DNA of 64,000 nt, from NCBI GenBank assembly GCA_907163375.1, contig CAJQUW010003213.1:26939-90938 (forward strand), given 5' to 3'. Below are positions 1 through 64,000 of this stretch, in pieces (positions within the stretch are counted from its first letter, which is position 1; every line of letters begins with the position of its first letter). Source of the stretch: Prostheceraeus crozeri. Its lineage: Eukaryota; Platyhelminthes; Polycladida; Euryleptidae. A model generated the notes under the pieces. The model saw only the letters and a program-made list of their open reading frames with translations. It was not told where the DNA came from and did not search any database. A program made the translations under genes and the position numbers.

Positions 1-39
1 CAGCTCCTCCCAAGAAATACATGTTCTCAGACTATTAAT

Positions 40-255
40 ATGAAGCAGATGTGTTGCTTGCCATGTAATGAGCCGCCAGAGGTGAATGTCGTTGTCACTT
101 GCACTTGCTGCGCCAGCTCTCACAATGAAACCCCTAAGCAATGTGAACACGATCGCAAAACCGCTAAAGCTAAATGCTGCAGTTGTTGTAAATGTAGAAA
201 GGCAAGAAAACAAAAAGATGAGAAGGAGAAAAAAGAGTCAGTCGTCATCGACTGA
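40..255 (+). CDS. small cysteine-rich basic protein overlapping the integrase start
   Basis: Open frame of 71 residues with 12 cysteines, in clusters such as TCTCC and CCSCCKC, followed by a strongly basic and acidic tail. It overlaps the first part of the integrase frame in another reading frame. If the integrase starts at its internal ATG (218) the overlap is only about 38 bases, which favours a real gene. The cysteine pattern would suit zinc binding, but I recognise no family. It could instead be a chance frame; the window edge prevents a look at its promoter. Confidence 0.35.
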   Translation: MKQMCCLPCNEPPEVNVVVTCTCCASSHNETPKQCEHDRKTAKAKCCSCCKCRKARKQKDEKEKKESVVID

Positions 256-1306
256 ACGCTTGAAGTCAATCTATTATGATGTAAAACATCCGGCAGGATT
301 TGCATCGATCAAGAAATTATCAAAAGCGAGTGGTCTTTCACAATCACAAGTGAAACGATGGTTAAAGGGTCAGGCTACCTACACACTCCACAAACAAGCG
401 AAAAAGAAGTTTCGCACCCGCCATTATATTGTTCATGACATCGATGAACAGTGGCAAGCAGATTTGTGTGATGTCGCCTCCATTTCAAAACATAACTCGG
501 GCAATAATTTTATTTTAACCGTCATTGATATTTTCTCGCGTTATGCGTGGGCTCAACCTTTAAAAACTAAAGAAGGGAAAGGAGTAGCAAAAGCATTCCA
601 AACAATTTTTCGAGAAGGTCGCATTCCAAAAAGAATTCAGAGTGATCAAGGAAAAGAGTTTGAAAATCAGCATGTGAGAAGATTATTTGAGAGGCATGAC
701 ATTGAGTTGTTTAGTGTAAAGAGTGCTTATAAAGCTGCACTCGTTGAACGTTTTAATCGCACATTAAAAAATCGCTTGTGGCGACATTTTACTGCCAACT
801 TGACACAAAATTGGACAAAGGTTCTACAAGATACACTCCATGCCTACAATCACTCTATCCATCGTTCTATTGGACTCAGACCAGTAGATGTAAATGCTGA
901 CAATGTAGATAAAGTGCGCGAATCATTCCAGCGTAAACGCACTCATGTGAAAAGTGATGTGAAAATTGGTGATAAAGTTCGTATCTCAAAAGTGAAGAGT
1001 GTTTTTGCTAAAGGGTACCTTCCGAATTGGACAGAAGAGGTATTTACAGTATCAAGGATTGATCAAAAAGACTCTCCCACCACCTACAAGTTGAAAGATT
1101 ACGATAATGAAGAAATTGAGGGTAGCTTTTACCGCGATGAGATTGAGGTAGTCACTGAAAGTGAAACATATTTGGTAGAGAAAATCATTCGATGTAAAAA
1201 ACGACAAGGTGAAGAATGGTGTCTTGTTAAATGGACTGGCTATCCTTCAAGTATGAACTCTTGGATGCGTCGTGCCGACATCTTTCATCTTAGTGATCGA
1301 CAGTGA
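86..1306 (+). CDS. INT: Polinton integrase (DDE, retroviral type) with C-terminal chromodomain
   Basis: Catalyses insertion of the element's DNA ends into the host chromosome. Numbered from the ATG at 86, a short N-terminal helical region (about 57-105) precedes the catalytic core: first Asp at 126 in WQADL, second Asp at 187 in IQSDQG, Glu at 221 in ALVERFNR, so 33 residues separate the second Asp and the Glu. A chromodomain follows near residues 363-400 (YLVEKII, LVKWTGYP, SW), which in this family probably guides insertion to modified histones. The frame is intact. The true start may be the ATG at 218, because the first 44 residues look unlike the family and lie opposite a cysteine-rich frame. 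Confidence 0.93.
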   Translation: MSLSLALAAPALTMKPLSNVNTIAKPLKLNAAVVVNVERQENKKMRRRKKSQSSSTERLKSIYYDVKHPAGFASIKKLSKASGLSQSQVKRWLKGQATYTLHKQAKKKFRTRHYIVHDIDEQWQADLCDVASISKHNSGNNFILTVIDIFSRYAWAQPLKTKEGKGVAKAFQTIFREGRIPKRIQSDQGKEFENQHVRRLFERHDIELFSVKSAYKAALVERFNRTLKNRLWRHFTANLTQNWTKVLQDTLHAYNHSIHRSIGLRPVDVNADNVDKVRESFQRKRTHVKSDVKIGDKVRISKVKSVFAKGYLPNWTEEVFTVSRIDQKDSPTTYKLKDYDNEEIEGSFYRDEIEVVTESETYLVEKIIRCKKRQGEEWCLVKWTGYPSSMNSWMRRADIFHLSDRQ

Positions 1307-1347
1307 TTCATGCAAAGTTGCAACTAACAATGTTTAGGGTTTGAGCT

Positions 1348-1803
1348 ATGAATCCAACTGCCTCATTTTATTCACGACCCTCCTATGTAAGTGGTGGAGG
1401 ACAAATTTACATCGGTGCTCGCCGCCAACGTGGAGGTAGCATACTTGGTGCACTGAAATCTGTTGTAGCACCTCTCATATCCAATGTCGGAAGATCTTTA
1501 AAACGAAATGTTTTAAGTAATGCCGTTGGCTTTGCTGGTGATGTTGCTAGTGATCTTTCCAGAGGTAGAAGTTTTAAGAGCAGTTTGTTGAATCGTGGGA
1601 AGGAACGCGGTTTAAAAACATTGAAGCAGACCTTTGCTGGTGTTACTCAAGGAAAGAAATCGCCTAAACGAATGAATAAAGGAAGAAGGAAACATCGCGG
1701 AGCTGGTAAGGTGCGATCTTCAGTCAAAAGGCATTCACGCAAACGTCGCAGAGGCTCTAATCATTCATCAGGCGCTAAACGACGACGCTGTTATAACTTC
1801 TAA
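1348..1803 (+). CDS. basic virion core / membrane-active type small protein
   Basis: 151 residues. The N-terminal part is glycine-rich with an amphipathic stretch (GGSILGALKSVVAPLI), and the C-terminal third is almost entirely Lys/Arg/Ser/Gly (RKHRGAGK, KRHSRKRRRG). Small basic proteins with a glycine-rich hydrophobic segment occur next to capsid genes in Polintons and adintoviruses, where they are compared with adenovirus pVI or pX; that role is inferred from composition and place. It starts 41 bases after the integrase stop and ends two bases before the next ATG, so it is probably expressed from the same transcript. Confidence 0.6.
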   Translation: MNPTASFYSRPSYVSGGGQIYIGARRQRGGSILGALKSVVAPLISNVGRSLKRNVLSNAVGFAGDVASDLSRGRSFKSSLLNRGKERGLKTLKQTFAGVTQGKKSPKRMNKGRRKHRGAGKVRSSVKRHSRKRRRGSNHSSGAKRRRCYNF

Positions 1804-1805
1804 TC

Positions 1806-3083
1806 ATGGAGTGTAAAATTTCTGGGTTTTGTTTGTTTGATCAACAAGCCATACAGACAGATATTCTTAGTTCAAGTATTGTAGATTATCATCCTCGAAC
1901 AGCTGAGAATGCTGGCCCCATTGAATTTGTTATTCCTGGTGGTAGTGATGACTACATAGATTTGAGTTATGCGATGGTTGATTTGAGGTTTAGACTTCAG
2001 CAAGCAGATGGAACTGCTATTGACGATGCACATAAAGTTGGACTGAACAATTTACCATTGACTACATTACTTCGTGATGTTTCTCTAACGATTGGAGAGC
2101 AGCAGGTGGAAGGTGGTCAAAGCGATTATCCCTATAAATCATATTTCAATCATGTATCACAGTTTCATCCAGCAGCACAAAAAAGTCATATGGAAGCCAT
2201 GGGATGGTACAGAGATGAAGCAGGAAAATTTGATGTTGAAACAAACAGTGGCTTTGTAAAGCGATCTGCTATGATTAAAGATAGTAGAGTATGTCAGCTA
2301 TATGGTCCGCTGAATTTAGACTTCTTTAGACAGTCAAAGTTTTTACTCTGTAATACCAGCATGCGACTCAAGCTGACATTGAATAAGCCTGAATTTGCGC
2401 TGAATGCATTTGCTGAAGTTGACAATTTTAGAATTCATGTGGAAGATATTGCACTTTACATTCGTCGAGTAGTACCGAATCCAAGTGTCATTAGAGGGCA
2501 TGCTGAAGGTCTTAACCGCCAAAATGCCATTTACCCCGTTCAGCATACAACGCTTCTCACCTTTACAATTCCGAAAGATCAAAAGAGTTTCATGAAAGAT
2601 GGCCTCTTTCCATCGGAAGCACCGAAGCTCCTCATGGTGGCAATGGTTGAAAATGATGCATTTAATGGTAATATAAAGAAGAATCCTTTCAATTTTAAAC
2701 ACAATCAGTTAAGTGAAATTGCTTTACGTGTAAATGGTGTGAGTCATCCTGGTCCACCCTACAAACCAGATTTTGCTTCGGATCAATTTATGCGCAGTTA
2801 TATTGATTTTATGGATGTCTTTGGCTTTTACAATACGGATGACACCAACGGACTCACTATGAAAGAGTTTAAGAGTGGATATACTATTTATGCATTTGAT
2901 TTGACTGCTGACAGCGATATTAGTGCACCCTATCGTCAAGCGAACGTGCCTCATAATATTCGTTTGGATTTGACGTTCAAAAGAACACTACCTGAGACGA
3001 TCAATGTATTAATTTATGCAGTCTTCGATTCAAATATTGAAATTACAAAGTATCGTGACGTGATTCTTCAGTATAATCGTTAA
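1806..3083 (+). CDS. Polinton capsid protein, F54H12.2-like (probable major capsid protein)
   Basis: Intact frame of 425 residues. It resembles the animal proteins annotated as F54H12.2-like, a family that travels with Polinton integrase and polymerase genes. Recognisable pieces are DYIDLSYAMVDLRFRL near residue 49, SYFNHVSQFHP, a central LNLDFFRQSKFLL segment and a C-terminal PHNIRLDLTFKRTLPETINVL. Mostly beta-type sequence and this length would fit a double jelly-roll capsid protein; the fold itself is inference. Its stop codon overlaps the protease ATG in the string TAATG (3081-3085), and its start is two bases after the previous stop. Confidence 0.75.
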   Translation: MECKISGFCLFDQQAIQTDILSSSIVDYHPRTAENAGPIEFVIPGGSDDYIDLSYAMVDLRFRLQQADGTAIDDAHKVGLNNLPLTTLLRDVSLTIGEQQVEGGQSDYPYKSYFNHVSQFHPAAQKSHMEAMGWYRDEAGKFDVETNSGFVKRSAMIKDSRVCQLYGPLNLDFFRQSKFLLCNTSMRLKLTLNKPEFALNAFAEVDNFRIHVEDIALYIRRVVPNPSVIRGHAEGLNRQNAIYPVQHTTLLTFTIPKDQKSFMKDGLFPSEAPKLLMVAMVENDAFNGNIKKNPFNFKHNQLSEIALRVNGVSHPGPPYKPDFASDQFMRSYIDFMDVFGFYNTDDTNGLTMKEFKSGYTIYAFDLTADSDISAPYRQANVPHNIRLDLTFKRTLPETINVLIYAVFDSNIEITKYRDVILQYNR

Positions 3084-3545
3084 TGAGTTGGTTGACTGCT
3101 GACGATATTAAAACTAAAGTACAGCGTAATGCAGACGAAGCGACGTTGAAAGCTTTCGATAATGTCTATTCGCTCGATACCTTACCACCTGCAGTAAATC
3201 ACTATCCCATCTTTATTGTGCTAACACACTCATTCGCAGAATTTAGGCGGTGAGCATTGGAAAGCGATCTTTATTGGAGAAGACCGACGTGGTGAACTAT
3301 TTGACTCTCTTGCTCAACCTCCAAATATACCAACACAGCAGTGGTTGAGAAAAAATACGCGTCAATATCAGCGAAATGAACGCATACTACAACATCCACT
3401 TTCATCAACGTGTGGTGCTTTTGTGCTGTACTTCATCTTAAAACGTTTACATGTATCTCGATTTGTATCTATTATTCAAAACTTTTCATGTAATCCATCC
3501 TCTAATGAAAAAATGATTTGTAAGTTCTATCATGATTTGAAATAA
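3083..3545 (+). pseudogene. PRO: adenain-type cysteine protease, frameshifted
   Basis: Would mature virion proteins, as in adenovirus. The first part starts at the ATG at 3083 and stops at TGA 3251-3253 after 56 residues. The continuation is in another frame from about 3240: it contains the catalytic His in GEHW (3252-3260), an acidic segment with FDS, and the catalytic Cys in STCGAF (codon at 3411), and ends at TAA 3543-3545. The frame change falls between about 3215 and 3240. All active-site blocks survive, so the lesion looks recent. No candidate intron explains the shift. The stop TAA is embedded in an AATAAA. Confidence 0.82.
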
Positions 3546-3576
3546 AAACTTCATGTTGGAAAAATTGTTTTTTATT
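3541..3576. terminator. convergent polyadenylation signals shared with stop codons
   Basis: On the + strand AATAAA at 3541-3546 contains the protease stop TAA (3543-3545). On the - strand AATAAA at 3576-3571 contains the TBP-like stop TAA (3574-3572). Two converging transcription units therefore end within 36 bases, with no untranslated 3' sequence before the signals. Confidence 0.6.
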
Positions 3577-4117
3577 TTACAATCCGCTGGGTACGTACAT
3601 ACTCGATGAGATAGTCTAGGATCACATTTGCTTGCACATGAGATTTTAGTCCAGTAATGATCACTTTACTATTATGAAAGATTGCAACATGCACAGGTAA
3701 CCAACAACTAATGAGAGCTGCAGGAAAAAGTTCGGGTTCATAACAGAAATTGTAACTGCTGGTACGAATCTTCAAAAATGATACACTTTCACTCAATTGA
3801 GTAGAGATCACCATATTGTCCACAGTCAGATTCGACATCACACACCTCTCTCTCTTCCATATCCGACGTAGTAGTCTCTGTAGCTCTAAGCGCATTGACT
3901 GCGTCGATGAATGAGAAAGGGCGCCGAGAATCTGTACAGTTCCATTTGGGAAGAGTTGAAGATTCCGTGAATTGTTCATCTTCACCACTAACATTTGAGG
4001 TCGGCCCGGGTAATACTTGCTGTTTGGAAGGTGTTGGTGTAATGTTGTGAGACCGATTTTGGTATAGAGTCTGAAGCGACGGAGAATGTTGACGATGGTG
4101 TAGCGATGGCGCTTCAT
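3572..4117 (-). CDS. TATA-binding-protein (TBP)-like protein, complete two-repeat core
   Basis: 181 residues from the ATG at 4117, the length of the bare TBP core. Two halves resemble the TBP direct repeats. Repeat 1 (about 7-88) has IVNILRRF, KIGLTT, NSKYYPGRP and FPNGTVQILGALS, matching the family pattern of a YNP-type loop, an [IL]F-x-x-G strand and a TGA-S turn. Repeat 2 (about 96-178) has VDNMVIS, the nearly exact family block YEPELFPAALI (126-136) and IFHNSKVIITGLKS. Saddle phenylalanines appear conserved at 131 and 147. A TBP binds TATA boxes and nucleates the transcription complex. It is the last gene of a leftward unit and overlaps the 3' part of the preceding PC4-like frame. Assignment is from motifs only. 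Confidence 0.8.
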   Translation of the reverse strand: MKRHRYTIVNILRRFRLYTKIGLTTLHQHLPNSKYYPGRPQMLVVKMNNSRNLQLFPNGTVQILGALSHSSTQSMRLELQRLLRRIWKRERCVMSNLTVDNMVISTQLSESVSFLKIRTSSYNFCYEPELFPAALISCWLPVHVAIFHNSKVIITGLKSHVQANVILDYLIEYVRTQRIVK

Positions 4118-4439
4118 GATGAAAAAATGAGTAAATTGAGCGATGTACCTTCCTTTTATACTTTTCCCAACTACCTTGATGAAATGTGAAGTTAGTATGA
4201 AGTTGGGAATGATAGAGTTGAATTCGCCGATTGTTGACGCGCAACCAGATGCGATTTCCAATACGTGAATGTCTTTTCATATAGAAGTATTTCAAATCCT
4301 TCATGATATGATGTAGAGATTGAAAATGACGATAAGATACAGCAAACTCTCTTCTCACATTTCCAGTTGAATCTTTGAAATAGACGTTTTGATCATGATC
4401 CGTTTCAATACGTTGTAGGGAATCTAATTTCCAACTCAT
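3789..4439 (-). CDS. PC4-like protein, second copy, with long C-terminal extension
   Basis: 216 residues from the ATG at 4439, 22 bases after the stop of its paralogue. Residues 1-110 match the neighbour block for block (LDSLQ, GNV, LHHIMKDLKYF, IGNRIWLR, WEKYKRKVHRSI). As there, two modules each with a basic strand, a hydrophobic-aromatic turn and a helix recall the transcription coactivator PC4/p15 single-strand-binding domain. The last 106 residues are rich in Ser, Thr, Glu and lie in the region also coding, in another frame, for the TBP-like protein; they may be a genuine overlap or an open shadow. Role in transcription or in binding single-stranded DNA is inference. Confidence 0.6.
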   Translation of the reverse strand: MSWKLDSLQRIETDHDQNVYFKDSTGNVRREFAVSYRHFQSLHHIMKDLKYFYMKRHSRIGNRIWLRVNNRRIQLYHSQLHTNFTFHQGSWEKYKRKVHRSIYSFFHHEAPSLHHRQHSPSLQTLYQNRSHNITPTPSKQQVLPGPTSNVSGEDEQFTESSTLPKWNCTDSRRPFSFIDAVNALRATETTTSDMEEREVCDVESDCGQYGDLYSIE

Positions 4440-4461
4440 GGTGCGTGGTAGTCATGTCTGA

Positions 4462-4818
4462 TTAAGATTTGCATAGTAGGGCGATGAACTCACGACGAAT
4501 AAATGTCATGATGGAGCGATGTACGTATCTTCTATACTTCTCCCAATTATATTTGCGAAATGAAAAACAGTTTGCGGAATGAGAATGACAGAGTTGAATT
4601 TCATTGTTGCGACGTCGAAGCCAAACTTGATCACCTAAGGAGATGAATCTTAATGTTTCAAAATATTCCAAATCCCTCATGATATCATTGCGGTTAACAA
4701 ATTGTCGCCATGTTAATGTAATACCTCTTGCGGTATGACCATGAGAATTTTTGAAATGCACGTTTCCATTACGATCAACTCTGATATATTGTAGAGAGTC
4801 CAAAATCCAAGTCTTCAT
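4462..4818 (-). CDS. PC4-like protein, first copy (two internal modules)
   Basis: 118 residues from the ATG at 4818 (an upstream TTG at 4830 is in frame but the ATG is preferred). Module 1: YIRVDRNGNVHF, then RGITLTWRQF (31-40) and the helix DIMRDLEYF. Module 2: GDQVWLRRRNNEIQL, FSFRKYNWEKY, then the helix VHRSIMTFIRR. PC4 has the same order, a basic curved sheet followed by G-I-S-L-x-x-x-Q-W and a helix, and works as a dimer; two modules in one chain would imitate this. First gene of the leftward unit, facing a divergent promoter. Similarity is weak and needs a profile search. Confidence 0.5.
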   Translation of the reverse strand: MKTWILDSLQYIRVDRNGNVHFKNSHGHTARGITLTWRQFVNRNDIMRDLEYFETLRFISLGDQVWLRRRNNEIQLCHSHSANCFSFRKYNWEKYRRYVHRSIMTFIRREFIALLCKS

Positions 4819-4880
4819 GATGTTATGCAAAGCTGCAGATCATCAATATAAAAATATCGTTTTATCATATTTTTCTTAGC
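4819..4880. promoter_or_regulatory. divergent promoter region with TATA-like string
   Basis: Short gap between the leftward PC4-like unit and the rightward structural unit. TATAAAAATA lies at 4847-4856 in + orientation. The reverse strand reads TTTTTATATT there, so the string could serve either side. It also overlaps the apparent N-terminal coding sequence of the rightward gene, which has lost its ATG. Confidence 0.35.
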
Positions 4881-6257
4881 AATGCGGCCGCAAATAGATT
4901 TGCTAGTAATCGAGCCGCACTCTTTTCTACTCACATTGATCATACACAACAGCTAAATGGAAAGTGGGAAGTGGGTGTCACTCAACTTGTTCATAGCAAC
5001 TGTGTCTATACTTTTGATCATGAGGTGATGACTATTAATATGAGACGCACAGCTGCTTACCAATGTGAAAAGGGCTGCCGAGTATACATTCCACAGTGGC
5101 CAAAGAAAGATCTCTTATCATGTAAAAAGTTTATATATGATTTCCTGAATAAAGCGTGTAAACATATTGTCCAATTTACTCCGCACAATGATGATTATAA
5201 TTATAATTATGTACATCATGTAGTTGAGAAAGATTGGATTGCTGGTCTAAGTCCAAGTTTAATAAATGATTTAGGTTACCTCGCTAGCGCCTTAACAAGC
5301 TATGATAATTATAACGTTAATTACCACATAAGTGGTCATAAACAGTTAATATATCGAGAGGAAGCTTATTATGTAGATCTTATTCCAAGAAATGAGAAGA
5401 CGTTGGTGAAGAAGATTGTGATTAAGCCAAGAAAGACAAACTTGACTCCTGAAACATTAATGAAGAAATTTAATTATCTCCTTCGAGTTGATGGTAAACA
5501 AGTGGCAACATTGACTTATATCAAATCATCTAATCATATTGCAATAAGTAAATTAAATGATGATGATCTAGTATTAGTTTGTTCAAAAGATTTTCATCAG
5601 TTCTTACGACATCGTTCTGCAGCTGTTCATGGAAAATTTTATATGCAACATTTGCCATGTGAAAGGTCAAATCAATTTGATACAGAATGGACCGTATCTT
5701 TATACAGAAAGTGTGTAGAGCCTTTAGGTGGTATCTTACATGAAACAAGAGTGTTGATGCCTCGCATTATTACTTCAGTTAAATTGGTTGTAGATTATTT
5801 AAATGAAGTGATTAATGACCAACATATTTCATTTTCTGAAAAAGAAGGTGCTTTGTCTCTCACTATAAGTGGAAAAGGTATTGAACTAATTATGGATAAA
5901 ACTCTAATGGACATTTTGGGTTTTGATCAAAATATCTTTAAAAGTGGTACTGTAACCAAAGCTAGCGCAGACATGTCGCTATCGCGTCGTATTAACTATT
6001 TTCAGATATATTCCAATATTGGTGAAGATGTACGTGTGGGAGATGTTGAAGCTCCATTGCTAGCAATGATACCATACCAGCCAAAAAGCTGCAGTATTTT
6101 ATCTGAGCATACTTTCAAGAAAGTGCATTATACAAAGCTGAAATCAAACTACATCCCACAAATTGATATTGCAATTTATGACGATGCTGGTGCGTTGATT
6201 CCTTTTCATAAAGATGCTGTAACAAGTATCACACTCCATTTCCGAATGAAGAGTTAA
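4848..6257 (+). CDS. Polinton structural protein, copy 1, start codon lost
   Basis: About 470 codons open from the stop at 4818-4820 to TAA 6255-6257, with no in-frame ATG before the conserved N-terminal block. That block (FLSNAAANRFASN, then NGKWEVGV ending near 4980) matches the start of copy 2 (LPSNASMDKFPKN, EGEWEVGV), so coding must begin near 4848; the ATA codons at 4848 or 4854 could be mutated ATG codons. The C-terminus has VGDVEAPLLAMIP, IDIAIYDDAGALIPF and ends in LHFR, typical of a Polinton-associated protein family with an N-terminal LPSN/WEVGL block and a C-terminal LHFR. It is probably a minor capsid, penton or spike component, but I cannot say which. Confidence 0.65.
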   Translation: MKISFYHIFLSNAAANRFASNRAALFSTHIDHTQQLNGKWEVGVTQLVHSNCVYTFDHEVMTINMRRTAAYQCEKGCRVYIPQWPKKDLLSCKKFIYDFLNKACKHIVQFTPHNDDYNYNYVHHVVEKDWIAGLSPSLINDLGYLASALTSYDNYNVNYHISGHKQLIYREEAYYVDLIPRNEKTLVKKIVIKPRKTNLTPETLMKKFNYLLRVDGKQVATLTYIKSSNHIAISKLNDDDLVLVCSKDFHQFLRHRSAAVHGKFYMQHLPCERSNQFDTEWTVSLYRKCVEPLGGILHETRVLMPRIITSVKLVVDYLNEVINDQHISFSEKEGALSLTISGKGIELIMDKTLMDILGFDQNIFKSGTVTKASADMSLSRRINYFQIYSNIGEDVRVGDVEAPLLAMIPYQPKSCSILSEHTFKKVHYTKLKSNYIPQIDIAIYDDAGALIPFHKDAVTSITLHFRMKS

Positions 6258-6296
6258 TGCAAAAGTATGCTAATATATTTTTCCAATGTCATTAGT

Positions 6297-7772
6297 ATGG
6301 AAAGTGAAAATAGAGATTCGTTTCTAATTTACTTACCCAGTAATGCTTCTATGGATAAATTTCCCAAAAATAAACCATCAGACTATCGAGTAGAATTAAA
6401 TCGTCCACTACATTTAGAAGGTGAATGGGAGGTTGGCGTTTCTAGTATTTGCTATGATAGCAATATTCAGAATGTGAATGATGTGGAAGAAATGATATTG
6501 ACTCCTCGCACCCATGATGGAATAACGATGAATAATGCATTCCAGTTCCCATACAATTTAACGTCAGATGGAAAGTGGAACTATGAATGGATTCAGATAA
6601 AATCAGATTAATATGGTCCATTTGGGAATGAGAAAATTATTAAGGCATTCAACAGTGGTAATACTTCCATCATGAAGAATAAGGATCAGAAAGTTTATGA
6701 GTTTACTATCTATCATTGGAGTGGGAGACAGTTCCTTCGCTTTCATTTTTTTACTAAAGGTCTTACGCTGAGGTTGGATAATGAATTCTATCCACATCTC
6801 GGTTTTGGCCATGGACTACATCTAACGTCAATTGCTACTGCAAATGTTAAAAAAGTTTATTCAAATTGAATCAACAAATTTCATTATAAATTTAAAATAT
6901 TTTATGAAGATGTTGTAGAATGTGAAGAACGCATCATTTTGAAAAAGCGTGGTGTTCAACCTTTATCATTTATTGAGTTAGTAAAACGATGGAATGAGAC
7001 TGTGGGTAAGAAGTATGGAGAGAAAATTATGGCGGACAAAGATAAGTTGGTCATTCAGAAATATAATGACAAACTTACAGTTTATTTCTCTCCAACCTTG
7101 CGTCATTTTGTAAGACATTATACACCTATTATTGGAAGTGGTGTGGTGTATGCTTCTCATGAATATTACACTAAAGCTGATTCAGTTAATGATGAATGGT
7201 GGGTGGACATCTATGGTGATCGCATCAAGAAAATTTACCAGTCTTATCAAGAATCTAAAGTTGCTATCAATATAATGCCGCGTCTATATCATACAGTTGA
7301 AAGCTTCATTCATGTAGTAAATCCTTATATACAACAGAAGTTGAAGCATGTGATGAAAAGTAAATATGATGTAAAGACACACCACATTTCGTTTTCAATT
7401 GAAAATCAACGCGTTGTTCTGAAACTGGGCGATGACATTCAATGTCAATTGAGTAAAAATTTGAAAAAACTCTTTGGTTTTTCAATGCTACAAAATATGT
7501 TTACTGCTGCACATGCGATTGGTATAGAAACACCAATGACACTTGATAAACATGAACAACACCTTTACATTCAAAGTGATTTGATTCTACCTATTTCTGT
7601 TGGCGAGGAAAAAGAACACATTTTATGTGATTTCATTCATGATAAGGATGCTTTATATGGAATAGTCTAGAAGATGTTTCAACCTATTTTCTACCATCCT
7701 GTTATCAAACAAACTATACCCTCTATTTCTATCAAAATTACAAATGGTCTACATGAATGCATCCATGTCTAA
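6297..7772 (+). pseudogene. Polinton structural protein, copy 2, three in-frame stops
   Basis: Tandem paralogue of the preceding gene, starting 39 bases after its stop. From the ATG at 6297 the same frame can be followed to TAA 7770-7772, 492 codons, broken only by TAA 6609-6611, TGA 6867-6869 and TAG 7668-7670. On both sides of each stop the sequence still matches copy 1: the N-terminal LPSNASM and EGEWEVGV, a middle HHISFSIENQ and LKKLFGF block, and a C-terminal IFYHPV block. No frameshift is needed, so point mutations alone inactivated it. A short ATG frame inside the middle part (6672-6869) is part of this pseudogene. Confidence 0.8.
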
Positions 7773-8119
7773 GATACTAAATCCCTCGTAACTTTAGTGT
7801 TTCGGAAAACAAAGTGAAGTCATTGTGATATGTTTATTGAAATATATACATGTGTGAAGTGATAGACTTTATACAACAGTCATTGAAAATATGTACATGA
7901 GCGCACTTCAATAGACATTGTTATATACAAAAATCTTTTTACTTCGTAAAGTGAGGAAATATACAGGGGTAGGAAAAAATGTCTTTCAGCGGGAAAGTCT
8001 TCACATGGGGAATGTACAGATGTGGACACATATTCACAAGGAAGTGCAATCTAAAGCGATACATAAAACAGCAATGTTTATCTACAGAAATCAACATGAA
8101 AATACTAAGTTAAGGATGA
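7773..8119. other. intergenic 3' region between converging genes
   Basis: AT-rich, no supportable gene. It separates the 3' ends of the structural pair and of the polymerase. TTTATT near 7831 would be an AATAAA for the leftward polymerase. A weak TTG-initiated + frame at 7918-8154 is rejected. Confidence 0.5.
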
Positions 8120-11100
8120 TTATGCTAAGACGTCTCCTGAATATGGTAGTGTGAGTTTAATTCTTTTGGGTGGTGGTATGTCTGTATCAGGATGTCCATG
8201 TGGAAGAGATGTGTTATGTCCTATCCAACACCTCTTATCCTCCCATGCTGAAAGCGCCCGTTTCCTAAAAGTATGAGTTTTGATCTCATGCGACTTAGAT
8301 TTTAAGATTGTCATATTGACAAACGTTATATTTTTATTTCTATAGGCTTCCCTGAAATTTTTATGTTTCATGTTAGAGACCAATGATCTTGATATGCCTT
8401 TAGCACGCTTAATACTATCGTCGCTATCCTTTAATTTCATACTGTACATTTTTGGGCGGAGGAGAATCATTTCATCTATTTCCTTCCCTGCTATCTCATC
8501 CTTAAAGCATCCAAGTTTTGCCTTATTTTTGATGGAGTAGAGTGGATGATCAGTAGGATAATTTGATGTATCAAAATATCTTTCTAAAGATTTTCCTACT
8601 TCATTGAAATTTAAATCTTTTTGAGTGGTAATACCTAAGAAGAAACTATCTGTATCACCACCCAACAAACGAACCTCTTTTACGAGAGGACATGGTTTTA
8701 GTATTTTATAAAAGAGTTGGTACATTTCAAGCTTACAGTAATCTAGTACAGCTTGGCCAATATAGATGGGCTTGCACAACTCAACTTCAGATTTTATCAT
8801 TTTAACACCTACAAGGTCCTCATCGATAATGTCTCTATCGATGAATAGAGATGATGAGACCAATTTCTTAAATTTTGTAACATCATTGACTAGTTTATAG
8901 TTTACACGTTTTCTAACATCCTCCATCGTCTTACCAAATAGACTATTGTTCTTATACTTATAAAAATCTTTTTCAAAGTTATTTTGGGCGAGTGCACGTT
9001 TCTGGTTGTTGATATCAATACATGATTTGAGGAAGGCTTTCTGTCTAAATTTAATAATGCGGTGAACTCTTTTTAAAATCATGCCCATTTCTAAATAAAA
9101 TTTTAAGATGCTAAAGTGAACTAGATAGTTTTCCTTATCATATTGGGTGAGTAAAAGTTTGCGGCAAGGCTTATAGTCGGGTTGATCGCATGATTCTAAA
9201 TCTTTATGAAATTGTTTCATAAAGTCGGAAAACATATCTTTGGTCACTTCACCTGATTCGGGTGCGAGTGGAAAATCTACGGTTTTATGTTTAATATTAT
9301 TTGGATAGATTAGATCTATCTCAAAATAATATCCCCAATCACCTTCATCTGGAATTGCTAGCATGTTAGAAGGGTTGGAGAGATGCTGAATTTCACTATC
9401 ATCTAACCAGCTAAACTCAGAGTTAGGTAGTGGTTTGGATAGTGAACTACCATATAAATTATTTTGGTCATCATAATTAAGATGAGTCTGATCATCGCCT
9501 ACTAATTTTGATTTTAACCTATGTTTATTTATAAATGTGAGACCACCGCGAATTCCTCGCTCAAATAAATTATACATCTCTGGATCTTGTAAGAGATGAA
9601 TGGTCTCACCAGTCATTTTAAAAGCAGACTTAAGTGACATGGCTGACAGACTGACAAAGTGGACGGGATCTAACTTATCTTCTTCTAATGCCACTCGTCG
9701 AAACTCCTGAAATACATCAGCCAGCAAAAATACATCTAACTTAAGATAGGCAATCATATATTCGCCAAATGTATGGCAGTCAAATTTTATCCATGCATCT
9801 TGTGCATGATCATAATCTTCGGCCTTACATTCTGCGCCGGTCAAATCATTTTTAAATTTATCTATGGGCGGAAGAGAAGTCTCGCCGAGTTTACTAATCG
9901 CATCAAAATATGCATATGGAAAGACTCCTTTCCGTGTGATGACTTCATCGGTTAGATTTGGATATTGTTTCTTAAGATTTTGTGTTAGTGGAAGAGACTT
10001 TAGATTTTGTACGAGAGAGGCCAGTGATGTAGTCATAAATTGGTAGGAATCTAAAACTTTTATATCAAAATATACCGTCTTATTTTCTTTAGTTTTATCG
10101 ACAGGCACTTTTACTGTCATGGCCATAAACTTCTCTCTCGTTTGTGCTATTACATCAAGCTTCCACTCTTTCATTTGACCTAAACCTCCTTTTATTATCA
10201 TATGGCTGTCGTAGCCCTTGAAATTATGGAAAATGACGGGTAATGTACGCCGTTTCATCCTAAGTGAAAAATTGCATTTTGAACATAGTGCGTTTCTAAA
10301 TTTACCAGTGATGTGATCATGGTCGCGCACTTTCTTAATCTTATCATCATCAAATGTTTTACTACATTTGAGGCAAACGTTGCAACTATCAAATTTTTCT
10401 TGATCATCTGCTGTCACATACAATGATCTGCGATAGAGTTCACCATCATACTTTTGTTGAAATTTTACAGCCTGTTCGAGGAATTGTAGGAATTGGTAAA
10501 TGCAATCCTCACCTTGCCAGACGTGCATTTTATTTTTTCTATTTTGGAAATGGTCATGCCATCCTTCATAGCAGGAAATGGCTGCTGCTCGATGGGTGTT
10601 ATCATCGATATAGCATTCGATGTCAGCATAAATGACACGAAGAGGACTTAGTTCATCGCCATTCTCTCTATATGAAAACTCCTTATCTTTGGGCATGCGC
10701 TCCATTCGTAGTTTACCTCGCTTACACCATTCGTAATGAGCTTCAAATCTATTTTTAATCCTAAAGTTGCGAATGCATCTGTCACAGTAATAAATCTCTG
10801 ATGAGCTAGAATTTCTTAAGTGGTGGTATAAGCGAAAAAGTTTGGGAATACCGCAGTAGTGCCATTCTTCACTATCATCCTGTCTTACTAATAAAAGGTT
10901 GACAACGTGGTCATAACAACTCGAACGCGAGCTGTAGCGGACACCCTTCAATCCCTTTTCCCAAACATGGAGGACTATTTTGATGTTGTTCAATTTTTCA
11001 AATTTTTCTATATCTTTAATTTTCATATCTTCACTATTGCAGTCATCAAACTTTAATTCATTCTCCCACTGTTGATACTTACTGTTACGGTATCGGCTAT

Positions 11101-11937
11101 TCTGTACATCATTATAGTGGAGAATGGAGAGGACGGCATACTTAAATCATTGCGATTCGCAATCTATGGAAATGACTGCTGCTTTATTTCTTAAATTTTT
11201 CGGAAGTTTAAAGGAGCCTCGTCCAGAGTAGTTCTCTAATAAAGTGATTTTAATCATGGCGGTCTCAATACCATCAAAAACGAGACCACTATCAAGCTCG
11301 TTAAATTTATCTATGTTTAATTTTAACCCTTGGATATGAAAATTTATCCAAGACTCGCAGTCTACAACTTCGGTTGCAGGAGAGGAGGGTATGTGAAACT
11401 CCAACCTCTCTACTATTTGACCAGTATAGTGGTCGATTTTTGCATATTTTATTTTGAGAAAGATGAGCGCCTTCATTCTAAAATTGACTAAATTGTTGAA
11501 GAGCGCACCAATCAAAGATGAATTTTGATGAAACCATTCTTCAAAGTCAGTAATGGTTTCTGAGGATTCCATCTGGTAGCTCCTCACTAAATTATTTATC
11601 GACACTTCAGAGAGTCGGATAGAGGAGGTGCTGTTAGTATAACTATCGTCACTGTGTGTATGTCGAAGTCTATGTGAAGATAGTTCAAAATGTGACTCAA
11701 AAGACTGAATGCATAAATCGCAAGAAAAGGAGACATCGTTAACAGAATAATCCCCACCTTCGGAGATTGATGCTGACTTAGGTCTACAAACACCTCGCTT
11801 GATGTGTCGGGCGAGATCACTCTTCCTCGTGAAGATGTTTCCACAGTCAGCACATTCCCGATCGTTGCATTCCCGCGACAATGTTGACATGGAGTCGCTG
11901 TTGTTATCCGACTCGCTCGAGATGGGACTGGTATCAC

Positions 11938-11996
11938 CTGAAAGAGAAATCATTCTTTCATCTCTGTTAATGTCTCAGTGTATTGTTACAACCTAC
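11938..11996 (-). other. short intron in polymerase 5' end (59 nt)
   Basis: Reading leftward: donor GTAGGT at 11996-11991, acceptor TTTCTCTTTCAG ending at 11938. Joining GAAG to GT restores a glycine codon and keeps the polymerase frame. The spliced exon upstream (12057-11997) then encodes a Ser/Glu/Leu-rich segment similar in composition to what follows. Confidence 0.5.
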
Positions 11997-12057
11997 CTTC
12001 ACTCAACAGCTCTAAACTTTCCTCGAGAAGCGAGCGCTTTGATGATGAAGTAGATGC

Positions 12058-12124
12058 CTGAAATTGAGAAAGATGCTATTAACCTAACGTTTAAGGGAGA
12101 TGACCGATGAATTCCTTAATTTAC
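12058..12124 (-). other. possible first intron of polymerase gene (67 nt)
   Basis: Reading leftward: donor GTAAAT directly after an ATG (12127-12125), acceptor CTCAATTTCAG ending at 12058. Splicing joins the ATG to GCATCT in frame, giving an N-terminus beginning MASTSSSKR. An exon whose coding part is only the start codon is unusual, so this model is weaker than the 59-nt intron. Confidence 0.3.
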
Positions 12125-12127
12125 CAT

Positions 12128-12401
12128 TTCAACGAAATTAAGTCAAAATGTGATACTTTGATAGTCAGAATGTAGTAATTGACTCAAACCAAAATAGGAT
12201 ACGTCAGCAACGTTAGATTATATTTGAGTGGAGGGAAAAGCTCACTTAGTGCTAATATATCTCAAATATCGAATGAAATCTAGTCTATTTTTCCCTTTTA
12301 TATACTCCCATACTCAAAATTCATTGGATATTCATTCTGATTGGTTGCTTGTTTATACTTAAGAATTAGGAAACATTTCAAAGTTATTATTCACAGTCAA
12401 C
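12128..12401. promoter_or_regulatory. divergent promoter region
   Basis: Lies between the polymerase (leftward) and the 151-residue gene (rightward). AT-rich, with TTTATATACT near 12297 for the rightward gene and GATATATT on the reverse strand near 12253 for the polymerase. No other signal recognised. Confidence 0.35.
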
Positions 12402-12857
12402 ATGACAAGCCCTCCAAAAACACCGAACACTACATTGGAGTTCTCTTCTCCATGCTCATCATCAAAGACGCTCGTTGCACCAAACGCTCTAACGAAGGGG
12501 AAGGTAGAGAAGGTGTACCGACTCGACAACATTAGAAAGTTGTCATTACCAGCGGACGACGAAGAGGAAAGTGTATGTGAGGAGGAGTGTCCCGACTTAA
12601 CAGGCGTGAGGTGGAAGTATCTGCAGTACGATACTGATGATGTGATGGAGATCACCAGCACCAAATTCCTCCATCAATTATGGGAATGGTACACCCCTAA
12701 CTCCCAGCCACGAACTATGGCGGAGTGGGAGTACATCGACAAAGTGAGGCTCGCGGTAGAAGAACGATTGAAGCAACTGAACTGTTTTTGTGATCTATGT
12801 GAAGCCAGACTCTGGGACGATATTGACGATGAAGACCTTTTGAAATACATGCCATAA
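12402..12857 (+). CDS. acidic protein of unknown function
   Basis: 151 residues from the ATG at 12402. A Ser/Thr/Pro-rich N-terminus is followed by an acidic stretch (ADDEEESVCEEECPD), a Trp/Tyr-rich middle (WKYLQY, LWEWY, AEWEYIDKV) and a C-terminal C-x-C-x2-C cluster in LNCFCDLCEARLWDD, ending in an acidic tail. I recognise no family. It is divergent from the polymerase, as accessory or early genes often are. Its stop TAA is part of AATAAA at 12856-12861, the same arrangement as at 3541 and 3576, which supports it being a real terminal gene. Confidence 0.55.
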   Translation: MTSPPKTPNTTLEFSSPCSSSKTLVAPNALTKGKVEKVYRLDNIRKLSLPADDEEESVCEEECPDLTGVRWKYLQYDTDDVMEITSTKFLHQLWEWYTPNSQPRTMAEWEYIDKVRLAVEERLKQLNCFCDLCEARLWDDIDDEDLLKYMP

Positions 12858-13601
12858 TAAATTTTTATTTCGTATTATCTTTGCTTTCATACTGACTTAC
12901 TTGAATGGGGCTTCAGTGGATGATTTAACCATGTATACTTTTTCATTTGGAAATAGTAGCACGCTTAGTTTAACTTGCAAATCTTATAACATTTCATATG
13001 GGTGATAATGGTAGTTGAAATAGTGTTAAATAAAATTAAGATAGCTTACACTTCTGATACAGGAATAGCAATCGACTGCAATCCATGTGTAAAGAGCTTG
13101 TTAGACTACGGAAGAGAGAAGTGTGTTATGTTGCGTGTGGCGCGTGAGTGTCCTCCCATTTCATTCATCAATTCGTCTCATTGATAGAGACAGGTAGAAC
13201 TCATGGTTCTCATAACGTATGCAATGGAAAGTTTTAGGCAACCTTCGACAGTTGGCTAAATGTCACCCTGGCGCGAATGCATACTACGTTGAGACAGAGG
13301 CAATCACTTGCAAGCATGACGCAGAGAGGTTTAACAAGATTGACCATTGCCGAATGTCCCTTGCGGTATACATAGCTACGGGTTTCACCGCCGCCCTTTA
13401 CAGGAACGCCCGTCGAAAGGAAGTATTACACCGAACTTCATTTGCAACGTTCAAGTTGACTGATAGCAGATTCAACTTAATGATAGTATTCGCCAGTCTA
13501 AAGACTGCCCAGGGCAAACCGCGAGGAGGTTCTATCAAATCTTGCCCCATGGTGGTCCCATAAGGACCGTTTGCGGCGTTCTCGGGATGTGGGATAGGGA
13601 C
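12858..13601. other. region without a recognised gene
   Basis: Contains an ATG frame of 114 codons at 13219-13563 (+) with ordinary composition and no recognisable motif, and a 60-codon frame at 13002-13184. Neither has supporting context, so neither is called a gene. The end of the Polinton may lie here or further right. Confidence 0.4.
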
Positions 13602-14785
13602 TCAGGCTTGCCGTTTCGACTGCGGCTCCGGCAACGGGGCGGGTGGTCGCTTCTCTTGGATGTCTGTAAAGAAAGAAGTAGTGAGTTATCATCTTACATT
13701 TTAATTTAGTCATTTTTACTTACAGATCTTCTCGGACGCTTCCTCATAAAGGAAATTCGAGATCGGATCACGATGATCGAAGGTGAAGTGTAGACACTCC
13801 ACCCCTTTCTTCGCCCGAGAGTAGCATTTCTCCCCTCTTCCACGCTCGTACAAGAGAGGAGTTTCTGCTACTCTCCCCTTTCTAATAGGGATGTGCAGAC
13901 GGCTGGAACGCACCCTTCGATCGCGATCCACCAGCTGCGCCGAACGGTGCAGCTCGTGGTTCGTCTCGACCACCTTAGCCATCTGCACACGGAGTCTCTC
14001 CACTTCCTCCTTCAACCTTCGTATCTCCTTCTCCCTACTTTCCCTCTCTGCTAGCAAAGCAGCTAGCTAGCTTCTCTGGCTTTCCTCTCGAGAGTCTTGA
14101 GCCTCTCCTGCTCCAACTCGCCATCCCGCTCGCTTAATCTCTCCTTCACCTTCTTCATCTCTCCGGCCACGTTCTTTAGGTCCTCATACTTTGCCTTGTA
14201 TGAGAAGGCCTCCTCCTTCAACTTCTCCACCTCTTTCTTTAGTTTATCCCGTTCGGCGATCACCGGCGGGCGCTTGACAAAATTGCGAAATTGCGTTGCA
14301 ATTCCGCTCGCAGTCATGGCTGCAGGGGTCTCGCGATCGAGGTCGACGTCCTCGATATGTTGCGGCTGTAGCTCTCCCTCCTCCTCCTCCTCACTATCGC
14401 TGCTGGACAGCGAGCTCTCGCTACTAAGCGAGGATACAGCGGCAATCGCTTCAATGGCGGATTGTAGCTCAGTGGCCTCAGTGGCGAAGAGTGAACTCCG
14501 TTCTTGTTCGTTGGCGGATTGTAGCTCCAAAGAACGGAGCTCAGTGGCGAAGAGTGAACTCCGTTCTTCTTCGCCTACTTCGCCTGTTTGACACTCGCTG
14601 TGTTGTGAGTGCCAATCCTCCAGCCGCTCACTTAAGCGACTGACTTAATGGGCTCCGCAATAGTAGCGACCGACCCCTATCTGTTTCTTGCTAGTGCAAG
14701 CGTGTTTCTTGAAGGCGTCAGCTCGGAATACCTTCCGGCATTGACACAGTTTGGAACTGGTCTTCACATCATTGTATTTCGGCAT
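13602..14785 (-). pseudogene. zinc-finger plus coiled-coil protein, broken, one short intron
   Basis: From ATG 14785 a 46-residue start has a Cys/His cluster (LCQCRKVFRADAFKKHAC). TAA 14647-14645 interrupts, but the frame continues through an acidic Ser/Glu region (SSDSEEEEEGE) with a 63-bp internal duplication, then a heptad-type coiled coil (ERDKLKKEVEKLKEEAF, LSERDGELEQERLKTLER). An 8-base excess of AGCT repeats near 14065 shifts the frame; coiled coil resumes (REKEIRRLKEEVERLR) and a basic tail follows. Donor GTAAGT at 13723 and acceptor CTTTCTTTACAG ending at 13664 define a 60-nt intron, and the last exon ends in a Pro-rich tail with TGA at 13602. Function unknown; Polinton membership inferred from intron size and strand. 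Confidence 0.55.
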
Positions 14786-15900
14786 TTCTGAAGCGAAAAA
14801 CGGAAAACAATGATTTTAAACTCAAATCATCATGTTATCAATACTTGAGGATAGACAAGTTAAGCTGATGAATCCGTTACAGGTATTACTCAGAGGGGAT
14901 CTTATCCCAGCTCCAAGGCCTCGACCCACAAATCCAACCTCGGACGGACAGAGCGTGCGTCATGTCACTGTGTTGGTATCCGGGCCCCGATTTTGACATA
15001 AAAATCGGTGGAGTTATTTACAAGAGGAAACATCCCAAGTCGTTGCTTTGATCAGCTTGATAGCAAGCCGTAGAGAGCTTGATTCACCAGCGTTTTGCAA
15101 TGGAGATGTTTAGAGGCCACCCATGACAAGATAGCTAAGACTCAACCGATTGGCGTTCAAAGTGCTACGTTGAGAACTGTGTCAAATGCCCAACATGAGA
15201 CATGAGTTGCCCCAGCGTTTTCGGTCTAAACTATGACACACTCCCTTGCCACACTTATCACTACGGCATCATCCGCCGTCCCGAAGGAACACCCTGTCAG
15301 TGGAATATTACAGCAAAACTCTCCGTGTCTTGCTCGCTTTCAGTGAAAAGCTGCTTGTAACATGAGAAGACTGGCTCGGACATCATTAAAAATCCTTTCA
15401 TTGACTTCAGCAGGGTCGAAAACCCCAGAAAACCTCCAAAACTAGTGAATTTAAATTTTTCAGCTTTTTATCACTACTTATGAAATTTTATAAGTAGTCT
15501 ATCACTTAGGGCAGGTCAATAGCGACCGAACCTTTTTTGAATCAAGTCAAACGGACTTGTAGAAGCAAAGTTACAAGCCTTTAAAGTTTTGGAGTCTTTT
15601 ATGGCCTGGAGACGAAGGCCATCTCCTGACGAACCTCTAAGTCTGACGCCTTAGCTGACTTCAGCAATGAAATTTTCTGAGTCGTTTTCTTACTGAACCT
15701 GGAATTTGGAATGTCCGAAGCTATCATCGGAACTCAGAAAGACGACTTACCGTTGACAATCTCTCGTATTAATGACAAGTCTCTGTCGGTTCCCAGCTTA
15801 TATAGTTTGTGGCGATCTGCTGATGGCGTAATATCCATCATCCAAACACTTAAAACGCTTCTATCGCCGATTCTAGAGGTCCGATTGAGCTGGAAAAACA
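14786..15900. other. non-coding stretch with one hairpin
   Basis: No gene supported. ACTACTTAT and ATAAGTAGT, perfect 9-base arms around an 8-base loop, lie at about 15472-15497. ACTACTTATG recurs near 16945, so the motif belongs to a repeat. Confidence 0.4.
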
Positions 15901-15904
15901 CCAT

Positions 15905-16600
15905 TCCATGAAGAATTTGACGCTGAATCCAAATCTGTCCTCCGTTTTCCCATCCGACGCTTCGTTTTGGCTCTACAGTAGGCAGCCATCGCAAAAATTC
16001 TAACTCTGTCGTTTTTCGGAAAAATGTTGAAAATTTTTTCTCTCCGATTGACTTGAAACTCACCATGTTGATAGAGAATTTGACGCTGATTCCGAATCTG
16101 AAATCCGTTTTGCTCTCCGATGCTTCGTTTTGGCGCTACAGCCCAAAACGTCCAAAATTCTAACTCTGTCGTTTTTTCGCCAATCTCCCAAAATCTTAAA
16201 TGGCGTCTCACATCTAAACGAAGACAGATATGAACAAGCCGTTTCTTTCACTGATTTTGTCTCACTCTTAGCTTTCAAACGAGCTATTGCACGACTTTCT
16301 ACGATCTCTAGAACCAAAGTTGGAAGCAACGCTGCCGAGGGGGGGGGACGTCAGCGAAAATTTTTTTATCTCCGATTGCTTTCAAATTCACCATACAGAT
16401 GCAGAATTTGACGCTGAATCCGAATCTGGCCTCCGTTTTCCCATCCGATGCTTCGTTTCGGCGCTACAGACCAAAACCAACCCAAATTCGCCGCTAACTC
16501 TGTCGTTTTTCCGAAAAATGTTGAACATTTTTTCTCACCGATTGAGCTGGAAATCATACCACAGATGCAGAATTTGACGCTCAGCCCAAAAATCACATTT
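15905..16600. repeat. tandem repeat of about 164 bp, diverged
   Basis: GAATTTGACGCTGA starts near 15913, 16078, 16405 and 16569, spacing 165, 327 (two units) and 164. Each copy goes on with CCGTTTTCCCATCCGA and GCTTCGTTT, and shares a block with CTCTGTCGTTTTTC. The unit at about 16240 is degraded. Overlapping frames on both strands here are shadows of the repeat: the period is not a multiple of three, so no frame persists. Confidence 0.75.
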
Positions 16601-16734
16601 GCAAAGCCCTCCGAGCACTGCTTCCAATCGAAACCTCCCATTTTCACACCAAAAGTCATGAGATCTCACGAAAAAGAACCAAGCCAAAACCTGGCGGTCG
16701 CTCAAGACCACCACGACACTCTGTCGTTTTATCG

Positions 16735-16915
16735 AGGGGAGGGGGGGACGTCAGCGAACATGGCCGGCACACCACGCCAACCTGGCCGGCACACCACGAC
16801 TCCTTGCACACCTCTACCAACTCTAACGTTCCAGAGGGGGGGACGTCAGCGAACATGGTCGGCACACCACGACTCCTTGCACACCTCTACCAACTCTAAC
16901 GTTCCAGAGGGGGGG
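16735..16915. repeat. GC-rich minisatellite
   Basis: A unit starting GAGGGGGGGACGTCAGCGAA and containing CGGCACACCACGACTCC and CCTCTACCAACTCTAACG appears twice in full, plus a truncated third start at 16908. The first copy has an additional 22-base internal duplication. The head GGGGGGGACGTCAGCG also occurs alone near 16340 inside the 164-bp repeat. Confidence 0.7.
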
Positions 16916-16920
16916 CGCGC

Positions 16921-19900
16921 CGGTCGAGTGTTCGCCGTTTTATTACTACTTATGGCAACTTTTAAAACTCTACTTTATGTTCTGCTATCTAGGTGCGTGC
17001 AATTATTATTCATTCGCTTGCTTCAAAAATTGATTATTGCTATTTATAAATATGATGGTGATGCATGAACTTAAGTCTAATAAAATCTATCAATATTTGC
17101 ATACATTTATGCACATAAACCTACACATTTCATGTAATGTGTCCGTCTACTACTCAAGTCATTATCCAGATTGATCATTATTCGACTTTATAAAGTAGGT
17201 AGGCTATGTTACATATCCTAGTTCGCTAAAGTGAAACATCAAAATCAAAAATTAGTCAATTCAAGTAGTGATAACAGATAATTGCAATTAATGATTGATG
17301 ACACCAATTAGCGACAATTAATTGATTGTTATCAAATAATGTAACTAATTGATTGGCATAACTATATCATTAGAATGAATTGATTGCTGATTCCTGCTCC
17401 AACTAAAATCAATTGATTGCTCAGCCAAAATCAGTTGCAATCAAAATTTTTGACAACCCCTGACTCAATGCATTTGCCAATGCTCAGTCCACGAAAAATC
17501 CTGCAAAGGCCTACTATGAATTCTTCGTGGATAAGATCAATTTCTGTCATTTTCATTCCTTTCCAATATCGCTGCCAATATTCACGTTTAACAGCAATGG
17601 ATAGGTACTTGTATTCCTTCCCCTCCATCTTTTCCAATTATTCCGAATTCATCAAATTTCGTCAAGCTTAGTGTCATAGAGAATAGGCTTCAGTCAAAGT
17701 CAAAGGTGATAGTGCAACATCACTGAGAAGTTTTGCTTGAACGCCAGCACGAAGGATTGCTCCCAAGGATGCTGCTAGAATTTAAGATGCGAAGGCGAAA
17801 TCCAACAGAAACCGTTGTGATTCGTGGGAATGCTGTTTATGTAGTGAACGACGCAGCGTGCTGTAAATTTTCTACAAGCCAGAGCAATTTTGCGTGACAT
17901 TGCTCTCCGCAACCAGTACCTTGTAAATCCTCGTAGTTTTCGCTCTTCTTGGATTAAACTTAACACGGATTTTTAAAAATTCTGAAAATGTGGGGTTGGT
18001 AGGTGTAGCATCCGTTAGTTTAAGTCTGTATGGTTTGCATAGACAGGAATAATTCCAAATGTTTAACTCCTTCACCAATACAAGACTCAAATTCAATTCT
18101 CAAAAATTGATGTTGTGTGATGCAACCATTTGAAATTTAAATTCAATTGATAAAAATGGATTTTGTACAGTACCATTGTCCTTAACCGCTGTCCTAGTAG
18201 GCCTGCGTCTTTTCAATGAGCGGTCAAAGACGGAACGGGTATTACATACAATATAATCCTGAATTATCTGTAGCTTGTCTTCTTTGACATAGGACTATAT
18301 CACTTCCAAAATGCTATCAAGAACGTGCTCCTTTCAATACTTGACAAAATTAGACACATGCATTACATGTACTAAGAATTTCGAAAGCGATGTTAGGGGG
18401 CGCAGAAATGCCATTTCTTAGAATCACAGTAAACAAAAACGCATAAATTATGCATAAATTTTGTAATATGTTATCATTTTGCAAGGCTTCTATCAATAAT
18501 TTACAGGAACATATAAGCTTAATAATAACACAATAGGCATAATTGCAAATTCATTATGTCAAATATCTACTATTTTTATTTATTATTTTTATTAAACGTC
18601 TATTTAATTTCAAAGTAATCATTTTATTGATTTATTCATAATAAAGATGATGAGTATAGAAATTGAAGTTGGCTTCATGCATCTGAAATCGGATGAATAG
18701 AAGTCTCACTGTAAGTCATCGGTCTGACCATGCAAGACAGCAGCTCTGACTAGAGTCGTGTATTAATCTGCACCATTTAGGAATTTATTATAGTAGCCCT
18801 TTACTTGCATACAAGTTTAATGTCAGCATCTCGTAGGCTATTCCTAATTACGATTTGTTATCTATTCAACATGAGTTCACCAATTAAAGAAATTATTCGG
18901 CTGAATCCTCGACGTCGCTTATCAGCAATATCGACATCCGATTTCGTTCGGTTGAACTCGAGGGCAGCAGACTACATCGCTTCATGTTTCTGTTTCAGGG
19001 ACATTTCGATGAAAGCTATCGACCAATAAATCGGGGTTCGTCCCCTTGTCTCACTAAGAAGCAAGAGCAGTGCCATATGTTTATCATAGAAAACTTTGCA
19101 GTCTTTTATTTAGCGACATGTGGCAGATTTGGCAGCATCAGTCATGGAGATGTCTCCACATGGATATCATTTTGAACATTTTCAATGTAAGCAGCATTAC
19201 CGGTACTCTCCCTCGATGTATTACTAATATTATCAGCACTGACATGACCAGTGTTCAAAAGCTCCCATTTTTATATTTTATCTGTGAATTACAGCTCAAT
19301 TGATGTCTTGCATTTTTGTCATTTTAATTACATCCTTGCATAAAGTTATGATAAGCTGCTTACTTTTCTCTTTAAATCTTATTCAACTTTTCATTTTGTG
19401 CTACATATCAGACATTATTGGGCATGCATCAGCGGAATAAAATGAAACATGCTCGAAAACAACGACAGTCGAATTAAAGATCAGCAGAATCACATCACTC
19501 GGATATGGCATGCCCGTTAATCTTCAGTGAAATATCGAGGATTTTGTTCAAAATCTTCACAGTTTACTGAGCTCATACACTAAAAAGTTGCAGAAGAATT
19601 ACTCAATTGTTTACTACTAATAGAAGCAAGAATATCGCATGATGAATGTTGCATCGGATATACTGTAGCCGAAAAAGTGAACAAGCGGTCTAAAGAACAG
19701 CCGAAAAAGCCTGATGACTGTTTTACTCGCAAAATGTCTTGGCGCTGCTATACACGGATAATAATTTTGCGGCTCTATTCAAACCAGTATTATGCACTCC
19801 AATGTGCGTTTGTAGGCCTGGCATTTTTGTAGCCCATATATCCATTGCCCTACACCAAATATTTTTCAGAAAGCATCATTTAAGCCTGAAGCTTTAATAA

Positions 19901-20490
19901 TTATTAGCTTGATAGCTTTACAATTACCGGAATTTGCCGGCTATGGGAGTATGCAGAAATATTAAAATTGTGCGTTATGCTGACATTTCATTAGTAGAAG
20001 CAGAGTATAAGGATTACTGATCGGAACGCTCAGGGGCTTACTGAAAGTCGTGGTCTGAACCGTTCGTTGACTGTCAATCAGACGAAGCTGCAGAAAAATG
20101 GCGATGAGAATTAAGGTTCACAGAGAAAGCCATCCGTTGCAAATCATTGGGGGACTTTGTGATCTTCTTGTTGTTATGATGTTCTGAGACGCAAATATTC
20201 GGAAGTGTTTATGTACACAATACATTATGTTTAGGTAGTGTTTTTTGTGAATTCTCGGCTGTTTTATTTCGAGGACTCTAACTGTCGGTGAAGTTTGCTG
20301 GTGAAGTTTGCGAAATTTGAAATGATTTTGCCTACAAGTCTTGAGTCGCGGATATCATAGACTTTAACGTTCAAATATCGAGTTTAGCTTTGCAAATGTG
20401 AATAATTGAAATTTAATTTTCCTATCTAATGCGGAAAGTGCAAATTGTGGGACAATTTTTAACGACTGCATGGAATAATATCTGATCGAA
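16921..20490. other. AT-rich non-coding stretch
   Basis: No gene supported. 17230-17440 is dense in AATTGATTG-type strings. Short frames such as 17417-17671 and 18805-19029 have no motif, family resemblance or splice context. Confidence 0.5.
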
Positions 20491-21217
20491 GGATATTTAT
20501 CAATTGTGACATATTTCAATCAAATGCGAACGACGCACCGTTATTGTTATTTTGCTGCGATGAGGCACGCTAGAATTTCTATCCCAGACAAGCAGCGATT
20601 GTATGATGCTAACTTGGAGGTGAAGATTTGTGACTCTTGCAGAACAGTTGGGCATCATTAAGGGAGCAAGTTTGGGACACAACTGCCGCTATCATGAGTC
20701 GAACACAGAAGAAAATGGGAGAAATGTACTGCCTCGAGGAGTGTTCCGTCAGCAGCACACTTAAGCAACGAAGAAACTAAATGTGTTGACTTTTTACTTC
20801 GGATAATCGATCAACATCCGGAGTATGCGCTGCAAAGTGATTAAGCTGACAGACAGTTGAATGACCGACCGCATTTATCCATTTCAACGATTTTAAGAAT
20901 TTTTTGAGGTCAGCTCATTACTTGGACAAAATCGTGCACTTCGAGAACGAAACCCTGAATCCATCAAGGACGACAGAGTTATTTTGCAGATTGATTAATG
21001 CGAGATGGATTAGCACATGAGCTCATTTTCATTGACGAATCCGGAATCAACGTGTGGTGAGAACGGACCAGGGGTTGTGCTGTGAGAGGAGAACGTGGTG
21101 TTCAAGTCGTTCAAGGATCGTCGAGTATCGACTTTGACGATGATCTTCACAGTTAGCCATAGATACTGTACATGAACTTACTCGTCATGATCGTCACGAT
21201 GCGTGCAATATTCAACC

Positions 21218-21740
21218 CACAGAATTAGACAGGTCGTCTCTTCTTCTGTTTGACTAGAAAGGAAGCATTGGAACATGTAACGTAAATGAAATGGCACAAT
21301 CTCCTGACGTAATACCATAGCGCAATCGAACAATGAGCAGCCAGTTCAACATTAAACACGCCAAATTGTGCGAAGTTTCTGTGACTGTTATCAACCGGGT
21401 CACACAGCAAAGAGACACAGACGATGTCAAGTTCTACAGAGAAGTTTGTGAACGTTTTTTCATGCGCCTGTTAACTTTTTTAAAATGATCGGAGGGCCCA
21501 ACATTATCGAGAAAACTTTTGCGCAATGATCTGAATTCTTCGAGTCTGAAGAAATCGTGGCGATCGGAGCATTTTGAAGGAATTCAGAGCAATCTGCAAG
21601 CGACACACGACTATTTTTCCTATCTCTATAAGGTATTAAAAAATTCTTTTTGCCCACTTATTAAGTTCCTGCATGTGCCATCTGTTTGAATCAGTTTGCA
21701 CTTCCAGCAAAGTGAAACGATTAAACAATCTAATTCTGTG
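21218..21740. mobile_element. hAT-type MITE, copy A (523 bp)
   Basis: Ends in perfect 12-base inverted repeats CACAGAATTAGA / TCTAATTCTGTG, flanked on both sides by ATTCAACC (21210-21217 and 21741-21748), a perfect 8-bp target duplication as left by hAT transposases. No intact coding frame. Confidence 0.88.
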
Positions 21741-21772
21741 ATTCAACCAATGCCTCGAGCATATGGCGACAC

Positions 21773-22292
21773 CACAGAATTAGACAGGCCGTCTCTTCTT
21801 CTGTTTGACCAGAAAGGAAACATTGGAACATGTAACGTTAATGAAATGGCACAATCGGCTGACGCAATAACATAGCAATCGAACAATGTGCAACCAGTTC
21901 AACATTAAACACGCGAAATTGTGCGAAGTTTCACTGACTGTTATCAACCGGATCACGCAGCAAGGAGACACAGACGGTGTGAAGTTCTACAGAGAAGTTT
22001 GTGAACGTTTTATTATGCGCCTGCTAAATTTTTTAATAATGATCGGAGGGCCCAACATCATCCAGAAAACTTTTGTGCAATGATCTGAATTCTTCGAATC
22101 TGAAGGAAGCTTAGCGATCGAGGCATTTTGAAGGAATTCACAGCTAACCACAAGTGACGCACGACTATTTTTTCCTATCTCTGTAAGGTATCAAGAGTTT
22201 TTTGCCTACATAGTAAGTTCCTGTATGTGCCATCGTTTTGAATCAGTTTGCACTTCTAGCAATGTGACACGCTTAAACAATCTAATTCTGTG
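21773..22292. mobile_element. hAT-type MITE, copy B (520 bp)
   Basis: Same ends and interior as copy A, in the same orientation. Flanks GGCGACAC (21765-21772) and AGCGACAC (22293-22300) match at 7 of 8 positions. It lies 32 bp downstream of copy A. Confidence 0.86.
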
Positions 22293-22339
22293 AGCGACAC
22301 TCTTGAAACCGGATGTACCTTTGCCATGTCTTGACTTGA

Positions 22340-23080
22340 TCTTCGATAGCTATAATATAATTATAATTAATAGTTATAATTATGAATAATTATAATTATA
22401 ACATAATTATAGATCTATAATTACAATTACTGTAAAATCAAAATCTTCAATTACAATTGCAATTACAATTGCACGACTTTTATTCAATTACAACTACAAT
22501 TACAATTTCATGTGTGACTTTGCAATTACAAATACAATTACAGTGAACTCTCGTTTTAAAAATCACTCGTTATAAGAATAAACTCATCATTAGAATCAAA
22601 TCCATTTTCCTGAAGCATCTCTAAACAGCGTAATAAGTATTCCGCTGGTTGTAGGAATAATTATCATGTCACTTTCGTTATAAGAATCAATGTCGAAATA
22701 GTCATGCAACAAATTAGTATGAAATACTATGTATTTTGCACTCGTAAGAATAAATAAGGACACACTTTCGTTATAAGAATCAGTGAATGACACTTAAACT
22801 TTCATTGGCTGAAATACTCACCAATGGCGTAATCCTACTTTTTATTGATTATATTTGCCAATGGACGTCAGATAAAAGCGTCATTGATATCACGATTAAC
22901 CTTGAGAAGATGGAATGCACTGAAATGCACATTTTTCTTCAATTACGATTTCAATTACAATTACATCATAAAAATTTAGCTACAATTATAATCACAATTA
23001 CTTCAAAATCAAAATCCTCAATTACAATTACAATTAGTGTAATTGTTCCAACGCTGATAGCAACTACAATTGAATTTTAC
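22340..23080. repeat. AATTACAATTAC-type simple repeats in two clusters
   Basis: Clusters at about 22345-22545 and 22925-23075 are built from AATTAC/TATAAT-type units. Between them 22550-22800 holds several copies of CGTTATAAGAAT. No gene. Confidence 0.7.
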
Positions 23081-23623
23081 AATTCCTTTCCCAATTTAGT
23101 TTTCACTGCACACCTAACATTGTATTATTAGTCATGGTGAACAAATATTTTTCTCAAAACTCGGTTGCAATTTTTTGTTCTTTTGAGCATTGATTCTTTC
23201 ATGAAGAATTTTTAAAACTTTTTAAGTACGAGTATGTTTAGGACGTATGTTTGTTAGTGTATTTGTTTACAATTCTTACATTAACTGCATGCATTCTACG
23301 GCATCCTGCATCTCATTAGAAAATCAACAATCCACATGCCTATTTAGGTTATAATATATACAGGTTATGCTTCAAAAGAATCTGTCCAATCAATCTGAAT
23401 TCGTTGGACAAGATCTTTTTTTATTGAATTAACAAGTCTCAAAAAATAAGTTTTAAAATGATTGTAGAGATGACGTCTCACATACATCAAGTTAAAAAAT
23501 TTACAAAATTAAGCAAATATTTCTTGCAAAGTTTCCTAGTCTTCCATATGACCTCCTCTGGAGTTTCGTTTAACATCAATACGTTAGTCCATCTCATGGC
23601 ATAGGCCTACGTACGTTACAAAG

Positions 23624-24233
23624 TACTTATGGGTTATCTCCCCCACGTTTTCAAATTTGTCTAAAATCCTTAGAAAAGAATCAATCGTCACAAAACTTAA
23701 AGCACACGTAAGTGAAGATGCTTTCTGCCCACATGCCAAAATTTGTGCAAATCGGACAAGTAGTTTTTGAATTAGGGGCGATCACTTGAAGTGTAGCGAT
23801 GTCTGCAGCTTGATCTGACTTCTTCTGACGTTATCGTCAGAGCAGAAGGCACTTGAGGTCAACAAAGTCATTTCCCGACAACTCGTGAAGGATACATTTC
23901 CTACACTAACATTTTTAACTTAAAAAGGTGTGGCAAGGTAGTGGTCGTGGGAAGATTTCAAATAGTAGTGGATAAGACGAAGAGGGAGAGAGAACAATGC
24001 ACAATGAGTAGCATAACGCGTCGAACAGATGAAGTCAGATCAACTGCTGACATTGCTACACCTCACGTTATCGTCTCTAATGCAAAAAGCGCTTGTCCAA
24101 TCTGCATGAATTTTTGTATGTAGATAGAAAATATGCATAAGTACGTCTACCTGAAGTTTGGTGACGATTGATTCACTTTTGCAGATTTTAGAAAATTTGA
24201 AAACCTGGGGGGGGCGATAACCCATAAGTACCC
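23624..24233. mobile_element. fold-back element with inverted arms of about 200 bp
   Basis: TACTTATGGGTTATC at the left end is the inverse of GATAACCCATAAGTA at the right end, and imperfect inverse similarity continues inwards for about 200 bases (blocks TTTTCAAATTT, CTAAAATC, GAATCAATCGTCAC, TTGATCTGACTTC recur in inverse order). GTTACAAAG flanks both ends (23615-23623 and 24234-24242), giving an 8-9 bp target duplication. A small hairpin TCTGACG-TTAT-CGTCAGA is near the middle. Superfamily not determined; no coding. Confidence 0.8.
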
Positions 24234-24493
24234 GTTACAAAGCATGCTGTTTGTCACTATCGCTACTTCTTCAGTAATTCAGCTAATGCTCAGTTTACTG
24301 TCGCAGTTCAGTGAGTGTCACCCTTATATTTCGCTCTGCTCAAAGCAAAAATAGAGCAAACTGTTAGTAGAGTCCGGTGATGTCTGTGGCCATAAAGTTT
24401 AATCTGTAGCCCATTAGACCGATTACTCGATAAGGTAGCTAGTTGTTAAAAATAATCATAAAAAAATTGCACACACATATTATAGAATTTTAC

Positions 24494-24907
24494 CAGAGCT
24501 GCGGTGTCGTGCTGTTTTCCAACCGACAACGACACCGGAGAAAAATAGAATTATCAAAAACATCTGTATTTCTAAAAATTTAGAATGATTTGTAACAATT
24601 TCATGTAACTCAAGATGATAGCAGAATCAATGAGTTGAAAGTAAAACTCCCTCAAGTTGCTCGTTGGATTCTGCAATGATCTCCCGTCGCATCGTCAATT
24701 ACAAGATCACAACACTTTAGATAAACAATGAGTGTGATAAGATGATAAACAATTTGTAACAATTAACTCAAGATGATGTTTTTTTACTTTCACAGTTTCA
24801 CGTGACATGGTATATGCCTTCAGGTCGGTGTCGGTGTCGTTCTTATTTTCACGACACTGACACCGGGATAAAAGGCATGACACCACGACACCGACGCCGC
24901 AGCCCTG
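24494..24907. mobile_element. hAT-type MITE (414 bp)
   Basis: Left end CAGAGCTGCGGTGTCGTG and right end, read inversely, CAGGGCTGCGGCGTCGG then TGTCGTG. Flanks AATTTTAC and AATTATAC match at 7 of 8. The interior right part is built from repeated GTGTCG/CGACAC strings that can fold. Confidence 0.7.
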
Positions 24908-25680
24908 AATTATACACACCGTTTGTCAGTTCTGAAGTATCATTCTCAAGCAAGTGTCAACCATTGCAACACTTAAAAATGTATATTTGATTGAAATTGT
25001 CTCATTTAATATTTGTATTTCTTTAAATTGATTAGAATTAATCATATTTAAATGAAGTAGTCACATTTGAAGAACGCGTTCGTCATATTTCATTAAAATA
25101 TGGGTTAATCCGTGTTTGATTAATTATTTGAAAAACTAAAAAGTTAAGCTCGAGTACCTGTGCTAAAATCTCTGGTTTCCGATTATGCACACTTTTAAAA
25201 AAGTTCGTCCAGTGGTTGGTGACTTCAGCGACATTCTTTTCCAGAAAACATGTGGTATTTCTGTTCCGTTTTCATCGAAATTCAAACAGGTGACTCTCTC
25301 AAATGGATCTTACTCTGCATGAAGATTTTAGACCGGAGATAGGCCCGTTGTCAGAGCCCAGGCTGATGCCATCGTAGTTAGTTAGTATCTACTTTTGCTC
25401 GAGACTATAATAGCACAGACATCTGATATCTAAGTTGAGTCTCATTCATTCCCAATAATGTATCACATTTTCATACACTCGAAAGTCAAGTTCATGAATT
25501 CAATTAAGTTTGTCTCTGCAGCTATATTCAAGAAATCGGAATTTCAACTTTATTGTCATTCCTGCTGTCTTGTTCAATACAGTGTATTGTTCAGCGTGGT
25601 CGATTTCATACATGCGACACAAACACAATCCACAATAGGTTATCTGAATAGTTAAACGCTGTTGTAATTCCAGCACCGCT
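24908..25680. other. non-coding stretch upstream of the zinc-finger gene
   Basis: Nothing supportable seen. The frame at 25458-25655 has no recognisable features. Confidence 0.4.
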
Positions 25681-25969
25681 GTTGTCTGTCCTCTCTGTCT
25701 CTCTCAGTGAATAACACTGTGGTGGTGTGCGACTGTGCGGGGTTCGTCGACCTATCTATGCAGTGAATGGCATTCAATCACTATAGATTAGTTTTCACCA
25801 TACCGTTGGCGTAGCGCTGTGTTGCTAGCTTATTGTGCCTGTCTACGCGTGTGTGTGTGCTAGTGCTTTTGAGTGTGTGCTGTGTGTCTCTGCAGAGCGT
25901 TGTACATTATAGTCTTGTGATAAGCTTGTGAACAACGCTGGCTGGCTCTGTGAAGGTGGCTTCACGGAG
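25681..25969 (+). other. possible 5' untranslated first exon of the zinc-finger gene
   Basis: Sequence rich in CTGTGTG and CTCTCT strings, ending in GGAG followed by GTAAGC, a good donor at 25970. The next acceptor could be an AG around 26060. The transcription start was not identified, so limits are approximate. The 5' part of the gene may equally be a single exon reaching ATG 26756. Confidence 0.25.
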
Positions 25970-26755
25970 GTAAGCTCCAATACAATATATAGCTATAGTG
26001 TGCAAGAAGTGAGCGTGCGTCAGCGAACACGCACATAGCACACAGCATTGACTGACTAACAGACAACTAACATCTTGCGTTCATTCGGCTGTAGTGGGTT
26101 GTGTGCACTCATCGCTTTTGTGCGCGCGCATCCGGTCATAGACGTGAACATTTTCAAGCAGGCTCTGTTCTGTCGAAGCGCGCCTGACAAAGCATCATTT
26201 ACTTCGTCGGTCACCACTTCTGAGAGCTTTGCGTCGACATCTACCTACTCACTCGAATCCGTGATATTGAAAGAACAACGGTAGGCAAAGTTTCCAAATA
26301 GCGCACGCATCAAGGCAGTGAAAGGATTCTGTGAACTCGGAATTCCTCTTCTTAAACTCGGTGGCGAGTGAATGTGTCTCCTCTTGCGGTGAGGATTTGT
26401 AGACCGGCGAATGTGCAGACGCGAAAAGGAAAGGCTGTTGGCCAAGCTGCGCATGGTGTGAAGATTGTACATAGCCGATTCAACATCGATTCGTGCTTCC
26501 TAACTGACGATTAATCACTACATTCAGCTCTGCTGCACTCTTCCTACCCATATCTCTCTTCCTCTTTCTCCCAAAAGTTGAATACTTACTTGTGTGAAGC
26601 GTGCATGTACACTAAACATATCCTCTACACCCACTGCCAACTTTGGCGTTAAACAGATCAACCGCGTGACTTCAAACGGGACTGGCGCTCAAATTAGAGG
26701 AGTCCTCTTGAGGCCTTCAATCGGCTAAGCCTGCTGACTGGAAAGTGCTAAGATA

Positions 26756-27173
26756 ATGGCCGAGATCGAATCTGACACCAATAATCATAGCGCGAAAGAA
26801 GATGAAGAGACCGAATTTTTCATAATGCGCAAGAATAATGATCACTTGAAACTGAATAAAAACGTCGCTTCGATTGATGATGACATAAAAGGAGAACCTG
26901 CCTCAGTTAATGACAAAATAATACTGAAGGAAAATGACAGTCCGACTGCATCAACTAAACCATCGCCGGCGAACAACAACACGCCAGTTTTCGATACTGG
27001 TGCGACAATAGCTGCTGCAATTCAAGCTCTAAAAGCTAGTGCTTCCAATCTCAACTCCGAAAATACCAAAGCTGCTGCTCAAAATTTTCCTTTTGGAACC
27101 ACATTTTTCCCAATGCCTGCTTTTACGCTTTCCCTCCCTAATAATTCAGAAGCAATGAATGTTGGAAATTCTG
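26756..27173 (+). CDS. zinc-finger gene coding exon 1
   Basis: ATG at 26756 opens MAEIESDTNNH; no in-frame ATG precedes it closely. The exon ends AATTCTG before donor GTAAGC, leaving one base (phase 1). It encodes 139 residues, acidic, then an Ala-rich and Pro/Phe-containing part; no domain recognised. Confidence 0.8.
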
Positions 27174-30100
27174 GTAAGCTTCAAATATTCATAGCTTTAA
27201 AGATTCTGTAGTTGGTTTGTTTGTTTATTAAATACCATCGCAGTTGGTGACATGACGGTCCACCGTGTTTTCCAGGATTATCAAAAATTAATCGAATTTC
27301 AATAAAATTGGCGTCAATTGATTGCTCAGTAGTTTCAATGTTAAATTAATTTATAGCGAAGAGCAACTAAATGGCAATCAATTTTTGCTTATCCCAGATG
27401 TTTTCTCCGATAGAAACCGCGCACCAATTGAAAAATAGCCCAATAACCCAGCCTCACAAATAGAACCCGCACATGAATTAATTTAGATTGAATATAATTT
27501 CCTCACAGGTTTCAGTATAAAACCACTCATTGGAATGTGACTCCATATTACTCAGCCTTTTTACACCGATTGTTTAACAGCGGCTGTCACTTATTATTCC
27601 TCAACAGTTGACCTAACGGCAATAGGAGTAGGCCTATATAGGGTCATGAATTCTATCTAGTCAACATATCATTGATTATTGAAATTATTTCACCGTATTA
27701 GTTTTCGGGTGAAATCGAGCGTGATTATGTACGATGTACCGTTCTCTGATAAGTACCGCAACTATGTAAGTGAAAAGTAATAAGCGCCGCCGCGCTTACC
27801 ACATATTTCTATAATAATTGGCGTCCTCTAACTACAGCCTCAGTTGTTAAAATTCGAGGCCGCTGCACTTAATAATGATAATGCGACTAGGTTTTATTTT
27901 GCGCATGACTTATGAGTAGGTACTTGTAAACCGGAAAATTTTCGAGTCAGTTCTAATTCGCGATTTTCACGAGAATAAAACTTTAACAAAAACATTGCGA
28001 AATCATGTATAGGCAGCAAGCATGTTCAGAAACAAAGAAAACGACAAGCGAATTTGTTTGCCTGTCCCTATGTACATTGTACATGGTATGTACCACACTT
28101 TCTTCAGGTAATCTTTATCTATCTAGTGTTTAGACATTTCCACTATATCATTAACTAGATTACTAAGTCTTCTCTCCACCCCCCCCCCTATTAGGACATT
28201 TATTCGTATAAAACATGGTATTTACATGAAAGTTTTGAATCAAGACGGTCTTATTAGAGAAAAAGACAGCAATTACTCATTCACTTGCAGGATGTCATCG
28301 TTACCGGGTATTTTAAAAGACAGAGATTGAATGGAATTAAATTCTTTAACATGTCTTGTCAAGAAGTATTTGCGTGAAACCGATTCCTAACTCATCTGTG
28401 AAGATATCACATTTTTTCTAACATTGCGAGACGACAAATGCATTTGATAGCCAAGCTACTGATCACATAACTGTTTCACTTTTGAAACATACAGAGGCTT
28501 GTCACCAGATGAGCAAAAGAAAGGCATAAAGAAAATACTATTCCTGGAGCAGTTGCAGAGCCTTCAGGAGGAAAGTTGAAAAACTTGAAAAGCAAGTCGA
28601 AGAAACGAAAGCATCTTCAACAAGCAGTCAGTTTAGCATCTTATTTCAGTCACCCTGTTGCTTGTATCATAGGCTTTGAAGAAGCTGCTCAGTTGCCGTG
28701 CAGGAATCAATCCTCGATAAGCATTGATGTAACAGTGGAATAATGCTGTTTCACTCGCTTTTGATATACATTGTCGAAATCTTCCTGAAAATTCCGTTCG
28801 AGACAAATTGTAATTTCTCTCTTTTCCTGATGAAATTTAGAGGTCAACTAATAATACACGTATCAAACGCTAGCTGTAATCCATATAGATATCATCATAG
28901 TACAGGAATATAAGTGCATGCTGGCACCCATGAGTGTCTATGAAACATAAAAAGTGTTCTCCGTGGTTTATAGACATCCCTGCTGGCACACTTCGAAAAA
29001 CAAAATTGGTCGATGTAAAACAGCGGTCGGCAACTTGTGACCCGCGTTTTCAAAATACTCTCACGTGCGACCCATGAGGTCTACAGCAGCTTTTTTTGTA
29101 AAACTGATAGACAATAATCATTGTTTGGGTCTACATATTCTCGTAAAACTGTCCGGATGCATGAAGCTGGCTGAAAGTAAAATATGAGCTTAACGATCAG
29201 AGGCTCACCTTCAAGACGTCTTCCGTCGAGTCTCCTCTTCAGTCAAACCTGACACTGACTCGTTTTCTAGCTCAACAAATCACCAATATTGACATTATTG
29301 AGCCAATATGAAGAGCGGGGACTAGTTATTGTTCCCTTTAACTCACGGTCTGTGCATTTTGTACTTTATTAATATATCGTCGTTTTGATTGTTGAGATCA
29401 TGCTTTTATCGTGTTTTAATGTTTTTATTACCTTCATTATTGTTTTTGCAGTTATCTCTTTCTATAGCTATAACTTGTTCTCTGCATTTTGTAATTTGAA
29501 TGTTATGTTTACATATCTTAAAGCCTGTATTGTCACAGTCATGGTTTGATTGGTTGGACAACTTTTGTTGGATTTAGTACTTCAGTGCATTTGGTGCTAT
29601 TTTGTTTGATAAATCTCATCTAATCCATGAGTATAATATACAATGCTATTGATATGATGTTATACGAAAGGTAGGGTTGCGATATTTGAAATATGATATT
29701 TTAATGTATATTTAAAAGATGCTTCAAATATGGTTAAAACAATTATTTTTTAATTTTTTTGTGTTGTTTTTCCTGCTAAAGGCATTTTTTCTTTTTTCGA
29801 TACACAATCCACAATTCTTAACACAATGTAATCCCGTCTGTGTATGTACAATTGCGTATGAAATGTCAGCAGATCTTTTGACAAGTGCACATTCGCAATA
29901 CAACTATAGCCAGAGCAGTTTGCTCGATACACAGTTAGTGCACATAGTACAGTTACAGCGATAATCGAATTCACCGTGGCAGAATTCATGTGGAATTGCG
30001 GTGCTATTGCTGATTATCATCAGCATTGCCATGACAAGGTTACTAAACTTAAGAAGATTGCGTGTAACAGCAAATTTCAAGAAGACATTTTTGTAAATGA

Positions 30101-33100
30101 CTTCTTGTTGAATTCCGCTGATGAAAGTGACATTGTGTGTTTTCAGTGATGCTTAGTGTGTTGAGTGAACGTGAGTGTGTTTCAGTGATGTTAGTGAGTG
30201 AAGGTTATGTTTTGAGTAAATATCCCTATTCATCAGGAACTGCTATTGCTGTAATTTGCATCCATTCAATATGGTTTTGTCAACCTTCGTCTTCTTTTAC
30301 GACATACGCCTACCAGTAGTACATTTTTTCAATTGTCACTTCATTTTCTGTCATTATCTCTATAATAATCTATTATTAATTCATTTCTAGCTAAATTATT
30401 TATTACTTCAAAAGCGAACCTGTGTATTAAAATGAATTAAAAAAGAAATGATAAACATTCTGATTCCGAAAAAATTACAAAAAATTCCACTTTCAGTCAT
30501 AAACTTTAAATGCTATTGTAATCTCGATTGTATCGTTAATATATCAGTCGCCTCAAGTGTGGAGAATTAATTTGAAATTAATATTACATTCAGTCCATTG
30601 AGTGTACTTTCTTCTGCAAAGTACTTCATCATATTTTACATTCCTATTGTGAAAATACTATACGATCTTTGAAGAGTGGGATTCTCATTCTGTGGAGCCA
30701 TGAGGGTGATCAGATATTTGCACAAACATGTGTTAGAACATTGGCCGGTAGCGCTACATGTGTTTAAAACAGGGTTGGAAAAAATCACGATTTTTTTAAA
30801 AAATCAAAAAAATCGGATTTTTCTTATTTAAATCAGATTTTTTTGATTTTTTAATGATTACCTTACTTTATTCTATCAAGGTGGAAATAAAATGAATAAA
30901 GTATGCAATGGAGTTTTCACAAGCAATTATTTACATCATTTAATCCATAACATGTCTGTAATTTTCAATCATTACTGAATTCACATTGATTCTAATTACC
31001 GGTATCTACCACCGACTGATTTAATCTTTAAAATACTCAGTTCAAAGTTGATCTGTGAATATTTTCATACTTATGGGCACCTTTGCGAACACATGTATTA
31101 CCTTGTATAGGCTATATTAACTGATTGTAAATTTAATTATACTGTTATTTTTTATAAAACCATTTATTTAGATCCATCTAGGTATGTATCGATTAACTTA
31201 CTTCACTTAAAAATAGTAATGCTTTATTCAATTGTAAAATTACTTTCATTTGAAAGCTTTATTACCGACTCAACGTTCAATTTTAGTTAACTTACTTTTT
31301 ATCAATTCTGTGAAATGCCGTACAAAAGGTTAAAAGTTCATTTAAATACAATCATATGAATGTACAACTGTAGGTTTATTGCAAATATACACTGTGCCAT
31401 AATACTCTGGGGTAGCGTGTACAGTACATATAGATAAATTAGATAACTTATCTGTTATCCATGTAGTTAAGATGAATTACCTTTATCCAAATGACCTTTT
31501 TATCCATCTATTAAGTTTGTTCTAACACCCAAAATTGTAATTATATGGAATGCAAAAGATTTACGAAACAACAAGAATCTTTACTCAAAGTCTAAGCTAT
31601 TTAAGAAGATCAAAGGTATCGTTTATTCCTTTAGTTCAAAGCTTTGAACAAAAATACGAGTTTCTTGGCCTTCTCATTGCCGAGTCGATTTCGTAGTTTC
31701 GACTGGACAAGTCCATAGGAACTGAACATTCTCTCGACGCTAGCTGAGCTTGCTACAGCGGAGAACAAACAACGCAAAAATATAGTAATGGTCTCATCTA
31801 GGGAATTTTTGTGGAACATCCACCAATCACATGCATTCATCGATTTTACCACGTTTTCTTCGAATGTGCACGGCATAAAAGGCGATGATTTTGATTGGAA
31901 TTTCATTAAGAAAGGAATGATCTTTGGACACTTTTCATTTGCAAATGACATTGCTTCATTTCTTTCTTTTTCAGTCAAGGACTTCCCTGTATATCTGGGA
32001 TGCAAGAAGTTAGATAATAGATGTACAGGTGTGACTGCCTGTTCGTATCGTTTCTGGAATATTTTCATGATTTCACGATTCTTCAGGGTCTGGAACTTTT
32101 CACCCAGCTCTTTCCATATTTCAACAGCCTCAGCTAACTTAGTATTGTCTTGAATATGATCCAGAGCCTCAGCGACTGGCGCCAGCCTGTCCTTCAGCTC
32201 TTCCACTGAACGCTGCAAGACCATGTTGTTGACTTTGTTGCGAATAACATTGTCAATTTTATCTCGGTGATCTTCGCAGATCTTGATAAGCTTGGACCAG
32301 TTGTCAATGTATGATTTCAAGCTGTCACACATACTGTTCCATCTGACGTCTTGCGGCATGATCAACTTTGTCCCATTCTTTTGACGATATTTTGCAGCTG
32401 CGAAGTGGTTGTTCCTAAAGAATTTTATGACTTGCACTACGTGTTCATGCACATCAGAAATTGAAAGATCTTGTGCAAGCAAATTTAAGTAATGTGCTGA
32501 GCAACCGTAAGTCAATATATCGTTTCGGCATATTTCTTCCACTTTCTTCCTCATCAGAGTTACATTGGCCGCATTATCTGTAACTACGCTGCCTACCTTG
32601 CAGCTGTATTCGGATTCGAGTCTCCGAATCATTGATCCCGAGATCTCAGCCAGGTACTCTGCCGTGTGAGATTGGTCGGCTGTGTCTACTGAATCAAACA
32701 GATAAACAAGTCCATCCTCTGTAGTAACTGTAGAACTGACAATAGGCTCATTATGAACATTTGACCATCCATCAAATCCTAAACATACAACTTTATCCTT
32801 CAAGTTATCCCCACATTTCAGCCACTCTTCATCGTGAATTTTATCCAACAGTTTGCCAGAAATGTCTTTCCTACTTGGAGGATGGTAACCAGGTCGTAAC
32901 ATTTCTATCATTTTGATAAAGTGAGGATTCTCAACAGAACGAAAGGATGAATTAGTAGAAAAAACGAATCTTGCAATTTGCAGGGATGCAAGACTTCCGG
33001 ATTTATCCGGATTTCCGGATTTTTGACCAAGATTTCATTGGGTCTCGGGATTCGTTGAAAAATGCCATAAAAATTAAGGGGGTAACCCCTAGGCCTATAC

Positions 33101-36100
33101 TTTGTCAGACGCAGGTATGAACATGATTTCAGTTAAAATGTGCATTGGAGTGTCATTCCGGATCATTACGTGTCATTGGAGCAGGGTGTTCGTTTGGTCA
33201 GAATGCATAGTTTTTTTATACATGTATGTACGGAATGATGACAGGGACCATGGCTGGGCCAGCTTTATCTAAATCATTGAAATGTTTAAGTTAGTAGTAA
33301 GTAAAAGGCGCATCCTAGCTGATTTTCCGGATTTTTCATCAATTTGCACTTGCATCCCTGAATTTGCGAATCAATTTCGTTTGATAGAGATGCAGGTGTT
33401 CTGACGATGAATTTATCAATCGCACTTTTGCCTGAAGACTTAACGGAGGCACTAGTAGTACTTTTCTGACAGACGGAGCTTTTGTTGAAGACCCCCGCAG
33501 TTGAGTCAGAATTCACGTTTGCCAGACTCTCCTCTGTCGTTCTGCTACTAGCTCCAGCTTCCGTAGATGGAGAACCATTTGGTTTACCTGAAAAGAAGAA
33601 GGTAAAATTAAGAATCTTATTAGTTCAATGTATGCAGTCCACTAACTACTGTGTAATAAGTAGGCCCTACGCGTGAGTTTAAGCAAAATAAAGTCTAGAT
33701 ATCATCATTTTCTGAACAGTAGCTTAAACCCGGAGTAAGTAAGGCAATTAATTAGCACAATTGATTACCAAGATGAGACAAGATTACCGGGACGGCGGCT
33801 AACGTGGTGATACTAAATCACTGCCAGCGAACTATATACGGTATGAAACCATAAACTTTAACAAAGAAATTATTATCTGACAAAAAGTTCAGTTTGTCAC
33901 TACATAGCAGGACACAGCTTATAACAATATACTAAGTTAGAGAAAAAGGCTTTATCTGCATCTTTGATCATTCAAAAACCAATTGTACACTACTACTGAT
34001 AATTAGGGCAATTGTTTAGAGCAGTATGAAGTTAAAAATGGTACATTTATGAAATGGTAATTATGTAAAATTGTGTGTTTATACATATAACACAATATTG
34101 CGTTTTACCTATAATTCATTAGTTTACGGTAGGGTTAGCCTATATCGGCTTCAGCTATATCAATGTCTCTTCCTTGTTCCCACCAGCCGCCAATACAGGC
34201 GAATTATGCGGGCCTAGGTCGAGCGACCCTATGCTGCTCAATTTTTTAGAATTTGACCTTATTTACTAATCAACAATTAGACCATTTTTTATTCATATAC
34301 CTATAACTTAAGTAAATAACATTCTAAAACCCACAGCCTCTTATTATTTTGAATTGGTTTAGTAAAAGTACAATAACGATAAAAATCTTTAGAACCAGAT
34401 AAGGCTTTTTTGGTATAATACAGTAACAAGTAGCTAAGTCTTTTGCTGTAAATACACACTGTACTGTTCAATAAATATTTAATGCAGCTATACCGATACT
34501 TTAAGTTTTAGATCTAGACTGTTGTTCGATTGACACTCACTTGTAGTATTAGGTTCGACGATTTCTACTTCTTTCTCGGTCGAATTTGAAGTAGAGTACT
34601 TAAGTTGATGCGTTCGTAAACGTGCAACCAATCCTTGTAACTCATATTTGCAAGATTTACATCGCGCCCGACATCCAGTTGGTGTTGTAGACGGAATTTT
34701 GTCGTAAAATGCCCAAATAGGATCAGCTTTTCTACCCGCCATTTTCGTCTATGATATTTCCGAGAAAAAAGCATTTCCAGATTCCCGTGTGAATCCTAAC
34801 ATTTTCGATTAGCCATTAGTCGGCCAATGAGGCAGCCAACCGGTGTTATTCCCAAGAACCAATATTTCCAAGAAAATATCCATCATGACGTCAGCTAAAA
34901 CGGGTACGAGCACATGAATGATTCATGGGTATCACGCTGATTCAGGAATTCTATCTGACAGATGAGTACAACGAGTATAAAACACATGATTCAGTAGCAT
35001 ATGTTAGGTTATTAAGCAGACTCTTGCGCGGCAGTCTAATGAGTGTTTAACGATTAACAGTTTGATAAATATCAAAAACCGGACAATATAATCAGTAATT
35101 GAATTCAGGATTTCAAATACTGTTTTTTGAATGAGACTTTCCATATCACTATGCGATATGTATATGTACATGTATACATACAAATATAATTTTACGTGTA
35201 TTCAAAGTATGATAGAAATCAAGTGATTAAATCGACAGCTTACTTAATCAGATGATTTAAATCGAGTCTGTCGATGATTGTTTTGATTTTTGGCAATCCT
35301 GAACCATGTACAGGTAGGCCTATGTAGTCTACATGTATGATACATACATGCCTATGTTGGTTTTGAACTGAATTTCGCTAGTTTTAATACCAAGCTAGTT
35401 AAAGGAGTAAAAGAAATGAGTCGAAAGACAAATTTTCAAAAAAATCAACTTTTGATTTAAATCGCTGATTTTTTAAAAAAATCAATTGATTTAAATCGCG
35501 ATTTAAATCAGTGATTTAAATCAAGCCAACCCTGGTTTAAAACATCAAAGTTCCGAGAATTTGACGATGCTGGTATGCGGTCAATCTATTGTCCAACTTC
35601 TATATGCAGCTCTCTAAGTTACATTGTCATTACGAATTTCATAACAACACTGCCCGCTCAATTTTCACTCTCAAGAGAAGCAATATCAGCAATTTCACAA
35701 TTATGTGGTAAAACTTTTGTCACAGTATCGACCTCTTATTTGATTTCTGAGGGTTCGAGGCCCGAAGGCAATCGCGGCAAATTGTAATTGGCCGCGACAG
35801 ACTAATATAACACTGTGCATGTACAATTATGGGGGAGGAGGAAGAGAGCGAACATCGAAGGAGAACAAACATCAGGAGGAGAACGAACATCAGAAGGAGA
35901 ACGAACATCAAGAAGAGAGCGAACATCAAGGAGAACGAACACCGGGAACGGACGGACAACAACACCTCCTCCGCGACACAAGGCGACACTTTGCTTTCGA
36001 CTGACAATATTCTTCGGCGATGGACGCTGCCCCTCATAACGCATAAGTTCAGACGGTGTCATTTTTACTCTTTATTATTATATTAGTAATTAAGATAATG

Positions 36101-39100
36101 TCAAATTTTATTGAAAGCTATGATTTTATGAGGTGTTGAATAAAGTTTAATTGTACATGTGTCTTGCTATTCCTTTAGTCAACTCTGGACGAGTTATCTT
36201 TTGTAATTTATAGAATTTTGAGTAAGCAATAAAATTTGAGTCATCGAAATATTGAACCTATATTTATTAAGGACGAGTTATCTCTCCTTTAGATTTTTGA
36301 TTAAGAAGTCAGTGATTTGAAACGAACCCTAAGTAATTAGCTAGTAAGCTATTTTAGCTACAAAAAAAGCTAATTACACTATTAGTAGGCATTCAAACTT
36401 ATAGGTTAACCATATTAAAGAAGTATTTTGACTTATCAGTGTCATGTTATGCTTTCCTTTAATTCACTTAAGTCTTAGGGAATAATATATTAATCCGCTT
36501 TCAGTTTATAATAATTTGATTCGCTTTCAGTGCTGCCGCGATTCTCGTCAAATATATAAAGACAGAAAACATATTTCGGATAAATCACATTTAAAACATA
36601 ATTGATAAAGAAAACACTTTTTTACAACCCTAATGAAAGGTGCGATATAATAATTATAATGTATTTAAGTTTTGAGCCATTTAATGACTTCTCCATGAAC
36701 AGAATTACAATGAGGATTTCCACCGTGCTTCTCTTGCAACTCCATGTTGATGAAAGCAACAACTAAGATTCCATTTCGTATTGGTTGTAAGGGGTTTCGG
36801 CCGCGAGGAGGTTGAGCCTGAGTCTATGGCCCGCGGGTTGGTTGAGGCTGCGACCCCTGATGTAAAACTAGCAGCTCGGGAATGTGATGAAATCGCCCTG
36901 GAGTAACCCGGGAATTTGAAGCTTGAATCTTGGCCGCCAACCCGAAATAAGCGAATTTTTAAATTTTCATTTCGATTTATCCAGTCTTTGTAGGACCCTG
37001 CTTTTATACCTCGTAATTGGGTGTTATCAAACAGTGGCTCTACTATCATAGACAGTGTGAAAGCATGTAACAAATCATTTAAAAAAATGACGAACATTGG
37101 AGAAGTGGATTACACATTATGTGGCTTCAGTCATAATGGAGTGCTACAATGATGGGATTCGGATGAGTAATGAATGTCAAGGTTGAATCCACTCCTGATA
37201 TCAGACCTGGATGCCCCTGATCATAAATGTTGAAAAATATTCTATGTATTTCAACGGCTGTGCTCTATATTTCTTGAATATGGTCCTCAAGTTGTATGAT
37301 TTTTATAATTTACAGTGATTACAATTTTCCTCGGAAATTCTCGGGCCTCAATGAATCTACCTAATGTACCCTTTACTTTTTCTATTTTGGGAGGGGAGAT
37401 TTCTTGTTTCCTTGTGGCCCCCGTTGCTCTATTCTTATCCATGAATTTCAGTGCGGATTGTATGAATACTTTTTCTAGTTGATAATTCAACAGTCTCTAA
37501 TGTTTGGTGACAAAATGAATCCGTTGTGCATGAGGCGGAATATGAAAGGAGAGAAAGTTGATTGTATCGGCGACGACGAACTTGAGAAGCAAGATTTTCA
37601 AATACGTGTAGTATAACAAATCTTCATGAAAAGAAAGCTAGAAAAAAAACAAGCCAAAGCAGCTGAGAAAATTTAAGCAACTTATTGCTCAGTAATAAGT
37701 TATAAAGTTATTATTAGCAGTTTTGGCTTCTTTTTTTTACTTTTTTCACCAAAATGCTGCTTGCTGATAATGAGCATTTACATATCATTAAAATCTTGTT
37801 GATTGACGATGCGATACTGAATATTTTGTTTTTGGCGGTAGCTACAGTGTATGTTTGTTTTTACCGGGTACTCTCCACTAATCCCTTGGTGGATATTTAG
37901 AATGGCCTCAACTGAAAATTGAAAAGAATCAATGCTTTCAGCTGTTTGATGCTAATTTATCATCTTTAGACGAAAAGAGTGCTAAATCAGTCCATTATTT
38001 CAGCCTTAAACACATCAACTTTGATTGTCCAAATAATAGACTCCTAGATATATATTGTATAGATTCTATATCTAGGAGTTTATGGTTCAGATTATTATAC
38101 TACAAAATCAGCATTTTGTAAGTGATAAGCTAAAACATTATTTCCTTATCTTAAGTACACACCTGTCCTCTCAGCCTGACCTATAGTATATCTGAGTGAT
38201 TTATGAAACGCTTTAACAAAATTTTTTTGGTTGATTTATTCATGCTTTATTCGATTTTTTCGATGCATGAATGTCCCTTATCGTTGAATAATTAAAGTGT
38301 TGTGTATTTCTATGGCTATCAGAAGTAATGAATGCGTATAAAGTGATCAACTTCTATCATCCCATAGATATTGCTGCGCTTCTTGCATATGAAATGAATA
38401 ACAACCATAATCTCACAATATCATATTGTGGGAAGATATCTCTTTATGGGATGTATTCATTTAAACAGTCACGTTAAATCTTGCAGATACCTCGATATCT
38501 TGATGTTGTGCACTGGATTAGTGACCGCAAAACTAATAACAAACAAGCAATTCTTACTGATTTTAAAACAAATGTATCGCATTGCATTTTTAGATATGAA
38601 GTTCCTGATTTTGCCGGTACATCAGTGTTGGGGATGTCGGAAAGAATTTACAGATATGGAGCTTTTTACTGAGCATGTTACTAAATCTCTATGTTTAACG
38701 TCAGTTGACACGAGGAGTAGCTCAAACGAAACACCACAATTACCATCTGATACAACTACGTCTCTCAGGTAAGTTGACCATTTTAAACTGCGGTAGTTAA
38801 TAGCCTTAACGAAGCACCAATACCGGTGACATGCAATAAACAATTTCAAAAGAACTGCATACGAACAGTGTGATAAAAACATACACACCAAATTAACACA
38901 CAGAAGTTGCATCTAGTTTATTTCTTGCTTCTCACAAAACATAGCAGAAAAGTTCATAGTAAAGTTTCCATAGAAAAGTTTTCAGTAATCTGTTTAGGTT
39001 ACTTAAACTTAAAAATCCCATGCTTTTAAAATCCCATGCTTAAAAATCCCATGCTGGAGAGAATTATTCAAACACCTAAGATTTTCGTATTACATGTACA

Positions 39101-42100
39101 TGGCGGGATTATCCTGTGGTTCTCAGTATTTTTCATCCGGTTCTTCCCCAAGTGCTTGAAAATTAATTGTGTATCCTCTTTATAATGGAGCACGTCCAGT
39201 CATTGGGAAAATGTCAAATTCAACAGCCCATTTAGACTTACTAAAGCGTCATGCAAGTTAAATATGAATCTGACATTTTGTTAGTTGTCGTTGCTTAGAT
39301 GAGTATTACTGTCAACTGTCGTACCTTATGCTCTCGTGATAATTATCATTGTTATTTTGAATTCGACTCAATTCCAATGAGTTCATATCTCCCACTTTCT
39401 CTAATAAATAGCTCGAACAGTAATTGTTGGATCTTCACAAATAGCTGCTCATTTTGAGTTGACCTACCTAATTCTGTTTGTAAAATTGTCTCTTTTATCA
39501 ACCGATTGGGTAAGCGTTCGATCTTCCTCTCCCAAGTATCAATAGTTTCCGCAACTGCAAGAAGAGCATGACAGAAGCAAGAAATGTTTCCTAATGTTTA
39601 TTAAGATTGAAGATCAGTAGGTAGTGCACAGCACATGCAACGTTTTTAGGGAAAATTGATTTGTGTTCCACGAACTTCACTAAAATGTCGATCTCATAAA
39701 ATACAAATGCCAATCAATAGTTGAAAATTCCATGCAGTTGAAAAATAAAACAAAGTAATCAAACAATTGAAAATGTGAGCGATATTCAGCAACCATGAAG
39801 CCTGTAGGAAGTTGATATTACCAGCCTGTAATGCAAGAGATATGAGATTTTTAAATCGGTGTATAAAATCTTGCGAAAGTAAGAAAATGTTACAAATTTG
39901 AATGCGAGATATTATTCTTGTCCATTAAGTAATCTGAACTTCATAAGCGCTCAAGCCGGCCAGCTTTTCTGTCGACAGAGGCCAGGCTTTAGACCATTGT
40001 CATTGCGAATTGGCCGGCGGTCGTCACTTTCATACACCGGCCGACCGCATTTTCACAATATTCTTCGCACATTCCAATTAAATTTTTAAGTAAATTTTCA
40101 TGTCCTTCCGGTAGACTTAATAGAGCTCGCAGTCATTTTTGAGTGTGACTGAATTTGTCAAATAGTGCCTTTCAATATAGCCCTGTTGTTGCAACGAAGA
40201 AGTTTCGGCGAATATTTGAAGAGTTGCAAACGTTTTATATTGCATGGGGACTCAATCACATAGTGTCTCATTTAGTGCAATCACTACGAAAGCCGCATTT
40301 TGCATCATATTTTAACATTATTTCCCATCAATAACGTAAACGAAGAATTGCGACTATTCCATGACATTTTTGATTGATCATGGCTTCGCATATGTCAATA
40401 GCAGATTTGCGACGGTACCTGGCTTAACCCCCCCTTTGTATAGTCCAAAGAGGTTGAAGTGGTTCGTGCAAATACTCGAAATGTATTGTTTTATTGGAAA
40501 AATTACATGCTATTGCAAAGCATATATGTACATGTGCTATATGTTGATAACATGGTAATTCGGGATGTGGGATTAGGCTGAATTGTCACGTTTCGGTTTA
40601 CATACATAAAGTAACGGAATCGGCAAGACTTAAAGCATGTTCCGCTTTAAGCACAAATTGATGACGGTAGCGCTGAGAGCAGCAAGGAGCTGTTGCCACT
40701 TCCTGACTTTCGCACTTTCAATCTGCAATTTCCTGAGAATTGAATGGTAGAGGTAGGACTCGGGTTTAAAGCCTGCCTACAAATCCCGACTTTTTTGATT
40801 TCGGGATTGCAAAATCTACCCCGCGATCGAGATTGACAAAATATAAGCCCATCAGCTAGTAAAATGACAAATTAATAAAAATTGTAGCTGCTTGCATCGT
40901 GCATTACGATAGCAGATTGGGATTCCAAAATCCCGAGTAATCCCAATCTAAGTATTGCGGGATTGAAGTACCGTAAGTTAAGCTCAAACTGTGAATAGCA
41001 ACTTTGGTCTAATTGGAAGAATTATTCATGTCATGAGCAATTCAATCCCGGGATTGACTTTAAGCTAGAACCTAATGTAAGCAAAAGCTGGTTTAGCGAG
41101 CAGTTTGTGCTCCCTAAAGATCTCAATTCTGGGGATGAGCACGATTCCTATTCTCGGTATTGTGTATTCGTTAATGTTCGTTAAAATTCGTTAGTGTTCT
41201 ACATCTTTCGGAGATTTTGAAAATTTATGTTGTAATGTAGATAATACTAGAAAAGTCAGAGAGAGAAAACAATGACAGAATATTTTTGAGAACAATTATC
41301 ATTATCCGTTGTATCCAAATCTATCATGAGTTTTAATCTGAAAGCAGGATGAGTATTCGAAACGAAAGTTACGCCCACAGTTACTGTGTTTTATGACTGC
41401 TCTGTTAGAGGTACATGTAGGTCAAAAATCACAGCTAGATAAATTCGCAGTGGACAAAAAAGTCAAAAATTACAGTGGAAGTGTCAGGATTTGTGTGAAC
41501 GTTCTCATAATTCCGAATATTACGATTTTCGCAAAAATTGCTGTCCTCATAAGATGTCAATAACATTGATAACTACTCGTAAAGGAGATTTCGTCACTAA
41601 GGGAATCTTGAATCATTGAATTATGAAATCATGGAATCTTTGAATTATCAAAACATCTTGAAATAAGTAATAATTTAAGCATTGCTAATCCTGGTTTCCG
41701 AAAGATAAGAATGTAGAATAAAACATTTATTCGTCTAAATAATGATTATTTGCTTACTTCAAGGCATGCAACACGCTGCGCTTTGGGAACCTTTCTCATG
41801 TGACAGTGATTCACCATAATGTAGGCAAGGTTTTCAAAATTTAGTTTTTAAAGCAGCTTTGCATGTTTTGAAAAGAAATGCTACATCTTTATCTGAACGA
41901 TTGTCTCAACTTCATTATACACCATATTAAATAAATTGTCACATCATTAGCAATTGCATGATTTTTGCGCGACGAGAATTGAGACTACATCACGCTTTAA
42001 TTGAAATTACGGTTATTTAACATGAGGGCAAATTCAGCAGTAATGCCTTATCATTAATGGTCCCAAGCCTTACAATTGCTATAAAGGGTTTACATAGATA

Positions 42101-45100
42101 AGTTGCATAAAATATATGATTAACTCGTTTAATGGTTAACTTTCTGATCGGTTAACTCGTTAAATTTGAACCACTTCTATGCCTGCAACCAGTGACAACT
42201 CAATTCGTCATTGAACAGTCACTGGTATCTTACAAAGAAACAAAATACCGTCTTTTTTTGTAAATCAGCACTATCCATGCGATCCTGAAATGCCAGTTAG
42301 TATGAAAACAAAATGGATGTGAACTTTTCCTCAACATTCACTAATTTAATTTGTGCGCTTTAATTTCATTTAACACTGATGTTAGCAACCAAAGTCGTAA
42401 AGCAAACTCGATTGAATTCTGCCTCACAGAAAGTATTTTGAATTTAACTTATTCTGTCAAGTAAATGTCAATATTGTCTGTTGTGTTTCAGCGATCAAGC
42501 TGTGGATTCCTCATTTGACGGACCATCTGAATCTCAAGAGAAACTCTCTACCGAGATAAGTGCAGGACGCCAAGTCTCAACCAGAGGAATGTCTACTATA
42601 GAAAGTGTGATCGACAGTGTTCTAGAAAATATTCGAAATGAAATAGCAAATGAAAGTGTGACTGACAATCAAGAAGAAGGAATAGCTGTAGAAGTAGAAC
42701 CGATGGAATTAGGTGAATTGAAGATAGACGAAGGAGAAGTGGGTGACGTCAGTGACACGAACAATAATAAGAATAGCACTTTGGAGACCCTTCTTCCTGA
42801 AGTTAAAAAGGAAGAAATGGAGGATGCTCAAGATAATGACGAAATAATTGATGAAATCAGTGATCGCCTGGAAATTGACTCACAGCACCCAGCAAGATTA
42901 AAGAAAGCCGTCTACACATGCTTTGAATGTAATCAGGAATTTCATACAAACATTGGTCTCTTGCGCCATCAAAGTAATGTGCATGGAGCGAAACAATTTC
43001 CGTGTGGAATCGTTGGCTGCTCCAAAGTGTTCAAGTAAGTTGTTGGATTCGAAGAGTCAGGTTGAGTTATATTGCAGTTTCCTCTGTATCTGCATACCTT
43101 ATACATATGCGAGTGTTATCCTTTGATTTTCTATGCATATTTTAGTGGCAAAACAGATGGTTTAGGATATCAGGGTGCATAACGCGGGAAAAACGGGAAA
43201 AGTCAAGGAAAATTGATTTCTGGAAAACCGGGAGAAAACCGGGAAAAATCAGGGAATTTTGAAATTTAGAGCAAAAAAGATTAGATGTGTTTATGACAGA
43301 TGACAACATCAATAAAATTGCCTACTGCATAAACAAAGAAAAAGTAGAAATTTCTTATTTTTCATGTTTTTGATATAAACATCACTTTTTATATCGCTTG
43401 AAGATTTGATCAATAAGTGCAAATTCGCAAGAAACGTATGGTCAAGCATCTTTAACTTCAACTTTAAAACATTGTACGTCTGCTTTATTAATTTTCAGTA
43501 ATTTATGCTGTTTTCAGACTAGAAGGCCAGTTGCTTTTATGTGCTTTCTTAGTTCTCTGCTGCGCATTTCTCCGAAGCTGCGTCCAGATCCTGCTGGTTG
43601 GGAAAAGCTGCTTTGAAATGGTCCGGACGGAACGTGTATACTCAGCCGAGGAAGTCTGGATCCCCGGCATTAGGACGGGGGCTTCGTTTTCTCATTCGAC
43701 TCACGCCGTTGATGTGAGATTGATTAGGTTGATCTGTCCTCGCCCTGTCTCAATGGGCGAGTTGTTTCAGGAGATTGTTCATCAGGTTCAGATCTCCCAC
43801 TCCTTGTGCGTTCATGTGCAGTACATGGCTGATTAGGTCTCAGATGACACGGTCTGAAATATGAAATACTACGTGACTCGTGTAGATACATCGCGGACAA
43901 TGGGCATTCGCGGGTACAATGGGTACATCGCGGATTGAATGGGTATTAGATTGAAGACAGGGAGATGACAAGATACCGGTAGCTGACTTCTAAATTTCTT
44001 GGACATGCTACCACATCTGATTTGCACAAAGCTCTTGAGGGAGCTGTCAATGACCTGGACATTCTAAACTCCTGAAGATGGTAATGGATGGTCCAAATGT
44101 CAATATCGCAACACATCATCTGTTGAGGAATCTCGTGAACATGATGATGCACAAATTGTGGACATTGGAAGTTGCTCCCTACACATCGACGGTACTCTTC
44201 GAGCTGGAGACAAATATATTTAAAAAATGATGGTTTAACGTCACTACTCCCCATGTTCATATCGAGGTGATGAAATTCCTGAGAAGTTGTTGGGAAGTTT
44301 TTGAAGATCTTACGTCTCGTTGAACGGATTATTGACGTTTCGCAAAGACCCACACGTACGACCCAAATATTGCGCGACTCGATGGGTTGAGAACGTAGCA
44401 GTTGCGGAAGTGATCATCGAACAACTGCCAAACTTGCGAGTATATGTTGAAAATATCAAGAACCAACCTGACTCGTCGTCCTACAAGAACATAAAGGAAA
44501 CGCTGAATTATCCTCTGCTCAAGACCAAATTGTATCTTTTCGTCACGATTACCTAGGAATTTCAGGTTTTCCTGAAGAAATTTCAATAGGACAGGCACAT
44601 TGTTCCATTCCTGTTTGAAGCCCTAGAGAGCATCACAAATTCACTGTCCAAACAGTTTATCAAGTCATGTGTCATGAAGTCCTGTCAACATTTCAAAAAC
44701 TGAAGCTTCCCATGACATCGGTTTTGCAGTGATATGAGTCTTAAGATCGGCAGGATGAGCAGACATACATAAGAAAGAATGTTCTTCGAAGTGTCTGGAA
44801 TTCTTGAATGCTATTTTGATGCCTTCCAAATATCTATTGTTCGAGGGGTAATCGTGCTTGGATTGGTTGATTATGGCCTCAGATTCCAAACGGAAATTGA
44901 TACTATTATATAAGAATTTGGATTAACTGGTGGTCAAAAAGTGGATCACTGGATTCGAGGCATATCGCATCAAGAATCAGCACATGTCTCTGACATCAAA
45001 CAATCCCTTGAAGTCCTTCTTGCAGATGTTCGACTAAAAGAAGAGACTGACTTGATGACTACTTACTCCATTGTTTTCAAAAAGGTAATTCTTCTCCTGA

Positions 45101-48100
45101 GCTTGAATGATTCGCGCGAATCATTCTGTTTGAGCTATGGACAGGCTTCGGTGGAAAGAGGCTCCTCGGTCAATAAAAATATGATAGCAGAAAATCAAAA
45201 AAGATAATTAATTCCCTTATTGCTCAAAGAACAGTCAAAGATCATACACGCGCTTTGCATGACGGGGTGCTCGTAATTTTGACGTATCCAAGAAACTGAT
45301 TTTGTCCTCTCGAAATTCCACTGAGTGATATCGAGAAGCTAAAGAGGGAGAGGCTCGGAACCAAGAGGTCAAAACAGGCATCGTGAAAGAAAAGAAGAGG
45401 AAGGCGTCAGAAAGCAAAGATGGAGGATATCAAGAAACTTTTGTCGCAGATTGATCGTGTTGACCAAGGTATCCATTCTTTGATGAAATGGGCTTTTGCG
45501 TTTTTATTTTGCTCTGATCTTGTCCGTAATCACGGTATTGATCTTCATGTATTTTTATTGAACAATTTTTGCAATATTTTGTTACTACCGAAAAATTGGT
45601 GGCATGCATATCAGGAGGCTAATCTATAGACACTTTTTGAGATGCCGATTTACATGAATTCCAGATGGCATGAATCATAGTAAAGAAACCATATTACACA
45701 TACACAAGTGTCCTTTTTTGGCATATTCATATCTGCGCATATTTATCCGTTCATGTCAAGATATCCGCCACAAGCTTTTAAACTTTTAATCCAATAATAA
45801 TCAGGTAGCGAAAAAAAATGTATTACAGATTTTGTGAAATATGCCTGTGGAATATAAAAAAATTCTGTTAATAGAAGAGATAAAAAGCTTTTTTATAAAA
45901 TTTTGATGGTTTTGGCAATTTCAGCAATAAAATTGTTATGACAAATATAGAATGTCAAATAAAAAATAAAAAAAATAAGGAATGAATGTAACTATACAGG
46001 TAAGTAGAGGGGAAGCGTATTCAACTGAAGCTTTTGTTGTGAGAAGTTGAAATGGATTGCTGTCGTGGGCAACTATTTTCAGTGTTATTTGCGTTAACAT
46101 AATGGATAAGTTTACATGGAATTTTTTAAGAGACCCGGAAAACTCAGGGAAATTGAAAATCCAAAAGCGTTATACACCCTGGATATCAGAGTGGTCCCGA
46201 ATTTAAGTCATCATTATGTTCATCTTCAGCGTCTGTCGTTGTGCTAATCTAGCGATAACTCATTCATTAAAATCAAATATCGTCGATCTTCCTTGAACTT
46301 TATTTCATTAGGTTTTCGGAATAGCTGAAAAAATTATGGACCTGAAGGAGTACCAATTATGTTGTCCTACGCCAACTTTGAACATCATTAGTCTCTAATT
46401 TGGGATGGATTTGACACCCATTACTGGAAATACAGTGCGGCTGCTATTTAATACATTCTGATCGGTAATTTTTTAGCTTGAACATGAATTAATCATACTT
46501 GTCAATTAATCACGACAAGCAATAAATTGGCAGCATGAATTTCTTTTAGAAGGTGCGCGAGTGCATTGCAATTGTACTTAAGTAAATGTTCGTCCCTGCA
46601 GGGCGTAATGTGTATGGTTGAGATAATCACAAATGGAGCTTTCCCTATATGATATTTTCAGATTTGAAATAACCGTTGTTTTTTCAGGTCATTGGAACCT
46701 CTCAGAGTGCATCACGGTCGGTTAGAATGATGAGCTTGCAATTACTATCAGATGGTCAGCCACTTAGTGCATCTTCTTTGTTATGACCATTGGTGCTATG
46801 AGTGTCCCAAAAATGTGAAGTGTCACCTTTGTAAAAATCTGATTACAAATTCAAGCACTCACATAAGATTAGTTCTATATTTTACGGATTGCAGAGCAGT
46901 TGACAAAGACATATTTCAGAAAAACATCTTTTGCAAAGGAGTCTATTTTGCATCCACAGCATTTCGGTGTCATCTGCAAATATAGGCCTACAGCCTATAC
47001 CTGAAAACACAAGCCCGTACATATACTCAGTAGAGAAATTTATAAAAAACAAAATTCAGCCGTGTTAGGTCCATTTATATGTATGATGACACCATTTCTT
47101 CAAAAAGAAGGATTATTTGCATAAGACAGAAGAGCCAACCTATAATCAAGGCCAGTCCGTCGGTCGGTTTCTATCTCTGATGTCGATTTTCTTGTTCATT
47201 TGTCTAGTCGTTGTGTCTTCATATATACAGATTTCCAACTCTAGTTTACAGAGTTACTATTGGACAACCTTTATACAATGAAACAAGTGTACTCGGAATC
47301 GCAGAAGAAACATATAACATAGCCTGCATTAGGGGTGTACCGATAAGTGATTTTAATTACCGGCCGATTACTTCTTTAAATTCATCTGAAATCAATGTTT
47401 CCATACACTGAAAGTACCGATTCAGTTAAAGGGATCTTAATAATAGTAAAGTATACCAGATATTGAGGAAAGCAGGTCCTGAATGTTCCATGCAAAAAGA
47501 GGCCGATTTTATGATGCTAGTCCTATGTTGAATAATTTTGATTTTTTTTCTATTGCTTTTGATTAGATTCTAGTAGGCTACTCAGTATTACTCGTAGAAA
47601 AATATGGGTAACAAATATGCAGCAAGAAGTTTATTTCACATGATTACATGAGCATTACATTCCAACCAAAATCACATCCATAATCAGTATCATTGATAAA
47701 GTAGCGACGCGGAAGAACCGATCTATTTTCTAACCAATGATGGCATTAAAGGAGTGTGTGAAATGACTCGTAATTACCTACTAAAGGACTCCACTTTGGT
47801 AAATGATAATTTCATCCGTTATTTGGGAAAATTAATAGGCCTATATTCGGCGCTGGGATTCGAACACAAGTGCCCTAGTTGCACTAATGAGCAGAGGTGA
47901 ACGCGGTTAAGAAAAAAATTAATCGGTTAACCGCCAAATTAACCGCGGTTAATTGTAAGTTTCAAAATTTCGGTCTCAAAATACATAAATAAAACCAATC
48001 ATCTTCATCTACGTGCATGTAGGCTTACCAATATGTGAGCATAGATAGACCGAGATTGAGGAATTTTGATAATAGGCAATAGACCTTATTTGTTATAGGC

Positions 48101-51100
48101 TAATGAAAGTCGAGTTAAATCACAGAAGAAACAGCGAACGATTAGGACTGCTATAGCGTGAATTATAGGCCTACTAACTGCCTAGTCGTGAACGGAATAA
48201 ATGATGATGTTGCTAATCTTGCTATGATGACAAAATTCATTTTTTCTATGTGAATTATAAATAGTGAATGCGCATCAGTCGTGCAAATTATGACAAAATT
48301 ACAGTATGTAGGCGCATGAATGGTAGGATAGGATAAAAAATTAGGTGATTTGCATGTATGTGGACGCACATAATAAGTACGGTACGGACCTTTTTTGGCA
48401 GAAAAAAAGAATGATATTTTTAATTTGAAAATATGTATTCGTTCAACTCAGGAAGACTTCTTGGAGTTCAGATTCAAAAACAATATCTGCTCATTCTGCT
48501 GTGCATGTTCAGCTGTGAGTCCCATTCGCCTTTCATGGTAAATGTTGCCGAAGACAGAGAAGACTCGTTCGGAGGCAGCACTCGTGGCCTGAATAGCCAG
48601 GTACTTTCTCGCAAGCAACGAAAGCTTTCTGAACTTCGCTTGATTGATTCTCCACCATGAAAGTGGATCCTTTGACTGTGAGGATAATCCTTGTGCCTGA
48701 AAAGAGAAAAGATGAAAGAGTATTAATCAAAGCCTGTAAGAATTGAATTTTAGGGTGATGAACAAGTGTCACAACATGCATACTAAGAATCATATATACG
48801 GGAATAACATAGGCTTATAACTGTCATGCTATCATGTCTAGCCTATATGATGTAATGTTTGAATGGATGAAAACTCCAAACCCTGTGATTCACGTCATAA
48901 AGATTGTGCACATTATAGACATCGTCGATATACCACAATATCCAATATATAGTAGGTCTGTAACATTGTATCGAACAACAAACAATGCTATCAAAATGCA
49001 ACTTCATGTGGGCAATTAACATTATCATGAACAATATCAGTTATGCATAATGTTACAACAGAGTGTAATGTTGACAAAAATATTATAATTAAAAGTAAAA
49101 CATGTATTTTCACTGAGATAGTAAAGTACAATTTTTTAACATCGTAGACGTCTTGATATTATTTTTGCAACTTCAGTCAAACAGCCTATTGCAGAGTTCA
49201 TATTCCCATACATAGATTTATGAAATTCATGTCAGCAAATTTCCAATGCATTCCTGTTGCAAATCATGCATTTTTTGAACTTACTTGTATATAGCTATCC
49301 AGCTCATCCTCTTCTTTTGATACTTTCTCTTCAATCACATCGTCATCAAGCAGCGTAAGTAACATGCATCGTTTTGAACTTGGTGCTCCGGACGTGTCGT
49401 CGCGTTCGACTTCTGTTACTTCTTCATCCACATTCACTGATATCTTTTTCATTTCGTCCAATATTGTCGCGTGAACATTCAATCTTGTTTCGCGAGACAA
49501 GAATGTCAGCTTCTTGAACCTGGGATCCAAGAAAGATCCCATGACATGAACACTCATGGAACCAAGGAACTCTTGGTCCTCCACGGAAAATTGTTCCGCA
49601 AGATTAATCAGCAGACGTGATTGAAACTCCTTGGCCATAGCAGTTTCGCAAGGTTTCAGCTGCAGTCGTTTCAGGAGACAAAACATGATCGGATAAACTT
49701 CTGAGACACTAACAGATGTTTCTGTTTGCCATTCATCTGTTGTCATCTTTAGGTCTTCAAGCAGAACAATTATCTCCTTGATTGCGATGATTTCATGCGA
49801 ACCAAATGACAGCGAACATTTTTCCACATTGTTGAGTACATGTGTTGATTTTACAAGGAAGTCAAATGCATCAAAGAGCTTTGAAAAGCTTTGAAGCATG
49901 ACAACAGTGCTATTCCACCTCGTTTTATTGATCTTTTGAAGCTCGCACATATCGTGATCCCTGCATAACTGCCCTGTAGGTCCGAAATTCCGAAGTCAGC
50001 GTTATGGATCTGTGGACTGTCGAAATTGCAGTATGGATTTTGTTGATCAATTTCTTTACTTCGTCTACCTCTTCAAAAGAATCGTTGATGGAGAGCTGAA
50101 GAAGGTGAGCGAGGCATCCGATATGGTATTTTGTTGATGAGGACAAATCCAACGCTTTCTTCATATTGCTCGCATTGCCATGGGTCGCACAGAAGGCGTT
50201 TACTTTGAAAGGACTCAAAGTTTCGTCTATGGTTTCAGCTAAATTGTCACCGATGTGTTGCTGCGTTAACAAAGGACTACCAAAATTAGCATTTCGAAGC
50301 TGCCAAGATCGATCGATCCAATGAGCTGTGAAGGTTATGAATGCTGACATTTGTCTGTTAGTCCAGCAATCTGTGGTGATGCTCACTAAAGTGGAAGAAG
50401 TGAATCCATCCGTTTCTACCTTCTGTTTGAGTTGAGAAAGATCTTCATCGTACGTTGTGTTAATATGTCTCATCAGAGTTGTATGCGAGGGAGGTTGGTA
50501 GTTCGGCTCGAGATAGAGAAGCAGTTCCTTCATTGAGGTATCCTCACAGAATGTCAACGGTTGCAGATCAGTAGTTACACACCTGAAATAGGATAGAAAT
50601 TTAACTATACAAAATTTTTACTCTCATCTTCATTTTGAAAATGTATCTTAATTCTTGATAAATCCATATTTTGTCTACCAGTAAGAATATTATTCGTACT
50701 TGACATATTACGTATTTACATGTATGTACCGACTAAGTAAGAGATTATGTACCGATGCATTGTACTACGGCCTCGTACTTCTAACTTCTTCACAATTTAT
50801 CAATCAAGTAGGCTAAAACAAGCAGTATTGTAACACAAGATTTCAGAAATTTGAGCATATGTTCCCCGCCCTATCAGGGCGACCACGTCCCTGGCGTTCA
50901 TCTCAATATGATTGAGAAAGGTCAGTCATAGTTGCTAAAATAAAATAGTCATTGTGTAGGGGAATTCAAACAGATTTCACCGCTAAATAACGTCATAATC
51001 TATTTCATAAGATAGGAGGGCTAGCTAATCATTACTTGCTGTTCCTCTTTTGGTATTTTGTAGGCCTGTGGGCTGCGTAATACCTGTCCATGCTCTCCAC

Positions 51101-54100
51101 CATATTTGCGAAAAACAAGTCTTATTGATTTACTAAAATTTAGTGCATAACAGGCCTATATGCATGGTTTATGCTTAAATATTAAGGAACACGTTGAAAA
51201 ACAAGCCTACAGAGTTACTAAATATGAGGTGGCTCCAAGATATTAGACATTGTCATTTAAAAAACATACACTTTGTTACATTTATCCATATTTAAAACAT
51301 AGACTATTTAAAATATTACACTGAAAATATCGCAACCTTTCTACGAAAAGAAGTAGGATCATGTTGAAAATGAAGCTCTAACATACATCTAGGCCTACAT
51401 GTAGTCACAGAGTTAACTCACCGGACAATGAGCTTGGTGATGTCGATGGCTCGTTCTTTTGAGCATGTTCTGGACTTGGATGTCTTTAACCATTCGTCCA
51501 TATTTACTTGTGTCGATTCCCTCATTTCCTCGACGGCTGCTCGGACGTTCGTTCTTCTTCCGGGTGCATCACGAACAGGCGTTGATACGGATGATCCAGG
51601 ATTGTCGTTCAAGTTGAAAAGAGGATGTTGATTCTTCATATGATATAAGAGGGTTCCAGTCCCAGATGAAAATACGTACTTCTTTTCACACAAATTACAT
51701 TTTGCGTACTTTTTGTTGTCAATAGTGACAAGCTTGAAGTTGTCCCAAACGCGAGACATTCTATGACTGTTCACGAAGGAATGACGACCGAGGTTTAACG
51801 ACGAAATTACAATGATTGAAATGAGTCATAACCTCGCTAGTCGCTACATTATTCGAGATCTCATCCCACCTCAAGATCAGCGTCTCATCACCTCGCTCAA
51901 CGCCTGGTGACTCATCTGGTGCAGGCGTTAAGCGACTTCGATTCCTACGTTCGTTTTTCTGTGAGATATCTATTGACTGACGTAAATTTTGACGCTCGTC
52001 TGTAGTCAAGTCTCAACTGCTGCTTCTATTAAGACTTTGGTTCAGAGACCAATCTTGACAAAATACTACTATTCAGGCCGATGGCAGCAGGTTAATCTCA
52101 CTAGAAAAGTATAGAAAGTCTGAAAAGACTCTTTCGAGTAAAAAAATGTAGCGGTTAAGCGGTGTCAAAAATTAACCGGGTTAGGAAAAATTAAACGCGG
52201 TTAACCGCGTTCACCTCTGCTAATGAGAATTCCAAAGCTACAATAGCAGCTGGTCAGTTGCAAAGCGAATGGTTGCATATCTCAGTCAACCAGACGAGAT
52301 CGTGACATGGCCAAGGACTGCCAAGAATTTGAAAAGCATGAAAAGATCAACACATCTTCCTGAGTGGAAACCGAGCCCTGGCCTGGATTTTTGGAAACAC
52401 AACCAGTCGCTTGTTCTTTGGATTATTTTTCTTGCCATCCTTTAAAATTTGATATGTCTATATGCACTACATGTATTGCACTGATGCGCAATCGAGTATA
52501 ATTTTGCGTTTTACAATCATGTCTATCATGGCTAACGCTAAAATCATTAGACATTGATGGCTAGGTTATTAGCTTCCCTGACACGCAAAATCTTCTTCCT
52601 AAAAATTTTGTTAATGGATTTAAAGACCAGCGAGCTCTGTACAGAAAGAAAGGCTAAAGTCATTAAACTATTTCTGCGAGATATGACAGAATTTTCATAG
52701 CATTTTATTGTTGGGATAAGTTTTTGATAACATAGGCATTTCCTTTGCGGGCACGAGGCATAATTAAGCAGACACGCGTTTACATATTTCGGCATATGAA
52801 TATGTAAACATGCATGTACGTACAGTGTACAGTGTACACTTGCTATATACTTCTAATTTGCATTTAGTTGGTGGCTATGTATATTAGATCATGGATACTC
52901 ACATGCCTTTATTCTTAACAATGAGGCATTTTAAGTGAACCTGGATAATGCAAAATATGATGATTGATTGTTCAATCATAATTTGCGAATATATTCAAAT
53001 GGCTACTAATTTTAAGCAAGACTGGTATGGGCCTAAAAATTATAAAACTTGAGTCAGGACCTGGCCGAAAAGTTAAATCTGCAACGGGATCAAACAATCC
53101 GGGCCTTGGCTGACGGGCCCGGGACCGGTTCCCATTCTGGGCTCTTCCACCAAGGCTCGTAGTGATCACGTCACGGTCGTTTGAATTTAGATCATGTTCA
53201 TTGCACAATGTGCATGTCTAAATGTTTACTTATCTAAAAAATAAGTTGAAAATCTAAAAAAAATATGACTATCTAAATATTTGAAATCTTGCCTTTCGAT
53301 CAGTCACTGAATTTGAATGAAAATTTACAAAAACTTTCAATCGTCTACTAATCGGCCGATTACCGATTATCGCACTGCAATGTCAATAATCGACCGATTT
53401 ATCGGTACACCCCTACTATGTATAAGATGACATGTGTTTTTCCTCATGTTAGAGATGTGCCTTAACCGAGCCGACAGCAGCTCGGCTTTGCTTGAAACAG
53501 TCTGCCCACGACTCGACTCGGCTTCAATTCTTTGAGCCCATTGGAGCCGCGGCTCCTCGCCTAAAAATATTGTCATTGGAATTCTGAAAAAAGGACATCC
53601 GAACTGAAAACATCATAGTCAGGGATGGTGACTTCCGAGAGACAATTTATGCTTACATTTTGATGCTTTTATGCTCGGATTATGTCGAAATCATACATAG
53701 CTGATGTAAAACGCATATTATATTAAATGTGTCATCGTGATATTGCGATATTACAGCAATTTGAGACAAATGCCATGTGATATGACTGACTATATGAGTC
53801 TCAGAAGTAATTTGAACTACCGCTAAGAAATATATAATTTATTTAGAAATCGCATTTATAATCACAAATTATCTATTTCATTGGTACAAAATGAATCAGG
53901 TTTCAATAATTAATCTTAAATAATCTTAAAATTAAGATTAATTAGATAAATTGGATTAATTTTTAAACTAATCTTAATTGCGCATGTAATGTTTGTCAAA
54001 AACATAAACGATGATACTTAATTAGATTATTAAAATGTATGTCTGAAAAGAAGAAATATGCTTTTTATGATTTTTTATGCTTGAGCATAAAATCACCATC

Positions 54101-57100
54101 CCTGATCATAACGCTCGATCTTAAGTCTGAATATGACGGCATGCCTATGAGGGAGTAGTGACGTTAATTAATGGTTAAGTTTTCATTCACATTTGATCTT
54201 ACGAGTACACGAAAAAAGTGACCAGTTGTGGCTATAGTGAACGCTATATACAATGTAACTTTTACTGCAAGCATCAGTTAATAACATTTTTCCTTTGCGT
54301 GATCTCAGTAATGCAAGTTTTTGATATTCATGCTACATGTAAATTGATGGAATGTGGTAGGTTAGTCTTTCATGACTTACCATTTAAGGACTATTATGTT
54401 TACGCCTTTTCTCAAATTGTAATCTGCGCTGCGATACACGCCGTTCTCGAAATTTCTTGTTTAATGGATGCTCATGATTGATGCAGAAAACGCAAGTAAC
54501 TTGAGACATTTGGTAGGATAATAGTCGTTGCAGAACATGAAACAGTCCAACTGGTTATCTCAGCTATGTATTATAATTGCATCCATACAACCCCGGCTAT
54601 TAAGATTGTAATAGTAGTGTCACTAACTTTAATATAGATTGCAATCGGCAAATATAGATTAGATTAGTCTTTCCACAGCAATACGTCATAAAGCGTCATA
54701 TGTTTTTTGTCTGAAATATTAACTGGTAAACCGCTCGCATCCTCCTGATCTAAAATTCATTTGAACCTATATGTATGACTGTCTATATTTTCATTTCAGA
54801 AACGAATCAGCTCTAAGTGATCACAAGAAGAGAGTGCATGGTCCTCGATCCTTTGCTTGTGTCCATTGTAATGCATACTTCACCACTGAAACATATCTCA
54901 AGGCTCATGTGAAAATCCATCTGGAAAAGAAGCACGTTTGCAAGGAATGCAAGCACAGCTTCGTGAACAAAACAGACTTGAACAATCATATGAGAGTTCA
55001 CACAGGTGTCAAGCCTTACAGCTGCAAGGTGTGCGGCAAGGCATTTCGGCATGTCAGTGGTTATTATACTCATGTTCGCATTCACACAGGGGAAACTCCG
55101 TATCAATGTGAATTTTGTGATAAGAAATTCACCAATGCAAGCAATTTTCAAACTCATCGGAAAATTCATACACAAGACAAAAAGTTCAAGTGAGTTTCTG
55201 TATTTGCTATTCTAACGAGCTATTCAACACGAGTGCACATAAGAGCCTTTGTGTAGCTTCATAAATCCTACTCTATAGTACGAGGAACTGAACACAATCG
55301 TTTTTATGTTTTCACGGTAATTGTCTCGATTTTTTATGCGAGCTCAATTCTATTAGTCTCTCGTCAACTTCGTATAAGCTAACACACTGAGTATTCAAAA
55401 TTGAAAATCAACTTCATGAAAGCATTATATGTACTAAGCAATATGCACATTGCACACGTAAAGATTATAATTATGTCAGATTATGCTTATTTGGAATTTT
55501 ATAATGCTTTTTAATTGTGAGCACCAAGTTATATGGTTGAAGACATCCTTTCTATCCATCGGTGATTCATTGGAAGAACAATTACTAGCAGCATATTTAG
55601 AGGAAGAAAATTGCATTTTGATGATCCTTTTATGCAGATTTGCACTATCTGATCGTCAGGAATGAATCAGTATGGGTGATTTTGAGAGTAATTTCTGTGA
55701 GTCGGTTACTCAAATGGTCCAATAATCTCGAAACATACAATTATTATCAATACCAGTACTTCATACAGTTATTGGGTTATTATTAATACTTAACATTAAC
55801 ACTGCACTTTCTGCTACTTTATTGCATCATTTTAATTATCTTAAATTGAACACAGAATGGGACGAATTCCTTAAAATTACCGACACTTGTATTTGCGGCT
55901 TCCTTCTCATGGTCACTTGAAGGTAGGGCTCACACAAAGCTTGACCGTGATGAGACCTGACATGACTCGGTACTCGACGGCACAGTGTAGCTACGGCCAG
56001 AGGCATGAGCTCCTCTCCTGATTCTGACATCCACCATTAAGAGCATGCAATTTGTAGACTAGGTTATTTATTTTGAAGAGGTTGAGTGTGATGCTTTTAT
56101 TATATGACTTCTTTTATCATCACATAGACAGCACTACCAGAAAATATCATCAAGCATTCCAGTGTCGCCTGACAAGAAAATATTTTGCTTTTTTAACTCA
56201 ATAGATGATGTACTACAGCTAGTCATTCCTATCTAATTTTCTTGATATTAGAATTGCGGCGTTTATCAAAAAGCTAGCCTCTCAACTGTGGCGCTTATTA
56301 GTGGGCGGCGTTTATTAGAGGAAATGCGGTAGTCAGAATATATTAGACATTATGCCAAGATTGCTTATACTTAGTTCATCAGCTATCTACGACATGAAAA
56401 ATTGAAAACATAGTTGAAAAGAAGGGGACATCTACATGGCTGTAACAAGGAGATCTAGATATCTATAATTGTACAATTATAGATATCTAGACCTCCTTGG
56501 CTGTAATCCCTCACGAAAATAGGAAGGCAGAAGAGCAAAACTCTCCAAATTATTGGCTGGACACCGGCTTGATGCAGCGCGCAGTGTTAGCCAACATGCG
56601 GCTTTATGGAATCTAAAGACATACGAGTAGGCTTATATCTGGTGGTTGATAGCCTTTTACTAGAGGGTATTTACAGCAAGGATGAGAAAAAAATGCAGCA
56701 CTCCCTTTAGCATTGAATTAATTCAATAGAAACAGCGAAAAATATTTAAAAATCAATTCAGTTGCCACTGGCAAAATAGCAAATAAAAACAACTAAATTG
56801 CTGTTGAAACGTCTTAACAATTACTACCGAAATGGTAAATATATCCCGGGATCTCGGGATTGCAATCTCTACTCACCCAACACGATGGAAGTAACGAATA
56901 TTCTATGTAGCTGTTAAGATTAATCGAAAAATTTTCGATATCACCTATCACGTTAGGTTGCGTGTTAATTTTTGCAAAAATGAATACAAAGAAGCTGTCA
57001 CTGCCAAATATACTAAAAATATAGATGTGAATTATGATGAAAATTAATTTGTGTCAAATAGTTGTGAGTAATTGATTGTCTTCTGCTGAAAATGAAGCTA

Positions 57101-60100
57101 AGTGATAGAACCGTCCAATTAAATCACATTATTTTTTATACTTTAAATTTACTTAGGTCGAAGGAGCCTTGCCGAGTATTGTAGGCCTTCTGTATTCCGT
57201 GCTTTTGGAGAGATTTCAGAATTTACTTGTAGCATATTAGGCATCCGCTATCACAGTGCAAATATGCGTAAATTTATCTCTGTAGTGAGTTGTGCTTCAT
57301 TCACGTGTAATGTGAAAGTTTAGATGAACTTCTTTCATCAAAATAATGAGTTTGTAGGCCTTAATCTAAACATTAAATTGTATTCATCTTTCAACACGAA
57401 ATTCGAACTGCGACACTGTCAGCAAGAAAGCTTAATCTCTATATCTACTAAACTGTTGATAATGGCACTTCTGATTCACATCGCATTCAATCATTGTCCT
57501 CTTTATAATGGCGTTTTATGAACGGAGCTCGTCGTTTATGACCACATTGTTACTGCTTCTAACTATGACTCATGTACCAGCGCTGTGTATGTATGTAGCG
57601 ATGAATTGGCGTCAATATTGAATAGTTGACAGACGTGTTGCTGCGCAGTGATTGTCGTGAAGGCATTAGAGCTTTGACTAGCACGCATCTATTTGATGTA
57701 AATGATGCGTACATTCTATTTAAAATCACTGTACATCAAACTTACAAAACTGCATCAGTTATATAAATAAAAATCAACTGTTCCAAAAATTGTTGACAGA
57801 AGAATGGTGACTTCATTTACATAAGTACACACAATGCTTCAGTAGCTGTAAAATACAAATGCATTATTATGCAGCGGCTACGAATGCGTGCAACCCAACA
57901 GCGTAAACACCAGTGCATTCGAACGAGAATTTTATCAGTTGACTTAGTTCCTCATTCATTTGACGCTCATCATTCGCTCAGTTCACCGTTCATTTCGAAT
58001 TTGCGATAAGCCGCTCAGTTCATCGTTCAGTTCACTAAAAAGTCAGTTCGCTAGCTTAGTGAGACAGTATTATTATATGACAGGGTTGTAGAAGCGGAGC
58101 GGTGGCCCTTTTGCTCGAAGTCAGATGCAGCTGCTGGAAAAACCGCTTCCACAGTCCGGTTTAGGGTTGTGTAGGCGGGGCGACTTTTTGCTCGATGCAA
58201 GTTACAGGCGGGTGCGGAGGCGGCAAGTAGAAAAACCGCATTGGTTTGTCAATGTCATTATTGAATCGCATGCGATGGTGCATCCTTTGGAGAAGCCATT
58301 TCAGCATCAATGAAGTATCAGAAAAATATCAATGGAGAAGCCATTCTTCATACAATGTATCAATTTTGCATATCGACATAATATACTGTATCTCTACATT
58401 CTGTAAATTTCAAAGCAACTGGTAAATAGTTGCAGACATGAATAGCTGGCATTTCATCCTATATCAGGAATCATCCGCAGGCCTAGTTCACATCCCTAAA
58501 TAAACATCAGCACAACTCCTGTAATTCAATATACAGTCATGCTTGGAGTACACCTGAGATGCATGTACTCGTATGGACTAGCTTAGACGAAATGTCAGTA
58601 GTGTGTTGAAAATAGAATTCAATGAATACTCGAGGAAACAATAAAGCTTTTGCATTTGAAACCATCATCAATGTCATTATTGTCGCTACCTGCAAAAAGT
58701 CAATCTATTCGCATGATGCTAATAGGCCACAGATGTAATTACTTGATTAATTATGCTTTCCTCGTAAATTCGAAAAAACGTAGGCATTACCATCACTGAA
58801 TTTATCAACATGAATTTTTTTTTTTTCATGAAAGAAATAGTTGATTTAAGTGTTCTAATTTTGCATTGAGACATTTGACTTATCTTTAGATAGTTATTGA
58901 AATGTTTAAATACTTACAAAATGCCCTTTTCTGAATGAAAGCTAGCGACTTTGAGACTAGAGAAATCCCCCTGCATAACGAAGCTGAATGATTGTAAAAT
59001 TGAAGAGACATCAAATGCGATATCTACCAAGCTCATATTATACATGTACAGTGTATTGATTTAAAAATGCATGCCTATGCTGAAAGTTATGAAAATTTGA
59101 AATCAAATTGGCATTATAATAGGCATCTAAAGCGTCAGATCGTCCGACTTTTTAATGGAAGTTGTCAATTACCCTACCGTTTTACCTGACGATCATCATT
59201 TAAGCTACCTTCTACAGCGATTGTAAAATTTTGCGCAATTTCTGAATAATTTGCCCACTCAGACATTTTGTTGAATTCGTCAAAGGAATAGACAAAAATC
59301 TGCAATCCCTTCAGATCTGAAATACTACCTATACATTCAGGCAATAGATTCTATCATTTTATTATAGAATAATAAATAATGGAAATAGCTGAACTAGATG
59401 AACCACAGAATTAGATTGTTTAAGCCTATCACTTGCTAGAAGTGCAAACTGATTCAAAATGATGGCAAATGCAGGAACTTATTAAGTGGGCAAAAAGAAA
59501 GTGTTAATACCTTGCAGAGATAGGAAAAATAGTCGTGCGCCGCTTGCGGATTGCTGTGAAGTCTTTGCTGCGTGATCCGGTTGATAACAGTCACTGAAAC
59601 TTCGCACAATTTCGCGTGTTTAATGATGAACTAGTTGCACATTGTTCGATTGCTATGTTATTATGTCAGCAGATTGTGCCATTTCATGAACTTTACGTGT
59701 TCCAATGTTTCATATCTAGTCAGACAAAAGAAGAGACGGCCTGTCTAATTCTGTGAGATAAACAGTATTTAAGTATATTTTGCGTTTAATCAAGTGTAGG
59801 TAAGCAAGCAATGGAGAACAATATTCTCATTCACAATGTTTTCACAGTCCTACATTGGAAGCAGTAATGTTATGATGACTTCATATATCCAGCATCAAGT
59901 TGACTATTCTATTCTATTCCTATCTATTGTTACAGCGCTTCATGATAACTGAGATATTCACGAAATTCTACATAAGCACTTTTTTCAATTCTTTTTGTAA
60001 CGGAAACCTTAAACCTGGCTTCATTCATGGCTCATAGCTGTCCTGGGGGTGAAAATTCTGTAAAAAAATGGAAATCAAAGGAACCTCAACGAAAATTCAT

Positions 60101-61170
60101 TGCCATGCTCCTACATCTGAGTGTTGTGGTCACTGTATGGAATTGACAGGGGTCGTGAAGTTGAAAGACAGTGAATGTCCTCTTGTCTCCTTCCCTGATA
60201 ACAAAAGTCAACAGATCCAGATATCTGATGTGGAGCTCAAGGTGCTTTATAGCCTAGGTACTATATTATATCTTATCCATAATTCTGTATATTTGGAACA
60301 ACCAAAACTAGGTTTTAAGAAAAATTAAATAACCGTCATGTCATGTTTAATGCACTGCGAGAAGATTGTAAATTTATTAATTTTTCTAGATAGATATTTT
60401 CATGTTTGAAAAATGTTGTTTAATGTCTCTTGTTAAACGACATCAGGCTTCAGCGTAAAATGACAACGTGAAATGCATCATTCTTGATTAACTCTTTCAA
60501 AAAATACTGATATGAATAATTTTCATTTGTTATTCGATGGTGTATCATCGAATGACACAGTGAAAAACAATGTATCATAATTTGCACATAAACAAATTAT
60601 GCAAATTTTGCAATTAAACAAAATTCTGTTGGTTACTCTACTTATCCAAGCATTGATTGAAAGGCCCTAATGTCTACTAGTCAGCATTGATTTTGCATTA
60701 ATTGATCTTATTAACGTTAATACAAAGAAAATTTCAGACTTTAGGGGACTCGATAATATGCTTTGCAATAAAATGAGATGATCATGAGCTAAATTGTTTG
60801 ATTTATGTCAAAACAATGCTGCTTCTGATGATTTAGCCTAAATGTTCCTGGTCATGATGTCTAATCCTGCTACTTTTTCAGGTGCGAGGAATGTGGGAAG
60901 GAGTTCATACAGCAAAGTAATTTTACGAGGCATAAGAGAACTCACACCAAAGAGCGCCCTTACAAATGCTCCACATGCGGTGAGCAGTTTTCTTACTCAA
61001 CATGTTTGAAGAAACATTTGAAGAAAGACCATGGCGTAGAACCACTTGAATGTGATTTATGCAAACGAACATTCCTTAATCATAGTAGCTTTGTCAGGCA
61101 TAGAACTGGTTGTCAATTCAAGGACATAGTAAAAAAGGAGGCAGAAGCAGATTCTGCTCAGTTTTTGTAA
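26756..61170 (+). CDS. C2H2 zinc-finger protein gene, five coding exons (whole gene span)
   Basis: Probable nuclear DNA-binding protein. Five exons with consensus splice sites and matching phases join to 1815 nt (604 residues plus stop). The N-terminal 139 residues are acidic and Ser/Asn-rich; residues 151-173 form an atypical C-x2-C-x12-H-x5-C finger; residues 198-335 are acidic with VKKEE-type strings; fingers 1-9 follow from residue 341 to near the end, the last one ending HRTGC instead of H-x-H. Linkers TGVKPY, TGETPY and TKERPY are typical of DNA-binding arrays. Introns of 11.4, 3.7, 11.8 and 5.7 kb carry transposons in either orientation. No specific orthologue recognised. Confidence 0.88.
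27174..30769 (+). other. intron 1, part before the hAT element
   Basis: No gene seen. A single hAT-like end, CAGCGGTCGGCAAC, lies near 29022, without a partner that I can identify. 29719-29964 is an open but featureless frame. Confidence 0.4.
31631..34742 (-). pseudogene. hAT transposase with BED finger, interrupted by a MITE
   Basis: Exon 1 (34742-34541) starts MAGRKADPIWAFYDKI and has a BED-type finger (C-x2-C, then LRTHQLKY). Donor GTGAGT at 34540 and acceptor CTTCTTTTCAG ending at 33588 join in phase. Exon 2 runs from 33587 to the stop at 31631, carrying the catalytic segment FDGWSN, VTDNAANV, and the C-terminal dimerisation block SASVERMFSSYGLVQSKLRN. A 380-bp insertion at 32981-33360 splits exon 2. 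Leaving out the insertion and its 6-bp duplication, the coding length is exactly 591 codons, with no other lesion seen. Confidence 0.88.
32981..33360. mobile_element. 380-bp MITE inside the hAT transposase
   Basis: Perfect 12-base inverted ends CAGGGATGCAAG / CTTGCATCCCTG. AATTTG occurs at 32975-32980 and 33361-33366, a 6-bp target duplication. The transposase reads through on both sides (IDSQI before, ARFVF after). Inner sequence contains TCCGGATTT repeats. Confidence 0.85.
35835..35945. repeat. 18-base minisatellite
   Basis: About six imperfect copies of an 18-base unit similar to AGGAGAACGAACATCAGA. The period is a multiple of three, which explains several open frames on both strands here; they are not considered genes. 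Confidence 0.75.
38040..38079. repeat. perfect hairpin
   Basis: ACTCCTAGATATA (38040-38052) is the exact inverse of TATATCTAGGAGT (38067-38079), with a 14-base loop. Could be a cruciform-prone site or a very short fold-back remnant. Confidence 0.8.
38594..38768 (+). CDS. zinc-finger gene coding exon 2
   Basis: Acceptor GCATTTTTAG ends at 38593; the first two bases complete a GAT codon with the single base left by exon 1. Encodes an atypical finger (C-x2-C-x12-H-x5-C in QCWGCRKEFTDMELF and HVTKSLC), then a Ser/Thr-rich tail. Donor GTAAGT at 38769, phase 2. Confidence 0.8.
38769..42491 (+). other. intron 2
   Basis: No gene supported. At 40785-41070 CGGGATTG/CAATCCCG strings recur, probably remnants of a small element. 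A 9-base hairpin, ACCAGTGAC with GTCACTGGT, lies at 42188-42226. Confidence 0.4.
42492..43034 (+). CDS. zinc-finger gene coding exon 3
   Basis: Acceptor TTGTGTTTCAG ends at 42491. 181 codons: an acidic Ser/Glu-rich region (EVEPMELGELKIDEG, VKKEEMEDAQDNDE) and then finger 1 (CFECNQEFHTNIGLLRH, VHG) and the first half of finger 2 (CGIVGCSKVF). Donor GTAAGT at 43035, phase 2, in the middle of finger 2. Confidence 0.88.
43171..46181. mobile_element. degraded hAT-like transposon
   Basis: Ends CAGGGTGCATAACGC and, inversely at the right, CAGGGTGTATAACGC. GGATATC lies at both borders (43165-43171 and 46181-46187), overlapping the end bases, so the exact cut is ambiguous. Inside, + strand fragments read VRPKYCATRWVENVAV near 44357 and, near 45134, SYGQASVERGSSVNKN, which resembles the C-terminal SVER block of hAT-type transposases. 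Multiple stops and shifts. A TCTTTCTTTTC-type stretch near 45380 is from the Lys/Glu-rich tail. Confidence 0.65.
46182..47329 (+). other. intron 3, stretch between elements
   Basis: No gene supported. The frame at 46752-46985 has four cysteines in its first 31 codons but no finger spacing or splice context. Confidence 0.4.
47892..52219. mobile_element. full-length hAT transposon, second type (4328 bp)
   Basis: Perfect 19-base inverted ends CAGAGGTGAACGCGGTTAA / TTAACCGCGTTCACCTCTG. CTAATGAG on both sides (47884-47891 and 52220-52227) is a perfect 8-bp target duplication. GCGGTTAA/TTAACCGC strings recur near both ends. It carries a leftward three-exon transposase. Confidence 0.93.
48448..51774 (-). 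pseudogene. hAT transposase (ZBED-like), three exons, one frameshift
   Basis: Exon 1 (51774-51422) has a BED finger: SRVWDNFKLV, CNLCEKKY, LLYHMKNQHP. Donor GTGAGT at 51421; acceptor CTATTTCAG ends at 50583; exon 2 (50582-49285) carries LVSITTDCWTNRQM, HGNASNMKKAL, HIGCLAHLLQLS and, after a one-base shift between about 49990 and 49930, NKTRWNSTVVML. Donor GTAAGT at 49284, acceptor TCTCTTTTCAG ending at 48697; exon 3 (48696-48448) carries WWRINQAKF and ATSAASERVFSVFGN, the dimerisation domain. The three exons total 1900 nt, one more than 633 codons, which agrees with a single-base insertion as the only lesion. Confidence 0.87.
53620..54104. mobile_element. hAT-type MITE (485 bp)
   Basis: Inverted ends CAGGGATGGTGA / TCACCATCCCTG, perfect over 12 bases. 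Flanks ATCATAGT and ATCATAAC match at 6 of 8, both differences being transitions. Interior AT-rich. Confidence 0.7.
54105..54799 (+). other. intron 3, last part
   Basis: No gene supported. It ends in the polypyrimidine tract and acceptor TTTTCATTTCAG before exon 4. The + frame at 54218-54481 is featureless. Confidence 0.4.
54800..55189 (+). CDS. zinc-finger gene coding exon 4
   Basis: The first base completes an AAA codon with the AA left by exon 3, and the finger split by the intron continues (NESALSDHKKRVHG). Four further complete C2H2 fingers follow: CVHCNAYF, CKECKHSF, CKVCGKAF and CEFCDKKF, with linkers TGVKPY and TGETPY. Donor GTGAGT at 55190, phase 2. A 120-codon antisense frame is a shadow. 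Confidence 0.93.
55190..59403 (+). other. intron 4, before the MITE
   Basis: No gene supported. It contains a 54-base palindrome (56446-56499) and, at about 58081-58250, two diverged copies of an 83-base unit starting AGGGTTGTAGAAGCGG / AGGGTTGTGTAGGCGG. Confidence 0.4.
56446..56499. repeat. 54-base palindrome with one mismatch
   Basis: Centre GTAC at 56471-56474. The inner 38 bases (56454-56491) are perfectly symmetric; the outer arms CAAGGAG / CTCCTTG continue the symmetry after a single mismatch. There is no unpaired loop, so it can extrude as a cruciform. Confidence 0.88.
59404..59755. mobile_element. hAT-type MITE, copy C, internally deleted, inverted (352 bp)
   Basis: Same CACAGAATTAGA / TCTAATTCTGTG ends as copies A and B, in opposite orientation, about 170 bp shorter. 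Flanks AGATGAAC and AGATAAAC match at 7 of 8. Confidence 0.86.
59756..60881 (+). other. intron 4, after the MITE
   Basis: Open frame 60068-60328 (86 codons, starting MEIKGTSTKIH, Cys/His-containing) has neither splice support nor family resemblance and is not called. The acceptor TACTTTTTCAG closes the intron at 60881. Confidence 0.4.
60882..61170 (+). CDS. zinc-finger gene last coding exon
   Basis: The first base completes an AAG codon. It encodes finger 7 (CEECGKEFIQQSNFTRH), finger 8 (CSTCGEQFSYSTCLKKH) and finger 9 (CDLCKRTFLNHSSFVRH, ending TGC), then a short acidic/basic tail and stop TAA at 61168. Confidence 0.93.
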
Positions 61171-63080
61171 CTATTTTTCGACTCATTTAATATTCTGTTG
61201 ATCATTGAGAAGTGATCAGCTGTACTTTCCCTCGTCGCTGGAAATGAGAATTGTATTTGTTTTTGGTGTTAAAGCGATGATTACTTTTCATTCCTTATAT
61301 CAATCATTTTATGTATAAGTTAACTTATCTTGGTGATGTAAACTTCTGTTATATTTTATCATGCGTTCGTTTTATATTAAACTCGCGATGCAGTCTTGTT
61401 TCAAATGTTTGTTACAATAGTAATCATGCTACTGAAGAAAATAATATGATAATAAAAAAATTTATATATTTGTGGTCACATATCGAAAAGGAAGTATTTC
61501 TACAATCATTCTGTTTATAACCAAAATTTCTCTGCATCACGAGTTGAATATTCCTTTTGTTATGGATTGTCGATCTTGTATTTAAAGCCTATCCGACTCT
61601 TTTCTCTTTTATTGTTTCTACATTTCTTCGGAAAAGTCTTCCAAATATTTCAAAGCGTATCAAAGAATTTAGGTGTTGGAAGTTTTACAAATTTATTAAC
61701 CTTTTTGATCGAGATTTGTAGAAGTAGATATAGCTGATGAATGTAGGTTCTTATGTTGACTGTTCTCGCAATTTTGTCATTATTTAACAAAACACATTCT
61801 TTGTTATTGCACTTCATCAGATAATGTCTTTTATACAAATTTCATCATTGAACATTGATAAATACATAATATTATGTACATAACTACATCCGATATGAGC
61901 ACACACAATCAACTGTTCTATATTCTACTGGACATCTAAATCCAACTTCATCCAAAGTAGCAATACTAATAATATTTCATACAATTATTGTGAATGAGTT
62001 TTATGTATGGTATATTTCTTCCATCGTGCCTTCTACCTGTGCTGAATACAAGTTTTCTGACTGCTGGCTGTTTTCTAAGTTACAGATGAAAGCTGAGTAG
62101 GGATGTGATTCACTTGACTATGTTTATGTATATTCGGCAACGAAATCGAGTGCTGCGTTGGCCGGTTTAAAGGAAAAGTTTCGAATTGTATGTAATACAC
62201 TCTTATTTTCTTCACGATTTATCATTCCTTCAGCATGTAAATTTGTTACCTTAAGGTTGTCCTTCTGGTGCATTGTCTTTTCTCAAAATTGTTGGGAAGT
62301 ATTTACTGCTGATCCTGTGCCTTCATCTCGCAATTTTTCATTTTACTCTTGCAAAATTTTGTACTCGCAAATAAAGTTTTCGAATTTGTAAATGTGAATT
62401 CTGATTCTATATCTGACAAGTAAACGCATGCTTCGACTCTGACTCCGAATAGAGGCTTGATAGAGAATCTTTGACTGGAGGCTGTATGAGGAATATCAAC
62501 ATAAAATTCAGAAACTTCTTCCTCTTGTTAATTTAATCTGATTTCCTATAACTTCTCCATTTGGATAAGGATGTTGTACAGAGATTTTTACATGTAGACT
62601 TTGTTTGCCAACACCTTTATCAATGGACCGTGAGCATGAAATTGAATGTGATGTCCTCAAGTTTGTCTAAGATAAATCTGAAGATGCCCATCACACTGTG
62701 CTTGTGACAGAGATTATTTATACGATCGATAAATTGAAAACAGCATCGGTAGCTGATGCTGACTGCATGATACCAAATTCAACAAAGGTCCGATTACGGA
62801 TGCGTTGAGAATTCCTTCCAGACCTGATGGAAATTAATTAGCCTTGTGTTCTCATTATTTAGATCAGGGATGCGGAGTCCTATCATTTTGATGGGACTCC
62901 GACTCCGGGTGCCATTAAGTATATAAAGCCTAGTTTTTTCAAAAAAAAAACTGGCAACCTACATTGCTTACCTGAACCTTGATAATTGCAGTATCAATTG
63001 TCAATCATTTTCGACAAAAGTTTATCAAATGTCGCTTTCAGTTGGATGCGTATGACTCGGCTCCTCCCATCTAGTTGATG
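61171..63080 (+). other. 3' untranslated region and downstream sequence
   Basis: Candidate polyadenylation signals AATAAA at 61451-61456 and 62370-62375. The true 3' end cannot be chosen. No further gene is supported. Confidence 0.4.
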
Positions 63081-63243
63081 TGTGCTTCACACGGTTTTTC
63101 TCCACTCTACCAGGCAGGAAAATCCCCGATCCTTCTCCAAAAAACATGAGTACACTTTCGACTTTAATCCCGGTGAAAAAAAACTGTCGGTCCATTGTCG
63201 GGAAGCCGACTCGGCATAATGACGGCAAAGGTCCTAATTCCCC

Positions 63244-63380
63244 GACTATCTGCCGACGAATCGGTGAGCCTACAATTCCCCGACTGTCTCGCCGACGCAC
63301 TACCGACAATTCCCCGACAGCCACCGACAATTCCCCGACAGCCTCCGACAATTCCCCGACAGCTGCCGCCGACAGCCGCC
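63244..63380. repeat. CCGACAATTCCCCGACAG minisatellite
   Basis: At least three near-identical copies of CCGACAATTCCCCGACAGC and several weaker ones to the left. The frames open here on both strands (Pro/Thr/Ser- or Gly-rich) are made by the repeat and are not called as genes. Confidence 0.78.
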
Positions 63381-63487
63381 GACATCTAATTATATGTTCA
63401 CATTCTTTTGATGAAATTACAGTTATAGCCTACTTGACGTTGTAGCAAAATATTGAAGAAATTTGCTGTTATTAGAGATGAATATTG

Positions 63488-63727
63488 TTGATCAAAGTCA
63501 TCCTGCTACGAAATGCTCCAAGGATCAACAGCAGAAAAACTCATGCTGCTAAAACCAAAACATTCGGAGGCAGTGACAAGAATAGCCCTACAATATTTAT
63601 ACATTATAAAAATGCTGCTGATCGGTGTCATCCTGCTACGAAATGTTCCAAGGATTAACAGCAGAAAAACTCAATGCTGCTAAAACCAAAACATTCGGAG
63701 GCAGTGACAAATAATCGCACAATAGGC
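63488..63727. repeat. tandem duplication, period 130 bp
   Basis: A block from TCATCCTGCTACGAAATG (63498) to CATTCGGAGGCAGTGACAA recurs 130 bases later (63628) with only a few changes. No coding. Confidence 0.85.
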
Positions 63728-64000
63728 TAGGCAAAATAGACTTGAGGTTGGAATAAATTGCAAGATTTTGTTTTTCACTTTTTATTGGTTCATTATGGTC
63801 TGGGCAACATTATGGCAAAATTTTATGAAAATTGCATCAGGTTTAGATATGCAATTCTGACATTTTTGTCAGAAATAATACAAAAGAAGCTATTCAGGAT
63901 TTAGTGCTTGTTTTTCCACAACAAATTATATATGTAATGGGCTCTCAATGAGTATGAAGTGTTTTCACGTGAAAAAGCATGCGGGCCGGTGTAAAATCCG

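Follow-up and report, generated by a model that had tools for sequence, protein, structure and literature searches.

Why does a Polinton carry a TBP gene, and how might the element use it? Polintons are regarded as a hotbed in the evolution of eukaryotic DNA viruses, and to our knowledge little is known about how their genes are controlled. We analysed a 64-kb stretch of DNA (hereafter the window) from an apparently animal genome, whose left edge truncates the element in question. A sequence-only reading had placed a TBP-like protein at 3572..4117 and attributed it to a Polinton. Both statements held: the open reading frame (ORF) is intact, and its 181-residue product, the size of a bare TBP core, matches the PF00352 profile (E 2.5e-19; 69.3 bits against a cut-off of 22.9), has the two-repeat saddle fold of TBP and lies among neighbours that include a chromodomain integrase and a double jelly-roll capsid protein. 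The profile match, together with the 61 relatives described below, rules out a chance ORF. The features of the element are listed here by position.

86..1306, plus strand: integrase (rve core, E 5e-11) with a C-terminal chromodomain (E 6.2e-7)
1348..1803, plus strand: small basic protein, no profile match
1806..3083, plus strand: double jelly-roll major capsid protein
3083..3545, plus strand: remnants of a probable adenain-like cysteine protease, not intact and split between frames (Peptidase_C48, E 0.0083, below the cut-off)
3571..3576, minus strand: AATAAA, a possible polyadenylation signal overlapping the TBP stop codon
3572..4117, minus strand: intact TBP-like protein, 181 amino acids, the central finding
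3789..4439, minus strand: ORF B, 216 amino acids, N-terminal part paralogous to ORF A, no significant Pfam match
4154..4160, minus strand: TATAAAA, a weak candidate TATA box within ORF B, 43 bases ahead of the start codon of the TBP gene
4462..4830, minus strand: ORF A, 122 amino acids, upstream of the TBP gene on the same strand
4971-6257, 6267-6611 and 6939-7670, plus strand: three ORFs, no Pfam family under E 0.1
8120..11953, minus strand: polymerase-like gene with a C2H2 finger, an endonuclease VII motif and one in-frame stop

The retrovirus-type integrase (rve plus chromodomain) and the double jelly-roll major capsid protein support assigning the element to the Polintons. It shares these two genes and, probably, the protease (as a remnant) and the polymerase-like gene with Polintons/Mavericks and adintoviruses, and differs in having a TBP gene, which is not reported for them in the literature searched. 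That search, by title and start of abstract, outside subscription journals and the adintovirus and nematode-Polinton papers, returned no published TBP of a Polinton, Maverick or adintovirus. In their accessible portions, the co-mentioning papers discuss TBPs from giant viruses or algal viruses, or use the terms in unrelated contexts, and the terms TBP and TATA are absent from PMC11071308 and PMC10120064.

The polymerase-like gene matched endonuclease VII only, with no polymerase match in Pfam, PHROGs or PDB sequence searches, and had no relative in the phage set or viral contigs; from its motifs, it is a candidate protein-primed family B DNA polymerase (pPolB). The small basic protein resembles the adenovirus-type core protein pX. 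The protease remnants had no solved-structure match, and we presume their His/Cys motifs to be those of the enzyme. By eye, the ORFs within 4971-7670 are perhaps fibre- or penton-like, and perhaps represent duplicated, partly broken fibre or penton genes; all three have a common WEVGV-type motif and alike segments, again by eye. No packaging ATPase was found among the Pfam-scanned element ORFs, and the element probably runs off the window. Across positions 1-24000, a search for long terminal inverted repeats gave just one weak 32-nt pair (75%), away from the element ends, and the left end probably lies outside the window. The capsid protein had no relative in the viral contigs or genome contigs. 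Two proteins resemble it closely: P0067, which comes from JGI, Logan and ENA, with 99% identity, and P0068, with 86%; the latter was deposited under a 'Pseudomonadota bacterium' MAG and is probably eukaryotic or viral DNA inside the MAG bin. Elsewhere in the window, minus-strand ORFs at 31631-32911 and 49264-50557 may encode hAT-type transposases, judging by their appearance.

A protein search returned 61 relatives of the window TBP at E<=0.01 among 105 candidates, 36-81% identical to it and all matching PF00352. They come from a protein set without genomic context; family counts below refer to these 61 plus the window TBP. Mean family identity is 21.1% to human TBP and 25.7% to M. jannaschii TBP. 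A tree of all members and five reference TBPs (67 rows) has a branch with 100/100 support that divides the 62 from the references. We conclude that the window encodes a real TBP, intact and belonging to an old family of its own, and that its carrier here is an endogenous virus of Polinton type. Fourteen relatives (P0049-P0062) group together as a subclade with 100/100 support; its branch is long (1.5 changes per column), and it may represent a second type of such TBPs. The window TBP had no relative in the phage set, viral contigs or genome contigs searched and no PHROGs match; Rfam gave no match either. A scan with cellular TBPs yielded two viral contigs with host-like TBPs, which served as references only. 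These genes, on IMG/VR contigs L001 (2791-3588) and L002 (2887-3603), encode proteins ~50% identical to human TBP and adjoin similar long helicase-like ORFs.

Two other genes of this element copy, the polymerase-like gene and the protease, are broken, and the copy is therefore decaying; a fragment of host TBP or a recent host gene copy might thus have landed beside it. The chance of this is very small, given an intact ORF with 21% identity to human TBP and a place among 62 family members separated from the references with full support. On divergence and tree, we reject a recent capture of host TBP. The sequence-only suggestion of a captured host gene that diverged was not established by the family identities, and the tree neither dates nor places the origin of the family because it holds only five references.

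The two lobes of the saddle have diverged unequally. Residues are numbered as in human TBP (339 residues), whose core letters we verified against the PDB; the choice of minor-groove residues reflects what we take to be the DNA-facing positions. Identity to human TBP is 35.6% in the C-lobe versus 19.1% in the N-lobe, with the C-lobe higher in 62/62 members; against M. jannaschii TBP the values are 35.0% and 24.6% (60/62). C-lobe residues N257, V259 and F305 are kept in all 62, T313 and F288 in 61 and L287 in 55, while the DNA-facing L303 (Leu in 25, Val in 22) and V311 (Ile in 44, Met in 12) vary conservatively. The TFIIB-contact glutamates are near-invariant: E284 in 61/62, with one Asp, and E286 in 62/62. 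In the N-lobe, F197 is replaced by Pro in 58 of 59 members (3 gaps), L212 by Gln in 58/62, V220 by Gln (Q62) in 62/62 and T222 by Leu in 56/62, and V169 is retained in only 1/55. F214 (62/62) and N167 (50/50) are kept. The window TBP has three of the four kinking Phe, F197 being Pro; departures from the four DNA-kinking Phe also exist among cellular TBP relatives.

The regulator surface of the N-lobe is changed as well. At A184, N189, E191 and R205, which we take to be TFIIA contacts, the human residue occurs in 0, 10, 0 and 2 of the 62 members, respectively, and E191 is Lys in 46. The helix 2 basic patch appears mostly lost at the aligned columns (Lys or Arg at R231 in 1/62; R235 in 12/62; R239 in 10/62), where the helix register is uncertain at ~20% identity. 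In the window TBP itself, N189 and R239 are retained and Arg stands in for K243, so part of its regulator patch persists. Compared with cellular TBPs, eukaryotic and archaeal (PF00352), the family thus shares the two-lobe saddle, bare-core size, three of four kinking Phe and the TFIIB-contact glutamates, and differs in its ~21% identity to human TBP, at F197, L212, V220 and T222, and across most of the N-lobe regulator surface.

In cellular TBP, it is established that the C-lobe contacts the 5' half-site of the box and is itself bound by TFIIB. The residue pattern suggests, at roughly even odds (about 0.5), that the window TBP is a half-rebuilt promoter factor that would use host TFIIB and RNA polymerase II (Pol II) on element promoters, outside normal TBP control. 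The C-lobe would still hold a TATA-like box by its canonical 5' half-site and dock host TFIIB, which in turn would bring in host Pol II. The N-lobe would read an altered 3' half-site and lack the usual grip for the host regulators TFIIA, TAF1 and Mot1/BTAF1. With such a hybrid initiation complex, the element would have host Pol II transcribe from promoters of its own. The basis for this reading is the kept C-lobe residues, the rewritten N-lobe face, the near-invariant E284/E286, the higher C-lobe identity in every member and the lack of a TFIIB-like family among the element ORFs scanned with Pfam; the uncertain helix register, a TFIIB that could lie beyond the left edge, the retained N189 and R239, Arg at K243, variation at L303 and V311 and the lack of a standout promoter motif count against it. 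The fold, the family, the lobe asymmetry and the residue pattern are shown here; DNA specificity, TFIIB binding and regulator escape, and which genes would be served and when, we infer. The residue pattern is in keeping with the earlier proposal, in which the element would use the protein to initiate at its own promoters or to divert host polymerase.

The same residues bear on two other roles. Kept C-lobe docking residues with changed N-lobe contacts could also look like a dominant-negative TBP, a decoy that would tie up host TFIIB or TATA sites and depress host transcription without starting that of the element. However, the N-lobe changes, with Q62 present in every member, are fixed family-wide, a pattern more suggestive of selection for a particular DNA contact than of loss, and we consider a decoy distinctly unlikely. 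A role outside transcription, bending DNA during replication, packaging or integration, would need no host factors and would suit the three kept kinking Phe. Strict conservation of E284 and E286, whose known role is TFIIB contact as far as described in PMC7221094, would be unexpected for such a protein, making this role improbable.

According to the sections available from PMC7221094, C.L3.2 and C.L3.4 (human mutants E284R and E286R) contact TFIIB, C.L3.2 is ~40% conserved in viral TBPs, and almost all TBP-bearing viruses, poxviruses excepted, also have a TFIIB-like protein. This last report favours an orthogonal system of the kind proposed for giant-virus TBPs, in which the window TBP would work with an adaptor of the element rather than host TFIIB. 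That adaptor could be a TFIIB outside the window, since the element is cut at the left edge, or ORFs A and B. No TFIIB-like family was found among the element ORFs scanned with Pfam, and ORFs A and B matched neither TFIIB nor any other known family. The variable TFIIB-contact glutamates of a giant-virus-type orthogonal TBP are not seen here (E284 61/62, E286 62/62, versus ~40% at C.L3.2; PMC7221094, in part). We therefore hold an orthogonal system to be unlikely.

ORFs A and B may be TBP partners. They are 44% identical over 112 residues, ORF A adjoins the TBP gene, and the 3' part of ORF B overlaps it in a different frame. A PC4-like coactivator identity, attractive by eye, was rejected (hhalign against human PC4: probability 0.4%, E 0.15), and PC4 was absent from their five weak solved-structure matches. 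ORF A has three database relatives. We compared coincident contig sizes among TBP, ORF A and capsid relatives (the best 120 of 262 capsid matches) with jittered sizes. P0065, an ORF A relative, and P0002, the closest TBP relative, lie on contigs of equal size, 1771 (one coincidence; null mean 0.017, p 0.017), which also speaks for an adaptor role. The other two ORF A relatives, P0064 and P0066, lie on contigs of 12876 and 11119, the sizes of those of the two closest capsid relatives, P0067 and P0068 respectively (two coincidences among the best 120 of 262; null mean 0.035, p 0.0004). The single direct TBP-capsid coincidence in that set (7106) is not significant (null 0.51, p 0.40), and the TBP-capsid link beyond the window therefore rests on ORF A. 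Linkage of TBP to element genes outside the window is thus supported but indirect.

Among nine upstream regions of the element, one with a guessed start, TATAAAA occurs in two (p 0.03). The commonest upstream 7-mer, ATGCAAA (4/9), was rejected as a common promoter motif, as 308 of 2000 random sets reach four, and no motif stands out among the nine regions. The AATAAA over the TBP stop codon accords with a compact, Pol II-transcribed gene.

Other viruses encode TBP-like factors. The window TBP matches the fold of giant and large DNA virus TBPs, including that of Heterosigma akashiwo virus (E 1.5e-10). The eukaryotic N-lobe signature, which binds TFIIA, BTAF1/Mot1, TAF1, Brf1 and Brf2, is described as not kept in viral TBPs (PMC7221094, in the sections available), a loss the family shares; the same paper places the binding of TFIIA, Mot1, TAF1 and Brf at the N-lobe basic patch. 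The family differs from giant-virus TBPs in its near-invariant TFIIB glutamates, and its carrier here is small and integrase-bearing, with no TFIIB in the visible part. The herpesvirus late factors EBV BcRF1 and CMV UL87 are likewise virus-encoded and TBP-like, and are proposed to send host Pol II to viral promoters; they have ~10% TBP identity and work at TATT boxes as part of a viral multiprotein complex (PMC4893493, in part), whereas the window TBP is compact and readily recognised. Mirusviruses have a TBP in 59% of genomes (PMC10132985, in part), and TBP is sporadic in putative mirusvirus-derived elements of a green alga (PMC10675990, in part). Mirusviruses, too, can be integrated, but they have HK97-fold capsids and much larger genomes.

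A private TBP offers a direct handle on Polinton gene control, and an altered one may give the element promoters of its own while host transcription machinery is still used. Extending the half-rebuilt factor to animal Polinton-type endogenous viruses at large is tentative, somewhat short of an even chance: these would run hybrid initiation, with a C-lobe held for host TFIIB and Pol II and an N-lobe rewritten by fixed Pro, Gln and Leu in its minor-groove face, reading a new half-site and ignoring TFIIA, TAF1 and Mot1, so that element promoters would form a separate class in the host nucleus. The family is unlike both the TBP-TFIIB pairs proposed to act orthogonally in giant viruses and the pre-initiation complex of herpesviruses. 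It is a natural experiment in TBP design: as half of the saddle is preserved and half rewritten, each lobe can be tested for whether it determines promoter sequence, the use of TFIIB or escape from TFIIA, TAF1 and Mot1.
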